DNA of 64,000 nucleotides from Plicaturopsis crispa FD-325 SS-3. Its lineage: Eukaryota; Basidiomycota; Agaricomycetes; Amylocorticiales; Amylocorticiaceae. The notes beneath the pieces are model-generated. The model saw only the letters and a list, made by a program, of their open reading frames with translations, was not told the origin of the DNA and did no database searches. A program made the position numbers and the translations under genes. Within the stretch, counting starts at the first letter, position 1. Every line of letters starts with the position of its first letter. Shown here one piece after another: positions 1 to 64,000 of this stretch. Location: assembly GCA_000827205.1 (NCBI GenBank), contig KN832560.1:337478-401477 (forward strand), in the 5' to 3' direction.

Positions 1-40
1 GGTCCCTTTAGCGCCAACCGGGGCTCATAACCTGACAGAA

Positions 41-214
41 TCTATGAAAGCGAGTACGTCGCGTCTCAGCCGCACAGTACGATGTGGAACGACTAAGTGA
101 ATTATACCTATGAAAGCGAGTACGTCGCGTCTAGTACAAGCATAAGTAAATAACCAAAGTAATGTATGAATGAATGTAACATACCTCAGCCGCACAGTAC
201 GATGTGGAACGACT
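41..214. repeat. Duplicated 24-30 bp segments
   Basis: A 24-base segment beginning CTATGAAAGCGAG occurs at 42-65 and again at 109-132. A second segment of about 30 bases, containing CCGCACAGTACGATGTGG, occurs at 65-94 and again at 185-214. In the first occurrence the two lie next to each other; in the second they are separated by about 52 bases. This looks like a local duplication with an insertion, or the edge of a repeated element that continues to the left of the window. Confidence 0.75.
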
Positions 215-300
215 GAGGAAAAGGAAAATAACAGACAGCAAATTACAAGTCCATGAACGCTGACCAATCAACCCAGTATAGAAAATAGCCCCTGTGTGTT

Positions 301-408
301 CTGGTCTCAAATTTGCCGCGCCACTGTGGCGCGGCAAAAACCAGACCAGAAAGTTGGTCACATGATCTGCCTATGGCAGATGGTCTTTGCGCGCGCCACC
401 GAGGCGCG
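301..408. repeat. Cluster of three GC-rich palindromes
   Basis: The first palindrome, 301-349, has a perfect 13-bp inner stem (312-324 against 326-338, one-base centre) and an outer 7-bp stem (301-307 against 343-349) separated by matched 4-base mismatches. The second is a 7-bp stem at 365-371/375-381 with a 3-base loop. The third is a 6-bp stem at 392-397/403-408. The set could be a miniature inverted-repeat element or a palindromic unit; no target-site duplication was identified. Confidence 0.6.
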
Positions 409-910
409 TTGGACAGAGGGTGCAAGCGGGCACCGTTATATTCTGTCATCTTGGCCGTTGAATTGGCCATCTACCCCGATTATCGTGTTCATGCGAACTA
501 CAAGGGTGGATGACAGGAATCTCGCAAGCCCTGTTCGCGTCGCGTCGCTGCAGCACTTGAGGTCTCACAGACTCGGTACGCTATGAAGTCCTCGTGTATC
601 CAGTATAATAGTGCTAACCTACGAACAGTTACATGTACTGTCAGCTGCTTGCCAGCTATGGGGAGTGGAGAGCTAATAGACTGAGTGAGAACAAGGACAC
701 CGGTGAGTCCTACGAGAACCGCGATGGGTACATGCTGACTGCAGAGAGACCAGCCCGGGACTGTCTTCGGGGGTGCGATACTAATTCCATGCTCGCCCGA
801 GCTGGTTTTCACTTCATTTCTCCTCGTTTTCGGTAGTCCGCACGTAGTCACACATGTTTTGTACTAATTAGCCTACATTGAATATACATCCTTCATGCTG
901 TACTGCCGAT

Positions 911-1140
911 GTCTGAGCTAACATTTATGGATCTGATTTCCGTCTAAAGCTGTCTAAACCCAGTATGAAAGCGGTCTGAATTAGGTCTCTGAACTACCTC
1001 TGAGAGGATAATTGTCTGATTTCGGTCTGAAGAACGGTCTGACAGCATCTGGAGTCAGAAGGGGACCTACTGAACTCAGACACCGATCTGACCGTCTGAC
1101 CGTCTGAAATCAGGGGTTTCAGACCGTTTCAGACGGATTG
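911..1140. repeat. GTCTGA/TCAGAC motif cluster
   Basis: GTCTGA occurs seven times (911, 974, 1014, 1025, 1037, 1094, 1102) and its reverse complement TCAGAC three times (1076, 1119, 1129) in about 225 bases, with further near matches. The right end forms an imperfect inverted repeat, about 1091-1110 against 1117-1136. Chance would give far fewer copies of a hexamer in this length. It may be a subterminal repeat region of a DNA transposon, a protein-binding array or a young satellite. Confidence 0.6.
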
Positions 1141-2957
1141 ACTTTTCCTGATGGAGTCAGCAAGGGCGCTGGCATCTGCCAGCGCGGTGTCTGCTGCTAC
1201 CAAGGTTATCCGCAAGACTGCAACGCAATGGAGGTGAAACTTCTCGGTTCGAAATGGATAAATCAAATAACACTTACCATAGGTCGTGATACTAGCAGCT
1301 TTCCAATGCCCAAGGAGTGTTGTTGGCAATGCAGGATGTGCATAGGCCAAAACACCAAATTTCACGAAAGATACGCGCGGGTCGAAAATGCTACGGAAAG
1401 CCACAGAATGTTGCCTGAAGAAGAATTGAGGATTATCAATCAGTGAATATCAAAGAAATCTAAGAGAATGAGGAAGAAATGACGAAATAGTCGAGCTCGT
1501 CGTCGACAACAGCGATCATGGCGGCGACGACGTCGTATTCAGCGGTATAATTGCCGACCGTGATTAAATTCGCTGCCACGCGGTGCCCCGGGTCCCTCTG
1601 ACGAGCAGCGTGAAGATGCCGCAATGCCGAGCGGATCACTGAGCATGATACTCCGGCTTTCCATACCCCACCGCGATTTCGCGTACACGATATCATGATA
1701 TCACTGTACATGCTCCCGGCTCCCGTATAGCGTTGTCTTGGTGTTGCCACAGATTTCCTGACGGCACAGGCATCTGGATAACGTTTCAAGTACAGGACAC
1801 TCCACCGCCGAACGTACCGTCCGTCAGATCTACTCGTGGAGACTCATCGCGAGCACTATTCCCAAGTTAGCCACCGCTGCCAGTGCCGATGCATTATGAC
1901 TTCCCCCTCCCCCTCACTCCCACTGTCTTGTCGGCTTTCTTGATGCCCTTCCAAAAGCTTGTGCGCCTTCATTTGCAGCTTCGAGACAGAACATCTATAA
2001 CTCCGGACGCGGACGTTCTCAGCGATACCCCACGAAGGCTGGGGAAATTGGCATCATCCATAAGGATGGACCGAAAGCTACCGAAAGGCGTCAAATGATA
2101 GCTCTGTGCGTCCCGTAATGGGAAGGTCATGAGATTCAATGGACGCTGGGAAGAGTTTCAGTCGCCCGCCATGCCAAACCACGGAAACTCTCGAACTGCG
2201 GAGGATTCTACTACCTGCGTAGCGTCTGTCACAGGCGCCTGCGGCGTCTCGAGTGAAGCCCCTTCAACGAACGTGCTCTTGGGCGTATCGCCTGGCCCGC
2301 GACCTGCGGGCCACCCCACAATCCTATCCCCGACTGGTCTTACTTCGGAGACGCACCGCTGAGTTTCTCCCAGAGTCATGCTTGCTGCTGTCCTGACGCT
2401 GGGAAGATACCTGGAGCGGCGCAGATTATCCGAGGGCTCTACAGATGTTGAACGCTCTACAACGAGGATAGTTCTAGCGGGTGCAACATCCGGGCCTCTT
2501 CACGGAGACCGGCGGGAATCACCCACTACAAGTATATCTATCTTTGGTTGAAAATGCGGGCATCATCTGTTTTCCAGCAAACAGGACTTCTGTTGCATCC
2601 CGATCGGCATGGAAGGATAGATATGGAAAAGAGGGATAGTGATGCGTGTGATGATTCGAAGTTGGTTTAGGAGGAGCATGGGAGGAGCACAGTGGACTGT
2701 GATCATTGCGCACCAAGCTAGCGCTTCCATGTTAAATGGAGATGGACGCTTCGAAGTTTCAAGGCTCGGAGAGTCGAGTATGGGGCGGCGCCCGCGAATG
2801 GATGCATTGCAGGATATTATGGGCAAAGGAATCTACAAGACCATATGTATAAGTAGGCTAATAACTAGAGTACATATTAACGAAATAGCAGTCTAGATCC
2901 ATGAGACGAGCGCGCAGGAGAATCAAAAGTGATAATCACACCGTTCATCATGACGAC

Positions 2958-4549
2958 TCAACGATAAACGGAAAGGTGTGAGAAGCTTGTGCCCACACCA
3001 GGATTCTCGCCCGCCCGCCGAAGCGCCTCCATATCGCGAAGGGGTGCAGCTAGGCCCAGCGCAGGCGTGGGCACACCGCCCGTCGACAGCAGCTCCCGCT
3101 CGTAGTGACCCCATGGGTCAGTCATGATCTTCACCGGCTCCTCGTGTCGAAAGCTTGGAACATGACCAGACACACTGCACGGGGGGCTAAGGACCACGCG
3201 AATAAAATACTGCGGGAGACGTAGGAGTGTCAGCTTTAACGCACACGCACGCGTAGAAAATACGTTGCTGCTGACCTGAGTATCGACGATGCCCTCAATC
3301 CCCCAAGAATTCTCCTGACCCGCGCTGCCAGCCTGCAACTCGCATTGCAGCCGAGACACCGACTCGTCGCTAGATTCGTGCACACGCCATGAGTCCACCG
3401 ACGCAATGGGCATATTTCGCACGCGTAGGATGTCGACTCCGCCCGCCCGCCACACGCGGGTTCGCTTCACCAGTGTGACGCGAATTTTTGGTGCGAGGAG
3501 CTTCGCGAGGGAGGGATCACCTTTCATGACGAGGCTGATAACAAGGGGAATGTTATCACCCGATGTAAAGCATGCCGGCGATGGCAAGGAGAGCTAGCGG
3601 ACGGCTCAGTTACGGCGCACATTTGACGGACAACGTTTGACTCACATATAACGCTCTCGATGTATCGGAGGGGTCAGCTGCTCTCGATGTGTTCGGCCAC
3701 GATGCTGCCATTTTTACCGTGAAAATGCGGTCGTCTACAGGGAATGGGACATCTACATTCGCCAAGGCGGGCAGCGGGATGGATAGCAGGGGCGGCACAG
3801 ACGGCCTGGATTTAGGCAGATACAATATTGGAACGTTTATCCTGCGATTGTGCATGTTAGCACATAGCCTCGTGCTCGATTTATTGAACGTGCGTACGAT
3901 TCGTGTCGTCGGAGACCTTTCCTCGTCATGTCCACTTTAAGCATGTATGTCACATTGCAGGTGGTCCCGGGAAGAAGCGTGTTGAACGAGGGAGGAAGAT
4001 GTATGGTGCCTTGCTTTATGGAGACTTGAGACGGAAAAGGTATTTCGAACGTGTGGTCACCGTCCCATGGGGTGTTTTTGGCAGATGGGGAATACAGCGT
4101 AATTGTTTCGCACAGGAGAGATGTATTGGAATACGACGCGACGATCCCACGTTCCGCTGCCGTGGTCGTGATTTCTGCCTTGAGCTGGAGATATCTGTTC
4201 AGCGGTGGAAAAGTAAATATGTTAAAGGGGACATTACCGTTACCGTGACTTTGACAACGTGAGCTTTGTCTCCGGAGAATCTTGCGTGGCCCAGGACCGT
4301 CCCCCGCCATCCAAATGCTGGTATGTGACCGCAGAACGCGCGAGGACCAAGGTTGACCTCCATATGCTCCGTCTTGTACACGAAATCAGGGTCGGCCGAG
4401 CCTGAGCCCACACGGTGAAGATGTGAGCAGGAAAATAGCTGTAAAACGCGCTCCGAGTTCGCTGGACAAGGGGAATATGTCGGCGACGAAGGCGGGTCGT
4501 CGATAGTCCTGGGGTACCAGTACGAGGGTGGGGCATCTGGGGATTCCAT
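2958..4549 (-). CDS. Arrestin-like N-terminal domain protein
   Basis: The protein begins at the ATG at 4547-4549 with a Pro-rich stretch (MESPDAPPSYWYPRTID, then PPSSPTYS) followed by ERVLQ, an opening I associate with the basidiomycete family of arrestin-like proteins. Exon 1 runs to about 4247. Exon 2 (to about 3909) supplies beta-strand-rich sequence with TIHLPPSFNTLLPG. Exon 3 (to about 3647) and a last exon ending at 2958 complete it. The last exon appears to hide a 66-base intron with in-phase ends near 3212-3277. Alpha-arrestins act as cargo adaptors for ubiquitin ligases of the Rsp5 type, and an Rsp5 gene lies in this window, but I see no clear PPxY motif beyond PPSY near the N-terminus. 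The family call is inferred from the overall pattern; the exact splice sites are approximate. Confidence 0.65.
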
Positions 4550-5320
4550 GGTCACTGTGAGCTATAGTGGTTGGGAGTCACGAAAGGAGCGCGTAGGTGT
4601 GTTGGCGCTCTGATAAGTAGTATTTATACGTACGGCAACCTGAAGAGATTGTCAGTCATAGATGCGTTAGTTTTATGACTCGAGGTTCCTAACACGTCTC
4701 AGTTCAAACGAACCTCACTAATGGAACTTCTGGAATGACGCGATCTGGGGGAATGGCTGGGATCAATTGAAGTAGTCATGCAAAATTGAGTGCAAGAACA
4801 ATGGAACCGGGGACAAACGCCTGTCAATCTTCCTGAAGCCTGAAGCCTGAATGCTCTTGAATCCGCGATATCGGGAATATCGGTGTAACCTATGTGTGCG
4901 ACGGTGAGCAGCAGCATCCCCGACACTCCCACCCACTGGCGCCTGCTGATGCTGAGTGTGCGACGGGTGGGCCCTTGAAATGATACGGCGCTGGCGGGAG
5001 AAGATCCGAGTGTGAATGATTTTCGCCCTGAAAATGTTCTTGCTCCATAAGCAAAGTGCAGCGAAAACATGAGATACCACTTCATATTTTCCGCTCGCTT
5101 TCCGGTATGTTTTTTGAGCTGAACAAGCAAGACGAGCACGAGCGATGGCTTGAAAATGACTTGCCTTCAGTAAATTGCCGGTTGGATGCCGGTCGGAGAT
5201 GCCCGATCGGATCAACTCCGATAATATGCCCGCTTCCCCGCACTGGGTCTAAGTACAGCGACTGCCCGGGTCCCCATCCTTGCTTGTCCCCAAATACTCT
5301 GGTCCGACTCTTGTTTGCCC
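4550..5320. other. Intergenic, divergent promoter region
   Basis: This separates the arrestin-like gene (minus) from 3-hydroxyisobutyrate dehydrogenase (plus). Two overlapping minus-strand frames of about 146-150 codons (4699-5215) are open together but have no family resemblance. A short direct triplication of CCTGAAG occurs near 4832-4851. No other signal was recognised. Confidence 0.5.
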
Positions 5321-6553
5321 ATGAGACCTTCATTGCGATGCCTGAGCGCCATTGGAAAGAGCGCAGCTCGGTCCAAGAGCACCAGCTTTATAGGTTTGGG
5401 ACGGATGGGCTCAGAAATGGCGTATAACATATTTTCCAAACAATTCGCCCAGGGACCTCACTCCCATTTCGTGGTTTGCGATGCTTTGCCGGACAGCGCC
5501 AGGTCATTCTGCGATAACTTCCTAACACAATATCCTGGTGCAAATATCGATGTTGCGTCCTCGCCAGCAGAGTAAGCCCCGCTACCCTTTCCTACGAATC
5601 GCTCTCATCGCGTGAATGTGCAGGGCGGTTGCAGCCTCGCAAACCGTAATAACCATGCTTCCATCCTCTCCGCAAGTCCAGACAGTGTATCTGGAGTCTG
5701 GCGGAATCGTTCCTGCTCTCAAAAGCCTCGACCGTGGAACTGCGAGTGACACGCTTTGCATCGACTCAACCACCCTTGATGTAGTCGTCGCACGTAAAGT
5801 CGCGGCAGACGTCATAGGCACCGGCGCGCACGTCGTCGACGCACCCGTTTCCGGCGGTAAGTCCTCCGCGTTACATCCAGGGGCACGTCGTTACTTCATG
5901 CCGTTCATGCAGGTGTTCCTGGTGCGAAAGCCGGGACGTTGAGTTTCCTCGTTGGTGGGACGGAGGAAGCCTTCGAGCGCGCACGGCCCCTGCTGGAGCT
6001 CATGGGCAGCCGTATCATACACTGCGGCAGCTCGGGTGATGGCCTCGTCGCAAAAATATGCAACAACCTTGTATTGGGCGTCCAACAAATTGTTGTCGGG
6101 GAGGCGATGCTCCTGGGGAGCAAGCTGGGCATTGACCCCGCGGTTCTAGCCAGTGTGATCAACAGCTCAACGGGAAGCTGCTGGTCGTCTTCGGTGAACA
6201 ATCCGGTGCCCCATGCGTTGCCAGACAAGTCGCCCCCCTGCGAACGCGACTACGAGGGAGGGTTCGCCACGGCGCTCATGCTAAAGGTAAGCACTTTCAT
6301 CACCGAAATGAGATGACGAGCGCGCTGGCACTTACGTCCAGAAACACAGGATATGGGTCTAGCTATGAATATCGGTGATGTGGCCGGCGTTCCGCTGCCT
6401 CTTGGGGTCGCAGCAGAGGGGATCTACGCGGAAGTCATGCGGTCAGAGCCTGCTCTTGGGCGCAAGGATTTTTCCTCTGTGTACAAATTCCTCCAACGTG
6501 CAGCAGAAGCGCGACGTAACGTCAACGGATCCTCCTCCGAGAGGTCGGAGTAG
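5321..6553 (+). CDS. HIBADH: 3-hydroxyisobutyrate dehydrogenase, mitochondrial
   Basis: This enzyme oxidises 3-hydroxyisobutyrate to methylmalonate semialdehyde with NAD+ in mitochondrial valine breakdown. Four exons (5321-5571, 5624-5856, 5913-6286, 6350-6553) join in phase to give 353 residues. The first about 20 residues are rich in Arg and Ser and look like a mitochondrial presequence. They run directly into the dinucleotide-binding motif FIGLGRMGSEMA. The family motif VDAPVSGGVPGAKAG, whose usual form is DAPVSGG, spans the exon 2/3 junction, and the catalytic-lysine region appears as GLVAKICNNLVLG. The C-terminal motif DMGLAMN is also kept. The ATG at 5321 is chosen because a frame opened upstream has only a TTG. 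The protein looks complete and of normal length. Confidence 0.93.
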
Positions 6554-6869
6554 TCTTCGACGGTGACGGTGACAGATCATCACAATGCGAATCCATTTTT
6601 TTTCTCGCAGTAGTCTTGGATACACAGTACATTGCTGGAAGACCAGTGGCCGTGCACCTGGAGCTCCGTTTCCGCTTGACTTCAAATTCAAGAACCTTGA
6701 TTCTTGCAAGAAAAACCGAGAGAGGGACTCGGTTCGGAGATCGGAGAAGAGACTGGCGTGTGGACGCCAAGTTTGCCTCAAGTTTCCTGATCAAAGCAAT
6801 TGACCGCTGAACTTTATACCACCTCTCTTTCAAGTTCTCCGCGCCAGTAGTCATCCAACGCAGCAGGCC
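6554..6869. other. Intergenic region
   Basis: The 3' flank of the dehydrogenase and the 5' flank of the next gene lie here. A minus-strand frame of about 110 codons (6522-6854) is open, but it begins inside the 5' flank of the next gene and resembles nothing known. A pyrimidine-rich stretch, CTCTCTTTC, lies about 40 bases before the next start codon. I see nothing else. Confidence 0.4.
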
Positions 6870-8687
6870 ATGGCTGCCACCGACAAGCCTAACGTTCTCA
6901 TATTCGGTGCGTACAGAGAGAATAGCATTCTGGTGCTTTCGACGAGAACGATGTATTGACCGACGGGGCGGTGTTCATGATCAGGCGGGCTCAACACCTC
7001 TTCGCGGACGCTCGCCGCGTTGCTCGTGCCCGTCGAAGGCGAGTCTTTGGTCAAGGTATGCCCGATCCGCCAAAACTTGCCCCATCGATCGGGAGAAACT
7101 GATGATTCGCGCACCCAAAGCACCTGCGCATAGTGGACAAATTCTCTATCGCGCCTCCTACAACGTATGTGATCGAACTCGCTGGTTCCAAACCACCTTG
7201 CTGATGGCCTTTCGTGCAGCTATCTCGGCGCGGAGTTTCCCAAGGTTGTAGCTAAGCCCAATGTGGAATATAAGCAGGCGAACTTGACGGTTCCCGGTGA
7301 GTCCTTACAGTCGCGTAGGTTACGGGTCGATGCTGACTCAAAACAGCCCCGGTGGCCTCTGCATTCGACCCTCCCGAAGGCGAAGGGCCTTACGACTATG
7401 TATTTGATCTCACGGGTGAGGTCCGACATGACCGCCCAGAACAAGTATGCACTAGTCCTCTGTAGTTGGTATGCACATTACTTATAGATTGCACAGGTTC
7501 AAGTTAACCACACCTTTAATGTGGCCAGGCTCATTGGTCTGGAGGCAGCCAAGCGTAAAGTGAAGGCGTACGTCCGTCTGCAGCAGCCCTGGTACGAGAC
7601 GTCAGAGAAAGGCTCGCACAACGAGAAGGAGGACGTGAAGCCCCTTGGAACTATCGGGCTGTGGTGGCATGAAACCTTGCGGATGTTGGCGGCCATTCCT
7701 GAGTGAGCACTCCCGCTGCTCACAGATACACTGCCACCGTTTACTGATGCTACGTAGCTTGAACCTTGTAATCTTGAGGATAGGCTTCGTTTACGGCCCA
7801 TATACCGAGTTCGGCGTTCGTGAGTACAATTCTGTGCATATGGGAGTCCTGCGCGCTCATACACGACCATAGTCGCGTCTGTGATCACCGTGGCATCGGT
7901 ATACGGCTTCTTGAAGCAGCCTATGAAATCTCTGTATGTTATTTTTTCTTTCGTCAAGCAATGTGCTGACTTTGTATCAGCTGGGCACCGGGAAAGAGCC
8001 CAATGTACTCTGTCCACGCTGCTGACGTTGCAGGTGGATTATGGGCATGCGCAGAGTGGATCAAGTCTGTTGGACGCAAAGAAGCAGATGCGATCGCAGG
8101 CGAGGAGATTATCGCCCATCATCAGAAGAGCAAGGTCAAGGATGTCGAGGGGTTGGTCCCACACTCGCAGAAGGTGATCGCGCCGCTCTTCAACCTCGTA
8201 CGTCCCACGCATTTCTACACCCAGTCCGTATGTGACACATGGTTGTATGTTTAGACGGATGACTCCGACTCGACGATGGCAAAGACGGGAAGCGTTGTTA
8301 CCTCGCTCTTCGGTACAACCTTCGAGTTCATGGGCTTTGCATCGGACGTACTTGCCAAGGTCGGTCCTCTAGTCTTATCCGAGACTGCACCCTTTTGACC
8401 TGGGAACACAGTTTAAAATGGACGACGTCGTGGAGGAAATCAACGAGGCCCATGTGGGCGCGTGGACACAGATGATCACGACGTCCGACCCGCCGATTCC
8501 CAACACACCACTGTCAGCGTACATGGACACATATACCCTGTCGAAACACATGGTTGCGCTGAGCAACACCAAGATCAAGGAAGTCATCGGGTACAAGCTG
8601 AAGTACCCCGAGCTAAGTCACGACGCGCTGAAGGAGATGGTCGACAAGTGGAAAGCGGAGGGGAGTTGGCCCAATCTAGATGGTTAG
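6870..8687 (+). CDS. NAD(P)-binding epimerase/dehydratase-like protein
   Basis: Eleven short exons (6870-6906, 6985-7055, 7121-7164, 7220-7296, 7347-7444, 7497-7702, 7758-7819, 7873-7933, 7981-8197, 8255-8359, 8412-8687) close in phase and give 417 residues. The N-terminus NVLIFGGLNTSSR is a Rossmann beta-alpha-beta with a relaxed glycine motif. YDYVFDLTGEVRHDRPE, LVILRIGFVYGPYTEFG and HAADVAGGLWA follow the order seen in extended short-chain dehydrogenases of the NAD-dependent epimerase family. The usual YxxxK active site is not evident, so the substrate cannot be named. Proteins of this shape are widespread in basidiomycetes and are generally annotated only as NAD(P)-binding. Function beyond cofactor binding is unknown. 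Confidence 0.85.
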
Positions 8688-9110
8688 CGGGGGTAAATGG
8701 GGTATATTATGTCCTTTTCTCTTTCACGCAATATTTTATGTTGCCCTGTTTGCTTGCCCCTGCTTATTATTTTGGGGCAAGTAGATGCCATGCTTACGGT
8801 GCTAGGTTTCTTTCTTTCTGCGCATCCCAGTTATCACGATTGTTCTGTCATATGTTAATACTCTGCTTTCAATTAATCGCTCTGTTGTCCTGTTTCAACG
8901 TTTTCAGCCTCGAGGGACACTTGTTAGAAAAGAGCGTCCATGAATTGCACGGTTAGGGCCGCCGAGGTCGCAGGCTCAAAGCGCGTCAATCGACGCGACT
9001 CGGACGCGCTTATTCTTGATTTATATCTTTGTCTCATCTTTGTTTTCTCCCACAGAGTCAAAACCTACGGAGTACATCGCGAGCGGCCTGCATTGGGATA
9101 ACGGCAGAAA
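8688..9110. other. Intergenic region
   Basis: T-rich sequence follows the stop codon of the epimerase-like gene and probably holds its 3' UTR. The 5' flank of the polymerase gene follows. No gene or repeat was recognised. Confidence 0.5.
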
Positions 9111-10894
9111 ATGACCATTCCTTCGTTGTGAGTACGGGAACGTTTTTTTGGCAGTGGCGCAGCTCATGAACGGAACGTTAGACCAGTGCCTACGGATGCA
9201 CCTTCTCGACTGACTACAGCCGTCCTTCCTCCGACGGAGAAGACGCCATCATACCTCATCACTGCCGCCAACAAGTCCTATAAGCATCAATACGCGAATA
9301 TCTACTTCCTGCGTCTGCGCATCTTACGCGAATTTGTCGAAGAACGCGCCCGGAGACTATGGAAAGGAGTTGCAGGTGAGCAAATCGGACCAATGGACGC
9401 GTTTTTGTTGCCTGACGGACTTTCGCTGGCCGCAGGGAATCCCGTTCTCATCCCGCGAGTACTCGAAGTCGTGAAATCGCAACTATGCTATATCGTCGGA
9501 ACGGTGTACATGGACATGCCACTCAAACCGAATGTCCTCGAAGACATCGCCAGAGACGTGAGTGATGTCGTGTCCTACACCCTCCGGCGTGTGCTCAAAA
9601 TACTTTCGCTTCGTTTCTTCAGCGTTCAATACCTGCACCAGCGCCTCTGAAGAAATTCAACTCGGAGGAGGACAGTGTGATGCTTGAGGACGAGTCGGGA
9701 CGCATCCGGCTCGTTGGGGAGCGCGTGCATGACGCGCGGCTCGTGACAGGTATCATTGCTGGCGCCTTGGGCATGGAGACGCCGAGCGGCGATTTCGAGG
9801 TCGTAGATATATGCTACGCCGGCCTGCCGCCGCAGCTACCACAAGAAAATTCCGACGAGTCAATGGATGTCGATGGTATGGTTCTTCGCAGACTTGATCG
9901 TGCACCATGACTTACAAGCGTGTTTCAGATGGGCCTTCTGCACCTGCGGACGAATGGGTAGCGGTGTTGTCTGGACTGGACGTTGGCTCGCCATCGCCTC
10001 CGGACGCGCAGATACAGATGCTAATTGAATATCTCTGCGGCGAAGCGGGAGGCACAGAAGATCAAGCAGTAGTATCTCAAGTGTCTCGATTGATTATCGC
10101 AGGGAATTCTCTGGCACCTGCCACTGTGATTGACAATTTCAGTGCTGTTCAGAACACGTCCGAAGACAAGAAACCTGTGAGTCCGACCAGTTGTGTACGA
10201 TTTTCATCCAGCTGACAACTTCTCACAGCGGCGGTATGGATACGACTCCACAACCTTCTCTGCACATCCAACGATCAGCCTTTCCGCGCACCTGCTTGAT
10301 ATCGCGCGTGCCATGCCGATCCACATTCTTCCCGGTGCAAATGACCCATCCGGGACAATCCTTCCCCAACAGCCCTTTCCACGCGCCATGTTTGGTGCAG
10401 CGGCAAAATACGCGTCCTTCGAGTGCGAGACGAACCCGACCTACATCCGGCTCTCCTCCGCACCTCCCGCGTCCTCCGATACGCCACCGTCGCGCCCTGT
10501 CGTCTCTCGGACGATACTCGCGAATTCTGGCCAGCCGCTGAACGATATGTACAAGTATCTGCCCTCCCCGCCGACAACGAGGCTTGCGCTGGCCGAGTCT
10601 ACACTCCGCTGGCGGCACGTTGCACCAACCGCGCCGGATACCCTCTGGTGCCATCCGTACTTTACAGAAGACCCGTTCATCATCCACGAAACGCCAGATA
10701 TATATGTTATCGGTGGCCAACCGCAGTTCCAGACGAAGCTAGTCGAGGAAGAGGGAAAACGGTGTCGGATTGTGCTTGTTCCATCATTTGCAGAGACGGG
10801 GGTGCTGGTGCTAGTGAATCTACGGACGCTGGGTGTGAGGAGTGTTTCCTTCGCTGTAGAAGGAATGACTGCAGGCGGCGGGACCGATCCATAG
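9111..10894 (+). CDS. POLD2: DNA polymerase delta small (B) subunit
   Basis: This is the second subunit of replicative DNA polymerase delta (fission yeast Cdc1, budding yeast Pol31), bridging the catalytic subunit and the third subunit in the nucleus. Six exons (9111-9127, 9182-9375, 9436-9557, 9623-9875, 9929-10176, 10229-10894) give 499 residues. Family landmarks in order are YKHQYANIYFLRL near the N-terminus, the OB-fold segment EDESGRIRLVGERV, the inactive phosphoesterase region with MPIHILPGANDPSG, and the C-terminal HPYFTEDPFIIHETPDIYV and DIYVIGGQPQFQT. The first exon codes for only five complete codons; its phase fits the acceptor at 9181 and not the nearer one at 9186. The gene appears intact. 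Confidence 0.95.
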
Positions 10895-11801
10895 CATTGG
10901 TAGTATGTACAATATGGTCAGCGGGCATCGCAGAGTACTCTACTCCTTCAAGGATACGACGAACATTCACACTGAGGATTCCGCTCAAATTGACAAGATT
11001 GTATTTTGGATCGATGGGCATGATCGAGAGATAACATGTACACAAGACGAGTATGGCAGGAATTAAAGTAAGTGGCAAGTCTTAGTCTGGGCGAGAAATC
11101 CTATGGTTCCTGTCAACGCAAAGCGTCAGCACCTGTGCATTTCAGACGGAAAGCTGAAAAAGCAGGAAACAAATATGCGGCTCAGATACCGTTGTAGTAA
11201 GGTGAATTCAAAACAACCGTGTTTTAACATGACACGGCGTTCGTACAGTGTGAATATTTTGTCATCAACACCGCGATGCAGAGTGCGAAAACCGAGAAAA
11301 TGACTGCTGCTCACCATTACACGAGCTTGAACATTTGGACCGTTTGTTACATCGAGGAGTCGAAGAGAAATAGAAGACGCCTAAAAAGTTGATGGCTTTT
11401 TGTACGGAGGGGTTGTTTGGCGATATTTGGCTATCAATGCTCGACGCGACGCGACTGTGGCTGAACAATATTTGCACCTTACCCTCTTACCGCCATTGTG
11501 CTCTCATTCCAGTATTTTTCTGGATTGAATCCTAGCGTGTCTACGGTAACTCTAGCAACGTTATTTGACTGTCTTTGCTGATGTGGGTCCTCGTAGGCGT
11601 AGGCGGAACACTTGCCAAGTACGGTAGAATTGCAAGTGCAATCGCTGTGTCGTTCGTTCCAGGCAATCGCCCGTGTCGTTCACCACTTCGCGCATAGATT
11701 TTGCTATTAAAGCGGCTAGGATATCGACATGGTGCTGTCATCAACACAAATCACTCTCGTATTCGCCAACCTCACACAGCACATCCTCTCATCAACACGC
11801 G
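10895..11801. other. Intergenic region, no gene seen
   Basis: About 900 bases with only short opposing frames. The minus-strand frames at 10441-11078 are antisense to the polymerase gene or run past its end. I recognise no RNA gene, repeat or conserved motif. Confidence 0.5.
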
Positions 11802-12020
11802 ATGTCTTACACCACCGTGAACACCGTCTACACTTTCTTCCCCACCGCACCAACTGCCCCGAACGCATTCGCACTGTTCGGGCAATCGCCTCGAGACACC
11901 CACGCGACGTACGAGGACTTTTGCAATGTCCTCCGTCCCTCGAACCAGGCACTTCAGACGAAGCGCAGCAGCGGCTCGGTGAAGAAATCGGGACTGAAGA
12001 AGTTCTGGGGAGGGGCGTAG
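11802..12020 (+). CDS. Possible small protein of 72 residues
   Basis: An uninterrupted frame starts at ATG 11802 and ends with TAG at 12018-12020. The predicted product begins MSYTTVNTVYTFFPTAP, has an aromatic and Thr/Pro-rich N-terminal third, and ends in a basic tail KKSGLKKFWGGA. It has no signal peptide, no cysteine pair pattern and no C-terminal CaaX box, so it is not an obvious effector, hydrophobin or pheromone precursor. I do not recognise the family. A frame of this length can arise by chance, and only transcript data or conservation would settle it. Confidence 0.35.
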   Translation: MSYTTVNTVYTFFPTAPTAPNAFALFGQSPRDTHATYEDFCNVLRPSNQALQTKRSSGSVKKSGLKKFWGGA

Positions 12021-12439
12021 ACTTCAAAGTAGCCTGGGATACGCCATCTACAACTCAACTGCGCGGGGCGTTGATATTCATCCGCCACGCGCCCCATTCA
12101 CCGTAAACCTCGCAATCCGCGAGTAGGTAGCATAATTGCGCACTTCGCGCCTCACCATGCATGTCCCGCTGTAAACCTTGCCATGTGCGAGTGAGCACTG
12201 CCCGTCGCCGTGAACCTCGCTATGCGAGTAGGCACTGGATGCAGCATTCCTTCCTTGTTGTTATCCTCGGGGGATGGGTTTAGGAGATCGAGAGAGGGGA
12301 GTAGGAACATTATTGACATTAGAAGGCCGGCGGGAAACCACAGGAAAAATATGCTATATTAATATATCTGTTCAAAATGCGACAGTCCTATCATCCGAAT
12401 GAGTTTGCAATCTGCATGCATGTGTGTAAGGGAATCCGG
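12021..12439. other. Intergenic region with hairpin repeats
   Basis: This lies between the possible small protein and the stop codon of the first NYN gene. It holds the three hairpin repeats described separately, and AT-rich DNA near 12340-12380 that probably belongs to the 3' end of the minus-strand NYN gene. Confidence 0.5.
12101..12235. repeat. Three hairpin-forming repeats
   Basis: Three related units lie at 12101-12127, 12169-12198 and 12208-12235, sharing the pattern GTAAACCTCGC...GCGAGTAGG. In units 1 and 3 the sequence CTCGC pairs with GCGAG across a loop of about 3-5 bases. Unit 2 has changes that weaken the stem (CTTGC against GCGAG). Spacing between units is irregular. They could be transcript hairpins in a 3' region or small dispersed palindromes. 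Confidence 0.55.
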
Positions 12440-15400
12440 TCAACGACAATGGTAATCAGAATGCAAGGAAATCCAAGGTGTGGGCTCGGTGCCACCTATA
12501 ACCACGACGCCCGCCTTTTCAGCTCGCTCGGCGTAGTGTTTCCATTGCGTGACGCCGGCCGCCTTGTATGCCAACTTGTCGCGCTGCAACAGCTGCCTCA
12601 CGACGATCGAGCAAGCGGGGCGCGTTACATTCTTCGCGCGGAAGGCCTGGAGGACTTCCACCAATGACTTGAATGCCGGCGGGACGGGCTTGCCCGCGGA
12701 AGGTAGAGGGTTCGGCGACGAAAGAGTATCGGGGGAGGAGGTGGACGAATTGTGCGCCCCGTTGATCTTGTTGCCGATGACCACCTTGATGCCAGCCTTT
12801 GCGGCCAGCTCGGCATACTCCTTCCAGCGCGACTCGTACGCCACCTTGTGCCGCTCTGGCAATTCCGCGGAGACGACATCGCGTCCCTGCGGCGAGCGCA
12901 GCAGCTCAAGGAGAACCTCCGAGAAAGGCCTCGGAGTCGAGGCGAAGGCGGGTTCGGTGTTGACGGAACCGATGGTGCGGCTGGAGCGCGCCGACGGGCG
13001 ATTGAGGGATGACGACGAGCGCAACGACGCGCCTGCGCCAGACCTCCTGGATAGAGCGCTCGACGCCCGTGTCGACTTGCCAGAGGAAGGGGGCAGCGAG
13101 ATCCACGCGTCTTCGCCGTCGCCGCCCATGATGACGACGCCGGCCTTCTCCGCGAGCTTGGCGTACTCATCCCACTTGGTGACACCGGCGGACTCGTAAG
13201 TGGTCCGGTGCCTTCTGGCAATGTGCCTTGCGATGTGCGAGCATCTGGGGCGTGTGACACCACGCTTCTGCGAGGATTGAAGCAATTTAACCAAGATCTC
13301 AAAAACGGGTGGTATGGGTTGGCGAGTAGGGGTGTCTAGACCAAGGTCGCGGCCACAGACTGTTGAAGACGGAGGATCAGGAGTTGGCCCATGAATATCT
13401 GGGGTAGTTGTAGATGACGGAGCGGGCGTCTGGGATACATCCAAGGGCATCGGAGGTGGAGGTAAAGGTGATACAGGCCCCAAGGTTGTTGATGACGACA
13501 TCTCAATAGGTGTAGGTGTCGCGGATGAAGGCTGAACGGCGGAATCTGCGGTCGCGTCCTCTGCAGGGCTCGCGCCACATCCGTGCCACTCAGGCTTCAG
13601 CGACACCCATGACTTGGGGTCCTCTCCGCCCACTTCAACTACACCTGCGTTTTCTGCCATAGCGATGTACTCCGCGATCGTCTGTGCGCCGGCGCGCCTA
13701 TACACATTGTTGTCCTGCATCAGTATATGCATGGCGACGACGGATTGGAAGGGGCGAGGGGTATTCTTCAAACGGAGGCGGTCTAGACTGTCGGCGAGGA
13801 GCCGGAACATTGGAGGAATAGTGTCTGCTGAAGAGCTGGAGGGGGATGCATCGATGGGTATGATGGAAGAGATGGGTTCGGATGTGCTGGTGGTGGTCGT
13901 GGTCTCCATTGTCTCGTGTATGGCGGGGATAGGGTCATTGCTGATGGGTACATGGCTAGTCAGGGTGGGGGAAGTAGAGGTCATCGGCACTGGCGCCTCT
14001 GGATGGTTGTCCAATGCTAGCTCTGGCTCGTGCGAGACCTGCGGAATTTGCGGCGGCACCAGCGGGGGGAGCTGATCCATCCACGGGTGGTGCTGCCGGT
14101 GCTCGAGGCCCAGTAGGGGTGAAGATGAGCGGGAGAGAGGTGGTTCGGTTCTGGTCACACGGGGTGAGCAGAAGAAATCGAACGCATGATACGAAGGCAG
14201 GCGGGCAGGAGGTGTTGCGGGGCGAGAGTAGGCAGGTTTAATCACGGGAGGAACGATAGGGGAATAGGGAGTAGCAGCAGGGTTTAGTTGCCTTCCGACT
14301 TGAGTCGGTAAAGATGCGGGGGCTAGCTGACTTTCCACCGCGATTTCGGTGGCGCATTCTGGGGTGACAGGTAATATTTCGGGGAGGTCGGTCGCTACGA
14401 CACGGTCGCAACTATCTTCGGTAGGTTGCTCTGGCTGTGACTCGGGCTCTGGGAGTGGGGCTATTGTTGCTGGTGGTACTATTACCGCCGGCGGGACGGT
14501 AGTTGTAGCCTGCGATTCGACCGTGGTCTGCGATTCAGTCGTTGCCTGTGGTTGTGGTTCGGGTGGAGATATCTCGTCTCGGAGGCTCGATAGGTTGATC
14601 TTCGACTGGCTCGGGAGGCGGGCGGACTTGCTGGATCGTCCGGGCGCAGGACTGGCTCGGCCTGACGAGCTCCGGTAATCAGAGCTACTTCTCGAGGCAG
14701 AAGTGGGCAGCTTCATTCTGTCGCGGTCACGGCCGGAAGATATGTCACCGTTGTCAAAGGATCCAGACGTCCGGAGATCGGAAAACCACGAGCGGACTCG
14801 CGGGTCGTCCCCAGAGCGTTTGCCGAGCCCTTTGGTACTCAAGCGTGACGCGGATATCAGTGAAACCAGGGACTCGGAGGGGTATGTGAGGTAGGGTGTA
14901 GTAGAGGACGAGTCGGGGATTGGCGGTGAGTTGCGGTCATAGCCACTGGGTAGATCATCGAGAGGTGCGTCGTCGAGAGGCTTGCTGAGACCCGAGACGG
15001 GATCTGGTTCGGCCTTGCCAAGTATATCGCGATACCAATCGTAGCAAACGGTGGCTTGGGCTGTCAGGCTGACGTGAATGGGAGGTGGAGGCGTTATAAG
15101 TACGACGCGGTAGCGCCGTAGTCGAAGCGTTGCAATGGCATAGGCGAAGTCGCGGTCGCCGGATATGATCATAATGGTGGATGGTGCGGGATTATCGATG
15201 GCGTAAGCAAGCATGTCAACTGTACATCGGACCGTTGAGGCTCTCTAATCAATCGTGACATGTGTATGTACGTACCTATCATCATTTTGTCGGCGACTGG
15301 GTTCGGGAAACAGTGAGTTATGTGCTGCACACAAAGCATCGTGTAGACGGCGTACCGTCCTTTCTGCCGTTATGAGGCGTATCTGTCAATGAGACCCCGG

Positions 15401-15666
15401 AGCACTGGAGCTCTGACCTCAGCGCCGACGATCGTGGGGAATCGTTTTCAGCAAGCTCTAGATATGCTTTGAACATGTTGACACTGCCATACTCGTGCGC
15501 CGTACGACGGATGTTGTCCACGAGCGTGTGTCCTGACAAGTTCGATACCGCACGACAATTCTCTTGGAAACCTCAATGCATTAGTGCAGAAAGATACCCG
15601 GCGTGCTGAAGAAGACACACCGAAATCCCAAAATATTGCCACGCGTTCTTGTTGTGGGGCCGACAT
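12440..15666 (-). CDS. NYN-domain protein with four LOTUS-like repeats
   Basis: Four exons (15666-15621, 15562-15356, 15296-15276, 15219-12440) close in phase and give 1017 residues. Residues about 8-170 form an NYN (PIN-like nuclease) domain: AIFWDFENC with Asp14, then VADKMMIVD with Asp87 and Asp93, then IISGDRDFAYA with Asp113 and Asp115, the acidic set expected of this fold. A Ser/Pro-rich middle of nearly 400 residues follows. Four repeats of about 55-80 residues end the protein, near 560-640, 728-802, 854-909 and 935-1015. Each has the pattern PPxFxxLVxxLQ...VxRP...YxxAG...W..YAxxAEKAGVV..GG...WISL, which resembles LOTUS/OST-HTH RNA-binding winged helices. The third repeat is shortened and has lost its tail. 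The combination recalls MARF1/limkain-b1, a meiotic RNA-silencing nuclease in mammals. Activity, targets and cell location here are inference. Confidence 0.85.
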
Positions 15667-16327
15667 GGAGAATGGACTGAGAGCTTTGCGTGGGGAACGC
15701 CAGAGGATGTACACAAGTATCTGGAGCAATAAGTCAGCGAAATTGCGAGGATCCCTTAGGCACGCATCGGCGCAAACTACTCTTGGAGTGACTGACCTGA
15801 TTGTTAAGGTCTCGATAATGATTTCTAGAGATATTAGGCGTATTGGTGACTAGTGGTATCGAAGATTATCGGAGTCGTGTGTGCAGCGTGCCAGGGCCCA
15901 GCACAGATGGTGTGTGCAAGCGTTGCGTCGAGCAAAACCTGGATTGGCAGCAGCCGGCATAGGTCAGAGTGACATCCTACACGAGCCTCATTGCAAACCT
16001 ACAACATACACACCTAGAGTTCTCCCGGAGACCAAAAAACGAGGAGAGCTTCAGTGCATGTCGCCGCCGCCGCCTACAATGCACATCGCACGGAACCAAA
16101 CCAGAATTTACGCAAGTTCACAACAGGAAATCAAAGCACGTGGTGACGCGCGCGTTCTGTCGACTGTCGCTTGTCTCCGAGTCAGTTTCTGTCAACGTCC
16201 AGTTGGTGAATTTTCCTGGAGATTTCTATGTTTCGACGTTGTCTCGACGATGCAGTTTATTAAAAGTACATATAGCTATAGCTGATGCTGACCAGCAGAC
16301 TCAGTGATCATGAATCGAAATCGTGTA
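15667..16327. other. Intergenic region between NYN paralogues
   Basis: This presumably holds the promoter of the first NYN gene and the 3' region of the second. Short plus-strand frames (15881-16307) overlap in two phases and resemble nothing known. No repeat is evident by eye. Confidence 0.5.
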
Positions 16328-19262
16328 CTACATGCTGGCAGCGTAATACCAGTCGGGATGCAAGGCAATCCAATTCCCACCGCCCCGCCCACCCAGCTCC
16401 ACGATTCCTACCGCAGCCGCCAGGTCAGCATATTGCTTCCACTTGCTTACCCCAGCATCTTTATACGCGTTTTTATTCTGTTTGAGCACCTCTGCCGCTA
16501 CTTGCGAGCGTTCTGGGCGAAAAACATTCTTGGAGCGGCACAACTGTAGATGCCTCACGAGAGGAACGAATGCTGGCGGAACGACTCGGACAGGTGGTGT
16601 AGCACTCCGTGATTTCGCTGGGACAGGGGCGGTACCTGAAGTAGAGGCATGCGATGGAGGTGCTTTCGCAGAGCTCGACTTGATAGATGCCGGTGTTGAG
16701 CTCGAGGGTAAAGGGCTGGATGCGGGCTTTGCCTGCATACTCTTCGGGGCGGGTGGAGGGTTTCTGTGGAGGGCATACGCATCATCAGCACTAAGGATGT
16801 ACACGGAGGGGAGGAGAGAGATACGAACACAATGGGCACCGTCGCTGCGGGTGCCTTCGCCAAATGCGCACAGTTCCTCCATCTAGGATGTAAAGTGATG
16901 GAAGGTGTACCATTATTCGTTCCCAGTACGACGAGTCCTAGTTTATCGGCCGATGCCGCATACTCCACAAAAGTCTTGACATCGGCATACACGTTTAACG
17001 ATGGATCACGACGTTGCAGTTCTTCTGCGACCAAGAGCTGAAAAGGCTCGGCCACGCCATTCGACCGCATCCTGATAAGGATCTCCATGAGGAGTCTGTA
17101 TTCGAGGGGCACTTCCCTGTTGACGCAGGGATCGCCTGTACAAATCGCAGTCTTTTGAGCGGCGGGCCGTGGAACGACTTGTATCGTCCGTGATGCTGCG
17201 GCCGACGCAATCTGCTCGGCAGGGACTGCAAGATCCGAAATTTCCTCCGCTGCGAAGGGTAAGGCGGCATGAGTAGATATTGTGGCTGCGGCTGGTGTAG
17301 CCACGAAAGCTCCGCTGGCAGCGGTAGCATAAGTTTTCGGAGAGTTCGCGCCCTCCACAGCGGATGCTACATTGCCCAACGGAACGGCGTCGCCCAGAGT
17401 TGAGTTGAGGCGAGATTCACTCGTAGCTTGCAGGGTGGGCGGAGGTGAGGGCGGAGGTTTTCCCGACGAGGATGAGTCCTTGAACGCAGTGGAATCGCGC
17501 GTGGTGTCGCAATGCCTCCAGCTGGGCATTAATGCAATCCATGATTCACCGAAGCCTCCGCGGTGCACGACACCAGCGAGGGTGGCCTGGGCGACATAGT
17601 CTTCGAATGACTCGACGCCTGCCGATCCGTAGCTGACTTCCCCAGACCCTTCGACCTTGTGGCGCACAGCCGAGGAGGACGGCTCGGGAACGCCTTCAGA
17701 CAGCAGCACCGTCAACGCATTGATCAATGCTCTGAACCGTTTGGCGACCTCCGGGTCCTGCGCCGGCGTATCGACCGAGAGAAACGACGAAGAGTCCGGC
17801 AAGAAAGTGCCTGTTTTGGTGGAGTGGAGGTGGAACGGGATCGATTGCGGCTCTTCGTCTAAGGAAAAGACTGTGCTGGATGATGAATCGGAGATATCAA
17901 TCGTTGTAAAGTTCGTCGACGGCTCTACGGAAATGGAAGATTCATTGGAGAACGAGTATTGCGAAGTGCGGGGGGATGTTGGCCGCCACAGAACTGGAAA
18001 AGGCGATGGCACTGCCGCACGGAACGGCGACAGCGAGATGAAAGGATGGGCGGCAGCAGGTTCGCTGCGGGCTTTGCGAAAGTCAGAGAAGGCCGGCATC
18101 GAAGGGAAAGGAACATTTTCGGCGTCGACGGCAGCCTCGTCGCCGTCCTTGGAAGCGCTCACACCGGACGGAACATCGGCCAGTGGTACTTGACGTTTTC
18201 GTGGGACAACTTCCGCGTCCTCGAGGGCGCTCGAGTCTGCCGGATGTACAGGGGTTTTAATTGCGGTATCCTGAACGTCCGACGACGGCACTCCGCTGGT
18301 CGACGTATCGGTCGTTTGCGAATCCTGTGCCACACTGCTGCTGTCCTGGACATCTGTACAAGCCCGCGCAGACGGCAGTTCCGGCTGTGCGACGTCCTCC
18401 TTTTCAGAATGGCCGTCCTCCGAAGCGCCACTGTAGACGCTTGGTGCATAGCCCACAGGTCCGACGTCCCCAGTAGTCTGGCACGCCGCGTCTATGCGAG
18501 TACGAGGCTCGTCAATGACAGCCGCGCCATTCAGAGCGGACAATGGACGTGATGCGACTGCGGGAGGAGAGAGTTCTTGTGGAGCAGAAATGAGGGGTGT
18601 TCCGACAGGAGGGGAGATAACCTTGCTAAGCGTTGTTCTGGGGGCCATATTGGACGCTTGGGATTGATTACCTCTTTCAAGCACATCGCATACCCAGTTA
18701 AAGCAGCACGACGCCTGCATGGGCAGGCTCTCATGGACGGGGGTTGGGGGAAGAATGAGAACGACGTTATAGCGCAACATACGCAGGACGGAGATCGCGT
18801 ACGCAAAATCCCTGTCCCCCGTTATGAGCACGATGGTAGCGGGTGGCGGGTTTTGGATGGCATATGCAAATAGGTCAACTGTCATGAAGAGAGTCAGCAA
18901 TTGTGCAGAGTCACAGGGAAAAGGGCTAGCGATGAAGACCTATCATCATATTATCCGCCACTTGAGAGAGATTAGTTCGTTGTGAAGACTTTTAGCTGAG
19001 CGTTGCGCCACACACCTTCCTTCCGGTCATTGTGGGGACAATCCGTCAAGGAGACCCCAGAGCATTGCAATTGCGAGCGAAACGTCGCCGCCTTCGGCGA
19101 ATTCGCGACAATCTCGAGATATGCCTTGAAAACATTGACTCTGCCGTAGTCAAATGCGAGGTCGCGAATATTGTTTGCGAGCGCGTATCCGGTCAACCTC
19201 GAGCACTGGTGGCTGACATTTTCAAAGTCCCAGAAAATGCCGACGTTCTCTGGAGCCGCCAT
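16328..19262 (-). CDS. NYN-domain protein with three LOTUS-like repeats
   Basis: This is the tandem paralogue of the gene at 12440-15666. Four exons (19262-19016, 18960-18940, 18878-16825, 16732-16328) close in phase to give 908 residues. The NYN domain begins at residue 7: GIFWDFENV with Asp12, VADNMMIVD with Asp85 and Asp91, and LITGDRDFAYA with Asp111 and Asp113, so the acidic centre is kept. Three C-terminal LOTUS-like repeats lie near 466-546, 679-758 and 826-905, each ending in a WIAL/ITL-type strand and a Trp-rich tail such as HPRWRNC. The 21-base exon and its two flanking introns sit at the same positions and phases as in the neighbour. The neighbour's intron inside the FWDFEN motif is missing, and this copy has an extra intron before its last repeat. 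The last intron (16733-16824) was chosen because it keeps phase; a nearer acceptor at 16764 does not. Confidence 0.83.
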
Positions 19263-19960
19263 ACTCTGGAAGTGATGCGAGGACGCGACTCGATAAATGA
19301 GGGCTACAACAAGAGGTGCATGTTAGGCCTTAAGTACAAGGAACATGTTAGACCACGGACATGCCATGGACGAGCGCTGCGTCGAGCTTATCCAGCCACC
19401 CGGAGCCGACATGCCTAAATGGAACCCTCGTGGATGCAGTCCGGAGGACCAACAGCTGTCCATAACGGTAAAAGCACAACTACTGCGAGAAACGATCAGT
19501 TGCCGACAGGTAGCCGAAGGCATAATACAAGTCATTGCGCGACTAGGCGTGTTGAGATACAGCTGGCCAACTGCCTCTCTTAACCCATCTGCTGCATGAA
19601 ATTTGAATTATTACAGGGCGCTTGCGATTCCTAAGTCGGTCGAAGCTGTTAAAAGAGGAAGACCCCGTACAGAAGTTCACTCACTTTCTCATTTGACAGA
19701 AAGGCATTTGGAAGGCACACAGCAAGGGCCACAAATAACGCGCTACGACCGGGTTAGCAAATACCGTGCGCAGTAACGCAATGGGGTAACAAGGTGTCAT
19801 TACCTGCCATTACCTTCCCGCAGCCGAGGCCACAAGGGATTGGCAGCTTACCTGCGGGAATTTTAATGACTGGTCGCTGCTGCTAATGTCCGCCAGCGCA
19901 TCTTCGAGCCAAGACTCACGTATTCTCGCCAGCAACATCGAAAGAGTAGCAGGGAATCAT
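19263..19960. other. Intergenic region, no gene seen
   Basis: About 700 bases between the start of the second NYN gene and the end of MRP10. One plus-strand frame (19345-19599) is open for 84 codons but has no family resemblance and no splice context. It is probably promoter and 3' flank. Confidence 0.5.
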
Positions 19961-20328
19961 CTATTTGAGGTGCTTCTGTAATCTAGCCAGATGGTAATTT
20001 ATGGTAGGCCGTTGCTGCTTCGCTCGGAATGGCTTGAAACACGACGCATAGAATCAGTACCACGTAAAACATAGGCAAGGAAACAAGGCAGCAAACGCAC
20101 CGTCGTCCGCATGCATGTATACAACGCGGTAGCCTGCTCTGCACACTCCTTCGTGGACTTCAGGTCGCCGGTAGCGGCCCAGCAGGCCAGCATGGTCGTC
20201 AACTCTTCCGTGCAGACATTTGGCGCGACACCTGGGCGTGGTATGCACATAAACCCCGAGAGCAAGGCTAGCTGGTGGACAGGTTGCTCACTTTTCTTTG
20301 GTCTGACCCGCAAATTCTTGATATGCAT
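19961..20328 (-). CDS. MRP10: Mitochondrial small-subunit ribosomal protein Mrp10 (mS37)
   Basis: Three exons (20328-20292, 20231-20101, 20032-19961) give 79 residues, about the usual size. The protein opens with a basic stretch (MHIKNLRVRPKK) and carries a CHCH twin pair: Cys in VCTEELTTMLACWAA and Cys in KECAEQATALYTCM, each pair ten residues or nearly so apart. The tail RPTINYHLARLQKHLK matches the NINYHxARL ending of yeast Mrp10. The protein is a component of the mitochondrial small ribosomal subunit and is imported through the Mia40 disulfide route in yeast. The gene is head to head with the E2 gene at 20717. Confidence 0.88.
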
Positions 20329-20716
20329 GTTACCGTCCTACTACCGCACCGGGCCCGAGGACAGAAACTAGAGACACGTTGAGTATCGTATACGCGTGAA
20401 CAGGGCAATACTAACTTGACTGTTAGAAAAAGAAAGCTGCAAGTCGAATGCACTGTCAATTTGCCAATTTGGAAACGCGTTCCAGTCCTCGGAACCGGAG
20501 ACCGGAAGGCGGATATTGGTCCACGTTTGCACGCCAAATCCAGGGCAAAGCCCCTGAGCTGCAGCGGCAAGTGCACCTGCGCGCGCGACAGAATCCTGCA
20601 GAACTTGTTCTCAACTCCAGCCAGCTTTTCCTTATCGTTGACCAACTCGGATTTTCATCCCGTCTGTACCGCACCTGTAGAGGATCTGAGTAACTCACAG
20701 TGGATCGCTTGCCAAT
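20329..20716. promoter_or_regulatory. Divergent promoter region, MRP10/UBC6-like
   Basis: 388 bases separate the two start codons of opposite-strand genes. Frames of 80-118 codons run through on both strands but continue into the coding regions in the wrong phase, so I take them as chance. No specific binding site was recognised. Confidence 0.45.
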
Positions 20717-22033
20717 ATGGCTTTAAACAAGAACAACTCGGGTTGGTGTCATTCCGTTGCTGCGGCTCTTGAGTTCTGTCAACTGGCAATGAACGCCGTT
20801 ACTTATCTAGCTGTCAAGCGCATCATGCAAGAAGCGCGTGAACTTGCAAACGACCCGTGTACAGACTACTCTGCTGCGCCCCTTGAGGTGATTCCACCTA
20901 ATGTTACGGATTTGCGCGCTCGGTTTCGCTTATGCCCCTGACATGCCCGCAGGACGATATCTTCGTGAGAAGTGTATATGAATGGTTTTGAGACATTAAC
21001 TCTGAAACCGCCGTTAGGAATGGCATTGCACTCTTCGTGGCCCAGCAGGAACAGAATTTGAAGGGGGCTTGTACCATTTCCGCATCCTCTTGCCCGCAGA
21101 ATATCCGTTCCGCCCGCCCTCCATCATGCTTCTCACACCCAACGGGCGTTTTGAACTCAATACAAAGGTGGGGAGTTTCACCATCGATGCCGTTCAATTA
21201 CGGTTGACGCTGACCTTGTGCCACGCCCGCGTAGATATGCATCAGTTTTACGAGTTGTGAGTAGATGATCGATAAATGCACCCCGCACACACGCACTGCT
21301 TCTGACACTTGAGCTCCAGACCACGAAGAAATGTGGCAACCCGCATGGGGCGTTCGTACAGGTAATAGCAAGGCGTTCTCTTAATCTCCTGACGTGCCAT
21401 TAACGCTCTCCCGCACAGCCATTCTGGGGCTCCAGGGCTTCTTCCCTTTGAAGGGTCAAGCGGCTGTCGGTGTCGGATCCATTGAATACCCCGCGTCGGA
21501 GCGCAAGCGACTCGCGGTATTGTGAGTTTCGTCCGTATAACACCGCGCGTCGATAAGACTGAATTTGCTTTAGGTCTCGGGATTGGATTTGCCCTCATTG
21601 TCAGCAGAAGAATATAGAGTGTCTTCCAGACCCGCCCATTGGCGGCTCAACGTCGGTCGCCGAAGGCTCCTCGTCCAATGTTGCTGAATCGGAAACCCCG
21701 GCATCAACTCAGTCGTCTTCCCCAGCACCTGCCCGGCCACTAGAATCGAATGTCTCTGAGTCAGCCATCCCGACACTCGTCTCGGAGCCGGAAGCGGACG
21801 TTGCGGCAACGACGTCTTCGGAGGAGACAGAGCCGACGACCCCCGCACATATCGCACCTTCCGACACACGCGCAGGTCGTCCAGCTGACAGTCTGTTAGT
21901 GACCGGCGTTTCTCCAACGACGGCCCAAGCCTTGCATAGAAGTCCGACAACGCGACCACCTCTTCTTCTCGATACAGTCATCTGCGTGCTGCTTGTGCTC
22001 GTTTTTGCGCTGGTATGCCGGAAGATACTGTAA
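20717..22033 (+). CDS. UBC6: Tail-anchored ubiquitin-conjugating enzyme E2 (UBC6/UBE2J type)
   Basis: Eight exons (20717-20741, 20811-20887, 20953-20964, 21018-21167, 21235-21256, 21320-21361, 21419-21521, 21574-22033) give 296 residues. The UBC fold is clear: KRIMQEARELANDP helix 1, LYHFRILLPAEYPFRPP, and TPNGRFELN just before the catalytic Cys in KICISFTSYHEEMWQPAWG. This placement, and the absence of the usual HPN motif, are typical of the Ubc6/UBE2J group. After RDWICPHCQQKN comes a Ser/Thr/Pro-rich linker, then a single C-terminal hydrophobic segment (TVICVLLVLVFALVC) that would anchor it in the ER membrane for ER-associated degradation. The third exon is only 12 bases long. UBE2J1-like is an equally good name. 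Confidence 0.93.
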
Positions 22034-22462
22034 GATATCACGCTTTCGATACCCCATCTTTCCGTCTCTTCTCTCCGTCTTGTCTGTATAAACTTCGTAC
22101 CCCGGATTTCTGTATGTGTAGACGTGTGTATGGAACTGGTTGCCGTGGCATAACCGTGTCTTTCTCCTCCTACCCCGGGAGAACCAATCGTTTCCTCCCG
22201 AAGTGTTTTGGCCTCTGTAGACTGTCGGCGTCTGTCGCCTATTTTTTGCCGAATGTGGAAGAAAGAGTCCGGCGGAAAGCAAGACCCCGGCTGCGGCCGG
22301 CGGCCCTGACTGAGTGATCTTACTATATTTGGAATAAGCAGTGCTGTTATAATAGAGGGACCCTTTTCTCAATTGAATCTTTCTCTTCAACCACCACGAC
22401 CAGCGGCAGCCTCCTAGTCGTCTCTCCAGTCGTTTTCGTATTTAAAGTCCCTCGTCCTCCTC
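22034..22462. other. Intergenic region
   Basis: The sequence after the E2 stop probably holds its 3' UTR, followed by a pyrimidine-rich stretch (CTCTTCAACCACC) close to the next start codon. No gene was recognised. Confidence 0.45.
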
Positions 22463-23020
22463 ATGTCTCGACGTTCCGCAGCGCAAAAAGTTGCTACACG
22501 ATCCACATCGACACCACGACCATCGGCAACGTTCAGCCGCACGAAATCGCTACGCCTCCCTCGTCGGCCCCCGCACATTCCTGTACCACCATCACTCGCC
22601 CAGCACCCGCTGCTGGTGTCGCCGCACAGTATCTTCCGTCGTGCAAACTCCACGCCCCGATTACCTTCGCAGGAGGACGAACAATGGTTGGGTGACATGG
22701 TACCTTTGAGATGCGAGGGACCGAGAAGCGCAAAGGGCGGCACGGAGAGGCCCAGGTCATCACTGTCTGCTGGATCATATGCAGACGGCGTTGGAAAACT
22801 GAGAGGCAGGCCCGCAGAACTGCGATTTTCATCCAATCTATCCTCACGCCCGCACCCTTCGTCGCCACCACTTACCCGTTGGCACGTCAAGCCCACTGCG
22901 TCCATGTCGCCCTCTTCCGCCTGGCGAGGCGTCGATCGTACATCCACTTACAGCTCGCGCTCCGAGCCTAACCTGTTCCAGACGGAGCATGGTTATTTCG
23001 CCCTCTCGCCACACGACTAA
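22463..23020 (+). CDS. Unknown Ser/Arg/Pro-rich protein of 185 residues
   Basis: A single-exon frame from ATG 22463 to TAA. The predicted protein starts MSRRSAAQKVATRSTSTPRP and is rich in Ser, Arg and Pro throughout, with no hydrophobic segment, no Cys pattern and no recognised domain. It looks intrinsically disordered. Motifs such as RTKSLRLPRR and SSSAWR-like Ser clusters could be phosphorylation sites, but that is guesswork. The start has a plausible context and the frame is long for this strand, but antisense frames are also open here, so the gene is likely rather than proven. Confidence 0.5.
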   Translation: MSRRSAAQKVATRSTSTPRPSATFSRTKSLRLPRRPPHIPVPPSLAQHPLLVSPHSIFRRANSTPRLPSQEDEQWLGDMVPLRCEGPRSAKGGTERPRSSLSAGSYADGVGKLRGRPAELRFSSNLSSRPHPSSPPLTRWHVKPTASMSPSSAWRGVDRTSTYSSRSEPNLFQTEHGYFALSPHD

Positions 23021-23527
23021 AACGCATAGCCGGCTCGCCAGTCGCCAGCCTTGCTCCACCATCACCCACGTTGCTCCAGCCCCTCCATCTGCGAGTACCT
23101 TTTGGCTGTATTCCATAATCAGGTTTCGAGGGGAGAAAGACCCGCTGTGTATCCATTGAACCTTTGCATCGTTATAGAACACTAACATACTACTCTACCA
23201 TTCACCCCCTCGCAAACCTCCACGTATGTATCGTCCGGCTCGTTCCTTGGTCTTTGCAGCCCCACACGCCGCATTCACTTGTGTACCTTCATTTCCTTCT
23301 TCTTTTTGGGTCTTATGGTTGTCTCGAGGGTCATATTTTGCCTTTCCGCATCACCGTACATATTAATGCCTTTTCCACATGCATCGAATTCATACTACAT
23401 AGCACAGCAAAAATCCCTCAAATGCATCTTTTGGTCTCGTCTCACTCGCGTTCATGGCAAGCAAAGTAAAGCAACAAAAATACGATATAGCAAAGCTGTA
23501 CAATAGACGGAACAACACTTCAAGAAA
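23021..23527. other. Intergenic region, convergent gene ends
   Basis: This lies between the stop codons of the unknown protein (plus) and SF3A1 (minus). It is T- and C-rich and fits two facing 3' UTRs. Nothing else was recognised. Confidence 0.5.
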
Positions 23528-26146
23528 CTACTTTTTCTTCGCATCGCGAACGCTGAGGATGAGAAGGTCTTCGTCCTCGAGATTATAAGATGCGATAGTG
23601 TTCTTGTTCGCCAGCATCTTCATGTCGTACGAGAACCGGATCCAGGACGCGGTGACACCAATACCCGTATGCCGCAGTAGGCGGTCTCGCAAGGTCGACA
23701 CAAGCAGATCCATGGGCAAGTCGGAAATGGTAACGACCGAGCCGTCCAGTTTCCACTCAGGCTTGGACTTGTCTTCAGGCAACTGTATCCTGAGGGAGAT
23801 TGGATGCTGCGCGTACCACGGATAGGCGTCAGTGTATGCGCACGAACTTGGCTATAAAGGTACTCACAGGGTGCATGTTAATCCAATCCTGCTCGGGGTA
23901 AAGTTGCCCTCCGGGTAGTTTTGCCACACGTTGCCGTTTGGCGGGGGGTATGTCGTCACCAACACCCTCCATCTGGTCTGCAGAACGCACTGTACCAGTC
24001 TGTGGTGGTCCACCTGCAAGAGCCGCCATCCTCGCGGGATGCATTCCAGGAGGGCCGGTGGCGGGTACGCCAGGCGGGGGCTGGTACCCAAACGCCTGGA
24101 CGGAGTCCATACCCTGATAGTGCAGCGGAGGCAACATGACAGGTGGCGGATACACCGATGCAGGTTGAGGTCCTGAAGATACTGTCGCCGCAGAGTACGC
24201 CGGATTGCCAGACGAAGATGCTTGGCTTGGAGGGGCCGGTAGAGACGCGGGTGCAGGGGGGAGTGACATTGCTGGTGGAGGGGCAGCAACAGGCCCAATT
24301 CCGGGCCCAATAGCACCTGCCTCTTGCCTGCAGGGAAAAAAATCAGCAGTGTGTCTAAAGCGAGCAGTAAAAGGGGACTTACGGGCCAAGACCATGGGCA
24401 CGATGAATAGCAGCAATCTGCTCGTCGAAGTTGACGTTGGTCTGGTATTTGTCCAGCGTATTTGCCTTGGATGCGGTATGTCCATCCCAAACGACCTTCT
24501 CCCTCTCTTTCCGCCTCTCCTTCTCCGCTTCCTCCTCCAATTTTCGCCGCTCCTCGTCCGCCTCCGCACCGAAGATATCCACACGGGTACGAGCAAGGTT
24601 TTTGAGCGATGACACGACGTTGGCGCCGCGTTGAAGTTCGGAAGCCTGTGCCTTCCGCGCTTCGAGGGCATCGCGTTGGGACTTCCACCGGGGATCTAGC
24701 AATTCGATACGCATGTGTTCCTGCAGCTCGTCGACAGGTATTTGCTGTCCGCAGATTGAACATGTCGTGAGAGCCGCTTTGGCGTTCTTTGCACCAACTA
24801 AAGGGCGTACGGTCAGTGCAGATAGACAAGACAAGACAAGACAAGCCGCACGCACGTTTTGGAACATAGTCAGTCCTGATCTTCATGGGCCCAGCGGTAT
24901 TCACGGAGCTGGCCTGAATGGCCTGCGCTCGCGCAATCTCTCTTGCCCTCTCCTCCTCCTCGCGTTTCTTTCTCTCCTGAGCCCCACCGTCTTCGTCGTC
25001 GCTCTCTTCCATCGCCGCATCATCATCGCCACCTGCCGACGCCAAAGCATTGGCCTCCGCGGCCGCCTGCTGGGCACGGCGAGCTTCAACGTCCTCTGCA
25101 GTGGTTTCCATGATCGTAGCAGCCTCTCTCTTCTGCGTCAGCGTCATATTCTCCACATCTTGGATGCTCATGGGCCAAGGAAGTTCGGAGTTTGCATCTG
25201 CAGCAGTAAATTCGATAGTCTGCACTATAGCATAGTCGTGCCAGTCAATTTCGGCGAATGCGACTATAACGGGGGAGATGAAGCGAACGTTAGTTATCGC
25301 TTCGACCCAAAATACACCGTAAGACCTACTCTTTTCTGCTTCCTGGTCATCCTGACGCTTTTTGTCCTGTTCTCTCTCCGCCTGCTCCCACTTGGCGTGT
25401 TTTCTTGCCTGCTCGAGCGTCTTCCACCGTGCGCCCTCTTGTGTCCTCTGTCTAAGCGAGTCGAGCGTTTCTTTGCTTGGATTCAACACCTTCATGTACT
25501 GCTCAACTAAGCGGTTGAAATATCCGAAAAGCGAATGCGTCGGACGAAGGAAATCGAACTGATAGTTCCGCCCTTCTCGCGCGGATAGGGACGCGAGGAA
25601 GCTTCGTCCTCGGCGAGCGGTGAAAAGCGCTGTAAGCTTCATGACGTCTCTGTAACAATGGTCAACACGACAGAGCCATGGGTAAAGGAGTCCAGACTCA
25701 CAAATCGGCGGCGCTAATGTGAGGAAGGTCCATTATGAATTCAGCAGGGGGTGGCGGCTCCTGCCCTGCATCTATCACAACCTCTGCCACAGGCTGTTCA
25801 CCCTGGTCCTCGGCCTTCACCTCCTTCTCAGGCGCAACCTCGTCCACTTCACCATTGGTTACCCTGTCCATACGATTCCTGTAGTATGCATGATAAGGGT
25901 CCGCCGGGTTGAGGAACGAGAACTTTGGATCCGAACGCTGGTTTTCGCGTATTTTGTCCTCGAACTGAGGCGGGTTGGCAGAGCGCGCGACAAAATTTGC
26001 CGTGCGGTCAATGACGGCTTGCGTACCATCAACATTAGTTCATGCTACGCGCTGTAGGGCATGTGAAGAAACGCACATTTTATTTCCGGAGGAGGAAGAA
26101 TGAGACCACTGGCGAACCTCAACGAGTGCTCTTTCACTGCTCCCAT
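23528..26146 (-). CDS. SF3A1: Splicing factor 3A subunit 1 (SF3A1/Prp21)
   Basis: A subunit of the SF3a complex of the U2 snRNP, needed for prespliceosome assembly in the nucleus. Exon 1 (26146-26077) starts MGAVKEHSLRFASG and ends in LPPPEIK. Exon 2 (26017-25702) carries SURP module 1 with NPPQFEDKIRENQRSDPKF and the following NPADPYHAYY. Exon 3 begins at about 25657 and carries SURP module 2 (GRNYQFDFLRPTHSLFGYFN). A Glu/Arg-rich charged region and a Pro/Gly-rich stretch follow. The C-terminal exon, from about 23785 to the stop at 23528, is the ubiquitin-like domain (SWIRFSYDMKMLANKNT, then YNLEDEDLLILSVRDAKKK). There are at least six exons; middle boundaries are approximate. One intron holds four ACAAG copies at 24826-24845. 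Confidence 0.93.
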
Positions 26147-26380
26147 TTCGACGTCTCCATTTCCATTGGCATGGCCGTTTGTGACGGGCAGTGCTTGTGT
26201 TTCGACGCTCATCGTTGCGGATGGTCAGGACCTGTCTGTGAAGGAAAGTCAAGTCGGAATATTGCCAGACCCAAGGCGGCGACACAGAGCGCGCGGACTC
26301 CCACGAACTAGTCCTTCCGATCTCCGACACCGACGCACTCATCCTGCCGCGCCGCAGACGTTCTGTACAACGACAACGGT
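26147..26380. promoter_or_regulatory. Divergent promoter region, SF3A1/MRPL31
   Basis: The start codons of the two opposite-strand genes are 234 bases apart, so both core promoters and 5' UTRs must lie here. I saw no named motif. Confidence 0.5.
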
Positions 26381-26870
26381 ATGTTTGGGGCCTTCAGTGC
26401 GTCACGAGTCAATCTCGGGGGTCTCTTATGGTGTGTATATGACATTCACGGCTATGCGTACCTACTCATCTCTGCTCAACTTTCACAGGAAGACGCCTTG
26501 GAAACTTTCACCGACGCGTAAAGCGAACGCTCGGGCTCGTCTCAAAAAAGTGGATTCTGTCATAGAGGCAGTCAGAGCGAGCGGTGTAGAATGTGGTGCA
26601 CTTGTGAGTAGCTAGCACCGCGAAATAAATGCTCGGACTGACGGTGACCATTGTTCCAGACGCAGGCACTCGCACTACCGAAGGAGCACGAAATGCCTGC
26701 GAGAGACAAATACACCGTTTTCTCCCCACACCACCGCGGCTACCGCAAGGGAATCCATAAGGTTCCCAAGTGGACTAGGGTTCGTGCTACGTGTTTTGAC
26801 TATCGCTCGTAGAATGCTAACAGCATCATTCACGCAGTTAACGCTAAGAACCAACCCGAAAGGTTTTTAG
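26381..26870 (+). CDS. MRPL31: Mitochondrial large-subunit ribosomal protein Mrpl31 (mL60)
   Basis: Four exons (26381-26430, 26489-26603, 26660-26779, 26838-26870) give 105 residues. Family hallmarks are [18 protein letters not shown] early, [17 protein letters not shown] in the middle, and the closing [17 protein letters not shown] and RTNPKGF. It is a fungal mitoribosomal large-subunit protein with no bacterial counterpart. The third intron uses a GTTCGT donor, which is unusual but required for phase. The gene is complete. Confidence 0.9.
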
Positions 26871-26973
26871 GGCTAACACACCGGCTCATACATCATTATA
26901 TTGTATCACTTGCACATCAGTTGCTATAATAAAAGCACCTCAAAATACATCCCAAGACGCTACATCAAACCTC

Positions 26974-28132
26974 TCAAAAGAGCACAATCTGAATCTTCCC
27001 TTGCTTGATAGCTGCGTGTATCTTGGGAGCACCTAGGATCTGCTTGAACACTTCGTCCCGTGTCTCTGGTATGTCCAGCAGTGATCGCTTCTTCGTATCT
27101 CGGAACGTCACATCGAGCATTATGTGTGTGAGCGCAGAGAGCGATATTGCGTCTATTACGTCGGTCAGTGTTTGCGTTTCTCGCTCGTTGATCGTAGACT
27201 GGTCGCTCACCGGTATCACAGAGAAGTTTCCCTATCCTCCCGGGTGTCCCAACAGCCGTGCCGACCTTTGTCCTCTTCATGTAGGCGACGTGTTCTTCTA
27301 GCTTGAAATGCTTTGCAAACAATTTCGCAACCTCTCCACCCTTGTCACCTCGCAGCTTCTTGTCCTTCAGCACCCGCGTCACATCTGCGACTCGGAGAGC
27401 CGCCGAAGCTATGAAGATGAGTGTTGGTGCCCCATTCGATTTGGACTTCTGAGAAAGACGTGTGTGCAGCGTTGGGAGGACTGACATGGACTTGTTAGCT
27501 TGGCCTCGTACAGGGATGGCGTGGAGGACGTACCCTTGGCTATAAAATTCCCCAGCTGATCTAACGTTCTGGGTCCGGTCCACATTGTCGTATCCGCTAT
27601 GGACATTTCTGTCTGATTGTCAATTCGTGGACGCACGAGACACCGGAGGAAGAAGGATCTGCACCAGGTATTTGCATGTCCTCCAGCTCTATGGCGGTCA
27701 TTTTCGAGAAGGTCTTTGCTTGCTTGCTCGACAAGTATTCTGCCAGCATAGATGGCGACTGCGCAGCTATCGACATGGGCTCAACGGGTTCCTTGGACTC
27801 CACTAATTTCCTCTTCTGCGAAAACATGGGTTGCAATGGGTAAATACATGAGGGGCCCTAAAGGTGTAGCACCGCCGAGGCGAAAACCGAACGACAAATA
27901 CCTTCGCCTTTCGTTCCTTCTCCTTTTCCCTCCGCTTCCGCTTCTTCTCTACTGCTGCTGCGTCAATAGTTTCCCGCTCAGCATCGTCCTCGTCGGCACT
28001 GAGCAGACCCTGGACGCCGTCATCTGACTGTAAGTCTTCCCCGGCATCGTCCTCTGGCTCGGAAAGCGCAACGAGATCATCGGGCACAAAGTCGTCGTCC
28101 AGGTCGTCCCCGCCTTGTTTTGAAGTGCTCAT
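26974..28132 (-). CDS. CMS1: Cms1-family ribosome biogenesis protein
   Basis: The family joins the U3-containing 90S pre-ribosome in the nucleolus. The N-terminal exon (from 28132) is strongly acidic (LDDDFVPDDLVALSEPEDD), then turns basic (EKKRKRREKEKERKAK). Later exons carry KRKLVESKEPVEPM, LIFIASAALRVADVTRVLK, and VGTPGRIGKLL, a segment resembling a helicase GTPGR motif but without a complete helicase core. The C-terminus has HIMLDVTFRDTKKRSLLDIP and ends before the TGA at 26974-26976. At least four exons; inner boundaries are approximate. The start codon is only 165 bases from that of the divergent exonuclease gene. Confidence 0.87.
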
Positions 28133-28297
28133 GATAGAAAAGCGAGAAATAAAACAGAAGTGAAGTGAGGATTTGCAGCAGTGGCAAAGACAAGATATAC
28201 GGCCGGAGGATGGCCCGATCGGGACTCGAAGGCCGGTGGCGCCGAGTCAATTTTGGCACAGCAGGCAAACAGGAGGCCTGCATAAAGGGGGACGCCC
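28133..28297. promoter_or_regulatory. Divergent promoter region, CMS1/ERI1-like
   Basis: Only 165 bases separate the start codons of CMS1 and the exonuclease gene if the first ATG of the latter is used. If a downstream ATG near 28517 is used, the promoter would be wider. Confidence 0.4.
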
Positions 28298-29743
28298 ATG
28301 TCCGCCACATTGTTTTCGCTTTCTCTTTCTCTCGTCTTTCTTTGCTCTCGGTTTCTTCTGGACTACGCTCTTGCTCTTGCTTTAGTTTTGGCTGGCATTG
28401 GTTTGCGGCTGCTCTATCGATGGTATTTTGCGGTCGCATCCACTAAAGCCATAAACAAGAGCACGGCGCCTACCGACGCTGCGATACCCCTTTCACGATC
28501 ACGACGCCTTCTCGACATGCTTGTATTTCAACGACCTTCCAACTTCAGACCGATCCCGATTGTTGTGCCGCCCTCTGTGAGGCCGACAAAGGACATAGCG
28601 CCTATCGCCGTGAACACACCCCGAGTTAAGCAGCCGTACGATGCACTACTTGTATTAGATGTAGAGGCCACATGCGTCGCCGGCTGTGGATTTGAGTATC
28701 CGAATGAAATAATCGTATGTTCTTACTTACTTCATGTTAGCACGCGCGGTGTCTTGCCGCTGCGGCGCGAGGTTCATTTACTCCCCCTTTCATATGTTCT
28801 TGAATCGTGTGCATGCTTCTGACGTACTATCCCTGTTAGGAATGGCCTGTATGCCTCATGCGCTGGACCGACCGCTCGTTCGACGGGAGAGCTAGCAAGC
28901 TAGAAGTCGTCGACGAGTTTCGTGCCTTTGTCAAGCCCACTTGGAGGCCGAAATTAACCCAATTTTGCAAGGACCTAACGGGCATTACACAAGTTCGTTG
29001 CCTACCCTTATCGTAGCCTTGTCTCGTATTGACCATGTATTATCACTATTGAAAATATTAAACGTTTTGGATTGAATAGGAGCAAGTAAACCATGCGCCG
29101 TCATTCGTTGAAGTCGTCCACTCGTTCTCGAGGTTTCTGGTGAAGAATGGTTTGATTGACGGTGTAACGGGCGAGCGCTTGCAACGTTTCTGCTGGTGCA
29201 GCGACACGCCCTGCGACATTCGCGACTTTGTTGTTAAACAATGCTTCATCTCTAGAGTTAGTAAAGAAAGTTGGCACGGAGAAACCCATGCTAATATATT
29301 GCTCCATAGATCCCCATGCCTGATTGGATACGGGGAGATATTCTGGACGTCCGTGCGGCAGTGGGCTTGGCTACCATACCAGCGGGAAGGAACAAGGTAC
29401 GCATGGAGACTCCGGGTGTTTTGTACACGGTTCGCAGCTAACGCAATGAACAGAACGCGTACCGGCGTCGTTCTCTTAATATTCCCCTCCAGCTCAGCGC
29501 GTTGGGATTAACCTCTTTTCAAGGCCGTCAGCACAGCGGAATCGACGTACGCTTCTGTTCGCCTTTCAAAAGTACTTAGCTGACCTCTGTCTTACACAGG
29601 ACACGCGTAATATAGCACGAATAATTGTCGAGCTCGCGCGTCGCGGTATCAGGCTCGAGCCTAACACAGTTATTCAGCCTGGCCGGCGGTGGCTATGGAT
29701 GGGGAGGTCGGGGCAGATTTTGGAGGAGTACTGTCTTACTTGA
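28298..29743 (+). CDS. ERI1-type DEDDh 3'-5' exoribonuclease
   Basis: All five residues of the DEDDh centre can be placed: Asp and Glu in LLVLDVEATC, an Asp in WCSDTPCDIRDF, and His and Asp in QHSGIDDTRNIARI. The conserved FCKDLTGITQ segment of the ERI1/3'hExo family is present too. Exon 1 is 28298-28714, exon 2 begins at 28840, and three or four further exons end at TGA 29741-29743. Family members trim histone mRNA, 5.8S rRNA or small RNAs. The frame from the first ATG begins with about 40 hydrophobic residues (LFSLSLSLVFLCSRFLLDYA and on), which would be one or two membrane spans and is not usual in the family. A second in-frame Met (LLDMLVFQRP, near 28517) would give a soluble enzyme. Confidence 0.88.
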
Positions 29744-30410
29744 GCTCTTCGTGAGACTGCGCTTAATGGTGTTGAGTTTTTTTTCTCTTTTTCTCTTTTT
29801 CTCTTTTTCTTCCATTATCGTGATGTGTGTGTTTGTGTTCGATCCTAGTTTTGCCAGTTTTGCCTCCGTTGTCTTTGCTTAGTCTGTTACAAGTCTGCTA
29901 TCCTAATATTTAGTATCCCACACTCACTGCTTGCGCCCCCTCAGAATAGAACGTGTTCAAAAGGTGAGTCTTCTCTCACGAAGTGCACTAACAGTTAATT
30001 GATGGACCCGCAGAAAGAGACCTCGCACACGAACGTGCCTGCGTAGGGAAGGCCAGAAGGTACCGGTACCTTGAGACGCTCACTACAGCAACTACTACTC
30101 GACGGTGCCAAGCGACACCGTCTGTGACATTCTACCCCTTGTCGGCATGCACCCTTCTGCGTTCGCACTCCAATCCGGACTACTTAGGCGCGATATGGGA
30201 AGAATGCTCTATGTGTGTCCGTCCATTGAAGTCATAAATATAAATAGCCTTTTGACCGCCGAATGGCAAGGCTAACATTACGGGCATATAATGTGTTCAT
30301 AGGAATAGTGGGAATGAAGTACTGTGTGGCAAAAAGCTCCAGCTCTTTCGCAAATTGCAGCCGGTTCCATGGCGAGGCGACAGTGTAGATTTCGGATCAC
30401 ACGTTTCGTG
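29744..30410. other. Intergenic region, convergent gene ends
   Basis: This holds the 3' flanks of the exonuclease and the membrane protein gene. A polypyrimidine run at about 29776-29811 is built of four CTCTTTTT units. No gene was recognised. Confidence 0.5.
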
Positions 30411-32738
30411 TTATCCGCGCTCCTCCTCTAAAACCCGTGTGTGAAATATACAGATAATATTTGGAATCACTAGGCGAAGGTTCAGCCGGAGAACGAAGCC
30501 ATTCGAGGTGAATGTACTCACGAAATCCCACAACGTCCCGAAGGCAGGGATACCTTCCGCCTTGCACCCCTGCATGATTTCGGCATTGCCGATGTAATTC
30601 GAGGTAATAAATACGACTAGCCGGGCAAAGAGTCAGTCGCTGCCTTCCGTGATGATAGGGAAGCTCACCTTCAGCCTTCCACTGGTGATACACTTCCTTC
30701 AGAATCTTCATAGTGTCCGGCCTACCACCGCGCACTTTGCTATCCCATATGCACAGGCGCTCCGGACCGAGATGTCGGTAGATAAGTCCATTGATCGTGG
30801 GACCAAACGTTTTCTCCTGGTCCGAGCCTGTAGGATGCAATTGGTAAGGTACTGGCAAGTTTAATTCGAGCCTTGAGACTTTGGCTTACCGATCCAGATG
30901 AGATACCTGAGAACAGCATTGACCGAGGTCAGCATGTTTAGGAAGGCAGAGAACCATTACGCACCAGTTAGGCGATTGCAGGCACGTAGATAGAGCGGCG
31001 CCGATACCAGTACCCGTGCAGATACGGATACCACGCGTGTATAGTGTGGAAGTGTTTGAAACACCGGCGAACTGTGCATGGGTACGTTAGTCTATACCGT
31101 GGATCGTAAAGAAGGCTCGGTCCGAAGACGTACCTTGACTTGCCGTGTCCAGAGTGTCCGAGGAGGATCATTGACAAGGCTCCGCGTGAAATCACCTACA
31201 CAGGTAGTCGGAGTCAGTGCTTAGAAGACAGGACTTTATTTCGAGACATACCTTGCACACCGCATATCAGGTAGTGGTACTTGGCGTGAGTCCCCTCGCT
31301 GTAAATTGGGAAGTTTGAGTACATGCTCCGTGTACCATATCGCTTGCACTCACGATATAATTCCGAACGCATGATACTCCATGATAGAGGATCGACTGAC
31401 GCGTGCGAGAAGCCCTTGCTGCATTCCGCGCTCGAAGCGAACGATAGCGACTTTGGGAGATGGCTACAGAATATGATATCAGTGTTACTGCGCTTCTCTA
31501 AATTAGTCAATCGTTCGTACCAGCTCAATATCGACAGGGACCTCGCGGACGCATATCCAGGGCAAAGCAATGCTACAGGCCAATCAGCTCTTGTCGTCCG
31601 AGCAAAATTGAACGGTTAGAAGATGACATACAACACGGTCATACCCATGGTAAACCAGAAATCTTGTTGACGGATGAGGTGGACACCGTTGAGATTCCAA
31701 GTGCGTGTGTCAGGCTGATAAGTATCGCCGAGAATAACGAAAACCCCTGGTAGCTGTGGTGAGCACGGTAGAGCTCATCTCGAAAAACAAAAAGCTCACA
31801 AGTTGAGAAAAGTCCAATCCATCCAATAAAGCGATGGTGGCGTTCAAAGACGCTACAGACGCTCCTTGAGTAGTAGCTATTACGAAGAAACGCGACGACT
31901 CACTTATGATGCGTGTTTCGCACCCAAGGCACAGCACTGAGAGCAGATATCATAACAGCTACGTTTGTCACCACGCCCATTATCAGGATGGAGTCGTGGT
32001 TGACGTCGTGGTGGCGGAAATTGTTGACGACCTTTAGAAGAAGCCAAAGGACGCCAGATAGTGCACATCCGCTGTGTATACCGCCTAGATGCTGAATTTT
32101 CCACCGTTAATCAAGGCGTAAGTGTGGGAAAGATATACGCGTACCTGAAGGGCAGAGGTGCATCCTAAACGGAACCACAAGGGAGTCCACTGGAGAAAAT
32201 ATGTTAGGAATTTATCCGACTACTGCACTGGAACAGGCTTACCTTGGCAAAGAACGTGTTCACTATCCAATAAAGAACGCGACCAAATATCTCATTTCTC
32301 ATCAAGATAGCGGTGTTGAGATTCGCAACGACCATGGCACCAGAATATCGTACAGCGTAAGGCCAGTGCCCGGAGGCGGCAAGACCGAGACCGATCATGT
32401 TAATACCAAAAACGAAAGTGAAGAATTTTCTACGAAGGGCTCTTCTAAGTGATTATCCTTCTGGTAGTCGGTGACGCTCACCGGTATGTGTTGAACCAGA
32501 TTGTCCACAGAATCCATCTTGACACCTTTCTCTTTGGCTTGACATCCTTCGCCGCTTTGGGTGCAGGCTCCTTGGTCGGAGGGGCGGGCGCAGGATAGAC
32601 TTGGACAAGGCCTGTGGACTTCTTCTCGTCGGTAGGATATTCGGAGGACTTGATCAACTGCGGTGTCAGGACGTCTAATGTTCCCTTCTCGGGGTCGTAG
32701 GCGGAAGCGACTCCGTTCGTCAGAGTTTTGACAGACAT
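30411..32738 (-). CDS. TmpA-like membrane oxidoreductase
   Basis: The product starts MSVKTLTNGVASAYDPEKG with a soluble Lys/Pro-rich stretch, then has several membrane segments across many short exons. These include SRWILWTIWF, FVFGINMIGLGLAASG, WTPLWFRLGCTSALQHLGG and IMGVVTNVAVMISALSAVP. A C-terminal soluble part follows, with SKVRGGRPDTMKILKEVYHQ and a Cys-containing GCKAEGIPAFGTLWDF near the end. This order fits the fungal TmpA family, described in Aspergillus nidulans as a membrane flavoprotein affecting asexual development, and related to the C-terminal part of some adenylate-forming enzymes. His residues in the membrane part (HLGGIHSGCAL, HHDVNHD) could coordinate haem, but that is inference. 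I chose the last short exon so that it ends at TAA 30411-30413; other endings are possible. Confidence 0.7.
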
Positions 32739-34002
32739 GTCAGCAAGCGTATTGCAGACGTCGAGGAAAGACAGTCGCCGGCAAGAATGCGAGATGGGGC
32801 AGGGGGAGAGCTGATGTCTTCGGCATCCTCTTCTTATGCTTTCCAGTGACCCATAGTAGGTAAAAGAACAGCCAAACCCACGGAGGGGGGATACGAGAGA
32901 GCGTGTAGATGGATGGATCTGGCCAGAATCGGTTGACAGAATGCCGTTCTCATGCGATTCCTGCAAGGTGGATCCGGCTCCACGCTAGGAGAATAGTCGC
33001 AGGAGGCCCTCCGGGTCACACTGGCCCCGATACCACAGCCTAAAAATGTGTTTTAGCAAGGAGGCTCGCGGTTAATGCTAAATAGCATCTGGAACACGCT
33101 GCAGGGGTGACATCCGTCATTGCCGTAGACTAGACCTCAGGCCTCGACGATATTGAGGTTCAACGAACCCCTCGTCGAAGGCGTACTACACGGCAGTACT
33201 GACCAGCAAACTGTGTTTCCACAGCCTTCAAAGACACTCTATAAGGCTCGATGAATCAGATACGCCATCATTGGATGCAATTAACCGATAAATCTCCAAC
33301 CTGTGTGACATAGGCAGAAGAACGGTCCCGGTAGCGTGTCTGAAATGTTCGATTCCAGGTCATTATTTGACGCGACGATGCTCGAATGGCCAAAAGGAGT
33401 ATCTTCGTTCGCACTCGGAGTTTTCGTAGGGTGCACCAGGGTCCGCCATCGGGCCTCAGGCTGCATTTTCCGATTACTGTAACAACCGACGGTATGGTAG
33501 ACGAGCGTGTCAATTCTGCAAGGGGTCATGTTCCCGGTAGAGTGCTAGCCGTTCGCAATCTGGAAAGCGTTCAATTTGCCGAGGGAGATGTCTTCCAGAT
33601 TTGGAAGGTCATGAGAATCGTACTTACCTGCACAACTGGCTGCGTCCAAACTGATTGTAACCTTCTAACAGTATCTTTCTTGTTTAATCTCAACGGCCAG
33701 ACTAGAGCAACGGACCAGAACGAGCCTGGCCTGGCAGATGTGTAGAGTGTAGGAGCTAATGTAACGAAGTACGTGAACAGACGTGAACAACTGAGTTCCG
33801 GAGGCAAAACCTTCGAGGGAATTAGATCGATCATACATACGCACTGGCAGCGTGCAGAATAAGTACAGTACTGACAACATCCAAAGGACTGTAATGATAC
33901 TACACGGTACATTTATCATAGACGCAATAAGTTAAGAAGGCCAGAGAAAACGGCAAAAACCATGACACAATCGCACCCTAGCAATCCAATAGCAATCGAC
34001 CC
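32739..34002. other. Intergenic region, no clear gene
   Basis: About 1.26 kb. One plus-strand frame of 119 codons (33386-33745) is open but has no recognised motif and lies among antisense frames of similar length. The left part is the likely promoter of the TmpA-like gene and the right part the 3' flank of NDC80. Confidence 0.45.
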
Positions 34003-36272
34003 CTAGTTTGTCTCCGCAAACTCCTTCAGGTACTTGAGTTGTTGCCCGACTTGGTCCTTGAACATTGCGATTTCGTGACTGTTCTTCACAATTGCGCGCA
34101 CCGTCTCGTCGCGTAACCTTGAGACTTTGTCCACCTGCTCGCGATACCTGCAACACACGATATCTATCAGTCACAACGTAATTTTACCCACGAACGATGT
34201 GGGAGCAAAGATAAGTGATGCTACGCACTCGATTTGAAGTGCCTGTAAGCGGGATTTAACGCCCATGCCATTCGCCAGGGCAGCCGTCCTAGCTTGTGCT
34301 AGCTCGCGCTCGAGCCGTTCGGCTTCCCTGCTGCTCACCAAAGCATCTCGTTGTGTAGCCTGATACCGAAACATACCGGTCAGCGCATGCGGCACCGCAA
34401 TGATACGCAGGAAAAAACCCACGTCGCGCAGATCGTCAGCTTGGTAGTTCACAGCAGCTACCTTCTTCTCGAGTTCGATGACATCCTGCTCGATATTCTC
34501 GCATTCTACCGTCAATCTGTCGACCTCATCCTCCACTTTGATTCTCTCGCTCTCTACATCTGCACGCTCCGCCCTTTTCACTTCCGCGATGCTGCTTAGT
34601 GTCGGACGAACGACTCTGCGGATGTCCGCGCCACGCAGAAGGAGTGCAGGATTCGCCGAGGCTGTATTGAGCTCAAGGGTAAGGTCAACGTCCGCCCACG
34701 GGTCCGGGAGCGGTGGGAATAGGTTGAGCGACGCGAGATAATTGTTGTAGGCGTCAAGAGCCTGTTCTGCTGCCTCAGAACGGTTCGCAACGGTCACTTC
34801 AAGCGACATGACATGTTTATGCGTTTCAGCGAGTTTCGCCCGAAGGTCTGCGAGGTTGCGCGAGAGAGTCTCGTGGTCGGTGTTCATGCGTTCGACCTCC
34901 TCCGGCGAGAGGTTCTGCGTCTTGACCACTTCGGAGAGATTCTCTTGCTCTCGCTTGAGTCGCTCGAGGTCAGATGCTGCGGCGAGCAGGTTTAAAACTT
35001 TTCTTTGATTAGCAGAGATAAATATCGCGACGTACATCGTCTAGCGAGTTCCGCTTTCTCATAAGCGATGGTTTCGATCAGTCCCCGCTTTCGTGCCTCG
35101 TAGCGCTTGATCACCTCCGCAAACTTTTCGCTGTCACGTTTCATGTTTTGGTTCGCCTTCTGGAGTTTCTCAACGGGTGCTGGCGCCGATAGAAGCTTGT
35201 CGTATTCGGCCTTCGCCTGCGCAAGCATCTCCTTCTTGGCCTCCAAGTCCAATATGACTTTCTCGTCCTTTCTGGCTACAGAACATACGTCAGTCTTTAG
35301 TAGTATACGCGTCTCCCATAGGGCGCACCATAACGATCCTCCAGTTTTTGGTCCTCCTCTGCGAACGCATCGGTGCCATCGAGGAATATCTCGTATGCGG
35401 ACCGATAGTAGTCAAAGGCTACGGCTTGGTGGTGGTTAGGGTCGTCGAACTCCTCTGGAACATCTGCCGAGTTCTGCAGCGTAGGATGCGCGCTGTCCAG
35501 GTAGCTCTCCCGCCCCTGTTTCCGTTAATGACGCGTCGTGATCAATTGAAAGACAACTTGCCTTGCTCATCTCTACCAGCCAATGTAAAACACCAAGCAA
35601 AGCAGGCCACGAATGCATGCTCGCCGGTGCGGCTAGCCACCGCACATCCATCTGGTTCACGAAGGGGTATCGTAAAGATTTCAGTGCGGGTATGAATTCG
35701 TCCTCGAAGCGCGCTTTCGGATCGAAGGGATGGCATGGATCCAGAAGATAGACAAGGTGCTGGAAGATGGCGCGAAAATCCTTGCCAGTGATATTGACAA
35801 GAACCTGCATAGTTATTTCATAACCAGTGTGCTGTAGCCAGTTGATGATATCGTGTCTCATTTTGACCTGATACGGTCTGTCGCGAAGGGGCCTAGTGTC
35901 CTTCATGGTTTGACTACTAGAAGGTGGGGCGACTGCGCTTCCACCACCACCTCCGCCGCCGCCCCACATAGATCCACGGCGCGTACTATTATTGAGCGGT
36001 GTGCGGCCAAAGGCATTGGATTTCGTGGTACTCTGTAATAGCGGATTCGTGTTTTGGGAGCGAAACACGGACTGACGAGGTGCCGTACCGGGGCCAGATT
36101 GAGAGAGTGGTGGAGGACGAAGGGCGGGACCTGCTAAGGACATGCGCATGTTGCCGCTCGACGAAGGGCCGGGCTTGGGTTTGATAGAAGATGCTGGCAT
36201 TGGTATCCCTGAGCGCGCATTTGAATGTGGGTCTGCAGATGCCTGCATCGTGGATCGCCTGCGGTCGGCCAT
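34003..36272 (-). CDS. NDC80: Kinetochore protein Ndc80/Hec1
   Basis: This is the core microtubule-binding subunit of the outer kinetochore. The start MADRRRSTMQASADPHSN at 36272 leads a Ser/Arg/Pro-rich, basic N-terminal tail, the usual target of Aurora B. Then comes a calponin-homology domain with PYQVKMRHDIINWLQHTGYE, ITGKDFRAIFQHLVYLLDP and the loop YPFVNQMDVRWLAAPASMHS, WPALLGVLHWLVEM. The C-terminal half (35250-34003) is a long coiled coil with heptads, for example LSEVVKTQNLSPEEVERM, the NLS/LSPEEVERM break being characteristic. It ends EFAETN before TAG 34003-34005. Around five exons. The protein looks complete. A Gly run of about eight (GGGGGGGG) sits in the tail. Confidence 0.95.
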
Positions 36273-36973
36273 GGCGAACGATATATGGTATTGTGAGTGC
36301 AAGCAAGATATGTGAGTTCAACTTCAAAGTTCGTTGAACGCGACGCGTCCGTCTACAAGCGGCGCTTGAAAAGTCTATCAACTTTTTGTCATGCTTTCCT
36401 TATCTTTTGTAGTCTCATCATGATTTCATTACCAGCTGAGTTTGAACCATCAGTAAAGTCTGACTGCCAGTTCGTCAACTTTGGTATTTAGCTTGACCTC
36501 CACTGTCACAATCAGGACGCTCCGGCCACATACATCCCTCCTGTGCATTTTGAGTGCAATTACTACGTGACGGGCACACTGCTAAAATGGCTACAGGTGC
36601 GAACGAATCCTCCAATGCCAGAGCCGAAAAAAAAATGATATCAGGAAGTTCGTCAAGCTGCAACTCGCAACTCGCAAACTCATTGAAAACATTCCCGACT
36701 TGCCATGGACGCACCAGTTCTTGACGGCCATTTGGGGTAGCCCAGGACAGCTTGCAAAGACATCACTCTCAGATGCACAGGATTCTCAGGACCTCATATG
36801 CAGGATTCAACGAGCTTGGTTCACCGCCGTGCGCGCGCGGCGCGTATCGAGTCACCTCGTGACCGTGACGCGGTGCCGTGGCTGGCCTTTGCCCGGCGAC
36901 TCACTTTGACTCGCCACAGTCACCTTGAAAAGCATAAATTCAAGGCGTACCGTGTAGAAAAGTTGCGTGCAAC
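36273..36973. other. Region between NDC80 and MOG1
   Basis: This contains the divergent promoters of both genes and the possible broken small gene at 36587-36909 described separately. Nothing else was recognised. Confidence 0.45.
36587..36909 (+). pseudogene. Possible small gene interrupted at a nine-A run
   Basis: From ATG 36587 the frame reads MATGANESSNARAEKK and then meets nine A bases at 36627-36635. The coding-like sequence continues in another frame, reading DIRKFVKLQLATRKLIENI and on with DLPWTHQFLTAIW, to TGA at 36907-36909. The two halves read as one protein only if the A run differs by one base, so this is either a sequencing or assembly error in a homopolymer or a real frameshift. 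An alternative splice (ACAG donor, ATATCAG acceptor) does not keep that frame. I do not recognise the family, and the last 25 residues look non-coding. Confidence 0.3.
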
Positions 36974-37633
36974 ATGACCACCACAACCGAACGAGGACTC
37001 TTTGGCGGCGCTATTGTCGCCCAAATGCCGTCTAACCTCATCGATGCATCGTAAGTCCAAGGGTATCTTCGACGATATACGATCTGACTTCATCGAATCC
37101 GGCATTCAGTGAAATACGCCAAGTGCCCGATACCCAGGAGGTGTTTCTATACCCGGATTCTAGCATCAGCATCATCGCCGAAATTCTCCAGAGGGTCGAA
37201 CCGACCAATTTCACCGATGCAGCAAAGTTGAGCCCCCGACACCTCTAGACTGAGTCTCGTTCTTGACGTCTTCCGAAATCCCCGCAGATTCCACTTCGAC
37301 TCTCTTGCCCATGATAATGCGGCAGAATCTAGCGTCGTGCATGAGGTGCTCACCGTGCCAAATGACAGGGGCGATGACACGCCCTCGCCCATCCTATTGT
37401 CTGGAACCCAGCAAGTGCGGAAGTTCAACCGCACTTCTGCAGACGAGGTGCGGATTCTCCTCGGTCTCTATCGAGTTGAGAGAAAGAGCATTGATCTTGT
37501 GATCACCATGAACGTCCCCATGATATCGGAGGACGGAGGGGCAGTAGGGGAAGAGGGATGGAGTGCGGCGAAAGGGGCCTTCGATGCTCTCGTCCGCTCG
37601 CTGCGCATTGTGGACTACGGTCTCTTTGCATGA
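36974..37633 (+). CDS. MOG1: Ran-binding nuclear import factor Mog1
   Basis: Mog1 binds Ran GTPase and releases its nucleotide, supporting nuclear protein import. Three exons (36974-37050, 37110-37226, 37288-37633) give 179 residues, typical for the family. The N-terminus has the conserved RGLFGGAIVAQMPSNLIDAS and the run RQVPDTQEVFLYPDSSISII, in which the acidic region contacts Ran. The C-terminus carries VERKSIDLVITMNVPM and closes with LRIVDYGLFA. The gene is complete. Confidence 0.95.
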
Positions 37634-37809
37634 GTCTCATAAACAAGCCATTACCCATCACAGATTGTAACAGTATTGTAGCGATCACCAGTAACTGCAT
37701 AGTGAGAGAGGTATATTTATCTACGTAGACGCTATCGATACATCATAATGCGAGCTCCAGACCAGAAATGCAAGAATCGGAAAATCAAAATCAGTGGGTT
37801 CAGGTAGGG

Positions 37810-39511
37810 TCAATGACCTTCCAAGTCCTGCTCAGCTTCTGCCTCTGGCTCTTCAACAATCCGTTCACTGGCAGCAGCAGCGGCCGCCTTTGCGTCCTTC
37901 TTACGCTTGGCAGATTCCTTCAACTTGTCCCATCGTTCACGGAATTTCGTAATCATCACTTTCTGCAATTCGAAAACGAGCACAGAGTGAGCGATTGGCT
38001 CTGCAGCGGGAACGGGGGTAAGATAGACACGAACCTGTTTCTCGTTGTCAACGCGCACGTTCCGCAATTCGTCTTCAAGCTCGCGTATACGCCGAAGAAG
38101 TTGTGTCTCGCGGTCTCGCGTTCCCAGGTTGAGAGGTGATGGGACGGGAGGAGCACCAATATTGATGGATCCAAAATCAATGGGCACAGGAGGGCGTTGT
38201 CCAACAGCTGACGCTCCCATCGCTCGGTGGGCCTGAGCATCGTGGTCGCTTCAGTGAGATGCACGGGCTAAACGAGATGGAAACATACCTCGCGCCGAGC
38301 CATGACAATGCTGTCTTTTAATTGCTGGTCCTGCTCCTTGCGCAGCTGCATAATCCGCTCAGTCGCGGTTAGCCGCTGTCGCATGGCATTCATTTCAGCT
38401 TTCAGTGCCGCATTCTCTTTCTTCAATGTCGACGGCGATGGATCCGAGCCAGACGGAATCATGCAAAATGATTCCGACGAATCGTCACCTACGGAGCACC
38501 GTTTCTCAGTATCAGCATGAAGCAAACGGTCAAAAAATCCGAAACACACCGTCATCAGCAAACGCCTCGTCGAAATCGTCGTAAACCTCGACCGACGGCT
38601 GAGATCGTGGCTTTGCACCACGGCCGAATGAGTTGTCGCCTGCAAGGACGCGCGATCCTGCGCTCTTGATCTTTCGCGAGAAGCGCGTTGCGAGCGTGTC
38701 GTCTGCATCTGTGTCACTGCTCGAACTGCCCTCTGGTCGCTTCTGCTGTGGCGGCTCTGCGCCGAGCGGTGCGGTAGCAAACGCCACCGGCTGCGAGAGG
38801 TTGTCGAGCATGCCTTCCATTATCTTCCAGAACTGATTGAAGGCGTCGCCAGGATCTGACTATGGAGAATGGCAATAGTGGTTAGGAAACAGGTCCGAGA
38901 GATAAAATAGGACTACAACATACACGCTGGCCCAGGACCATGAAAGACTCGTCAACCGTATGCTGCGAATCTGACATGCGGCCTCCACGGCCATATGGCG
39001 GGGGAGAGGGTGCATTGCGTGGAGTGCCGGAGCCTGGGCTAGACGGGGGAGCCGTAGAGGACGACCGCGGCGCTGCCGATTTCTGTGGCAAGGATGGATC
39101 CTTATTTTCCTCTCTTAACTTCGCGATTCGCCTCTGCAGTTCCTTGCCCGCTTTACAGTGATCATTGTATAGCATACGCAGCGTGCGTTTCGTCTGTTTA
39201 TGGGGTGAACGCCACAGTGCACCAGCGGTTAGTATGATATTGACTAGCGCGGGTATGTACGGGGATGCTTCAAACGAACGCACGTTTTCGTCCCCAGACT
39301 GCTCTACGCATGCTAAGAAAGCCTCTGCAGCCTTATAATGCTCTTCGGATGCAGGGATTAGAAGTCCCTGTCCCAGGTAATCCTCTGCATTTGAAGCATG
39401 GTTGTGCGCCTGTGTTTCAAAGTGCGGGGTAATTTCGAAATCAGTGACGCGTCTCTGAAAGGCATGAGCAGTGAGATTTACGGTATTCAGTGATGAATCG
39501 TTGGAAGGCAT
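37810..39511 (-). CDS. MIT-domain, coiled-coil protein (Atg38/NRBF2-like)
   Basis: The N-terminal 130 residues begin MPSNDSSLNTVNLTAHAFQR. They contain a helical hairpin AHNHASNAEDYLGQGLLIPA, EEHYKAAEAFLACVEQS and a third helix TKRTLRMLYNDHCKAGKELQ, the pattern of a microtubule-interacting-and-trafficking domain. A Pro/Ser-rich linker follows, then two coiled coils (STLKKENAALKAEMNAMRQR, and DRETQLLRRIRELEDELRN), and a basic/acidic tail ending EAEQDLEGH. This layout matches Atg38/NRBF2, which links subunits of the autophagy PI3-kinase complex I. The MIT-plus-coil reading is well supported by pattern; the Atg38 name is an inference from layout, since the family is poorly conserved. At least five exons; boundaries approximate. 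Confidence 0.55.
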
Positions 39512-40039
39512 TGATGCCTATACCACAGTGGGTGCTATATATATTGCTTTTGTGTTGTATGGATTGTCAAAGTCAAGAGAGAGCTCGGAGAGAACTGCAA
39601 AAAATGTGGAAGGAGAGGCTTGCGTCGAGAAAGACCCCTGATTTGGGTGCCCGCAGCAGTCGGCTGTAGGCCGGCGGCAATTTCGCGGCCTTTCCTAGGA
39701 AGAGCCCCTGTCCTCTTCAAAGTTCAAGCAACTTTCTTTCGCAACCTCCAGGACCTCACCCAATTCTCGACATTTATCCTCGCGACCGTGAGCTAAGACA
39801 AGAAAAAACTCTGCAGAATTACGGAGGTACAATGTCAGCTCAGGCAACCAGGGCCAGACATAGATCTGGGCGCAGTCCTGACTGAAATAGGTCACTGGTC
39901 AGCCTCCCGATGACATGCAAATGTATTCAAAAGAGCTGGACTCGCTCAGGACTGCCGCTAAACATCCCCGCCGACGCTATCTCTTAGATATCCCACTCTC
40001 AAATTTCAACTCTTGTTCAGTTTGCTCTTGGTAGTCGCT
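39512..40039. other. Divergent intergenic region
   Basis: The start codons of two opposite-strand genes face away across 528 bases. Short minus-strand frames (39535-39895) have no family resemblance. No motif was recognised. Confidence 0.45.
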
Positions 40040-41230
40040 ATGCCCCATCTGTTTGGGAAGAAAGACAAGGCGGCCGAACTCGCCAAGTTGGTAAAAGCTG
40101 AGGCAAGTGAATAACAACATGTATACCTATCGTACCACTGTACTTACTAGCTTACAACACTCAGGCGGATGCACAGAAGCATCATTTGAAGTTTGCCGAG
40201 CTCTCTCCCAGCCAGAGAGAAACCATCGGTCCAGTGTACGCTAACACATCTGTAAGTTCATCCCCAGCAATGCTTAGACCGGCGGATGACTTAACGACCG
40301 ATGGATACAGCTCAACATAACAGCCTCGCCAGAGATGGACGAAGGCGCACCTATCTCATCGGCGGACCATAATTCGCCCTTGTCCGCGATATCTGAAAGT
40401 GGTGGATCAGCTTCACCACGCCGTCAAAGTCTCGCCGAAAGTGTTTCTCGCAGGAGATACTCGCTATCCGAGAGAGGCCGCCCACGTCTTCTAGAAGAGC
40501 ATAACATGTTTGCCGATGCTCAACCTTCAGGGGAAACACCATCGATTGCCCCCCACGCCAACCCCATGGACACAGCGCAATTGGTTGAAGTGCACAATTC
40601 AAAGGCTCCGCGAAAGCCACGCGTTATGAATAGCCCCGTCAGAGTGCAGTCTGTGATGCCCGAGCACGACGAACACGTCGCGGCATCGACTCCAGCCGCC
40701 TCAACCGAGCTGCGCGGACAAGACGCGCATGTGGACCTTGTCGATTCACCAACAGCCTCAGAGTCTCTCGCCAGTCCGCAGACTACAACTCCTCACCAGG
40801 GCCATCAAGCTGCTCTCAGTCCAAGGGAGCCACAATATTCAAGATCCAACGAGATGACTAGCATGGTGCGTGCCATCATCTCTCGCCCCATTGTATGTAG
40901 CGCTAACGGGGATGCCAGATAGAGGCGCTAAATGCGGGACCACCGGACGACTATTATCCTGCACACGGCAGCTATCGAATGTCGCACGCAATATCTACAG
41001 AGATGACGAGCATTGTGCGTTCCATCGCTTGCCTAATCCGTTACTAGAGCTAACGCTGGCTATCGTGGAAGTAGATCGACGCACTAGAATCCGGACCGCC
41101 GAACGATATCTGCCCGCGCGAACATCTATACCTTACAGCGGACGTTCCATCGAATTATCTCGACCTTGAAATCCCGTTAATTGGCCTCACCATAAATATG
41201 TCTCCAACGACGAGCGGCGAGATACGTTAA
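40040..41230 (+). CDS. Unknown Ser-rich protein with a duplicated exon
   Basis: The start ATG 40040 gives MPHLFGKKDKAAELAKLVK, an amphipathic Lys-rich helix that continues through a junction into EADAQKHHLKFAELSPSQRE. The first intron appears to be GC-AG (donor GAG|GCAAGT near 40103), because no GT donor keeps the frame. A long Ser/Pro-rich middle follows. Near the end two exons are similar: EMTSM|IEALNAGPPDDYY and EMTSI|IDALESGPPNDIC. The last exon ends at TAA 41228-41230. I know no family for it. The N-terminal helix and the 'SLAESVSRRRYSLSERGR' region could bind membranes or 14-3-3 proteins, but this is a guess. Confidence 0.6.
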
Positions 41231-41629
41231 AACACAAACCCCAGTTTCTGCACAACTTCCACTCCCGATTGCCTACCCTTATTCATATCTACAATGTCCT
41301 GTCTATCCCACTTCTCGTGTTGTACTATGTATCGTATACTTTATCTTCTAGAATCCACGCATCATCATGAGCGCACACATCGCCCAAACTTCAAAGTTGC
41401 GCACTGAACGCCGGGCCGGGAAGCAAAAGAGGAAAGCGGGCAGTGCCGGGCCTCGGCCGGCATGTAGAGGCCGAGCGCTATGGGCTCAATCCGTGCAAAT
41501 CTCCTTGCTCAGCGTCGTCAACGTCGAAGGCTCTTCCGTTTTTGCTCCTTCCCCTCATCGTTCTTCTCGTTTCTCGTTTAACTTCGTTTCTGTCTGCTCG
41601 TCGGACGCCAGAGGTCTTTGCGACTCTTC
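41231..41629. other. Intergenic region, 5' flank of RSP5
   Basis: A pyrimidine-rich stretch, including CTCCTTCCCCTCATCG, lies within 90 bases upstream of the RSP5 start at 41630 and could be the core promoter, as is common in fungal housekeeping genes. An upstream frame beginning at 41367 is open but does not lead into the C2 domain in phase. Confidence 0.45.
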
Positions 41630-44600
41630 ATGTCGGCGACACCCAATGTATTGTGAGTAGCCCAGTTTCCTATCTCCAAGCTTTGAATAATGTCAAGGTT
41701 GCTCATGATGTGCCCTCAGAAGAAAGAAAATCAGAGTCACTGGTGAGTCCGATTAACTTTGAGCATGTACCGTGCTTCATGAGAGTACGAGCCTGACTGC
41801 GTTTGCGCCCGCAGTCGTTGCTGCGGACGGGTTGTCGAAGCGCGATGTCTTCCGTCTGCCTGACCCATTTGCTGTAATCACGGTCGACGGCGAACAAACG
41901 CACACGACTGGTGTTATAAAGAAGACCTTGAATCCATACTGGAGCGAGAGTTTCGATATGTGAGTGGCGGCCAGTTGTACTCAGCGTCTATCGGTGTTTA
42001 CACCCTACATCAGTACCGTCAAGGACTCTTCGGTCGTGGCAGTTCAAATCTTCGACCAGCGCAAGTTCAAGAGGAGGGACCAAGGTTTCTTGGGTGTAGT
42101 CAACGTGCGCGTCAGCGATGTGCTTGACCTGGAATTGGGCGGTCACGGTGTGTATGACCATTCTCTCCACCGTTCGCCTTGCTCATAACGTTTGCCTTTG
42201 CTTAGAAATGCTGACGTTGGACCTGAAGAAATCCAACGACAACCTGGTTGTTCACGGCAAACTCATCATATACCTTTCAACGAACGTCAGTCAACCCATC
42301 AGTAACCCCGGTCCATCTCAAGTCTCGGGCGCGGCAAACGCATTCGCAAACATGGGCATCAATGAGTCGTCTTTGGCTCTACCGCAAGGCAACAATGCGG
42401 GCCCTCACGCTGAAGGGGGGCTCTCTCGCACAGCCAGCTCCCACGCCACAGGACCTGATTCCTCAAGTGCAGCGCACATCTCTATGCCCACCCCTGATAT
42501 CGCACCGTCGCCCACCGTTACAACCCCAGACGGCGAGTCCCAGCCCTCGGTGGCGCCCCAGTCTCGTCCTGTTAGTTCTACCAGTCCAGGTGCGCCACCC
42601 GGTGGTCCTACCCCTCCCGCTGGTGCAGCTCAATCGGGTGTGCAAAGTGCTACGAATCCCGCAGCGCCCACTTCTCCTGGACAAGCGGCTACCAACAACA
42701 ACGCTCAAATGCGCAACTTCAACCCTAATGTGGACCAGTTTGGGCCATTGCCCCATGGTTGGGAACGCCGCATAGACCCCCTTGGTCGTACTTATTATGT
42801 CGACCATAACACACGTAGCACGACATGGAATCGACCATCGGCCAGTCAGGCGGTCAACAACAATGCCCAAGAGGGCGAGACCAATGCTGCGCGTGATCAA
42901 CACTCGCGGCGTATCCTCGCGGACGATCTCCTTGAGGCCAATAACAACACAAACAGCGTATACCGATCGCCCAGCGCCGCGCCTGCTGCTGCTGCTTCCC
43001 CCGCGCCAAGCGCGCCGGGTGCCGCTATCGCTGCTGGCGGTAATGCGACTACCGCGGGCTCAGGAAACTTGCCCGCCGGATGGGAAGAGCGGTACACGCC
43101 GGAAGGTCGTCCTTACTACGTCGACCACAATACCCGCACCACAACGTGGGTGGACCCACGCCGCCAGACGATCATCCGAGTCATGGGCCCGAACGGACAG
43201 AACACTGCGCTGCAGCCGCAGACAATTTCACAGTTGGGCCCGTTGCCGTCTGGATGGGAAATGCGGCTCACATCAACTGCGCGTGTGTACTTCGTGGATC
43301 ACAATACGAAGACGACGACTTGGGATGATCCGCGCCTACCCTCGACCCTTGACGCCAACGTGCCGCAATATAAGCGTGACTTCAGGAGGAAGCTCATATA
43401 TTTCCGGAGTCAGCCTGCCATGCGTGCACAGCCAGGAAACTGTCAAATCAAAGTCAGGAGAAATCATATCTTCGAGGACAGTTACGCAGAGATCATGAGG
43501 CAGACGCCCAACGACCTGAAGAAGAGATTAATGATCAAGTTCGACGGCGAAGATGGTTTAGATTATGGAGGTCTTTCGAGGTATGCAAATAGCATTCCAT
43601 TGCATGATGTTTCTGACATGATTTCCTTTCAAACAGAGAATTCTTCTTCCTACTCTCGCACGAGATGTTCAACCCCTTCTACTGTTTGTTCGAATACTCT
43701 GCACACGACAACTACACCCTGCAGATCAATCCCGCGTCCGGCGTCAATCCCGAGCACTTGAACTACTTCAAGTTTATCGGCCGATGCCTGGGTCTCGGTA
43801 TCTTCCACCGCCGCTTCCTCGACGCATACTTTATCGTCAGCTTTTACAAAATGATATTGAAGAAGAAGGTGACACTTGCAGATCTCGAGAGTGTTGACGC
43901 GGAACTGCACAGGGGTATGACATGGATGTTGTACGTATCCACGACGTTTGTTTTGACGTTGCGCTCCGTCGCTGACACTGTCTTACAGGGAAAACGACAT
44001 CACCGATATTATTGACGAAACATTTACGACCACGGAAGAGCGCTTTGGCGAGATGGTAACTATCGAGCTGATCACGGGCGGCACCGACATGCCCGTGACT
44101 GAGGATAACAAGAAGGACTACGTTGAAGCTGTTGTGGAGTACCGTATCTCGAAGCGCGTGAAAGAGCAATTCGAGGCCTTCATGTCCGGCTTCAGCGAAC
44201 TCATCCCTCAGGACCTCATCACCGTCTTCGACGAGCGTGAACTCGAGCTTTTGATCGGTGGCATGTCTGAGATCGACGTGTACGTGCTCGTCCTTCACAT
44301 AATTTGTCAACGTTACTGACGGCTAATCTCAATGTAGCGATGACTGGACGAAGTTCACCGACTACCGTGGCTATGAGATGAACGACGAGGTTATCCAATG
44401 GTTCTGGAAATGCGTACGCAGCTGGCCGCCCGAGCGCAAATCGCGCCTCCTCCAGTTCGCTACCGGTACCTCCCGGATACCAGTCAATGGTTTCAAGGAT
44501 CTCCAGGGTTCCGATGGTCCTCGGCGGTTCACGATTGAGAAATCTGGCGACCCTTCACAACTGCCGAAGAGCCATACGTGCTTCAACCGTATCGACTTGC

Positions 44601-44732
44601 CGCCATACAAAGACTACGCTAGTCTAGAATACAAGTTGACCCTCGCTGTTGAGTGCGTACATATTTCGGTGTTACTCCAGCACATCACTGATAGTATTTT
44701 TCAGGGAAACCGTTGGTTTCGGCCAAGAGTGA
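41630..44732 (+). CDS. RSP5: NEDD4-family HECT E3 ubiquitin ligase Rsp5
   Basis: The ligase ubiquitinates membrane cargo for endocytosis and many other targets. Nine exons (41630-41652, 41720-41742, 41815-41959, 42014-42147, 42206-43580, 43637-43930, 43989-44279, 44338-44652, 44705-44732) give 875 residues, in the usual size range. Residues about 8-125 are a C2 domain ([30 protein letters not shown]). Three WW domains follow, starting around Trp294 ([20 protein letters not shown]), Trp401 and Trp459, each ending in a TTTW or TTW strand. The HECT domain runs from about residue 520 to the end with [20 protein letters not shown] and the catalytic Cys in [14 protein letters not shown], and closes in ETVGFGQE. 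The start was placed at 41630 because the two 23-base exons join in phase to the C2 domain. The linker holds a long Ala/Pro/Asn-rich stretch. Confidence 0.96.
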
Positions 44733-45000
44733 TTGGGCTTCATGGTAAATTGGGCATGTTCTGTTATCGTTTTTACTTGTAATCCTTTTTTTTCACGTTC
44801 ACTTCTCCCCCCTCTTCCACTACCCTTCCACCGTTCATCCAGAGTAAATATATTGCATGTACCTTCACACTTTTGGAACGGGTTCTTAAGTATTTCATTT
44901 CCATTATTTTCCCTGTAGTCGTGGGGGCGACAGGCCCATTACCAGAATCATATTTACTAGGAATAAACAGCAGACAGTCGCGAAAAATAATTGTCCGTGG
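44733..45000. other. Convergent 3' ends, RSP5/ABD1
   Basis: 268 bases between facing stop codons, T- and C-rich. The two 3' UTRs probably overlap or nearly so. No separate gene is seen. Confidence 0.5.
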
Positions 45001-47129
45001 TCATCGTTTCGCGCGTTTCTCGAACGCGAAACCGATGTAGATATCTGCGAGGATTGCGGTCAGAACTTGGACGTCCGGGATGTCGGAAAGAACGCTTACT
45101 AGCAGCTTCCCACTGGTCTTCATCCATAGCACTCTCGTAGTTTGCATCAACCACCTTCATGCGAACCAGACGCTCCTTAAACTCCGGGTCCTCCTGATGC
45201 TCCTCGAAGATCTGGTGGAATTCCTTCTTGTAGACAGGATGTAGACCATATTCAGATGCCATCCTAAGTCACCTCGGAGATTAGTCGTCGTAATAACGCG
45301 TATATAGTAGTGAAAAGGGCGCACTGTACAAAATTATCCCAGTGTACGACGTATTCTGGGACATTCTCGACCGCGTCTTGGAGGAAAAACGTGTATTTGT
45401 GACCAAATATCGGTCTCCTTTTCCGGTCCTCGAACCGGATAGTGTACACTGAATTCCCGAACGACAAGTCCTCTGCATCAGGTGGTAATGCATCCAGCCG
45501 CTCCCTGTGAGCCAACATCCGTTAAAGACAGTTTCAAAAATAGTGAGAGCCAAGGAGCGACCCACAACAGCTGCTCGGCATTGGGTATTGTCCCGAGGAA
45601 AACACCGCCAGGTCTCAGCCACCGACTAACATTGTCCAGCATACACCGCGCCTTCTGGACCGTTTCGAATGCGTAGTGCATGCAGAATTGCATAGACACG
45701 ACATCAAATGGTTGGGCAAGTAGTGCAGGCGAGAATGCTTTCGACAGTGACTCTGTGTAACAGTCAAGGGCCGCGAAGTTTGCTTCCGGACGCCTCCCAC
45801 GCGGCATACCCTCCCAGCGTGACCGCGCTTGATCGACAGACATGTCTGCGATGTCTATTCGGGGGACGGGTGGCGATTAGAGCGTATCCGGGACAAGAGG
45901 ACAGGGTCGCGCATGACGTACCGACACCAATCAATTCCCGCACATCTGCTTGTACCCACTTGTTTAGATCCCCACCCTTACCACAGCCCATGTCCAAGAC
46001 TTTGCCTGCCTGGGCATTTCGCCGTCCTCCACCATCTCGACCCCGACCTGCAAATCCATTCGCTTTCGAGCTGGAAGCCAGAACAGGGTGCCCAAAGCGC
46101 GAAATGAGCACAGACTTGACCCAATTATTGAAATTCTTCAGCCCTATGATTGGTGAAAGTAGGCGCTGCTTGACGCCCACATCTGGTCGCGTATTATCTG
46201 CGGATAGCGTCACAAAACTCAATGTTAGAATCGTTCCCAGCAGATGCTGACTCACAATGCTCGACTACCACTCCCACATCACCAGCCAAGCGCTTGGCCG
46301 GGCGCTCGCCGCTATCATTAGGTTCGCTACTCCTTCCCCGCTTTCTTTTTCCTGCTAGCCGCTGCGTTCCAACGCCCTGGTAATTCTTGTACATCTCCAT
46401 CTCCGCAGGCGACATTGGTACCAGCACCGAAGTCGGCGGTGTCCGTCGCTTGGTGGGATTATACGGTATGGACGCGGCTCGAGGGGGCGGTGGAGGCATT
46501 TCGGGTGAGTGAGTCGGGAGAGCCGCGTGCGAGACAAAATTTGACGAGGACGAGGAGGATGGACGTGATGTGGCGTGAGCCTGGACCACCGGCGAGCGCG
46601 AATTCGAGTTCGACAAGGAGGCAGAATGTTGTGGAGGGGAAGGCTGTGTGGGCAGTGTGGATGAAGAGGCACTGGATAGTTTACGTGACGCAGTAGGGGG
46701 TGGCGAACTGGGTGCTCTCCGTGAGAAATGGGAGTAGTCCTCGATGCGGCGTTCGCCCGATGACTCTCGCAAAGAACTGGCTGGTGTTCTGGATAGCGGT
46801 TCGGTCTTGACCAACTTGTCGTCTGGTATGTCCTCGACGGGCAGTAAGAGATGGGACAGGGTCGATATGCGCGCGGGTCTCGCAGGAGGTGTCCGGACCG
46901 GTAAGTGCTCTTCTGCGTTGAGGAGAACAGACAAATCAGTAGCTCTGCGACCTATTGACGGACTGGGAAGGGTTTCGGATAATGGAGAGGGTAAGGAGCC
47001 GTTTCGATTCACGTTTCTGGGTGAAATGTGGGGAAGATCATGGCCGGGATGCGGACTTGGTAAAAGCGGCTTTGTTTGGGCGATAGGCGAGTTTAATACA
47101 GCGTCTCGTACAGGATCGAAGTGCGGCAT
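45001..47129 (-). CDS. ABD1: mRNA cap guanine-N7 methyltransferase Abd1
   Basis: The enzyme methylates the guanosine cap of nascent mRNA with S-adenosylmethionine. The start [18 protein letters not shown] at 47129 leads an unusually long disordered region of about 300 residues rich in Ser, Pro and Arg, ending in [17 protein letters not shown]. The catalytic part follows: [10 protein letters not shown], the SAM-binding motif [43 protein letters not shown] and [19 protein letters not shown]. It ends in the exon [13 protein letters not shown] after a 55-base intron (donor GTAAGC near 45103, acceptor CGCAG). About six exons; the last is approximate but in phase. The catalytic motifs look intact. 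Confidence 0.93.
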
Positions 47130-48165
47130 AGCTCGTGTACCGTCTAGTATTAGCAGAAATCAAGAAAAATACACCGTAGGATAGAGGAAAGCGAGCGCAG
47201 ACAGAGCAGAAACAAAGCAGAAACCGTAAAGTTGGACAAAGTTGGGCACAGCTGCACAAAAGACACCGTGGGACTTTGCGCGCGCGACTCAACGGCGACG
47301 GGCGCTCGTCGTCTTCCTCATCGTCGAGCACGGTCCCGACGCACAACGACATGACGACAACGCACGTCCTCTAGACGACCTTCAAATGAACCTGGATCAA
47401 CACACGAATAGAGGGTATTACTACACACTCTGACCTTCAGTACGTCTCAAGAAAGATATTACACATACACACACTTGTCGCAAGGATGGCGAAGAATGAT
47501 AGCGTCTCCTCCAGGAGCACCAGTCGTCAGAGTGCGGAGGAAAGAGTCAGAGGATCGGGTTCAAAGACCACTGCCCTTATTAAAATCAGCGAGTTATGAT
47601 GTTGGTGAACGTTTGAGCTGTTGAATAGCAACGTGCGGCTGTACATGACAGTCGTGAGGAAGGCATGTCAACTGCCGGGAAGGAGCAGGCGGTCAATAAA
47701 GTAGGAATGGGGCAGCAAAGCGCGGTGCGAGACAGCCGAGAATCACACCGTCTCCGCCACGGGAGTCCTCATACTTATCATTTGACCGACATGCGAAATG
47801 GGCGGCCGTAGGAATTATCTCCAACGAGGGTGCCGGAGAAATCGGCACCCGACACAGCAGATGTGCAAGGTTTAATGCACAAATTCCATCTGAGGCTTCA
47901 GCGACGTCAATAGTCCTGTCAGTCGCTCATGTTTAGAGAAATTGCTTACGGCCCACAGGCCCTTGTCGATCCGCAAAACTTCAAGCACACAGCACGTTCA
48001 CGATCGCGCTAACCATGCCGAGTCAAATCCCCTTTATCATTGCGTATTTTACATTTGAGTTCTAGGAACGGGAACGCGATGTTAGTGTCGATCGTTGACA
48101 TATGTCGAGGATAGGACTCACAAGCTCGTCTACTTCGACTAGGCAGCGCCTGTCAGAAATGAAAT
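47130..48165. other. Intergenic region, no gene seen
   Basis: About 1.04 kb between the start of ABD1 and the end of the aminopeptidase. Only short frames are open. No tRNA, repeat or RNA gene was recognised. The 5' part is the ABD1 promoter. Confidence 0.5.
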
Positions 48166-51100
48166 TTACAACTTTGACTGCTGCGCCCATTTCTCTAGCC
48201 ATTCGAGGACATCAGCCGACGAGCGCTGCAGCATGGAGTAAGATACGGCGTCATTCAAATCCAGGGCAACATGCTGCGTACCTCGATCCAAGCCGCTTGA
48301 GCGTGAATGGTGTCCAGCGTCTGGTGGAGACCAAGACTGTATTTCGACGTGTCCTTGTCCTGTATGACGCGAAGACATGCTTAATAAATGGTACAAAATT
48401 ACCCGGGGAGGGAGAAAGTCTCGCCTTGAAGAACGCTTTGAATTCTTCCAAGTCCGTCTGCGATGTGAAGGGTTGCATAGATCGCTGAGACGAATGGCAT
48501 AAGGGAGTTGCACGGTCAATCATCAAAGAGACCATACCTCAATCAACATCCGCAAGGTGAAGTTGCCCTCAAAACGTTTGTACAGCTGCATTTCCCCGTA
48601 AGACTCACGTTACTTGACGGCTTGAGCAAGCTACTTACAGAATCGTAGTTCTCCATGAAGAACTTCACGAGCAGTCTCCTGGTCTTGAAGTTGATGGCAA
48701 GTGCCACGAAGAAAGACGTCACATCCTGGTCACGCGCTTTGGTGACCATGTAGTCGAGCGTCTCCTTGGCAAACTCCAGGTCCTCCGATGCACCCATAGC
48801 AATGCTAAGCAGACAAGTCAGTCACCAGTCGGCAGCGATCCAATGGTTGAAAGATTACATGGCAGCTGTTCGTTGCGTCGGGGTCTTGGGCTTCTCGTGG
48901 ATCTGCTTGACGAAATCGTATTCCTTGCGGCCACCATGTGCGACGGCCTAGAGATAGACATCAGCGTCCTGAACATGCGATGGACACACAAAACGCACGG
49001 TAGCGAACACAATGCGCTGCAGGTCGGCAGGAATTTTCGAATCGTCGCCAGTCTCCAAGTAATGGGCAAACCGGCTTTTGAGCTCCTGGACGACTCTAGA
49101 CAACACAAAGGTGTCAGACTTTTCCTGGACTATCCTGAGAAATGGCGGGTCCGTACGATGGCTCTTTAGCAGCGGCAGCCTGTCCGATCGCGAGCGTGCG
49201 CAGCGCCGTGGTGTCAGGGGAGTCCGCGTCAGAGTATTCGTAGCCAAGTTGGTCCACGAGAGGCTTGTACAGGTCCTGCATGCCCATGCCGTATGTGAGT
49301 AGAAGCCCCATGTGGAACGAGCAATAACTTACCCGACGAAGCGCATTGAGTAACTCCAAAGCCCTCGGCTGCTCCCACCATACTGAGATAAGTTCCGACA
49401 AGTTCTGGCGAATTCCATCCCACACCAGAACTAGAAGGGCGACGAACATCAATTTTCACTGGTCATGGAAGCGCAAGAGGGATGGATGGATAAACTAACA
49501 CTCTTTCTCGTTTTTGAGGATGTTGATGATGTTGAGCGCACTGCTGACCTTCGCGAAGCCGGCCTTCGCAAGAGCCATGGCGTCGTGGACGAGTCCGATA
49601 CGGTCGTTCAGCGAGAATATCGATTCGCCCTTCGAAGCCTCCTCAGCGATGCTTGCTAGCCTCTCAGGCGAGTAAAGAACACGGTCTGGCAGCAGATAGT
49701 CAGAGGCAAACACACAAGTAGTGCACAGTTCTGCCGAATGTGTACTTACAGACTCCAGAAGTTCCAGCATTCAGTTTGAAGGGTTTGCTCTTGTCCAAGA
49801 CGATGGTCTTCTCCCGCTCATTGAGGACAGCCGTCTTGTCCACTGAGGCCTTGCCATCGCTGTCTACAGTGAGCAGACTCAAGGGAACGTACCTGAAGAT
49901 ATGTCAGATGAGGAACGGAGAGCGACGACAGGGCTTAAACGTTACCAAATGGTCTGGTCGTCCTCCTGGGGTGCAGGACCGGTCTCCAGGAAACGGTTTT
50001 GCCGGATGTGAATGCCCTCTTCCGTCTCAGTGACAGTGATGACGGGGAAGCCGATCTGAATTTATGGTATCAATGAGCCGATGACTTATCAATTAGCTGT
50101 GGGCCGCACCTTTGTGATCCAGTTTTCCATGATGACGTTGACATCGATACCTATTTTATTGCTTTGGTTTAGCCAAGTGCATCGTGTCAGGCGCTCGCAT
50201 TAGACCTACCTGTCGCCTCTCCAATACCCTTCCACAAATCTGAGGTAACGCTGTTCGCGTAGAGGTGGTTCTTCAAGTAGATGGCTACACCCTTGAGGAA
50301 GCGCTCCTCTCCGACGTAGTTGGAAAGCATGCGCAATACTTTGGATAGCTTCGAGTCAGTTTCAATGACACTTGCCGGATGCAACACGACATACCGGAGC
50401 CCGCCTTAGCATACGATAGACTGTCGAAGATCTACGCATGGCATTAGCATCACAGTCTACATAAAAGATTTTTCAAGGCATACCTGGTTGATTTGGTCGG
50501 CATCGGGGCAGTCAACTTCAATTGGATGGGAAGAGGGTTTTGCATCCAGGGAAAGCGCGTCGTTCAGGTGAGCAGTGATGAAATCAGAGTCCAGTCGCCA
50601 CTCCGGGAAGATCCTAAGAGAATTTGAGCTGAGTTATAACGGTCGAAAGATGCAATGTGACCGACTTGTCTGTGAAAAATCGGTAAGCGGTGAGAATTGC
50701 ATGAAAACGATATTTAAAATCTACCTGCGATGATGACTTCACCCATCTGCGGGGAGGTGAATCATTTCTTCCCGGTACGGAAGATAGCAAGTGCGGAACG
50801 CACCAATGTCGCGAACCCTTCGTTCAGGTACAGGTAGTTCCACCATTCCATAGTAGTGATATTTCCGAACCACCTGCCAAGAGTTTAGTCGCTGGGAGAA
50901 AGAGACAAGAATACCAGTGGAATTACATGTGTGCAACCTCATGACTCTGTACGGTCGCGACCCTCTTTTTCGCAGCCAGGTCGGCGTTCTTGGGGTCGAG
51001 CAAGAAGACTGACGTTCGTCCTGTAATCAAACCCTAGACGAATGATAATGTTCAGAGGGCGACTCCCCGTCAGGTACGGCGACATACCCAATTTTCCATG

Positions 51101-52356
51101 GCACCTATTTCCAGGATCAATAAGCAGCTTGGGCTCTTAGAATAAATAAGACGTTACCAGCATCGAAGTCATGGGCCTGAGAAGTCCGAAGGGGTGAGAA
51201 GTAATCCAGAAACAAGAGAATTTATCACGTACGACCAACGTATCAAGCTTAGGCAGAGGGTACTCGGTTTCAAATACCTGTTCGTACAGCGGTAGAACAC
51301 GGCGTTTGACATCGAGAGCGAATTGCGCCTGGTGAATCGAGTCCGATGTTGCTACAAAAGCGGCATTGAATTCGGGGTCATCAGCTTCCTAGTGTGGCCG
51401 CATCTCACCGTAGATGCGAAGCGGACGTGTTTTTCCGCTAATAGGGCTCTTGTACGAGCTTTTCAAGTATTCAAAGTGACCATTTGCGAAGGCGACGATG
51501 TAGCTCGACATCTAGGCAACTGTCAGGCTCACAGAAAATCAGGCAGACTAGGGCTACGTACCAGAGGAGTGGTGTTAAACTTGGTGATTTTCCACGCGTC
51601 TCCAGAACTCTTCACATCTGCTGAGAGCGATGGGAGGAATTTCTGGATGTCTGCATCGCTAGTCGCGTCCGGATCATAAGCGGTCTCTGAGGCTACGTCC
51701 ATGTTGCTTAAGTTGGTCGTATCCGCGCGAGAAATCATCGTGATCGCAAATGTGGCCTTCAGCAGCGGCTCGTCCCAGGACGGGAACGCCCTCCTGGCCG
51801 CAGTGGGCTACAATAACGCGCATGGGCGTGAGTTACGAGTTGCCAGACATGACCACAACGGACACACCTCAAATTGAGTCAAAGCGTAATATTTCTTTTT
51901 ACCCTCGTGTTCCCAGGAGGCCTTGTAATAACCCATCATGCTGCCGGACAAGATGCCCTTGTATCCCACCTGAAGCTCTGCCTTCGAACCTGCAGGAAGG
52001 GGAGTGGGGAAGTGAAGGGTAGACCGCTCGCCATCGATGACTCGCTGTGATTGCAGCTGATCCTTCTTCAATGCGTCGGAGAATATAGACGCCTGTCCGA
52101 GGTCGAGCTCTGAGGAGTTGAAAGCAATCGTAGAGGTTTCCTCCAAGATGTCCAAGCTAGTAGTAGGGCGTCAGTATGAAACCTCCATTGCAGACACTCT
52201 AGCTACTTGCCTGATTTTTACAAACCCATCGAAAGTGAATTTCTCCAGGTCTGTACGGACAGTGACGTCGTAATGAGTGGGCTTGACATTTGTTGGCAGA
52301 CGGTATTCATCGACGGGCTTCGACGGGGTCGCAGGTGCTGCTGCTATGCCAGACAT
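48166..52356 (-). CDS. APE2: M1-family aminopeptidase
   Basis: A zinc aminopeptidase of the Aap1/Ape2/puromycin-sensitive group. The start [20 protein letters not shown] at 52356 is followed by [20 protein letters not shown], the usual opening of the N-terminal beta domain. Family motifs appear in order across more than fifteen short exons: [14 protein letters not shown], the exopeptidase signature GAMENWG (near 51090-51105), the zinc motif HEVAHM (near 50928-50944; HExxH), and the C-terminal armadillo-like superhelix, which ends AQQSKL at TAA 48166-48168. The fourth-domain segment [19 protein letters not shown] belongs to that helix region. Short cytosolic form or mitochondrial isoform cannot be told apart; the upstream frame has no Met before 52356 that I can support. 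Boundaries of inner exons are approximate. Confidence 0.93.
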
Positions 52357-52854
52357 TATGAAATGAGATCGAGCAAAGAGATTGGGTAGATAGTTTGGAC
52401 GCTGTCGGGAGTGGTGGTGCACTTTAAGAGGTGAATCCAGCGCCCTGCGCCGGAGAGCTGCCGGTGCATGAATGTGGAGCACGCGACCATCGATAGCAGC
52501 TAGCTTTGAGCCACATGTCCCTTTCCTCAAGGCATGCTGCTGCAGGAAAGGCCGGATCATTCAGAAAGTGAGTGGAAAGTTGCAGCGACCGTCGACAGAC
52601 GTTGACGGCCTTATGAAACGCGTCAAAAATCGTGGCTCCACGCGAAAAATACGTACGCGACGCGACATCGGCTATTTCACGCGCGTCTCTGCACACCGAC
52701 GATGAAGTACTCACATGCTGCTGTCTTATTATCGGTCAACAGACACGTAGTCCAGGTCTGATTCACAAGCACAACACATTGAATTCCACAAAGAGCAGTA
52801 CAACACGTCAAAGCGTCCAAGAAGTCCGAAGAACATATTTACACAGCAAGATAT
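52357..52854. other. Intergenic region
   Basis: 498 bases between the aminopeptidase start and the stop of the axis-protein gene. Nothing beyond promoter and 3' flank was recognised. Confidence 0.5.
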
Positions 52855-55800
52855 TTAGAGAGCAAACGGAACAGCAGGGTTTCGGAACACACTGGGTAGA
52901 GGAGACGTGAACAACGAGTTGGGCATCCTCTTGGACAAGCTGTGGCGATCGTGGTCCTTGACAAGTCCGCCGACGTGTTTTTTGATCTCTTCGTTAATTT
53001 TCACCACGCCGTCCAGACTGTCGACAACCCCGCGGGCATGGGAAGCGTATTCTTTCTCGAGGTCGACCAGTCCATTGTAATGATACACACTGGGAAAGGG
53101 CATAAGTGTTTGGCGGCTGATTAAGAGAGTCGTATGCCTCACCATTCAGCATGCATGACTCGAAGATCCGCAGCGCCTTCTTGGAGGATTTTATCCCCGT
53201 CTGCGCGGGCACCGCTCCTCACGTTTTCGAATCGGCGAGTCATTCGGTCGAGAACAACCTGGCAGGTAGAATGTCAATACAAGTTCAACGAAGTCGAGGA
53301 AGAACTCAACTGCGTGCACTCTATTCATCGCCTGGGAGAAGAAACATCCGTTAACGCCAGACAGCCAAGATGCCGAGATAATCACACAACATACGTCTAG
53401 TATAGCCCCAACATCCCCGTCTACCTTCATCTTCTCGTCCACCTGCCGTTTCTCGGCCTGCGGCTCTGGATCCTGGATTCTTGCAGGAGCCCGTGGAGCA
53501 GGTTCTGTATACAGACAATTAGTTTGACCTACAAGCCATACCAGATCACAAATACCGTGTGATGGCTTCGCTTGAATTTTGTTGGCTTTGGTTATCTTCG
53601 CCGGCACGGAATCGACAACGAGAACGGGAGCTCTGGTTGGGGCTATAGGCTTGAGTTGAGGGACAGGATCCTCATCGTGATCCAATACAATGATTTCCGT
53701 GGTAGTGGGAATAGCAACAGCGCCCCCGTGTGTTACCGCGACTGCTTTAGAATGGGGTTCCTCTTGAAGCTTAGTTTGGGGTTTCTGATATGCACTCGCA
53801 GTTTTAGCTGAAATTTTGTCAACGATCTCGGGGGAGGGAATTAGAGTGACATCGTCCATGACGACGTCGCGATGAGGCGTAGACACGCCATCGGGAGAGT
53901 CGAAGGAACCAAGCTAGCAGCACAAGTCAGCGCGGCGAGTTTCTCTTGCTACTGGGACTTACTTTGACGGGCGTGAAATATTCCAGCGGCTCAGAAGTGT
54001 CCACATCAAGGGCAGATGATACAGTATCGTCTGGAAACGGTGGAGCAAGGTCTATGGCTGAGTCGACGCTGGGCGGAGTTTCATGCACTGGTGAAGTCGC
54101 ATGCCGAACGGGTCCGACAGAACTGGCTTTCGTTTTCTCCAAAAACGATTCCGCCGCCCAAGGAGCCGTCTTCTCTTTCGCTGCGGACGATGGCTGGACA
54201 TAGAGACGTTAACGGCATACGCGTGTATTGCCAGAAAGTAACTACCTTTTTGGTACCAACCACCTGTTCCGTTTTGGCCTCCGGCGGCGTAAGAGACTCC
54301 TCGATATCGTCCGTCTGTTAAAGTTCCATAAAGCTCCCGCATAGAACATGCGTTGCGGACTCACGCTAGGGATATCAACGATGGCGGCCTTCTTCTTAGC
54401 TTCCCGGGGCTTCAATTCACGTGCTGGAGGAGGACTACTACTTGCTTCGTCGTTCGCAATGTCGTCTTGAGGTTGCTGGTGTTCCGCATTCTTCACAACA
54501 GGGCGCTCGGTCTCCTTGGCTCTTGGCTTCCTGGGAGGCACAGGCCTTCTTTGGGCCCTCTTCGCTGCCGTTCGAGCCTTCGTACTCGTCGCCGCCGTTG
54601 GCGCCTTCTTCTTGGCCTTCACGTCGCGAGCACGCGGAGCAGGGGAGGTCAAGCCGTGAGCCACCGAAGACGCGTCAGGAAGCTCGTCGTAGTCGATATC
54701 AGCCGCGCTTGCAGGGACAGGCGATGAAGTCCGTCCTTTCTTGCCATATTTCTTCGCGGTCTTCGCGGTCCGGGCGGCTTGTGAGAACACAGGTTTCTCT
54801 TCAGGCGTAGGGGTTACCTCCTTCGCAGTCGCAGGCAGAGCACCACGCAGTCTCTTGAGAGGTCGGCGCTCCAGTTCGATATCGTCCGAGTTCGGTTTAT
54901 CGTGTCGGGCGTCCTGTCCGCGTTTCCTCTTTGCGCCGGTCGGCTCGTCGCTGGGCTTGTCGTTCTGCTTCTTTGCAACTTGTTTTGCAGCTCGACGTGG
55001 TTGGCGCTTGTTGACTGGCGGATTGTCTGGACAAATCAACCAGTAAGCACATGAGATATCAAACGAAAGATAATGCAGGGTTTAGATACCGTCAGTGGCA
55101 TCATCGGCAGCTACATTCGATCCGGCTCCCGTGTTCGTAGCCTGGCGTTTGGATGGGGTCGCTTTCCCTTGCTGTTCGTCGTGGCGTCCGGCACCTTTCG
55201 CAAGCATTTTCGCAGACTTTCCGCCAGTCTTGATGGGTACAGCAGGGGCCACAGCCGAAGGGGCGGGAGCAGAAGAGTCAGCAACATCGTTCGCCTTGGT
55301 TCTCGCAGAAGATCGAGGCTGGGGGCGAGCTTGAGGTCCCGTAATCATGGCTTGAACGAAGCTAGGAGCAGGGGCAGACAAGATCGGATCCTCTTCAGCG
55401 TGGACGGACTTCGCGGTGCCAGACTTGGGATTGAAGGGAGGATCGTCGAAATCTTCAGAGTCAGAATCCACAACGCGTCGGCCTTTCACAGTAGACACCT
55501 TCGCAGCTTTCGGAGTCTTGATGGGCGCCGGTGAAGTTCCGCGTAGAGCAGCTTTTGCCAGATTCGAAGGCTCTTGAGGTGATTCCGCGTCAGAGATAGT
55601 CGAGAGTTCCTCGTCACTAAGGCCGAAGACCGCGACTTCGAGATTTCGCTCAGACTTGGAGGGTCGAAGAGGGCGGATGCTTGAGGTGACGTCTTTGGAC
55701 AGAGTAGAAAGACCTGCAGCAGGACGACGACCAGCAGTTCGCTTCGATCCTGTGGATGTCTGTGGGTTAGCTTTAGCAGATACAGTGGAGATGAGGTCCG

Positions 55801-57808
55801 GTGTAGGCCCGCGTCCTTGGAATTTCTCCGCCCGCGGGGTTTCCACCTCTATATCATCGGCGTGATACTGGGCTTCACTCATATCGTTGGTTTCGTAAAC
55901 TGAAGAGCGCAGGTCAAAATCACCCCGCGAGCACAAGCAGAAAATAGCCGTACTCTGTTCGACACGGTGCACCTTTTCCTATAGCCGGTAAAGTTAGTTT
56001 CGACAGTCATTGCTAGTGCACGTTGAGGAGAAGCTCGCCTTCACCGATGGCGAGGGGTGCCTATCTAAGCTACCTGCATAATTGATGGTCAAGCGTGTCG
56101 GAGAGTTTGCTATCGATACACGCTCAGAGGTCTTCCGCAGATTCTTCGGGGGCCCGATCTGAAAATGCCTTCAGCGGGACGCCTTATGACAGCAACCAGA
56201 TGTACGAACCCAACCCCTGCTCGTTAACACTTGGAAGAATCTCTCCAGGTCGTGGTTCTGCAGAACGAATTCTACTGTCGGCGCGTGTCCATCGACAGGC
56301 TTTATTGGTTGATCCGATATGAATGGGGGGCGGGAGAGATGCATGACGATATTCGTCGCCGCATGAAGCACAGTACTCGGAGTCCGGACCACCTGTAAGA
56401 TACTAGAATATACGAAAGTCAGACTTTCGTATATGTTCTCCTGTGGGCCGTTAAATCGCAGAAAGGACTCAAAAGAGTAGAAAATCTTACGGCATCCGGG
56501 ACGTCCGCTAAAACCGACTTTGAATCTAGGTATATGCGCTCCGTAGGATCGGACTGTCGAAATGTGATTCCACATGTGCGTATCTCGTCCAGTGCAAACG
56601 GCTGCGGGCTGAGATGCTTGTCAGAGAAGCACCGAGGAAGCCGACGAGCACATACAATTCGATGTTGCTTTTTGCAAAGATGTCGACTATCTTGACCGCT
56701 GCTTCATCCCAGTTATTGGCAGTCAGGCGCTCTACTGTCTGAACTAATTCCTCCATGTTCAGAAATCCTTCGGAGAAAACCTCGCGGATAAACTTCGTGC
56801 GTTTGGAGCGTCCTGCCGAAGAACCGTTGGTGGAGGGAATAAGACGAGCAAACACGTTGAGAAGAGACTCGATGACGATGAACTCTGGGAAAGAAAGCGT
56901 GAGATCCTTAAGCTGTAACTTTTGTTCCAGGACGACTTTACCTCTGGAGTGCGCAAGTTTCAAACCAAGGCGTTTTCTATGTACGGCGTTAGCATATGAT
57001 GTAGAATAGACCGATTATGTATTGTTTTACCCTCCGAGTGTCTTTACATCGCGAAGCTTGTGCTGGTTGGAAGGGTATGCGTTCGAACTATCCGAAAGGA
57101 TTTGATGTACCTGGAGAAGTCGTTGACGTTAAGTGAAATAGAAAGAGAAATCGTCGGATTTCGCATTGTCCTTACGCACCAATACAGTCAGCCCAAGACT
57201 TGTCTGGGGCGCGGATGACGAAGGCGGAAAGTAAATGTCGCAAAGGATGTTATAGAACGCGTCAGCGATAGCATCCTTGGCAGAGTCTTGCATATCCTAT
57301 AAATACTGTCATGCGAATACGATGCCAACGAAATCTCACCACTCTCGTGCACCTCGAGGTAATCCTACACGAGCATCAGGTCTGCAATGAGAGCGTGGAT
57401 CAATGTACTCACTAGAACGCCAGATAGAATAGCAGATAGCACTTGCTCCCAAGCGATCTTCACAGTCTTGTTCGCGCTTCTGGACGCGACTGTTACATTG
57501 TTCCGGTGAACACTCTCGAATACAGCCGCAGAGAGTTTGAGCCCCAGGAGAGGAAACGCGTGATAAATAGGAACGAGAGGCGATCGTAGGACTGAAAGCA
57601 ATTTTTTGAGAGCTTGTGGCTGCGGCGACGAAGATTTCTGAAAATGAATAGGTTACTCGATCCATTTCGATCCAATGTAAATGGAATCACTAACGAGCAA
57701 TATGAAGTAGGATGAAGTTTGGTCTATAGTGGTCGCAACGTTCTTGTCAACTTTACCCCTTGTTGCTGCCTGTCTGAGCGCCGCCAAAGCAGAATCGATG
57801 GTGGACAT
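52855..57808 (-). CDS. Probable meiotic chromosome-axis protein (SYCP2/Red1-like)
   Basis: A single long gene of at least ten exons is supported by phase-consistent junctions across the disordered middle. The start MSTIDSALAALRQAATRG at 57808 begins a helical N-terminal region with LKKLLSVLRSPLVPIYHAF, ESLLNVFARLIPSTNG and KRTKFIREVFSEGFL, which resembles the armadillo-like domain of SYCP2. A beta-rich stretch follows (IRTCGITFRQSDPTERIYLD, then VEFVLQNHDLERFF), fitting the Spt16M/PH-like domain that comes next in SYCP2. A long disordered, Lys/Ala/Pro-rich part with an HhxRxxx-like KRKRGQDARHDK and many Ser/Glu clusters occupies the middle. A coiled coil ends the protein (VYHYNGLVDLEKEYASHARG, EEIKKHVGGLVKDHDRHS), stopping at TAA 52855-52857. 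Red1 in yeasts and SYCP2 in animals form the axis to which HORMA proteins bind. The family is poorly conserved, so the name is inference from domain order. Confidence 0.55.
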
Positions 57809-57984
57809 GGTGGTAGCTGAACAAGAGGTGCGGACTCCGAGAAACCTGAGTCGTTGTGCCGTACGCGTTCTGGCCACGTGATACGATAAACAAGGTCATG
57901 TCGTGGGAATATTGACTTGAACGCGATGGACGCGACGCCCGAGCAGTTCTGGTTGACCAGCTCCTGACCACGACCACGACAGCT
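57809..57984. promoter_or_regulatory. Divergent promoter, axis protein/TEA factor
   Basis: The start codons of the SYCP2-like gene and the TEA/ATTS factor lie 176 bases apart on opposite strands. I found no clear CATTCC (TEA site) by eye. The region is notable because a transcription factor and a likely meiosis gene would share it. Confidence 0.5.
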
Positions 57985-59401
57985 ATGCCAGCGACGCCCG
58001 CAACAGCAAATGGTTATGCATCTGACTTAGGCCCAGTCTCAGACAAGATTTCCCGTGGAAGCTCCGGAAACCGTTCTAAGCCTGGCCGAGGAAATAAGGC
58101 ACCACGCCTGGTGCTCGACGGTACCGAAGAAGTCTGGTGTGATGATGTGCACGCCGCGTTCATGCAAGGTCTGTTTGCGTAGACGGAAACAGCATTATGC
58201 GACTGACGCTCGGAATCTAGCATTGGAAAAATACCCACCTATCGGCAGACTCCGCTATAGGTGTTCAGATATCAATGTCAAGCAAGCGTTCGGCCGCTGC
58301 CAGCTCATTCAATCCTACATCTACAATATGACAGGAAAAACGCGCACTAGGAAGCAGATATCAAGTCATCTGCAGCGTTTGAAGAACTCTCACGAGCGCA
58401 ACCCAAAGAGTAAGTGGAATATCGACGTGGTACGATCGATATTCTAACGACGTCCTCCTGAAGTGTTGGCTGAATCGAAACACGGCGCTCATGCACCCGT
58501 TCTTCCTGAAACTCCTGATGTCTTCATAAACCCAACGATGTCGTCCGGCTCGCAGTCAAGCGACGAGTCCGACGTCTCGGTAGCGACTCATAGCAGCTTC
58601 GGGACCTTCAACAGCAAATTGTCTCCGACCAATATGGCTCCTCCGGAAATTCAACACTACCGCTTCCACGATCTATCGTATGAGTCTTCTCCGCCCACTA
58701 GCGGCTACAGCACGCCTGCCTTGTCTATCGGATCCGCGGACGGCCACTACCACGATGATACTTTTCTTCCGAAACTCGAGGCACAAGAGAACGTCCCGGC
58801 CTTGTATCGATATATGTCGCCTGTTCCTCTCATTCCGATTGAGTGTCAGCCTTTCACGCCTTTGGATCAAATTCTTCATACTCCTGTCTTCCCGCCTGGA
58901 ATTCTTCCTCAAGACAAACGCCGGATTTCCCCTCGGACGGATGATAGCAACTACGGCTGGCAGTCTACGCGCGACGCACATGTCCCTGATGAATTCCGTA
59001 CCTCATACATCGCCGCAGGCGAGCACGCGCTCAACTCGCTGTCGGATGAACGAGCCTGTACTCGAGCTGACGAACTCTCGCCGTTGACGCATTCCGGGGA
59101 AATCGCCGCCCGCATGTCACTCTTCGAAACGCCACTTCAATATCACGCTCAGTCTCAGTCTCAGCATGCCTCGCCTTCTCTTCTGCCTCAACTTCCTAGA
59201 AGGCTTTCTTACTCTCGTCCTGCAATGGCCCGCCGTCCTCTGACGTTCGAGCACGTCTCACAGCCTGGCTCTGCTTTGTCGCCGCACTTATCGTTCTATT
59301 CGAGCACTGGCGATCACCTGGCGTCGCCTGCAGACATCAAGTCTTCGAATCCGCCCTACGTCTTCCTCGACAACGCCGGCAACGAAATAGCTTCCAAGTA
59401 A
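57985..59401 (+). CDS. TEA/ATTS-domain transcription factor
   Basis: Three exons (57985-58168, 58221-58409, 58464-59401) give 436 residues. The TEA DNA-binding domain lies at about residues 47-122: EEVWCDDVHAAFMQALEKYP, the loop PIGRLRYRCSDINVKQAFGR, and the recognition-helix signature TGKTRTRKQISSHLQRLK. It is the fungal TEC1/AbaA class, which controls development and filamentation in ascomycetes; basidiomycete targets are unknown to me. The remaining 300 residues are Ser/Pro-rich and lack recognised domains. RxRxxS-like sites are frequent. Intact. Confidence 0.93.
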
Positions 59402-59918
59402 CGGATGACTGTGCCAGTCTTGTCTTGTAAATATGTTTTCCGTTTCGTTCGTTCTGTCGACTGCCCCTACTATACTTCGTTCTCAACGTATCACCTAATC
59501 TTCCCGCGGAACCTGTTTCAATTAATCGTGCACTGTATTTCCTGCGATACCTATTCCCCGTATAATTCCCCCACTCTATAATGATGCTACCGTCTCTCTA
59601 CCGCTCGTTACATTGGTTTCTTTCCTTCCCTTAATTTCGCTTTGACTTCTTCCTGCATGTAGCCACGGCCTGTCACGATCCCTGTACTGTGTTTGTTCCT
59701 TCGCGCATTTCGGTTACAATCACAATTCGTCACAATTTCATGGAAACGACCCGTTCCCTATCGCGCGAGGTACAAAGTCAAGTGGTAGATCCAGCTATTG
59801 ATCATCCGGGAAAAGATTTCGCTTCTTCAACGATGGCCCAGGGTTTTCGCGGTCGATTAGCCCCCACCTTGACAATACGTCAGCACGGATATGTATAACA
59901 GGCGAAGGAGACGGCGAC
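59402..59918. other. Convergent 3' region, TEA factor/esterase
   Basis: 517 bases, pyrimidine-rich with several TTTC runs. A 69-codon frame at 59689-59898 has no family resemblance. Probably two 3' UTRs. Confidence 0.5.
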
Positions 59919-60807
59919 TTACCCGGGGAAGGTGAGTTTCAAATTATCGTAGTGTAGCTCGGGGTAAGTTTTGGCGATAGTGTCTATCAACGCATCGTAC
60001 ACAATCTGCGAGGTCGGTAAGCACCCATCTAGATATCCGTCCACACAAAAACGTAGAGGCTCACCCCATAACCAGCACCGTTCAGGTGCAGCCCATCATA
60101 CAGATACGCGCTCAGCGCCCGCTCGTCCTTGCCCGCTGCCTCCCATAAGAGCGTCCAGCAATCAACGAGCGCGACGCCCTCGCGCGTGGCCACATCCCTC
60201 ACCGCCTCTGCATACCGTCTCGTCACGTCGAAATCGCGATCGAGCTTCAGCGGCGGCTCGCGCGACGCGAGGTCCGCGCCGCGCTGGAACGTGTTCACGG
60301 GCGGCGGCGTGATCAGTATGATGCGCGTCTTCGGGGAGTAGCGCGCCGAGGTGGGGGAGGTCACGGTGTGCACGAGCTGTGCGATGTTGGAGGTGAATTT
60401 GGGCAGGGGGACGTGCTGTGGGGAGGGCACGAGGCACGCGTCGTTTGCGCCGAACCAGATCGTGAGGAGGCGCACGGTGGGGACGTGCTGCTGTTCATGC
60501 TGGGTCGCGAATACCTGAGGCATAGAATCGCAATTGTGGGTAACCGTGTCAATTTGTGCGGAGGCGTGTGCTTACCTGCTCGAATACTGGAATGCCCCAA
60601 TCGGTGTTGTATCCGGACAATCCGCGATTTATGACATCTAATTTCCGCGCATACACATCTGCGCAAGCGGTTTAGCTACAATCACGGTCAGAGTTAGTTA
60701 TGTCTCCTCTCACATGCTAGGCGCTGGGCAAGCCCATCCGGCTGCCACGCGCCTTGGGTAATGGAGTCTCCGAAGAGCATGATGGCGTCCTCGACGTTGG
60801 AAGCCAT
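59919..60807 (-). CDS. IAH1: GDSL/SGNH esterase, IAH1-like
   Basis: The protein has the four SGNH blocks: Ser in DAIMLFGDSITQGAWQPDG, Gly in NRGLSGYNTDWG, Asn in IWFGANDACL, and Asp/His in YDGLHLNGAGYG. It runs from MASNVEDAIMLFG at 60807 to TAA 59919-59921 through about four exons. The yeast relative Iah1 hydrolyses isoamyl acetate and other short-chain esters. The substrate here is not shown by the sequence. It closes KLTFPG. No secretion signal is visible, so it is likely intracellular. The upstream neighbour TEL2 is divergent. Confidence 0.9.
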
Positions 60808-61228
60808 GCTGGGACTCGCGATGTTTTCTGGAACGCAAGAAAACGAGAGGACGGAGAGAAGTATGAGAAAGCTCAGATACGCCAGAAGACCCAGAGCTTA
60901 CAGCAGGTCCGATAGTGAGAATCCTGATATATGTTTGACCTGAATACTCAGTGCTCGAGGAGGCTGCAACGGTATTTGAGTCTCGGAGACCTCGGAGAAA
61001 GACATAGAACTGACAGGGGCTATTGTTTTCCTTCACATCCCTTCACGCTCCTACCTTTGCGCTCGCCACTTTCAAACTTTCGCTTTAATTTCCTCGTTCT
61101 TTCTGCTTGCTCTGGGGCGCTCACTCGACTTACAGAACGCCATGGACTACTGACTCGCTCCTCGAACATTGGGCTTCCGTCAACTCGACGAACGCACCGC
61201 CGTTACACCTACAACCGTGTAGCCCGCG
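60808..61228. other. Divergent promoter region, esterase/TEL2
   Basis: 421 bases between opposite start codons. A Thr/Ser-rich plus-strand frame through it (60931-61422) overlaps the start of TEL2 in another phase. It is most likely chance. No specific site was recognised. Confidence 0.4.
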
Positions 61229-64000
61229 ATGGCCACGGAATTTGCAGATCTCGCTCTCAATCAAATACGGGACGTGATAAACCGGCTACAAGCGCCAGTT
61301 CCAGATCTACAGACCCTTCTCGCCCTCCTCGCCGCTCCTCTCGACGCGCTGCACCTGCTGCCGCCTCACTCTCGGCATCTCAACACCAGCCCTCTGCAGG
61401 CAAACGCAATCCACATTCCTAGGCATGCTCCCGCTATCCAGAGGGCCCTTTTAGAGCACATCGTACCAACCTGGGAACCCGTTTTGGCTCAAGAACGCCA
61501 CATCTTACTGCTGGAGCAGTATTTCTGCCCAGACGCGTTCGCATACGCATCCCGCAATGCAGGGGAGATCACATTGCTCGCTTATTCAACTATATTGGCT
61601 CTCCCACTCACCGCGTACTCTATCCGTATCTTGGCGCGTCTTGCGAAAGAATATCCCATCGACCGTCTGCACCGTGCGGTATTCAGTCTGGATGACGCGT
61701 CGCGAAAACAAACTATCGCATGGGAAGACTGCGTGCGTAATGTCGTCGCAGTTCCTGCCAAAGTCGCAAACGCTCTCGGAGGAAAGGGCGATATACCACC
61801 TTTGCTAGAGCACGGGACATACTTTCAGAACGTCGCTATGCGCAGCGAGTGCCTCATTCTGTCTCTATGCCATGACGCTTCTCCAGGTGGGCCCCAGAGC
61901 ACCGCTATTCCTCATGTATACGCCTTACCTACAATATAGAGCACATTTCTTCGTTGACATTTCTCCTGGGAAAACTTGCCAACCTTGGCCTGTTCCCTCC
62001 GTCACAGCCCACCTCGCGGTCCCAGCCGTCATTCTTTCATGCAACGCTGCCTACCATCCGTCGCAGACTAGACGACGACAAGATCAGACTTCACTACTCT
62101 GCGATCTGGTCCAAAGTCATAACATCACTCCCGTCGTCTTTCACGCAGCAGGCGGTCCTTGTTTCGTTGTTTGCCTCTACCACTGATTTATCGTCTGGCA
62201 CAGATGCTAGTGATAGTCAGCGGGGGCTCGTGAAACGAGAAGCGAGACTACTTCGGAGTATCGTTGGCTCTCTGAGTGCGCAAAACGGCGATGATTTGTG
62301 GGCTAATGTGTCCGCTGTGATACTGAATCGTGACTGGAGTGAAGGCCGCGCTCGAGTATTTGCATGCTGGGTCGCTGGAGCTCGGAAAGGCTATGCTGAT
62401 ACGGGCGGTGAGCAACTTCGTTCTGGAGTGTGACGAAAATGTGTTGAGACTCTTCACGAATAGCTCTGCAAGTGTTGTTGAGCATGGCACTCGATACATG
62501 GTCATCCTCTGACCACATCAAGTACTCTTTACTGTCTCGGCATCGATGTAAGCATGATGTGCTATTTTCTCTACTAAAATTTGACGAACTCTCTACGTAG
62601 ATGTCACTGTTCTCCTCTTGGTTACCATATCTTACTTTCCTCCCACACCACCCGCGATTCAGTCTCTTTCAATGTCTCCACTCTTCATGTCGGGCATTGG
62701 CACGTACATTGGGCACATGGACAACTCCGTGCGCCGGTGCGGGATGCTCGTCGCAGAGATCGTAGCACAGCGCGCGGGAAAGAAACTGGATTTTGGAGAT
62801 TGGGAAGGTGACGCAGATGGGAGGGGGTGGGCGAGGGCAGTGAGAAACTTCATCGTGGAAAGGGATGCGGATTTCGACGAGACGTCTCCCGCTGAAGACA
62901 ATAGCGCGGCAGAGGAAGTGGACATAGAGGAGATCTTCACGGAAGGGACACGTGCAGACGTCGCACAAGCCCGTGAGCCCGTACTGGCACCTCCAAGCTC
63001 CGGATATGACTCGGACGACTCCCTTACCGGCTACGCGTCTCCCTCGTCTTCGCGCTCCCCGTCACCGACTCCCTCCGAGCTCGCAGACATCGAGCGTGAC
63101 CCCAGCCTGGCAGTTGGCGTGAAAAACGTCGCGCGCCCTGTATACCTCGCGCAACTGGGGGCGCTTGTGCGCGGGACAGGCGGGCTGAAGAAGGGCGATG
63201 AAGAACAAGAGGCGGACAGGATTGAGATGGCGCTTTCGTGCGCAGAGGAGCTCATCCGGAGGAAGCGTGCATATGGGATGGAGCTGGGTATGAATTTTCT
63301 CTTACACTTTGAAAGGCATTGATACGAGGATTCATTGCAAAGATGAGAACGCGGTCAACCTTGTCTACGGATTTGTCTCGCTCCAAGATAATTTCGACTT
63401 GGAAGGGTTCGACGAGAAACGGCAAGCTGCTCTCAACGCACTCGTTGTATGTGCCCCGCGAAAAGCCGCACCGTGCGTTGTCCATCATTTGCATCACCAG
63501 CGGCGCTAAACCACTGATTTCGGCTTCCAGATGCATCATCGAGGAATTCTTCAAGAACCAATATTCGTCCAGCCAACGGTATGTGATGCTGAACGCGCTA
63601 GCGATCGGAGCGCGGGAGCTCGCATCCCTTCCAATCCCGCAAGGTGCGGCGCCGCCATCGCTCACCAACAAGCCTGACTTCCCGAGCAAAACCCTGCCCG
63701 GTTCTCTGCACCAAAAATATTTGGCCGCGGGAGACCAGGTGCAGTATATCCTCGACGGAATTAGCCGCACAGCAATCGACAGAGGCAAAGACGACAGCGC
63801 GGACAAGGTGCCTGCGCTTGTACGCGAGCGCAACCTACGTATTCGCAAGCCTCCCAAGGTCACTGAAGTCACCAGCGTGCTACCCAGCCCGCGACCGCCC
63901 ACGGCAGCGACGACGTTCACAGAGGTCGCAGCCGAGTTCTTTATTGCCCCGCTGATCAACCGGTTCTGGCTGTTCCTGCGCGACGAACAGACCCGGGAGG
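61229..64000 (+). CDS. TEL2: Telomere length regulation protein Tel2 (5' part)
   Basis: Tel2 is a co-chaperone (TTT complex) that stabilises PIKK kinases such as TOR and ATM. From ATG 61229 the protein starts MATEFADLALNQIRDVINRL. The order is then LLEQYFCPDAFAYASRNAGE, STFLLGKLANLGLFPPSQPT, NVSAVILNRDWSEGRARVFA, then DTGVLLSMALDTWSSSDHIK, YSLLSRHRYVTVLLLVTISY and a C-terminal stretch FFKNQYSSSQRYVMLNALAI, all in the order of the family. At least five exons; junctions at 62413/62482 and 62552/62599 keep phase. The end lies beyond the window, so the 3' part is missing here. Confidence 0.92.

What the first reader, a model, noticed from the sequence alone, without database searches (positions are those of the whole stretch)
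12440..19262. Tandem pair of NYN nuclease genes with C-terminal LOTUS-like repeats
Both genes join an N-terminal NYN domain with its acidic residues intact to a disordered middle and several C-terminal LOTUS/OST-HTH-like repeats. The layout recalls MARF1/limkain-b1, which silences specific mRNAs in mouse oocytes. A tandem fungal pair of this kind suggests a duplicated RNA-targeting nuclease system whose targets are unknown. Seen directly: NYN motifs, repeats, two shared intron positions with the same phases. Inferred: LOTUS identity, RNA binding, nuclease activity.
Basis: partly seen in the sequence, partly recalled or inferred. Interest (0 to 1): 0.85.

Follow-up and report, generated by a model that had tools for sequence, protein, structure and literature searches.

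The report
Paired fungal RNA-cutting enzyme genes
Two neighbouring fungal genes each encode a likely RNA-cutting enzyme, related to one that controls messenger RNA in animal eggs, tied to several copies of a small winged-helix domain that a standard domain library does not recognise; this looks like a divergent fungal version of a known kind of enzyme.

Summary
Two tandem minus-strand genes occupy 12440-15666 (A, 1017 aa) and 16328-19262 (B, about 908 aa). Each has an N-terminal NYN domain (Pfam E 1.7e-23 and 2.7e-22), a Ser/Pro-rich middle and C-terminal repeats: four (one degenerate) in A, three in B. The NYN domains share 97 of 162 residues; the best solved relative of both is MARF1. The four acidic positions MARF1 needs are kept, one as Glu.

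The LOTUS label is only half supported. AlphaFold2 models one unit confidently (pLDDT 93) as a winged helix with an extra short helix before the recognition helix, as LOTUS has. But 0 of 7 units matches Pfam OST-HTH, profile comparison with bacterial OST-HTH fails, and Foldseek ranks Tejas LOTUS fifth among many winged helices, with no significant E-value. I file them as limkain-type NYN nucleases with unassigned, LOTUS-like winged-helix repeats.

Closest working models are MARF1 and plant DNE1. Both genes share a 21-nt microexon that carries a catalytic Asp and could be skipped in frame, a possible activity switch. No fungal genomes were searchable.

The parts
12440..15666 (-). Gene A: NYN + Ser/Pro-rich middle + four C-terminal units, 1017 aa, exons 15666-15621, 15562-15356, 15296-15276, 15219-12440
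   Evidence: gene model, open frame and GT..AG introns
15050..15645 (-). NYN domain of gene A (residues 8-148), interrupted by introns
   Evidence: Pfam PF01936 E 1.7e-23; MARF1 5yaa E 1.5e-7
15276..15296 (-). 21-nt microexon of gene A coding most of VADKMMI, including the catalytic-position Asp87
13829..14986 (-). Ser/Pro/Thr-rich middle of gene A (residues 170-555), taken as disordered from composition only
   Evidence: S 16.6%, P 16.1%, T 8.8% of 386 aa
13571..13828 (-). Repeat unit A1 (residues 556-641), net charge -1
13079..13327 (-). Repeat unit A2 (residues 723-805), the one modelled: winged helix
   Evidence: AlphaFold2 mean pLDDT 93.0, pTM 0.82
12743..12949 (-). Degenerate repeat unit A3 (residues 849-917), lacks stretches present in the other six
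12443..12700 (-). Repeat unit A4 (residues 932-1017), net charge +7
16328..19262 (-). Gene B: NYN + Ser/Pro-rich middle + three C-terminal units, about 908 aa, exons 19262-19016, 18960-18940, 18878-16825, 16732-16328 (last intron uncertain; alternative 16804-16764)
   Evidence: gene model
18739..19244 (-). NYN domain of gene B (residues 7-136), interrupted by introns
   Evidence: Pfam PF01936 E 2.7e-22; MARF1 6fdl E 1.1e-6
18940..18960 (-). 21-nt microexon of gene B coding most of VADNMMI, including the catalytic-position Asp85
17758..18654 (-). Ser/Pro/Ala-rich middle of gene B (residues 165-463)
   Evidence: S 17.1%, P 11.7%, A 10.7% of 299 aa; no similarity to the middle of A beyond composition (215 of 300 shuffles score as high)
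17506..17757 (-). Repeat unit B1 (residues 464-547), net charge -4
16864..17121 (-). Repeat unit B2 (residues 676-761), net charge 0
16331..16591 (-). Repeat unit B3 (residues 822-908 in the model used), net charge +6

Best explanation
Both genes encode metal-dependent endoribonucleases of the limkain-b1/MARF1 type. The NYN domain cuts single-stranded RNA; the C-terminal winged-helix units, joined by flexible linkers, act as a multivalent reader of RNA and/or decay factors that brings chosen transcripts to the nuclease, as proposed for MARF1 and plant DNE1. The pair arose by an old tandem duplication and both NYN copies have been kept under purifying selection. Shown here: NYN homology and conserved acidic positions, repeat array, winged-helix fold of one modelled unit, duplication, shared introns. 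Inferred: nuclease activity, RNA binding, LOTUS homology of the units, mRNA as target, cytoplasmic site of action.
For: NYN matches and MARF1 as best solved relative of both NYN domains. Four acidic positions kept (A D14, E51, D87, D113; B D12, E50, D85, D111) when aligned with MARF1 and bacterial NYN; the spacing in the copied MARF1 chain fits mouse D178, D215, D246 and D272, reported as required for cleavage (PMC10226599, passages). Unit fold: helix, helix, short helix, helix, hairpin, pLDDT 93; the LOTUS-like domains of Egl are described as a wHTH with an added helix 3 and close to LOTUS (PMC13186709, passages). Tejas LOTUS chain B: TM 0.63/0.68, 2.6 A over 75 columns. NYN pN 0.23 against saturated pS 0.82 over 157 codons. 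MARF1 NYN is an endoribonuclease in vitro, and silencing needs its pocket (PMC6294520, passages); DNE1 has NYN plus two C-terminal LOTUS domains and is needed for cleavage of mRNAs (PMC10226599, passages).
Against: No sequence link of the units to OST-HTH: 0 of 7 in Pfam, consensus not matched, hhalign probability about 1%, no chain named LOTUS in PDB sequence searches with the unit profile or consensus at E up to 10. The only Pfam family near the repeats with E below 0.01 is RecJ_C, below its cut-off (E 9.3e-5, 23.2 against 30 bits, over the end of unit A2 and the linker after it). Foldseek has no hit at E 0.001 or less. No RRM in the long exons, unlike animal MARF1. B1 and A1 are acidic or near neutral (-4, -1), which does not favour RNA binding by those units. 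One essential Asp is Glu.
Confidence: 0.58

Rival explanations
1. The C-terminal units are a fungal winged-helix family unrelated to LOTUS, joined independently to a limkain-type NYN. They could bind protein, DNA or structured RNA, so the MARF1 likeness of the layout is convergent.
For: No OST-HTH match by any sequence route tried. Foldseek neighbours are mixed winged helices (ArsR, Fur, ORC, KAT6A, histone H1) with scores like those of LOTUS; the viral library gives mixed winged helices too, none at E 0.001 or less. Mixed unit charges. A sub-threshold RecJ_C match.
Against: The modelled unit has the extra short helix before the recognition helix, an addition to the canonical wHTH described for LOTUS-like domains (PMC13186709, passages). 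The NYN-plus-repeats layout occurs with recognised LOTUS in bacteria, plants and animals (PMC2848206, sections 4 and 5; PMC10226599, passages).
Confidence: 0.27
2. They are RNA-processing nucleases of an organelle, like the plant mitochondrial NYN-LOTUS proteins MNU1 and MNU2, rather than mRNA-silencing factors.
For: MNU1/2 combine NYN with two LOTUS domains, and mutants have elongated 5' ends of some mitochondrial mRNAs (PMC9181182, passages).
Against: In both gene models the NYN domain starts at residue 7-8, leaving no room for an N-terminal targeting peptide; an unseen upstream exon is not excluded.
Confidence: 0.1
3. They belong to a conflict or defence locus, for example a killer gene with an NYN effector, or to a mobile element.
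For: The two killer proteins of an Arabidopsis pollen killer carry NYN domains of limkain-b1 type (PMC11761171, passages).
Against: The neighbours that gave Pfam hits are mostly housekeeping: DNA polymerase delta subunit, PRP21-like, CMS1, NDC80, telomere regulator. No inverted repeats of 18 nt or more in 11-21 kb and no tandem arrays in 9-24 kb. Old paralogs under purifying selection.
Confidence: 0.05

Closest known systems
MARF1 (limkain b1), vertebrates
   Same: NYN domain of the same type with the acidic pocket kept; multiple small repeats C-terminal to it
   Different: MARF1 has two RRMs and eight minimal LOTUS domains (PMC6294520); here no RRM in the long exons and repeats that do not match OST-HTH; a long Ser/Pro-rich middle follows the NYN
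DNE1, Arabidopsis
   Same: N-terminal NYN followed by C-terminal repeats (PMC10226599)
   Different: two recognised LOTUS domains; here three and four units of unassigned family
Bacterial NYN-OST-HTH and LabA-like NYN proteins
   Same: NYN active-site motifs, with the pattern ADxxxxVD shared with the LabA-like loci
   Different: bacterial OST-HTH units match Pfam, these do not
Drosophila MARF1
   Same: tandem LOTUS-type repeats
   Different: lacks a nuclease domain; its LOTUS domains bind CCR4-NOT (PMC6168497, passages)

Membership tests
NYN domain, limkain-b1/MARF1 type | significant match to the NYN profile | tested here: met
   PF01936 E 1.7e-23 and 2.7e-22, over cut-off
NYN domain, limkain-b1/MARF1 type | four acidic metal-binding positions | tested here: met
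   D, E (for D), D, D in both genes; the Glu is conservative, activity not tested
NYN domain, limkain-b1/MARF1 type | closest solved relative is MARF1 | tested here: met
   A: 5yaa 1.5e-7, 6fdl 5.6e-7, 2qip 0.73. B: 6fdl 1.1e-6, 5yaa 1.3e-5, 2qip 0.0036
LOTUS/OST-HTH domain | match to PF12872 | tested here: not met
   0 of 7 units, none in the long exons, not the consensus; positive control L082 2.4e-19
LOTUS/OST-HTH domain | profile-profile similarity to known members | tested here: inconclusive
   hhalign 1.1% against 13 sequences, and out of register against 36; weak test, since the 13-sequence profile found no animal LOTUS in the PDB; no eukaryotic LOTUS alignment was at hand
LOTUS/OST-HTH domain | winged helix with an added helix before the recognition helix | tested here: met
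   model H7-21, H29-39, H43-46, H52-61, E66-68, E75-77; one of seven units modelled
LOTUS/OST-HTH domain | best structural neighbours are LOTUS | tested here: inconclusive
   ranks 5, 32 (Tejas) and 49 (Egl) of the 50 shown out of 755, no E at or below 0.001; no working positive control
eLOTUS subclass | C-terminal extension that binds Vasa | tested here: inconclusive
   no helix after the hairpin in the 83-residue model, but the flank beyond the unit was not modelled
MARF1 orthology | RRMs in addition to NYN and LOTUS | tested here: not met
   no RRM match at E up to 10 in the long exons of A and B or the NYN regions
MARF1/DNE1-type function | endoribonuclease activity and decapping-factor binding | not testable with these tools
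   needs bench work

The most novel reading that the evidence does not exclude
A fungal RNA-silencing nuclease pair uses a winged-helix reader family that Pfam does not yet describe, and is tuned by splicing: skipping the conserved 21-nt microexon would give a nearly full-length protein without a catalytic Asp, a binding-only form that could protect or hold the RNAs that the full form cuts.
Probability: 0.15. Interest if true: 0.75.

Novelty: new variant of a known kind. Interest (0 to 1): 0.5.

Why it matters
MARF1 and DNE1 tie one nuclease to repeated small domains whose targets and partners are still debated. A duplicated fungal version whose repeats have drifted so far that Pfam misses them would give a genetically simple organism in which to ask what the repeats read, and whether the animal germline role grew out of an older role in general mRNA turnover. 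It also marks a winged-helix repeat that annotation at present overlooks.

Tried and rejected
Sequence routes to LOTUS: Pfam on single units, on hand-made consensus sequences and on the long exons, PDB profile search and consensus search, hhalign with 36 bacterial OST-HTH sequences in three modes with 100 column shuffles each (the five weakest bacterial loci, L088-L091 and L093, were left out). In global mode the score beat all 100 shuffles and the reversed profile, but the alignment joins the C-terminal two thirds of the unit to the N-terminal two thirds of OST-HTH, so I do not count it as support. In the two local modes 5 and 12 of 100 shuffles did as well, and the reversed profile scored higher.

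Structural control: the AlphaFold2 job for a viral-contig OST-HTH domain (L123, single sequence) gave pLDDT 55 and was not used for a fold search, so there is no calibration of how a true OST-HTH would rank.

Relatives: viral contigs gave none for the gene B NYN. Plasmids gave 7 records with weak NYN matches to gene A. The unit profile found nothing in 100 bacterial genomes, which shows little. I found no collection of fungal genomes among the tools.

Literature: ten searches listed no paper whose title or shown abstract concerns basidiomycete NYN-LOTUS proteins. Several listings were cut (30 of 53, 10 of 28, 15 of 5,763) and most listed papers were not opened; papers outside the library were not searched. 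Two papers state that LOTUS domains occur in fungi (PMC5458760 and PMC6168497, passages). The text of PMC2848206 names no fungi among the eukaryotes with OST-HTH, though its Figure 1 legend lists Aspergillus nidulans (sections 4 and 5).

Mobile-element and killer readings were considered and rated low.
Full report
What is there. Two genes lie head to tail on the minus strand. Gene B (19262-16328) is upstream of gene A (15666-12440), with 661 bases between the coding parts. Splicing at GT..AG sites chosen by eye gives 1017 aa for A from four exons and about 908 aa for B from four exons. B's last intron is uncertain: 16824-16733 (92 nt, phase 0) and 16804-16764 (41 nt, phase 2) both keep the frame. 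It falls between units B2 and B3 and touches neither. The neighbours that gave Pfam hits look ordinary: DNA polymerase delta small subunit at 9-11 kb, a Surp/PRP21-like protein at 23.9-25.7 kb, CMS1 at 27 kb, NDC80 at 34-36 kb, a three-WW protein at 42 kb, a telomere regulator at 62 kb. I scanned 20 open frames there; the window has 65 of at least 150 aa. No Rfam family at gathering score and no tRNA was found.

The nuclease domain. Pfam NYN matches both (1.7e-23, 2.7e-22). The closest solved structures are MARF1 for both: A 5yaa 1.5e-7 and 6fdl 5.6e-7, B 6fdl 1.1e-6 and 5yaa 1.3e-5; bacterial 2qip follows (0.73 and 0.0036). The two fungal NYN domains share 97 of 162 aligned residues, with pN 0.23 and saturated pS 0.82 over 157 codons, so this is an old duplication with both copies constrained. 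Aligned with MARF1 and bacterial NYN proteins, A has D14, E51, D87 and D113, and B has D12, E50, D85 and D111 (alignment; numbers rechecked). Counting residues in the MARF1 fragment from D178 lands on D215, D246 and D272, the four Asp named as required in mouse MARF1 (PMC10226599, passages). The second is Glu in both fungal genes and Asp in the bacterial LabA-like loci. Glu is common at this position in PIN domains (recalled, not tested). Human MARF1's further Asp427 (PMC6294520, passages) is Lys in A and Asn in B, while both keep the second Asp of the bacterial pattern ADxxxxVD, six residues on.

The repeats. Seven units of about 70-87 residues align with invariant L12, L16, Y55, A59 and G63 (numbering of unit A2). 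Eighteen of 21 pairs beat all 300 shuffles; the three that do not involve degenerate A3. The middles of A and B show no similarity beyond composition (215 of 300 shuffles score as high). A2 was modelled with the seven-unit alignment: mean pLDDT 93.0, pTM 0.82, a winged helix with four helices and a C-terminal hairpin. The short helix 43-46 sits before the recognition helix. The LOTUS-like Egl domains are described as a wHTH with an added helix 3 and as closely resembling LOTUS (PMC13186709, passages), so the topology fits.

Is it LOTUS? The sequence gives no support. Pfam OST-HTH matches 0 of 7 units, nothing in the long exons and not the consensus, while a bacterial OST-HTH gives 2.4e-19. The nearest family to the repeats in the exon scan is RecJ_C, below its cut-off (E 9.3e-5, 23.2 against 30 bits), over the end of A2 and the linker after it. 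hhalign of the units against 13 OST-HTH sequences gives probability 1.1%; with 36 sequences the alignments are out of register. But the 13-sequence profile finds two OST-HTH-type structures of uncharacterised proteins in the PDB (2kpm, 2kzv) and no animal LOTUS at E up to 1, so this route may not see across kingdoms. Foldseek lists 755 matches, none at E 0.001 or less; among the 50 shown are Tejas LOTUS at ranks 5 and 32 (TM 0.57/0.62 and 0.63/0.68) and Egl at rank 49, among ArsR, Fur, ORC and KAT6A winged helices. The viral library gives mixed winged helices too. A control fold of a true OST-HTH failed (pLDDT 55). I therefore call the repeats LOTUS-like winged-helix units of unassigned family.

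How it probably works. [quoted passage not shown] The positive units (A4 +7, B3 +6, A2 +5) are the best candidates for RNA contact; A1 (-1) and B1 (-4) may bind protein instead (charges, roles inferred). In flies the MARF1 LOTUS domains bind CCR4-NOT (PMC6168497, passages), which is the main alternative role for such units.

The microexon. In both genes the third acidic position (D87 in A, D85 in B) lies in a 21-nt exon between two phase-1 introns. Skipping it leaves the frame open and removes seven residues, including that Asp (1010 and 901 aa). Gene B's downstream donor (GTCTTC) departs from the usual GTRNGT (consensus recalled). Whether skipping occurs is unknown; it is a testable switch.

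Verdict. A new variant of a known kind. The paper searches listed no paper on basidiomycete NYN-LOTUS proteins (several listings were cut and most papers were not opened), although two papers say LOTUS domains occur in fungi.

Noticed in passing
15276-15296 and 18940-18960: In-frame 21-nt microexon with an Asp of the active site, flanked by phase-1 introns, kept in both paralogs; possible splice switch.
   Followed up: partly
units A1, A2, A4, B1, B3 (for example 13079-13327): A Trp at the start of the last strand of the wing (W-I/V-S/A-L) is kept in 5 of 7 units, and a Tyr in the recognition helix in 7 of 7.
   Followed up: no
13007-13189, - strand (residues 769-829 of A): Sub-threshold RecJ_C match (E 9.3e-5, 23.2 against 30 bits) over the end of unit A2 and the linker after it.
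   Followed up: no
12537-13199 and 17887-18552, + strand: Long open frames antisense to the two genes (220 and 221 aa); possibly a by-product of base composition.
   Followed up: no
38885-39517, - strand: Weak PaREP1 match (E 4.4e-4, below cut-off) in a 211-aa open frame.
   Followed up: no
42100-43758, + strand: Open frame of 553 aa with three WW domains (E 4.7e-39).
   Followed up: no
L057, L022, L025, L075 (bacterial LabA-like loci): OST-HTH matches just below the cut-off (E 2.9e-4 to 9.9e-4) fall inside the LabA-like NYN genes of these four loci; maybe a divergent OST-HTH in that bacterial family.
   Followed up: no
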